The position numbers and the translations under genes were made by a program. DNA of 13,149 bases from Syntrophaceae bacterium (GTDB lineage: Bacteria > Desulfobacterota > Syntrophia > Syntrophales > Fen-1087): the NCBI GenBank assembly GCA_003161855.1, contig PMNM01000185.1, forward strand, positions 832 through 13,980. The letters are read 5' to 3'. This document shows positions 1-13,149 of the stretch, in pieces; the first letter of the stretch is position 1, and each line of letters starts with the position of its first letter. The notes beneath the pieces are model-generated. The model was given only the letters and a program-made list of their open reading frames with translations, did no database searches and was not told the origin of the DNA.

Positions 1-566
1 TCTTTGACATCAAGGCTTGAAGTGACACTGGCGGCCAGATCAAGAAATATCCGGGTATTTTCTCTTAGTTTTTCGACAAGTCGTGCATTCTCAATGGCCA
101 TGCCCCCCTGCTCGGCGAGAATGGTCAGGAATTCCACCTCCTGCTGGGAAAAATCTCTCATCTTGGATGTATAAAGACAAAGGGTACCGATAAATTCCCC
201 CTTCACCATGACCGGGACAACCAAAATAGACGCAATCCCTTCGGCCTTCTTTTTTCCCCGGTTTTCCGCCCTCGGGTCGGCGGCCGCGTCACGGTAGTGA
301 ATGCAACCCTTCTTCAGGAGGACGGGGATCTCCTTTTTCACGTGATCCAGACCGGCATGAACGTAATTTTTCGACAGCCCTGTCTGGGCGAACGGAACGT
401 ACGTTCCCTTTCCCTCATCCAGCAGGAAAAGACAGGCGGCTTTGCCCCCCATGGTCTCGACGGCGCTTTGTACAATCAAATGGAGGATCTCGTCCCGGTC
501 TAAGGTTGTTCCCAACGCCCTGCATACTTTGGTGATGGTTGTAAAGTAATCGCTTTGCTTTGTCAT
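1..566 (-). CDS. GAF-domain sensory protein, partial (C-terminus beyond window)
   Basis: The open frame runs from an ATG at 566-564 off the left edge, giving 188 residues. It has one complete GAF domain (about residues 10-165) with the usual pattern: a hydrophobic core near 'AACLFLLDE' (43-51), then 'GIASILVVPVMVKGEFIGTLCL' split across 110-131, then 'FSQQEVEFL' and 'ILAEQGGMAIENARL'. After a short linker, 'ASVTSSLDV' (179-187) resembles the start of a second GAF unit or another signalling module. GAF domains bind small ligands or act as dimer and regulatory modules; the ligand and output domain are not visible. The start is supported by GGAG upstream of the ATG. That Shine-Dalgarno overlaps the phaC stop codon, so the gene is very likely the third gene of the phaE-phaC operon. 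It could be a histidine kinase, a cyclic-di-GMP enzyme or a GAF-only protein. Confidence 0.85.
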   Translation of the reverse strand, partial: MTKQSDYFTTITKVCRALGTTLDRDEILHLIVQSAVETMGGKAACLFLLDEGKGTYVPFAQTGLSKNYVHAGLDHVKKEIPVLLKKGCIHYRDAAADPRAENRGKKKAEGIASILVVPVMVKGEFIGTLCLYTSKMRDFSQQEVEFLTILAEQGGMAIENARLVEKLRENTRIFLDLAASVTSSLDVK

Positions 567-578
567 GGTGTATCTCTC

Positions 579-1865
579 CTAAATCGTTTCTGAAATAAGT
601 TGCGCTAAAGAGGGTTTTCCTTTAACGGCCATTTTTTTAACAGTCGCCGGCGGTGTCTTTATTCTCTTTTTTTTCGTTGTTTTTTTCTTAATGATCCTGG
701 TCATGACCTGTTGGCCCTTTACCTCCATCGATTTGTGTGGATTGGGTTTTCTGACGGATGGTTTTTCCGCTGGCCTCACCACATCGGGTTTGTCTCTTTC
801 CATGAGCCATTTGGCGATCTTGGGTGCGAAGTCCCGCTGGCACTTGGAGCTGACGTAAATTCCGATATGACCGGTATCCAGCTTGACATCCTCGGTGTCC
901 CTGCTGCCCACATGCTTGGTCAGCTGTTCGCAGGCCGCTGGTGGAACAAGATGGTCGAACATGCCGTAGAAATTCAGGACAGGCATGGTGATTTTCTTGA
1001 GGTCGACCCGTTTTCCACCCAGTTCCATCTTGCTTTGGATCAGGAGATTTTTCTTATAACAATCGTTGACAAACTGGCGAAAGGTTTCACCAGGAACATC
1101 GGGACTGTCAAAGATCCATTTTTCCATGCGGACGAAATTTTCGACAAAGGACTTGTTGTCCACATTCTCCAGGAATCCGACATATTTATCGATCATGAGT
1201 CGGGCCGGGTTCAGAAGCAGAAAGCCAAAGTTCATCAGATCCGCTGGAATATTCCCAAATGTGTTCACCAGCCGGTCCGCATCGATGGTTTTCATCCAGA
1301 TATGAAGCAGCCCGGTATCGGTATCAAAATATGTCGGAGTGACCGTCGTGATCAAATTCTTAATTTTTTCAGGGTGCAGGGCGGAGTACATCACACAAAA
1401 CGACCCTCCCATGCATATCCCCATCAGGTTGATCTTGGGCAGGTTGTGCTTCTTCCGGATAAAATCCACCGCATGATCGATATAGCCATTGACGTGATCA
1501 TCGATGGTGATAAACCGGTCCTTCCGGGTGGGATAGCCCCAGTCGACCATATAGAGATCAATGCCATCCCTGAGGAAATTTTTAACCACACTCCTGTCCG
1601 GCTGAAGATCCAGCATCGTTTCCCGGTTGATCAGGGCATAAACTACAAGCAGGGGTGTTTTTAACTTGGCCTCGCCTTCCAGACGGTAGTGCTTCAATTT
1701 GACACGGTCTTCCTCGTAGACGATGTCATAGGGTGTAGAAGCAATATCCGTCGACAGCTGGCTGAGCAGCACCTCCGACGCTTTGGTCACTCTTCCCTGA
1801 GCCTTTTCCGCATCCTCGGCCAGGTTCGATAAGATAAGATCAAGGGGAATTTTGGGCTGATCCAT
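579..1865 (-). CDS. phaC: Class III poly(3-hydroxyalkanoate) synthase subunit PhaC
   Basis: This is the catalytic subunit of class III PHA synthase. It polymerises (R)-3-hydroxyacyl-CoA into storage polyester at the granule surface, acting with PhaE. The 428-residue protein has an alpha/beta-hydrolase fold with a PHA lipase box 'GICMGG', nucleophile Cys151. Asp304 in 'FDHLVPP' and His333 in 'GHIG' complete the triad, matching Cys149/Asp302/His331 of the Allochromatium vinosum enzyme almost position for position. Class III PhaC proteins usually end about 25 residues after the catalytic His. Here about 70 extra residues follow (from about 360), rich in Lys, Arg and Pro, with the densest lysine block at 389-403. 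The ATG is preceded by AAAGGAG at good spacing. It lies 33 bp after phaE and 12 bp before the GAF gene on the same strand, so all three are probably one transcript. The identification is firm; the role of the tail is unknown. Confidence 0.96.
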   Translation of the reverse strand: MDQPKIPLDLILSNLAEDAEKAQGRVTKASEVLLSQLSTDIASTPYDIVYEEDRVKLKHYRLEGEAKLKTPLLVVYALINRETMLDLQPDRSVVKNFLRDGIDLYMVDWGYPTRKDRFITIDDHVNGYIDHAVDFIRKKHNLPKINLMGICMGGSFCVMYSALHPEKIKNLITTVTPTYFDTDTGLLHIWMKTIDADRLVNTFGNIPADLMNFGFLLLNPARLMIDKYVGFLENVDNKSFVENFVRMEKWIFDSPDVPGETFRQFVNDCYKKNLLIQSKMELGGKRVDLKKITMPVLNFYGMFDHLVPPAACEQLTKHVGSRDTEDVKLDTGHIGIYVSSKCQRDFAPKIAKWLMERDKPDVVRPAEKPSVRKPNPHKSMEVKGQQVMTRIIKKKTTKKKRIKTPPATVKKMAVKGKPSLAQLISETI

Positions 1866-1898
1866 GGAAGCTGCTCCTTTCCGTATATCAAATCAAAA

Positions 1899-2792
1899 TC
1901 ATGCCGGGTTTAATTGCCTTTCCAGATCCCTGACCTTCTTTTTTAAAATGTGAAGATCTTTGTAGAGTTCGTCAATTTCTTTGTAGGTGGGTACGGGTAA
2001 TATTTGCAGGACATCCTGAAGAACCTCATTTTTAGCCACAATGAATTCTGACAATTTATTGAACACATCAGCCAGTGTCTGATTAAACTCCGGTGATTTG
2101 AAGAGCGTCATAAAGTGGCCTTCAAGAATTTTAACCCATAGATTATAGTATTCTTTTGTTTCCTTCGGAACCTTTCCCTCTTTTGTCAGTTTTTCCAGTT
2201 CCAGCTGCATCACTTTGAAGGATTGCTCGAAAGGAAGATAGATCAGTGATAGAAATTCCGCACTGGTTGCCTCCAGCAGGTTGAGCCTGTCCATAAACAG
2301 GCTGAATCTCTCCTGATAAGACCGTGTCAACCCGAGCTGCGGAACATAATAAAATTGTCTGATTTCTTTTTCATAAATTTCTTTCAATGATTTAAACAAG
2401 TCCTGATCCACATTTTCAAAATGGTACGCATCAACCTGCTGACTGATTTTCCCGGCCTTTTCGATGTGACTCTTTTGGATCTGGAAGCAGATGTCCCAGG
2501 AGGCTTGGGCGACTTTGAGAAAAACGTCAGGAAGGGAATGAAAGCCTTTTAAGGTGGCATCAGCAATGGCCGGTTCACTTAATGCGGAAGAAAGGGATTG
2601 CCACATTTTCAGGGCCGATTCCATAGATTCCAGGGATCGACTTTGGGTCGTTTTTTTTGTGGGCAGGTCCGTAAGCATGTCCGTTGCGGTAGGCGTCACT
2701 TTCATCAGCGATGTCCATAAATCGGTACTTGATTTTATCCACTCTGCGAAGGGAAACATTTTTTCGATTTTTTTCTGCTGATTCTCATCCAT
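1899..2792 (-). CDS. phaE: Class III PHA synthase subunit PhaE
   Basis: This is the non-catalytic partner of PhaC in class III PHA synthase; PhaE is required for activity and stabilises the complex on the granule. The protein is about 297 residues, mostly helical. It has an N-terminal segment rich in Phe and Trp ('MFPFAEWIKSSTDLW'), a long helical middle and a C-terminal coiled-coil-like end ('LHILKKKVRDLERQL'). This matches PhaE in size, architecture and position beside phaC. An in-frame ATG 12 bp upstream, at 2804, would add four residues. I prefer the ATG at 2792 because AGG (2799-2801) lies 6 nt before it, while the upstream ATG has only a weak site. PhaE sequences diverge strongly, so the call depends partly on the adjacent phaC. 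A good promoter lies about 90 bp upstream. Confidence 0.9.
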   Translation of the reverse strand: MDENQQKKIEKMFPFAEWIKSSTDLWTSLMKVTPTATDMLTDLPTKKTTQSRSLESMESALKMWQSLSSALSEPAIADATLKGFHSLPDVFLKVAQASWDICFQIQKSHIEKAGKISQQVDAYHFENVDQDLFKSLKEIYEKEIRQFYYVPQLGLTRSYQERFSLFMDRLNLLEATSAEFLSLIYLPFEQSFKVMQLELEKLTKEGKVPKETKEYYNLWVKILEGHFMTLFKSPEFNQTLADVFNKLSEFIVAKNEVLQDVLQILPVPTYKEIDELYKDLHILKKKVRDLERQLNPA

Positions 2793-2882
2793 GGTTAACC
2801 TCATGACCCAGTGAACATGTTAATTGTCCTGAAAGAAAGTTCCGTTGGAAAAAGAGAGAAGACAAGACAGATTCCAGCTAAA

Positions 2883-2911
2883 TTTATAACATTTATGATG
2901 ATATCCGTCAA
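2883..2911 (-). promoter_or_regulatory. Sigma-70-like promoter for phaE-phaC-GAF
   Basis: On the minus strand, TTGACG (2911-2906) and TATAAA (2888-2883) are separated by exactly 17 bp, each matching five of six consensus bases. Transcription would start near 2876, giving a leader of about 80 nt before the phaE ATG at 2792. The element sits between the hydrolase stop codon and phaE. The PHA operon can therefore be transcribed independently of the hydrolase upstream. Confidence 0.6.
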
Positions 2912-2937
2912 TCGATATTTTTAAATTCAGATAACTT

Positions 2938-3417
2938 TCAGATGATGAGAAGATCGTCCCAGTTCATATTGCTGAAGGTATGATGGAGGGAATGGTCATC
3001 ATCCACGAGGTGGTGAACAAGATTCGAAAATTTTTTTGTAGAGATGGCATGAACAGTCTCCGGTGGTACCACATCATCATAACGGCCATGATAGAGCACG
3101 ACAGGGATCCGCAGGGGGCAGTTCAGGTAAGGTTCAAATTCGGGCAGGTTCAGTGCCGGTGCGAGAAGGATCAGTCTTTTCACGTTCTGTTCATTTTCGC
3201 AGGTGTAAACCGTCGCCATCAAACCGCCATAACTGGACCCGACCAGAATCAAATCTGTCTTGTTGCAAAGAATGTCATTGAGTTTATCCATTCGCCGCTT
3301 CAGCGGGCCGGTAAAATCCTCCAGGATCATCCCCGGATATTTTTTCCTGAAAAACGCACCTTTCGTGCCATAACTGGTACTTTCGAGACCATGGATGAAA
3401 ATTCTCGTTGTCTTCAT
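2938..3417 (-). CDS. YqiA/UPF0227-like alpha/beta hydrolase (putative esterase)
   Basis: This is a small 159-residue alpha/beta hydrolase. 'IFIHGLEST' near the N-terminus is the HG oxyanion-hole motif. The nucleophile elbow is 'GSSYGG' with Ser62, the acid is Asp114 in 'GRYDDVVPP', and the base is His142 in 'DDDHSL'. All catalytic residues are present, so it should be active. Its size and motif pattern fit the YqiA/UPF0227 and related short esterases; the substrate is unknown. The ATG has AGAGGA at usable spacing. It lies upstream of phaE on the same strand, and a thioesterase or depolymerase role in PHA turnover is conceivable. However, phaE has its own promoter, so co-function is only a guess. 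It is divergent from the DUF1015 gene. Confidence 0.85.
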   Translation of the reverse strand: MKTTRIFIHGLESTSYGTKGAFFRKKYPGMILEDFTGPLKRRMDKLNDILCNKTDLILVGSSYGGLMATVYTCENEQNVKRLILLAPALNLPEFEPYLNCPLRIPVVLYHGRYDDVVPPETVHAISTKKFSNLVHHLVDDDHSLHHTFSNMNWDDLLII

Positions 3418-3473
3418 GGGTTAGTCCTCTTTATTGAATCTGGCTGGCTATGCAGCGCTTTTCCATTGCGTTC

Positions 3474-3502
3474 AATATGTCAGTATGTTAGGAAATTCTC
3501 AA
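3474..3502 (-). promoter_or_regulatory. Candidate promoter for the alpha/beta hydrolase
   Basis: On the minus strand, TTGAGA (3502-3497) and CATATT (3479-3474) are 17 bp apart, in the 109-bp divergent gap between the hydrolase and the DUF1015 gene. The -35 matches five of six bases and the -10 four of six. No comparably good plus-strand promoter for the DUF1015 gene was seen in the same gap. Confidence 0.4.
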
Positions 3503-3526
3503 TGAATTTCGGATGAGGAAAATACG

Positions 3527-4768
3527 ATGTCGGTTGTCATTCCCCTGAGAGTGCTGAGGCCACAGAAACAGTTTGCTAAAGCGGTCGCTTCTCCTCCCTA
3601 TGATGTGATCAGTCTGGAAGAAGCTGCGAAAATGGCTTCCGGCAATCCACTCAGTTTTTTACATGTCGAGAAATCAGAGATCGATCTGTTGCCGTTACCT
3701 GTCGATATGACAGATGATCGGGTTTATCGATTAGCCAGAGAAAATCTAGGCAGGCTGATATCGGATGGCATTTTGATTCAGGATGGGAAACCCTGTTTTT
3801 ATATTTACCGTCAGCAGATGGTTGATCACAGGCAATATGGCATCGTCGCCGGAATCAGCGTTGCCGAATATGAATCCGGCCGGATCAAGAAACACGAATT
3901 GACCAGACCCGACAAAGAGATGGAACGGACCAGGCATGTGGAGACCGCCGGCGCACAAACGAGTCCGGTCTTTGTGACCTACAGAGCGCAGAATGCGATA
4001 GATGAGATTGTTGCAAAGGTGGTCAAGGAGACGCCGGAATATGACTTTACCACGGATGATGGAATCGGTCATACGTTCTGGATCCTCAGTCATGAAACCG
4101 AAATCGCTGCATTAAGAAATGCCTTTATGCATGTGGATACGTTGTATATTGCCGACGGTCACCACCGGGCTGCCGCCGCCGCCGCTGTAAGTCGGATGAA
4201 AAGAGGGCAAGGCAGGGCAAACCGGGGCGATGAATCCTGTCACTATATCATGGCCGTCCTGTTTCCCCATAACCAGCTCCGGATCATGGATTATAACCGG
4301 GTGGTTTGTGATCTCCATGGTTTAAGTCAGGCCGCATTCCTTGCCAAAATTGAGGCAAAGTTTTTGATCCAGCCGGATTTTAAGGAGAAGAAACCCGTTC
4401 AGTTGCATGAATTCGGTATGTACCTGAACGGTCAATGGTTTAAACTCACACCAAAAAGAAAAACCTCTCATCGAGATCCTGTCAGGAACCTGGATGTCAC
4501 CATCCTGCAAGATGATCTCCTGAGACCTGTGCTTGGCATTCAGGATCCGAGGACTGATCATCGGATTGATTTTGTCGGAGGTATCCGCGGGATGGCGGAA
4601 CTGGAAAAGCTTGTAGACTCTGGATCCTTTCAGGTGGCCTTTTCACTGTATCCGACCACCGTGGATCAGATGATGAATGTTGCCGATACCGGCAGCGTCA
4701 TGCCACCCAAATCCACCTGGTTTGAACCCAAACTGCGCAGCGGCTTATTTGTGCATCGCTTATGTTAG
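3527..4768 (+). CDS. DUF1015 family protein
   Basis: This 413-residue protein has the hallmarks of the DUF1015 family. These are an N-terminal 'PLRVLRP' and 'SPPYDVIS' segment (22-29), a central 'KKHELTRPDKEMERTRH' block (121-137) followed by 'SPVFVTY', and the strongly conserved 'YIADGHHRAAAA' motif (207-218). The length is typical. As I recall, DUF1015 genes often neighbour serA/serC in anaerobes, which hints at serine or phosphoserine metabolism, but no such gene is present here. The biochemical function is not assigned. The ATG is well placed after GAGGAAAA. The gene stands alone between a divergent hydrolase and a 157-bp gap before trmN6. The family call is firm, the function open. Confidence 0.9.
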   Translation: MSVVIPLRVLRPQKQFAKAVASPPYDVISLEEAAKMASGNPLSFLHVEKSEIDLLPLPVDMTDDRVYRLARENLGRLISDGILIQDGKPCFYIYRQQMVDHRQYGIVAGISVAEYESGRIKKHELTRPDKEMERTRHVETAGAQTSPVFVTYRAQNAIDEIVAKVVKETPEYDFTTDDGIGHTFWILSHETEIAALRNAFMHVDTLYIADGHHRAAAAAAVSRMKRGQGRANRGDESCHYIMAVLFPHNQLRIMDYNRVVCDLHGLSQAAFLAKIEAKFLIQPDFKEKKPVQLHEFGMYLNGQWFKLTPKRKTSHRDPVRNLDVTILQDDLLRPVLGIQDPRTDHRIDFVGGIRGMAELEKLVDSGSFQVAFSLYPTTVDQMMNVADTGSVMPPKSTWFEPKLRSGLFVHRLC

Positions 4769-4835
4769 TATCTTTTAAATCATTTCAATATGTTACAGAA
4801 TTATTATCCCGGGGATTTAATCTCTTTTTATGGCG

Positions 4836-4878
4836 AAATCATTTTGGATTCGTGCCTGCTGAAAATGATTTTCATTTT
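4836..4878 (+). repeat. Overlapping AT-rich inverted repeats upstream of trmN6
   Basis: A perfect 10-bp inverted repeat, AAATCATTTT (4836-4845) and AAAATGATTT (4862-4871), has a 16-nt loop. The right arm can instead pair with TCATTTT at 4872-4878 across a 3-nt loop, so two mutually exclusive hairpins are possible. It lies in the 157-bp gap between the DUF1015 gene and trmN6. It may be a weak terminator (T-rich stretch after the second arm), an operator or chance in AT-rich DNA. Confidence 0.4.
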
Positions 4879-4925
4879 TGCCGGGCTCGCATTGACCGTT
4901 AACGGGGATTCCTGTTCATGCAATC

Positions 4926-5702
4926 ATGAAAAGACCTGGGGAGACCGTAGATCAGATTCTCGGTGGAAAATTAAAAATCATACAAAAGGAAAAAGGATAC
5001 CGTTTTTCCATCGATGCCCTGCTTCTTGCCCATTTTGTCTGGCTGAAGAAGAGAGATCATCTTCTTGAGCTGGGGACCGGCAGTGGTGTAATATCCTTAA
5101 TTCTGGCGCGGCGATGGTGTTGCGGCAGGGTGGTCGGCGCAGAGATTCAGGAGGATCTTTATGAAATGGCCCTCCGCAATGTTGAATTGAACAGTCTGAC
5201 GGATCAGGTCAGCATGATTCCTTGTGACGTCAGGAGAATTGAGACCTCCCTTAAGGCACAGTCGTTCGATACCGTTGTTTTTAATCCACCTTATCGAAAA
5301 ATGAATTCCGGAAGAATGAATCCGGATGATCAGAGAGCCATGGCACGGCATGAGATCAAAGGAACACTTGACGATTTTCTGAAGGCTGCCGCATATGTTC
5401 TGAAAGAATCAGGACGTGTTTTTATCATTTATCCTGCCGCCCACATGGTCGAACTGTTTGATCGCATGAGAACGTTCCATTTGGAACCGAAAAGGGTAAA
5501 AATCGTTTATTCTCATGATGATTCAGAGGGAGAATTCATTCTTGCCGAAGGAAGGAAAGGAGGGCGGGAAGCACTAAAGGTTCTACCACCGCTTTTTATT
5601 TATGAACGAACGGGAGAATATTCCCCAGTCATGATGGGTATATTCAGCGATCTTGCTGACCGGGAGCGTATCCCGCAAGCCCCACCGGACAGGCGGCGTT
5701 GA
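4926..5702 (+). CDS. trmN6: TrmN6-like tRNA1(Val) A37-N6-methyltransferase
   Basis: This is a SAM-dependent N6-adenine methyltransferase of the YfiC/TrmN6 type, 258 residues. Its N-terminal 'GYRFSIDALLLAHF' (24-37) is typical of this family. Motif I 'ELGTGSG' (48-54) binds SAM, and 'GAEIQ' (71-75) supplies the acidic residue for the ribose. The catalytic 'NPPY' (120-123) is the N6-adenine methylase signature. In E. coli this enzyme methylates A37 of tRNA1(Val). An in-frame stop at 4893-4895 limits the start. The ATG at 4926 has only a distant GGGGA about 15 nt upstream, so initiation may be inefficient. A four-codon mini-ORF (ATG at 4918) overlaps the start out of frame and ends on TGA sharing bases with the ATG. 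The last residues (after about 245) are Pro/Arg-rich and probably lineage-specific. It converges with the dciA-like gene. Confidence 0.87.
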   Translation: MKRPGETVDQILGGKLKIIQKEKGYRFSIDALLLAHFVWLKKRDHLLELGTGSGVISLILARRWCCGRVVGAEIQEDLYEMALRNVELNSLTDQVSMIPCDVRRIETSLKAQSFDTVVFNPPYRKMNSGRMNPDDQRAMARHEIKGTLDDFLKAAAYVLKESGRVFIIYPAAHMVELFDRMRTFHLEPKRVKIVYSHDDSEGEFILAEGRKGGREALKVLPPLFIYERTGEYSPVMMGIFSDLADRERIPQAPPDRRR

Positions 5703-5727
5703 AGTGCGCCATTCACTAAATATTTTC

Positions 5728-6255
5728 CTATCGGGAAGCACTGCCCGACGGGTGGCGGACTTCACTTTCGATGAGGCGACGCCGGGTCATTTCCTTGGTC
5801 ATGACCCTTCTCAGGATATCTCTCAATTCCTCATCGGTTACGGAAGCGACGCTTTTTTCGATGATTTTTTTATCTCGCGATTTTAATACAGAACTTTCTC
5901 GATCAGGGGAGGGTGGGTTGTCTTTTTTCATGACCGAAGCAGCCATTTCATCAATGGAGAAGAAGATATTCTTGATCGGATTATTTTTATATTCCCGGTT
6001 GATTTTCTCAAGGATATCCTGTTTAAGAAAGTGGAGTTGCTGCATCCAGACGGAATTTGCGACCTTGACAAAGAGGATATCTCTTTTTATCGCGTCGGGT
6101 CTCGTATAAGCAGAAATTTTCGGACCGACGACTTCAAGCCAGATCTTTTGTAGCCGCTGATCTTCCAGCCTTAAGGGAATGTGGTGTCTCTTTAAGGCCT
6201 TTTGGAGAATATCACCGATTTTCTGCAGTTTAGCTGGCTGAACTCTTTTACGCAT
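5728..6255 (-). CDS. DUF721/DciA-like protein (putative replicative helicase-loading factor)
   Basis: This 175-residue basic protein has an N-terminal DUF721/DciA domain (about 8-95). Visible family features are 'LQKIWLEVVGPKISAYTRP' with Trp39 and Gly44, then 'DILFVKVANSVWMQQLHFLK' (59-78, Trp70) and 'ILEKIN'. DciA is the ancestral bacterial partner of the DnaB helicase. In these species it acts instead of the DnaC/DnaI loaders. The C-terminal half (100-175) is charged, probably partly disordered, and ends in a short helix 'DEELRDILRRVM'. That part is not conserved in my memory of the family. The upstream region has only a weak A/G-rich ribosome site. A 7-bp inverted repeat lies 21-42 bp before the start codon. 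The family assignment is good; the role in loading is inferred from characterised homologues. Confidence 0.82.
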   Translation of the reverse strand: MRKRVQPAKLQKIGDILQKALKRHHIPLRLEDQRLQKIWLEVVGPKISAYTRPDAIKRDILFVKVANSVWMQQLHFLKQDILEKINREYKNNPIKNIFFSIDEMAASVMKKDNPPSPDRESSVLKSRDKKIIEKSVASVTDEELRDILRRVMTKEMTRRRLIESEVRHPSGSASR

Positions 6256-6275
6256 GTTCTTTTTTTACATAGATT

Positions 6276-6297
6276 GATGTTGAGGTCAAGCAACATC
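6276..6297 (-). repeat. Perfect 7-bp inverted repeat in the dciA leader
   Basis: GATGTTG (6276-6282) and CAACATC (6291-6297) are exact reverse complements with an 8-nt loop. The repeat is 21 bp from the dciA start codon, inside the 126-bp divergent gap with the moaE-like gene. It could be a leader hairpin or an operator. A second, wider inverted pair, TACATAGAT (6266-6274) and ATCTATGTA (6359-6367), brackets the gap close to both start codons. Confidence 0.4.
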
Positions 6298-6381
6298 TCT
6301 GCCTGGAGACAGGTCGTAAGTCGTGACCGATCAAGTGCCAATTGCCAGGCCGGTTGTGATCTATGTACACCGGAGTGACCG

Positions 6382-6732
6382 ATGAGCCTATTGAAAATGA
6401 TTAGAAAAATCAAAGCGCATCCGGATTATCATCGTGTGGGGATGATCCTTTGTCATAATGGGGTCGTACGGGCCACATCGAGGGATGGCAAAGCGGTAAC
6501 CGAATTGACGGTCAGGGTCAACAGGGAACGTTTGCAGGATATCATCGCTGAAATAAAAAGACGTCCCGGAATTATTGAAATCTTCGTCGAAATCAAGGAA
6601 GGAAAGCTCAGGATCGGGGAGGATGTCATGTATGTCGTCGTCGCCGGTGACTTCCGGGAGAACGTCTTTTCTGCCCTCATGGATACGGTCAACCTGATCA
6701 AAAAGGATGTAACGCAAAAAATTGAAATATGA
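6382..6732 (+). CDS. Short, divergent MoaE-like protein (molybdopterin synthase large subunit family)
   Basis: This 116-residue protein resembles MoaE, the catalytic subunit of molybdopterin synthase, which adds sulfur to cPMP. Matching parts are 'NGVVRATSRDGKAVTEL' (26-42, like the G-x-VR loop of MoaE), then 'EIKEGKLRIGEDVMYVVVAG' split across 70-89, then 'DFRENVFSALMDTVNLIKKD' (90-109). It is shorter than the usual 140-150 residues, having lost part of the middle. The His-Arg pair in the canonical 'AHR' is Phe-Arg here (91-92). Lys107/108 and Lys113 could stand for the two catalytic lysines, but their spacing is one residue shorter. The start has GGAGTGACCG just upstream. No MoaD or other Mo-cofactor gene is nearby. 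It may be an active short form or a relative with another role. Confidence 0.72.
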   Translation: MSLLKMIRKIKAHPDYHRVGMILCHNGVVRATSRDGKAVTELTVRVNRERLQDIIAEIKRRPGIIEIFVEIKEGKLRIGEDVMYVVVAGDFRENVFSALMDTVNLIKKDVTQKIEI

Positions 6733-6733
6733 C

Positions 6734-6756
6734 AGCCCAGCGGGGCTAAGTCTTTT
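6734..6756 (+). terminator. Candidate terminator after the moaE-like gene
   Basis: Two bases after the stop codon, AGCCC (6734-6738) and GGGCT (6743-6747) form a 5-bp GC-rich stem with a 4-nt loop, followed by AAGTCTTTT. The stem and T-tract are short, so the strength is uncertain. The position directly after a coding region and before a 279-bp gap supports the call. Confidence 0.45.
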
Positions 6757-7011
6757 ACCTGATTTCAGAATCATCCTTTGCAGAATTTTTTATTTATTTA
6801 GGATATAAGAAAATGGTCCAGATGATTATCAAGAAAATTCTATCCGGCATGAAGACGATCCGGACATTGAATCTACATCCCTGATAACGGGACCTCATCG
6901 GTTTTTTCATCATGGTGCGGGCAGGATGGGATGTTCCCTCATATTCTTTTGAGCAGCGGGAGATCGAACCGTCGCGCAATCAGAAAGTCACTGTTCTTGT
7001 GAGGATTTCCT
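6757..7011 (+). other. Non-coding stretch before the lipid cluster
   Basis: This stretch of about 255 bp holds no convincing gene. It contains a TATAAG -10-like box at 6804-6809 in AT-rich sequence, without a clear -35. An ATG-started 23-codon ORF (6813-6884, Lys/Ile-rich) follows an AGGATATAAGAAA stretch. The last part contains the ribosome site of the next gene. The region probably carries the promoter and leader of the membrane-protein gene at 7012. Confidence 0.35.
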
Positions 7012-7446
7012 TTGCGTATTTTTCAATGGATAGCCAAGTGTTTTGCTGATCAACCTTTTGTCCGCAGCGCCAGGGAAGATCGTGAATATCTGAGCGCTTT
7101 CAAAAAGAGGCCGACGGCAACGGTTATTTTCGGTATATTTCTGATTTTGTTCAGTTATGTGATAGGCTGGCCCGTTGTGGGTGCGTTGGGGTTGCTATCG
7201 TTTTATACCGGAAAACCACTGATTCTGATGATCGGCGGACCGCTTACCTACGGTCTTTCTCATCTGGTTTTTTTAGCGGGTCTTTATTTTGCCGGTAAAC
7301 CTTATGCAATCGCTCTGGCAAAGTGGGCCATCCGGGTGGCTTTTGAAAAGATGCTTCCTGCGCAGGCAGAATCAACATCCCGGGATTATCAGAAACATGT
7401 CTCCCCGACGTTGCCCTTGAGGCGGGATGAACGAAATGATTTGTGA
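7012..7446 (+). CDS. Small membrane protein of unknown function at the head of the lipid cluster
   Basis: I do not recognise this 144-residue protein. It has a basic/aromatic N-terminus ('MRIFQWIAKCF') and a charged stretch 'SAREDREYLSAFKKRP' (19-34). Hydrophobic segments lie at about 36-64, long enough for one or two passes, and at about 79-95. They are joined by a Gly/Pro loop 'GKPLILMIGGP', and a polar C-terminal tail (115-144) follows. The start is TTG at 7012; GAGGA at 7001-7005 gives ideal spacing, and no in-frame ATG is nearby. It lies 120 bp before the ACP gene on the same strand. It could anchor or scaffold a lipid-synthesis complex, but that is a guess from context. A candidate promoter between it and the ACP gene means it may not be in the same operon. 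Confidence 0.75.
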   Translation: MRIFQWIAKCFADQPFVRSAREDREYLSAFKKRPTATVIFGIFLILFSYVIGWPVVGALGLLSFYTGKPLILMIGGPLTYGLSHLVFLAGLYFAGKPYAIALAKWAIRVAFEKMLPAQAESTSRDYQKHVSPTLPLRRDERNDL

Positions 7447-7465
7447 TCTGAACCGTCCGTTAAAA

Positions 7466-7494
7466 TTGACATCATCGAAAATGCATGTTAGCCT
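7466..7494 (+). promoter_or_regulatory. Weak candidate promoter before the ACP/KS-CLF genes
   Basis: A perfect -35 TTGACA (7466-7471) is followed 17 bp later by TAGCCT (7489-7494), a poor -10 matching three of six bases. A promoter with a weak -10 often needs an activator, and a perfect palindrome (7511-7538) lies just downstream. This is therefore a plausible regulated start for the ACP, KS-CLF and oxidoreductase genes. The evidence is limited to the motif. Confidence 0.35.
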
Positions 7495-7510
7495 TAACCT
7501 TAGTTACATG

Positions 7511-7538
7511 GAGAACTTTTCAGCGCATTAAAGTTCTC
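7511..7538 (+). repeat. Perfect 9-bp inverted repeat upstream of the ACP gene
   Basis: GAGAACTTT (7511-7519) and AAAGTTCTC (7530-7538) are exact reverse complements around a 10-nt centre. The element lies 17 bp downstream of the candidate -10 box and 28 bp before the ACP start codon. It may be a repressor operator just after the transcription start, or a hairpin in the leader RNA. No T-tract follows, so a terminator is unlikely. Confidence 0.55.
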
Positions 7539-7566
7539 AGACAATAAAACATATGGGGAAATCGAG

Positions 7567-7833
7567 ATGGAGAAACTGATCCAAGAACTTAAAACCAAGA
7601 TTATTGAAACCCTTTCTCTTCTGGACATGACTCCGGAGGACATTGACACAGATGCTCAACTGGTTGGTGGTCAGACAGGACTGGATTCCATTGATGTTTT
7701 GGAGCTGGTCATGATGGTTGAAAAGGATTATGGCGTAAAAATTGATAATAAAGAGCTCGGCATGAAAGTGTTCGCCTCGGTCAGGGCATTAGCCCGGTAT
7801 ATCCATGAAAAACGAACTGATACCGTTCATTGA
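7567..7833 (+). CDS. Acyl carrier protein (first ACP of the cluster)
   Basis: This 88-residue phosphopantetheine-attachment protein carries the growing acyl chain as a thioester. The signature 'GLDSIDVLEL' places the attachment Ser at residue 41. It is preceded by the usual first helix and an acidic loop ('PEDIDTDAQL') and followed by recognition helix II ('VLELVMMVEKDYGV'). The ATG follows GGGGAAAT at normal spacing. Its stop codon overlaps the ATG of the ketosynthase gene (TGATG), so translation is probably coupled and the two proteins likely work as a pair. It differs clearly from the second ACP at 12884, so it is unlikely to be a simple duplicate. The housekeeping AcpP is normally next to fabF/fabD, so this is a dedicated ACP. 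Confidence 0.93.
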   Translation: MEKLIQELKTKIIETLSLLDMTPEDIDTDAQLVGGQTGLDSIDVLELVMMVEKDYGVKIDNKELGMKVFASVRALARYIHEKRTDTVH

Positions 7834-10004
7834 TGAATGTACGCGTTTTTATTATCGGCATGGGTATTATCAGTCCCTTAGGTGCAGGATATTCTGAGAC
7901 ATTCGCTGCACTGAAAAAAGGTCGGACGGGTATCACACCCTTAAGTCTTTTCCCAACATCCCATCAAGAACCTTTGCCTGTCGGTGAAATCGGAGATGTG
8001 CCTCATCATGAGCATCTGCCGCGAACCCATGTCTTGGCAAAGATTGCTGCCCAGGAAGCCATGCGCAGGACGAAGGAGAAGCCTGATGCGATTGTCATGG
8101 GTGTCATAACCGGTGGGATGCCTGTCACGGAAGAGCTGCTGATGAGAGGGATCTATGATCCGCAGCGATACAAAAATCACTCAACGGGTTCTGTTACTGA
8201 ATATGTTGCCCGTGAGGTCGGCTGTACGGGTCCTGTTCTGACGGTATCGACGGCCTGTTCTTCCGGGACGGTTGCCATGAAAATCGCTTTGGAAATGCTA
8301 CGCAGCGGACAGTCAAAATGTGTTCTGGCCGGGGGAGTAGATGCCCTTTGCCGCCTGACTTATTATGGCTTTCATGCCTTACAACTGGTTGATCCGGCCG
8401 GTGCCCGTCCTCTTGATCAGAACCGGCGGGGGATGACGGTTGCGGAAGGCGCGGCGATGTTCCTTCTGGTTGCCGGGGAGAAGCCTCCAGATCATGCCAT
8501 GGCTGAACTCCTTGGCGTTGGTTTGACCTGTGATGCTTATCATCCCGCCGCCCCTCAGCCGGATGGATTGGGCGCATGCCTCGCCATGCAGAATGCCCTG
8601 TCCGATGCCGGCGTCGCCCTCTCCGACATTGATTATATAAATCTTCATGGAACAGGGACCATAGACAATGACTTGGCGGAAGCGAAAGCGCTCCATGCAT
8701 TATTCGGTGTGAATCTGCCGTTCCTGTCTTCGACAAAAGGTGCTTTCGGTCATGCCCTTGCCGCTGCGGGCGCCATCGGTTCCGCTATCTCTGTAATGAG
8801 CATTGCTCATCACCTCATTCCGGCCAACAGTGGGTGTGAAGTCCCTGATCCGGAATTGAATTTGCATCCCGTGATGGTACCTCTTAAAGCGGAGGTGAAG
8901 ACCGTTCTATCCAATGCTTTCGGATTTGGGGGAAATAACGCTGCATTGGTCATGGGCGATCCCGAAAAATCATCGAGCCGACGCAACGTCCACCGGGAGG
9001 TCACTCCTTTTCGTATATTGGGAAGTGCCTGCTTGACGGGTGCGGGGGATACCGAGACAACGCTGGCATGCTTGTACGAAAATAAACAAATCAAGGGCCT
9101 GATGAATCCTGATGCCATGACGATGCATCTTCCCCCGAGGGTTGTCCGCCGTCTGAAGCGCCTGTCCAGGATGGTCTTGTCTCTTGCCCTTTCGGCCCAC
9201 AAAAACTCGGGCACATCCGATTCACCGGCTTCCGTCTTCTTCGGTACCGGCTGGGGGCCGCTTTCCGAAGTGTATGATTTTCTAAAAAAACTGTTCGAAT
9301 CGGATGAGCAGTTTTCCAGTCCCACAGATTTTGTCGGTTCTGTGCATAATGCTGCCGCCAGTCAGGTTGCCATCTGGTTCAAGGCCAAAGGGCCCAATGT
9401 CACCATGACCGGTGAAGATTATTCATTTGAACAGGCCCTGATGAGTGCAAGCCTGTTGGCACGAGATCCAGATGAGTGCTGTCTGTTGATCGCTGCGGAT
9501 GAATATCACACGGTATTATCGGGATTATTTGATCGATCCGTTGCTTTGAGTGATCTGCCGGCCGATGGAGGTGCCGCATTTTATCTGAAACCAGGCGGGT
9601 CTGACCATGGATTAAGATTTTCCCCCGTTTTTCTGGAATACACCCACAACAACCCGCACGCTGTTCGCTCCATGATGAACAGCTTGGGGGGAAAAGTCAG
9701 AATCGGGGAGCGGTTTGGGGCTGTTTTTGCCGGAATTCCGGAGGCTCATCGGGAAAAAGGCCATCAGCAGCTTGATGATTTCTTGTCCGTAACGGGATTC
9801 CGGGGACCCGTCATTGATTACAGGCGATGGACAGGTGAATTTGCTGCAGCTTCCGCCGTTGCTGCCTTTTTAGCCGCACATTTTGTGAAGGAAGGAGACC
9901 TCCCGTCGCTTCACGGCCATTCCTCGATAAGCCCCCTCGATGGAAAAGGCATCCTTTTGATGGGTCTGGGTGAGTTCGTAACTGCCGTGGAGGTTTTGCC
10001 GTGA
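7833..10004 (+). CDS. Tandem ketosynthase / chain-length-factor-like fusion protein
   Basis: This 723-residue protein has two thiolase-fold halves. Residues 3-376 form a complete beta-ketoacyl-ACP synthase with Cys142 ('TACSSG'), His272 ('HGTGT'), Lys302 and His307 ('TKGAFGH') and a C-terminal 'NAFGFGGNNA'. Residues about 393-723 match the ketosynthase-like N-terminal family ('SVHNAAASQVAIWFKAKGPN', 503-522). Aligning 'GP' of both halves puts Asp529 at the Cys position. 'TGEFAAAS' stands where the first half has 'GHALAAAG', and no HGTGT is seen, so the second half should be catalytically dead, like a chain-length factor. KS and CLF are separate chains in classic type II systems and adjacent domains in PfaC of PUFA synthases. 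I chose ATG 7833 because it forms TGATG with the ACP stop; TTG at 7830 is an alternative. It should make long or polyene chains by decarboxylative condensation. Confidence 0.9.
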   Translation: MNVRVFIIGMGIISPLGAGYSETFAALKKGRTGITPLSLFPTSHQEPLPVGEIGDVPHHEHLPRTHVLAKIAAQEAMRRTKEKPDAIVMGVITGGMPVTEELLMRGIYDPQRYKNHSTGSVTEYVAREVGCTGPVLTVSTACSSGTVAMKIALEMLRSGQSKCVLAGGVDALCRLTYYGFHALQLVDPAGARPLDQNRRGMTVAEGAAMFLLVAGEKPPDHAMAELLGVGLTCDAYHPAAPQPDGLGACLAMQNALSDAGVALSDIDYINLHGTGTIDNDLAEAKALHALFGVNLPFLSSTKGAFGHALAAAGAIGSAISVMSIAHHLIPANSGCEVPDPELNLHPVMVPLKAEVKTVLSNAFGFGGNNAALVMGDPEKSSSRRNVHREVTPFRILGSACLTGAGDTETTLACLYENKQIKGLMNPDAMTMHLPPRVVRRLKRLSRMVLSLALSAHKNSGTSDSPASVFFGTGWGPLSEVYDFLKKLFESDEQFSSPTDFVGSVHNAAASQVAIWFKAKGPNVTMTGEDYSFEQALMSASLLARDPDECCLLIAADEYHTVLSGLFDRSVALSDLPADGGAAFYLKPGGSDHGLRFSPVFLEYTHNNPHAVRSMMNSLGGKVRIGERFGAVFAGIPEAHREKGHQQLDDFLSVTGFRGPVIDYRRWTGEFAAASAVAAFLAAHFVKEGDLPSLHGHSSISPLDGKGILLMGLGEFVTAVEVLP

Positions 10005-11476
10005 TCTCACACAAAGACAATCCGACAGATGTTTTGGTCATTGGTTCCGGTGTCGGGGGGTTGACGGCAGCGATCATCCTTCTAAAAACCGGCTGCCGTG
10101 TAACCGTCGTTGAGAAAAATCCCCTGCCCGGTGGGTTGATGCGCAGTTATCAACGGGATGGGATCGACTGCCCAGTCGGCGTTCACTACTTGGGAGCACT
10201 GGCAAAAGGGCAGCCTCTCCGGCGGATGTTTGATTATCTGGGGGTTACCTCACGGATTCCCGTAGAACGAATGGGGTCAAACGGTGTCATTGATCGTTAT
10301 ATTTTTAATGATTTTATCTTTGATTTGCCTGAGGGAATCAGTGCCTTTGCGGCGAATTTGCTTCGTGCATTTCCTGAGGAGAGGCTTCAGATCGATGTCA
10401 TCGTCAAGAATTTAAAGTATACATCGGCCAAAATGGATGACTTTGACATTCTCTTTGCACAGAATCACGATTTTGTGTCTTTGGTGGAATATATCGAATC
10501 CCTAGGCAGCCTGATGACAAACTTGCATTGTTCTGCCGGTCTCCGCAGTGTCTTGGGTATGACGTCTACCTGGATTGGCATTCCGTTGGATGAATGTCCT
10601 ATTTACTATCATCATATGGCGCTGGCTTCCTATCTGTCGTCTTCTTGGCGATTGACCTGCAGCGGAGCGGATATGGCGGATGCCTTTGCAAGCCGGGTGA
10701 AAAACCTGGGTGGAACCCTTATGGTCGGCGACCCTGTCGAAAGGGTCCTGATCGATAAAAGGGTCGTTGAAGGTGTTGCTTTGAAATCAGGACGGGTGCT
10801 GAAAGCAAAGAGGGTTGTTGGCGCCATTCATCCTAAAATTCTGCTTGGCATGCTGCCTGAAGGTGCCGTAAAGCCTGCCTACATCAAGCGTATCTCTAAT
10901 TTGGAAGATACGCCGGGTAGTTTTAGTGCTCATTTCGCTGTCGATGCCGAACCCCATCAGGAGTTATCATACAATGTCTACCGGGTTTTCACAGACGGGA
11001 GGGGTACGATATCCGATGTTGTTTTTTATCAATTACGGAAGAGCAACCTGCCGGGTATTAATCTTCTTTCCATCATAACACCCAGCCCTTCCGCGGAATG
11101 GAACCGATGGGAACACACCCGGTCCAATCGGCGCGGCGATGACTATAGGGTTGCAAAACAACAAAAAGCAGACCGTTTGATCCGGGAAGCGGCAGAGATA
11201 GTTGGACCTTTTAAGGGATTAAAGATGCTGGATGCATCCACTCATCTGACTCTCCGGGACTGGGTGAACACTCCCGGAGGATCCGCATATGGTGTGCTTC
11301 GATCAACGAAACAGCTGACCAGTGCTGCCATGCTGAATCGTACATCCGTTGAAGGATTATTTCTTGCTGGCCAAAGCGTTCTGGCTCCAGGAATTTTTGG
11401 GACGGTCCTGGGATCATTTTACACCGTCAAACAGATGATGGGTCATAAAAAATTTCTGGAGGAAGTTGTTCTATAA
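10001..11476 (+). CDS. FAD-dependent oxidoreductase, phytoene-desaturase/RetSat-like
   Basis: This 491-residue flavoprotein has an N-terminal Rossmann motif 'VLVIGSGVGGLTAA' (G15, G17, G20) with Glu38 at the end of strand 2, followed by 'LPGGLMRSY'. The segment 'GIDCPVGVHYLGAL' (54-67) resembles the retinol saturase (all-trans-retinol 13,14-reductase) and CrtI-type carotenoid enzymes. The C-terminal 'GLFLAGQSVLAPGIFGTVLGS' region is the second FAD-binding signature. Such enzymes desaturate, saturate or isomerise conjugated polyene chains. The GTG start at 10001 overlaps the ketosynthase stop by 4 bp and has an excellent GGAGG 7 nt upstream. That position points to an acyl-chain or polyene substrate made by the ACP and KS-CLF. 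The true reaction is not decidable from sequence; carotenoid synthesis is unlikely because no crtB-like gene is here. Confidence 0.88.
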   Translation: MISHKDNPTDVLVIGSGVGGLTAAIILLKTGCRVTVVEKNPLPGGLMRSYQRDGIDCPVGVHYLGALAKGQPLRRMFDYLGVTSRIPVERMGSNGVIDRYIFNDFIFDLPEGISAFAANLLRAFPEERLQIDVIVKNLKYTSAKMDDFDILFAQNHDFVSLVEYIESLGSLMTNLHCSAGLRSVLGMTSTWIGIPLDECPIYYHHMALASYLSSSWRLTCSGADMADAFASRVKNLGGTLMVGDPVERVLIDKRVVEGVALKSGRVLKAKRVVGAIHPKILLGMLPEGAVKPAYIKRISNLEDTPGSFSAHFAVDAEPHQELSYNVYRVFTDGRGTISDVVFYQLRKSNLPGINLLSIITPSPSAEWNRWEHTRSNRRGDDYRVAKQQKADRLIREAAEIVGPFKGLKMLDASTHLTLRDWVNTPGGSAYGVLRSTKQLTSAAMLNRTSVEGLFLAGQSVLAPGIFGTVLGSFYTVKQMMGHKKFLEEVVL

Positions 11477-11509
11477 ATTAGGAGCCCCGCTGCTGAGGAA
11501 ACTGGTTTC

Positions 11510-12322
11510 GTGATGCGTGATCATGCCGGCATGAGTGCGCTGTCACCTGCTCATTTCGCAGGTTTTACAGCCATTCTATTGTCTGCCATCCTATTCATGT
11601 TCCAGCCTTTGTGGGCTGCCATCCCTCTGACATTCTATATTCTGGGATGTGCGATCGCCTCCTTTTCCCCGCAATCCAGATTTTTCCTGTCTGTGGTCAG
11701 TCGAGGTTCTACAGGCAGACGTGTCATCGCTCTGACTTTTGATGACGGGCCGGATCCGCTGACGACACCCTTTCTCCTGAAGGTTTTGTCAAAATACAAG
11801 ATGAGGGCCACTTTTTTTGTTTCCGGGCAAAGTGCATCCAATTATCCGGACTTAATAAGAGAAATACTCTCTGATGGACATTTTATCGGCAATCATTCTT
11901 ATAGCCATGACCCTTTTCTGATGTTATATCCCTATCATAAACTTTATCAGGAAATTGACGCTGCTCAAGACATTTTAAAAAAATTTGGCATCCTGCCCCT
12001 TGCTTTCAGACCTCCTGTCGGTCTTACGAACCCGAAATTACGTCCGATTCTCACAACTCTCGGAATGTTTTGTGTGACTTTCAGTTGCCGGGCTTTTGAC
12101 CGGGGAAACCGGCATATCGGTGGGCTGGCGAGGAAAATCCTGGGAAAAGTGAAATCCGATGATATTGTTTTACTCCATGATGTCCGTCCGGACGGGGAAA
12201 ACGGTGTTCAACAGTGGCTGCATGAGATTGAGTTGATCCTGTCCGGTTTTTTGACAATGGGGTTCAATGTGATTCCCCTTGATGAACTGATTGGCAAGTC
12301 GGTTATGAAAACCATGAATTAA
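11510..12322 (+). CDS. Membrane-anchored NodB-type polysaccharide deacetylase
   Basis: This is a 270-residue carbohydrate esterase family 4-like protein. Two hydrophobic segments (about 13-31 and 35-53) anchor it, and the NodB domain follows (about 70-260). Catalytic motifs are intact. 'TFDDGPDP' (76-83) has the catalytic-base and metal aspartates, 'GNHSYSHD' (127-134) has metal-binding His129 and His133, 'RPPVG' (167-171) follows, and 'LLHD' (221-224) has His223. Such enzymes remove N-acetyl groups from glycans, or act on amides or esters of sugars. The GTG at 11510 has AGGA 10 nt upstream; ATG 11513 is an alternative. It is 33 bp downstream of the oxidoreductase, and a promoter for the next genes follows. 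Deacetylation of an amino-sugar head group attached to the cluster's lipid is a possible role. The enzyme family is firm, the substrate unknown. Confidence 0.9.
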   Translation: MMRDHAGMSALSPAHFAGFTAILLSAILFMFQPLWAAIPLTFYILGCAIASFSPQSRFFLSVVSRGSTGRRVIALTFDDGPDPLTTPFLLKVLSKYKMRATFFVSGQSASNYPDLIREILSDGHFIGNHSYSHDPFLMLYPYHKLYQEIDAAQDILKKFGILPLAFRPPVGLTNPKLRPILTTLGMFCVTFSCRAFDRGNRHIGGLARKILGKVKSDDIVLLHDVRPDGENGVQQWLHEIELILSGFLTMGFNVIPLDELIGKSVMKTMN

Positions 12323-12389
12323 GGCCGGGCAAACTTCTGTTCAAGTGTACGGGGCAATGATCGTATCCTAAAGCACTAGAAAAAAGTTT

Positions 12390-12418
12390 TTGATTGTCGT
12401 GTAAATCAGTGGTATAAG
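12390..12418 (+). promoter_or_regulatory. Sigma-70-like promoter for the dehydratase and second ACP
   Basis: TTGATT (12390-12395) and TATAAG (12413-12418) are 17 bp apart. The -10 matches five of six bases and the -35 four of six. An A/T tract (AAAAAAGTTTTT) just upstream of the -35 could serve as an UP element. Transcription would start near 12425, about 43 bp before the dehydratase ATG. The gap between the deacetylase and the dehydratase is only 145 bp, so this may be an internal promoter of the cluster. Confidence 0.55.
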
Positions 12419-12442
12419 AATTAATTCAATGTGAACTGATTT
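12403..12442 (+). promoter_or_regulatory. Nested 40-bp dyad over the promoter -10 and start site (candidate operator)
   Basis: AAATCAGT (12403-12410) and ACTGATTT (12435-12442) are exact reverse complements. Between them is the perfect palindrome GAATTAATTC (12418-12427). Both symmetries share the same centre, 12422.5, with 7-bp gaps on each side. The left arm lies in the spacer between -35 and -10, the inner palindrome at the end of the -10 and the start site, and the right arm in the leader. This geometry is what a dimeric repressor site would show. Confidence 0.5.
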
Positions 12443-12467
12443 GCGGTGAAGACAGAATAGAAACAAG

Positions 12468-12845
12468 ATGTTTGAGCATTGGCACGACCTGGCCATTTTG
12501 AGTCATTCCTCCCCGGATAGTCTTTTTGCCGAGATTCGGGTTGCCTTGGATTCTCCATGGTTTAACGGTCATTTTCCGGGGGAACCGATTTTGCCCGGTG
12601 TTGCCGTTCTTACCATGGTCGTGGAAATGGTTCGACATGCCGAACAGAAAAAAAATAGAAAAGTGAGAATATCCGGCATCAAGCGAGTAAGATTCAAACA
12701 GCCAGTCAAACCGAATGATCAATTATCCATAGAGGTGTCCTGTGACGATTCGGGACCTGTGTCATCCTATCTTTTTAAGGCAATGGTCAGAAATGAAATC
12801 GCCTGCACCGGTGTGGTTTTGGTTGAACGGATTCCTGCCGGATAA
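12468..12845 (+). CDS. FabZ/FabA-type hot-dog 3-hydroxyacyl-ACP dehydratase-like protein
   Basis: This 125-residue single hot-dog protein has the dehydratase signature 'WFNGHFPGEPILPGVAVL' (31-48) with catalytic His35. It probably removes water from 3-hydroxyacyl-ACP to give the enoyl-ACP needed for a polyene or unsaturated chain. In FabZ the Glu and in FabA the Asp of the active site lie 14 residues after the His; that position is Thr49 here, and the nearest acid is Glu53. Either another acid serves, as in some divergent APE-type dehydratases, or catalysis differs. The start ATG has only a weak purine-rich stretch upstream ('GAATAGAAACAAG'). A promoter and dyad lie directly upstream and the second ACP directly downstream, so these two are a transcription unit. 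The hot-dog family is clear; activity is inferred. Confidence 0.85.
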   Translation: MFEHWHDLAILSHSSPDSLFAEIRVALDSPWFNGHFPGEPILPGVAVLTMVVEMVRHAEQKKNRKVRISGIKRVRFKQPVKPNDQLSIEVSCDDSGPVSSYLFKAMVRNEIACTGVVLVERIPAG

Positions 12846-12883
12846 GTGTGTGTTCATCAATATGTCAGGAGGTCAATAATAGA

Positions 12884-13144
12884 ATGTCTGTAAAAATGGA
12901 TCAAGGGGCGTTGATACGCCGAATTGCAGAGATTATTATCTCTGAACTCAGACTGGAGGAGGTTACGGTCGCAACCTTCGATCCGGAACTCGATCTGGTG
13001 GATGAGTTGGGTATTGATAGTATGGATTTGGCTACGATCGCCCTGGTTCTTCAGGATGAGTATAACATTACAATCGATGAGGATGATTATCCCAAGCTCA
13101 GGAATGTTCGGCTCATTGCCGAATATATTATCAGCAAGAAATAA
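12884..13144 (+). CDS. Acyl carrier protein (second ACP of the cluster)
   Basis: This 86-residue ACP has 'ELGIDSMDLATI' (41-52) with the phosphopantetheine Ser at residue 46. An acidic first loop ('FDPELDLVDE') precedes it, and helix II ('DLATIALVLQDEYNI') and the 'IDEDDYPKLRNVRLIAEYI' region follow. I chose ATG 12884 because AGGAGG (12868-12873) lies 10 nt upstream; the longer frame from GTG 12848 would put that site inside the coding region. It sits 38 bp after the dehydratase. Its sequence differs strongly from the first ACP (different residues around the Ser and the following helix). This suggests separate partners or a starter versus extender role. The next ATG (13145) begins right after its stop codon, so another gene may follow at the window edge. 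Confidence 0.93.
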   Translation: MSVKMDQGALIRRIAEIIISELRLEEVTVATFDPELDLVDELGIDSMDLATIALVLQDEYNITIDEDDYPKLRNVRLIAEYIISKK

Positions 13145-13149
13145 ATGTG

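Follow-up and report, generated by a model that had tools for sequence, protein, structure and literature searches.

Seven genes open a cluster that probably encodes an aryl-polyene-type lipid pathway in an uncultured Syntrophales bacterium

The stretch of DNA analysed here (the window) is 13,149 nucleotides long and comes from a Syntrophaceae bacterium (GenBank assembly GCA_003161855.1, contig PMNM01000185.1). Its second half raises the question of what seven consecutive genes with apparent roles in acyl chain, polyene and glycan chemistry might make together. A sequence-only reading had placed seven same-strand ORFs with short gaps or overlaps at 7012–13144, and they were found there again, on the + strand, with a spacing in gene order of +120, -4, -4, +33, +145 and +2 bases. 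The seven genes probably open a type II polyketide/fatty-acid-like cluster of ∼19 kb for an aryl-polyene-type, flexirubin-related outer-membrane lipid. The genes are as follows:

7012..7446, + strand, o144, small protein with two hydrophobic segments, no known family
7567..7833, + strand, ACP1, acyl carrier protein assigned to subfamily PRK09184 (73.1 bits, cut-off 70)
7830..10004, + strand, KS-CLF fusion, 724 aa (Pfam, NCBIfam, alignment)
10001..11476, + strand, FAD-dependent CrtI/RetSat-like oxidoreductase, 491 aa (Pfam, NCBIfam, tree)
11510..12322, + strand, NodB/CE4 polysaccharide deacetylase with an N-terminal hydrophobic segment (Pfam, NCBIfam, motifs)
12468..12845, + strand, FabZ/ApeI-like hot-dog 3-hydroxyacyl-ACP dehydratase (Pfam, NCBIfam)
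12848..13144, + strand, ACP2 (Pfam, NCBIfam, synteny)

The window contains no N letters and no Rfam matches. Scans of 6300–13149 returned 9 promoter-like sites against 7.9 expected and 12 terminator-like sites against 7.5 expected, with nothing usable in either case.

The earlier statement that all but one gene had a recognisable function holds, with o144 (144 aa) the only one of the seven without a Pfam match. Its two hydrophobic segments come from a crude scan, and its TTG start codon is unsure. Both ACPs match Pfam PP-binding (39.5 and 37.9 bits, cut-off 20.8) and possess the D-S site. The fusion matches ketoacyl-synt (123.4 bits), Ketoacyl-synt_C (98.7 bits) and, over residues 430–559, Ketoacyl-synt_2 (56.8 bits), and its best NCBIfam match, PRK09185 (300.1 bits), falls under the cut-off of 407. 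The KS half in the host has Cys143/His273/His308, a C-H-H set present in 9/9 aligned fusions, and the CLF half has Asp at the Cys position, where Cys is absent from all nine (D in six, and N, Q and S in one each). The protein is predicted from these residues to be an active-type ketosynthase half joined to a chain-length-factor-like half. It is no frame artefact, because the 120 homologues listed of 1490 matches at E<=1e-80 (8000 best-sharing candidates scored) are all 695–767 aa long. The listed start is TTG; the next codon is also read as M, so translation may begin there instead. The FAD protein matches Amino_oxidase (66.7 bits) and NAD_binding_8 (57.5 bits), its profile has phytoene dehydrogenase as best PDB match (48.1 bits), and in a tree it falls in a clade of its own, of 17 rows, with support of 100/100. 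The deacetylase matches Polysacc_deac_1 (106.3 bits) and retains the motifs TFDDG, HSYSH, RPPVG and LHD, and the hot-dog protein matches the FabA-like (47.2 bits) and ApeI-like (33.7 bits, cut-off 28.5) families.

The cluster, of which o144 is probably the first gene, extends ∼12.7 kb beyond 13144 and there encodes two radical SAM enzymes (rSAM1 and rSAM2), three ketosynthases, a 4HBT thioesterase, PS-DH, a B12-radical SAM enzyme, a third ACP, PlsC, PlsY, DarG and DarH. The gene for rSAM1 begins near window-equivalent position 13161, its start being unsure with an assembly gap immediately upstream. DarG (167.9 bits, cut-off 70) and DarH (474.4 bits, equivalog cut-off 300) form the end of the cluster. 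Ordinary type II fatty-acid genes downstream had been named as a finding that would weaken the cluster idea, and the genes past 13144, with radical SAM enzymes, DarG and DarH among them, are not of that kind; an acyltransferase, also proposed as a gene to look for downstream, is represented by PlsC and PlsY.

Conservation of gene order was assessed in 36 loci anchored on either the FAD enzyme or rSAM2 (20 rSAM2-anchored, same phylum), counting for each pair those loci that hold both genes. In the rSAM2-anchored loci, adjacency was observed for FabZ-ACP2 in 16/18, ACP2-rSAM1 in 18/18, KS3-4HBT in 19/19, 4HBT-PSDH in 18/19, and for rSAM1-rSAM2, rSAM2-KS2 and KS2-KS3 in 17/19 each. The first two pairs were adjacent in 8/8 FAD-anchored loci as well, and 4HBT and PSDH were apart in 4/4 FAD-anchored loci with both. 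ACP1 lies immediately upstream of KS-CLF in 7/7 loci of each set, an o144 homologue immediately upstream of ACP1 in 6/6 FAD-anchored and 4/7 rSAM2-anchored loci, and NodB immediately upstream of the FabZ-like gene in 8/8 FAD-anchored but only 2/9 rSAM2-anchored loci. The FAD enzyme was found in 2/20 rSAM2-anchored stretches and is outside the core in most, and one of the 20 (L203) is without most core genes. The genes flanking the cluster in the host either do not recur in the relatives' loci (PhaC, PhaE, DUF1015, RidA and ThiE, 0/36) or do so once (TrmN/DciA/MoaE-like, 1/36). The linkage therefore exceeds chance, since neighbor order is kept in other families and the host flanks are not, and the expectation that these genes would be linked in homologous neighborhoods is borne out. 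The rSAM2 proteins of 17 other loci share 73–83% identity with that of the host, and one homologue belongs to a MAG designated Smithella sp. SDB. The cluster is conserved but patchily distributed.

A ketoreductase, an acyl-ACP ligase and an MMPL gene had also been proposed as genes to look for downstream. No ketoreductase or starter ligase lies within the 19 kb cluster; all three functions occur on host contigs C18 and C126, which are linked to the cluster via homology only, and near the cluster in relatives. Contig C18 holds the ketoreductase (L248:7494-8222), LolA, GT2, a DarB-like gene, an ABC transporter and an ApeP-like region (43% over 330 bases, the family being named on a relative's protein). 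Contig C126 holds part of an MMPL gene and an AMP-ligase, along with second copies of a KS/CLF-like pair and of DarG/DarH. Relatives have an aromatic ammonia-lyase, AMP-ligase, ketoreductase, ApeP-like dehydratase, LolA, GT2, MMPL and DarB. On three of their contigs (G054:C53, G012:C7 and G107:C2) the first five of these and the cluster all fall inside a stretch of ∼40 kb, as do GT2 and MMPL on the latter two and DarB on the first. The ammonia-lyase was found in 16/19 same-order genomes searched, host counted, and had no match in the host assembly, which is 84% complete. A relative's ketoreductase scored 285.5 bits against the FlxB model (cut-off 340) and a relative's ammonia-lyase 303 bits against the FlxA model (cut-off 700), both under the cut-off. 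Taken together, the host has an active-type KS joined to a chain-length-factor-like half, dehydratases of the ApeI-like and ApeP-like kinds, dedicated ACPs, a thioesterase and a ketoreductase (C18), as well as PlsC and PlsY in the cluster, GT2 and LolA on C18 and a partial MMPL on C126 for acyl or glycosyl transfer and export. This combined gene set is an aryl-polyene/flexirubin inventory. Aryl polyenes and dialkylresorcinols, both brought up in the sequence-only reading, are the right field of comparison, and gene content, motifs and synteny support the prediction of a dedicated acyl/polyene-type biosynthesis cluster.

The flexirubin cluster of Chitinophaga pinensis and Flavobacterium johnsoniae (flxA-flxY plus dar genes), as far as its published description was available, shares with the host cluster several ketosynthases, a ketoreductase, dehydratases, thioesterases, a polysaccharide deacetylase, an acyltransferase, LolA, a glycosyltransferase and an exporter, and its ammonia-lyase and ligase have counterparts in the relatives, the ligase in the host too (PMC3992019). 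By NCBIfam names, the DarB, DarG and DarH families add to this likeness. What sets the host apart from the flexirubin system is the joining of KS and CLF in one protein, the CrtI/RetSat-like flavoenzyme, the pair of radical SAM enzymes and the B12-radical SAM enzymes. Scores against NCBIfam models specific for flexirubin stay under the cut-off (host DarG, for example, 145.9 bits, cut-off 170), and no DarA-position gene was found in the host. The aryl polyene cluster apeA-R of E. coli CFT073 (PMC8253772) and the arcuflavin clusters of Azoarcus (PMC3949708) are, in the accessible text of both papers, similar in their KS plus CLF, ApeI-/ApeP-like dehydratases, ketoreductase, thioesterase, lysophospholipid acyltransferase and RND plus Lol-like export, and E. 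coli has two or more ACPs (PMC8253772). In contrast to these, KS and CLF are fused here, the radical SAM enzymes and flavoenzyme are extra, and the host ketoreductase and export genes sit on other contigs. In the accessible descriptions of the published aryl-polyene clusters compared, the flavoenzyme and radical SAM pair have no counterpart. Celluxanthenes, which are anaerobe aryl polyenes made by a type I iterative PKS, were considered and rejected as a model, as the enzymes differ (PMC12144888, in its accessible part). Among the open-licence papers listed, none treats this cluster in Syntrophales, which is weak evidence of absence.

The aryl-polyene lipid of X. doucetiae contains a glucosamine-type part. 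The product of the host cluster may carry an amino-sugar head. The sequence-only reading took such a head, suggested by the NodB deacetylase, to be unfamiliar from the described classes. This novelty falls, because published accounts, even as partially available, place a deacetylase of the same kind in the flexirubin (flxP-flxU, PMC3992019), arcuflavin (arcN, PMC3949708) and Kuenenia (NodB-like Kuste3351; PMC2649909, PMC4790861) clusters. A sugar deacetylase is usual in such pigment clusters and not surprising, and an amino-sugar head was rejected as a novelty.

Within the preferred explanation, the lipid could be a true flexirubin-like hybrid, in which an aryl polyene is esterified to a Dar-made dialkylresorcinol; this is possible, though rather doubtful. 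DarG and DarH in the cluster and again on C126, and the DarB-like gene on C18, are consistent with it. In five relatives DarB adjoins a gene that would, by its position (no family matched), be DarA; where the contig extends further, in four of them, DarG and DarH come next, and in G057 this operon ends ∼3 kb from the cluster's PlsY. However, the host has no match to the DarA-position protein at E<=1e-10, and its DarB, broken by an assembly gap and scoring 392 bits, under the cut-off of 450, is of a second type, shared with G016, G362, G324 and G155, that neighbors a B12-radical SAM gene. The DarB family was found in 13/25 genomes searched, with 10 above the cut-off. A BtrH-like protein is named darE in the Azoarcus paper, as far as its text was available (PMC3949708).

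An unlikely reading places the locus with the ladderane or anaerobic-PUFA/polyunsaturated-hydrocarbon clusters of the type described for Kuenenia and Desulfotalea, in which the CrtI-like enzyme would polydesaturate a fatty acid and the radical SAM enzymes modify it. Ladderane loci had been among the initial comparisons, and the likeness stands for gene order but not for orthology. The Kuenenia candidate loci (Kuste3335-3352, 3603-3608 and 2802-2805), and the Desulfotalea cluster by published description rather than sequence, have consecutive KS, CLF-like KS and phytoene-desaturase-like FAD genes together with FabZ, ACPs, paired radical SAM enzymes and a NodB-like protein (PMC2649909 and PMC4790861, in their accessible parts), and Rattray 2009, likewise in part, describes clusters like these in Desulfotalea, Geobacter and Pelobacter. 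The anammox order of KS, KS* and FAD is that of the host cluster, with KS and KS* as separate genes where the host has a fusion. In the PDB, the KS half matches 9s5h_B best, a protein whose closest named relatives are anammox proteins, and TIGR04072 ('rSAM_ladder_B12') scored above cut-off among relatives, in 21/29 genomes searched, but had no host match at E<=1e-20. Identity to the anammox proteins is 21–25% for FAD and 30–35% for KS, a level not above that seen with Acidobacteria, Omnitrophota or Nitrospirae; the FAD tree sets the 17 host-type rows apart, and BLAST of the CLF half gave nothing in anammox KS* at E<=1e-8. Of seven anammox-type genomes searched for rSAM2, six gave only partial matches of <=65 bits and one gave none, compared with 676 bits in Desulfobacteraceae SURF_4, and rSAM1 had no match in the fetched anammox KS loci. 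Membership of a ladderane cluster was rejected because identity is only 21–35% and rSAM2 has no orthologue; DarG and DarH in the cluster, with the ammonia-lyase and DarB nearby in relatives, indicate aryl polyenes instead. A fatty-acid synthesis operon of the ordinary kind, or a duplicate of one, is far less probable still. KS, ACP, FabZ, PlsC and PlsY are FASII-type families, but the host has a separate FabF-like KS on C79, beside a putative malonyl-transacylase-like protein, the fusion, DarH, radical SAM pair and flavoenzyme are foreign to ordinary FASII, and no enoyl reductase family was found among the cluster genes.

For the aryl-polyene-type lipid, a pathway can be proposed in which a starter, most likely an aryl acid, would be activated, loaded onto an ACP and elongated with malonyl units by the KS-CLF fusion and its partner ketosynthases. 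The ketoreductase encoded elsewhere, with the FabZ/ApeI-like, PS-DH and ApeP-like dehydratases, would leave the double bonds retained, and the 4HBT thioesterase may serve in proofreading or release. The CrtI/RetSat-like flavoenzyme and radical SAM enzymes could tailor the chain without oxygen, after which PlsC/PlsY and the DarH acyltransferase might transfer it to a lipid or sugar carrier de-N-acetylated by NodB, for export through MMPL and LolA-type proteins.

What is new here is that anaerobes combine flexirubin-like genes with enzymes of the radical SAM and CrtI-like kinds. More tentatively, syntrophic and other anaerobes of the phylum may have in this cluster a polyene-lipid pathway that needs no oxygen, in which the highly conserved radical SAM pair, together with the flavoenzyme and the B12-radical SAM enzymes, would form a chain or ring absent from known aryl polyenes; the B12-radical SAM gene at the DarA position in the second DarB type would then suggest that the head group is made by radical chemistry. 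If so, aryl-polyene, dialkylresorcinol and ladderane-type biosynthesis would be linked by an oxygen-independent pathway. Aryl polyenes and flexirubins have mostly been studied in oxygen-exposed organisms and are regarded as guarding against oxidation, and a conserved type II version in anaerobes would raise the question of what role the lipid plays without oxygen. The radical SAM theme common to ladderane-type loci would also provide a comparison for the unsolved ladderane pathway.

The gene cluster extends past the window, which takes up bases 832–13980 of a 29,107-base contig. All seven genes claimed by the sequence-only reading were found, tightly packed on the same strand, and its domain assignments for them were upheld by domain-family searches. 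Genes further downstream are given in coordinates of L040, the host locus downstream of the window (window-equivalent = L040 position + 12168), and the span from o144 to DarH is ~18.8 kb.

Genes of the cluster and its downstream edge, in order
Window 7012–13144, forward strand:
o144, no family
ACP1, first of two ACPs
KS-CLF fusion, 724 aa
FAD, CrtI/RetSat-like FAD enzyme
NodB deacetylase
FabZ, FabZ/ApeI-like hot-dog dehydratase
ACP2, second of two ACPs
Downstream:
Radical SAM 1 (rSAM1), L040:993-2036, start unsure, first downstream gene
LP224, L040:2033-2707, 224-aa protein without a family, hydrophobic N-terminus, between the host's two radical SAM genes
Radical SAM 2 (rSAM2), L040:2892-3890
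KS2 and KS3, ketosynthases
YbgC/FadM-like 4HBT thioesterase
PS-DH protein (PSDH)
B12-binding radical SAM gene, broken by an assembly gap
ACP3
KS4, contains a gap
PlsC
PlsY, contains a gap
DarG-family protein, 167.9 bits (cut-off 70)
DarH, 474.4 bits (cut-off 300)
RidA, opposite strand
ThiE

Alignment showed the Cys-His-His triad in KS2, KS3, and KS4 and in the KS half of the host fusion, where Asp replaces Cys in the second half. In 9/9 aligned fusions the first half likewise has the triad and the second lacks Cys. The KS-CLF fusion is a stable form, the 120 relatives listed, of 1490 found, all being 695–767 aa in length. Homologues of LP224 lie between both radical SAM genes in locus L213, and elsewhere in L058 (G012) and L165 (G054).

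The cluster is best read as a putative anaerobe version of the aryl-polyene/flexirubin-type lipid clusters, with radical SAM and CrtI-like enzymes in addition, and it agrees with most of the inventory tests for aryl-polyene/flexirubin clusters. Domain-family searches of the host cluster stretch returned no ketoreductase, enoyl reductase, or acyl ligase families. When the relatives' ORFs unmatched by host genes were grouped and named by family, they included MMPL, AMP-ligase, FabG/FlxB-like ketoreductase, ApeP-like dehydratase, LolA, a lipid-A-type acyltransferase, GT2, an aromatic ammonia-lyase, DarB (551.5 bits, cut-off 550), and the B12-radical SAM family TIGR04072, 'rSAM_ladder_B12' (400.6 bits, cut-off 360), which directly precedes NodB in 8/8 and 5/6 loci with both in the two anchored sets. 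Three contigs (G054:C53, G012:C7, G107:C2) hold the cluster together with ammonia-lyase, AMP-ligase, ketoreductase, ApeP-like dehydratase, and LolA within ~40 kb. Of the 19 same-order genomes searched, host included, 16 have the ammonia-lyase, as do 1/6 genomes from elsewhere in the phylum and 2/4 taken via outside loci.

Several of these families are on host contig C18: GT2, LolA, ketoreductase, ApeP-like dehydratase, and a DarB-like gene with an assembly gap, alongside two B12-radical SAM genes and an ABC transporter. Host contig C126 (L167) carries part of an MMPL gene, AMP-ligase, a second DarG/DarH, and a second KS with a CLF-like partner; this KS retains its Cys and shares 41% identity with the KS half of the fusion. 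The ammonia-lyase, TIGR04072, and the DarA-position gene (named from its place before DarB in relatives) had no host match at the thresholds used, in an assembly that is 84% complete.

Linkage was assessed in loci anchored on FAD or on rSAM2. Of the 60 genomes searched (host plus 59 relatives), the host and 16 relatives have a full-length FAD orthologue; one more, in G021, is split in two fragments, and its locus (L057) was left out of the 16 FAD-anchored loci, several of which are on short contigs. At E ≤ 1e-60, rSAM2 was found in 28/395 genomes of the phylum, host counted, and 20 loci were fetched out of 29 rSAM2 places. Counting only rSAM2-anchored loci holding both members of a pair, the core was adjacent for FabZ-ACP2 (16/18), ACP2-rSAM1 (18/18), rSAM1-rSAM2, rSAM2-KS2, and KS2-KS3 (17/19 each), KS3-4HBT (19/19), and 4HBT-PSDH (18/19). 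Most of the core is missing from L203, and L206, L211, L213, and L217 have insertions or losses. Among the 36 anchored loci, the host flanking genes PhaC, PhaE, DUF1015, RidA, and ThiE were never seen, and TrmN, DciA, and MoaE-like occurred in one, at the cluster edge in L041 of the same-family genome G002; general synteny therefore does not account for the linkage. Neither DarG nor DarH was detected in any of the 36 stretches; in G057 both lie further along the cluster's contig. Genes for a polyhydroxyalkanoate synthase of class III type lie on the window's minus strand (579–2804), one PhaC-like (PhaC_N, 38.8 bits) and one PhaE-like (PHA_synth_III_E, 79 bits), and appear to have no connection with the cluster; positions 3527–6732 hold a DUF1015 protein, a TrmN-like methyltransferase, DciA (opposite strand), and a MoaE-domain protein.

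KS-CLF precedes FAD in 8/8 FAD-anchored loci with both; in L045, L046, and L047 ACP1 lies directly before FAD, and the fusion was unseen on these fetched stretches. FAD-ACP3-KS4-PlsC forms a separate module in 5/16 FAD-anchored loci. As FAD is present in only 2/20 rSAM2-anchored stretches, and NodB adjoins FabZ in 2/9 of these loci against 8/8 FAD-anchored ones, both are more loosely tied to the cluster than the core, which counts against fixed roles for either. The sequence-only reading took NodB as a sign of a new head group; NodB-type deacetylases are, however, shared with published clusters, described for flexirubin (polysaccharide deacetylase, flxP-flxU; PMC3992019), arcuflavin (arcN; PMC3949708), and Kuenenia (Kuste3351; PMC2649909). 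DarH is a BtrH-related acyltransferase by NCBIfam name, and a de-N-acetylated sugar is a plausible, putative carrier.

Membership of the ladderane loci was also considered. The best PDB match of the fusion's KS half is 9s5h_B, whose closest named protein relatives are anammox ketosynthases. When genomes were scanned with a Kuenenia relative, 80 loci came up; L061–L094 and L096 among them match at 69–93%, those with genus names being anammox genera. These anammox-type loci have FabZ, KS, the CLF-like KS*, and FAD as consecutive genes wherever the contig extends far enough, and the three catalytic columns of the alignment read Val, Asn, and Glu in the Kuenenia hertensis KS*, as listed for Kuste3606 by Rattray et al. 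(PMC2649909). Identities to the host proteins, however, are 30–35% (KS), 26–29% (KS*), and 21–25% (FAD), values no higher than for Acidobacteria, Omnitrophota, or Nitrospirae. For rSAM2, six of seven anammox-type genomes gave partial matches of ≤65 bits and the seventh none; Desulfobacteraceae SURF_4 gave 676 bits. In a midpoint-rooted FAD tree, which carries a long-branch warning, the 17 FAD rows group in a single clade (100/100 support), apart from the anammox rows. Ladderane membership was therefore rejected: the ladderane loci share organization and theme with the cluster, but not orthologous enzymes. TIGR04072 is the nearest link between the two, as full-length matches (319–324 bits, below the cut-off) occur in the three anammox genomes searched. 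Even true ladderane homology would not have settled function, since PMC4790861 describes CrtI-like Kuenenia enzymes giving no lycopene, and Kuenenia gene sets giving no new fatty acids in E. coli, with many proteins insoluble.

DarB occurs in two settings. The DarA-position gene directly precedes it in G056, G057, G008, G026, and G040, with DarG and DarH following in the first four; the G040 contig ends in DarB. In the second, DarB has a B12-radical SAM gene beside it and lacks the DarA-position gene; this arrangement occurs in the host (L248:727-3110, contig C18) and in G016, G362, G324, and G155 (L226, L227, L228, L230), whose B12-radical SAM proteins are 52–56% identical to the host's. The DarB proteins most like the host's, in G054 and G002, have no detected B12 partner, and the G002 contig ends at DarB. 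At L220:16140-19193 (U1), an MMPL exporter carries a methyltransferase domain at its C-terminus (about residues 830–995).
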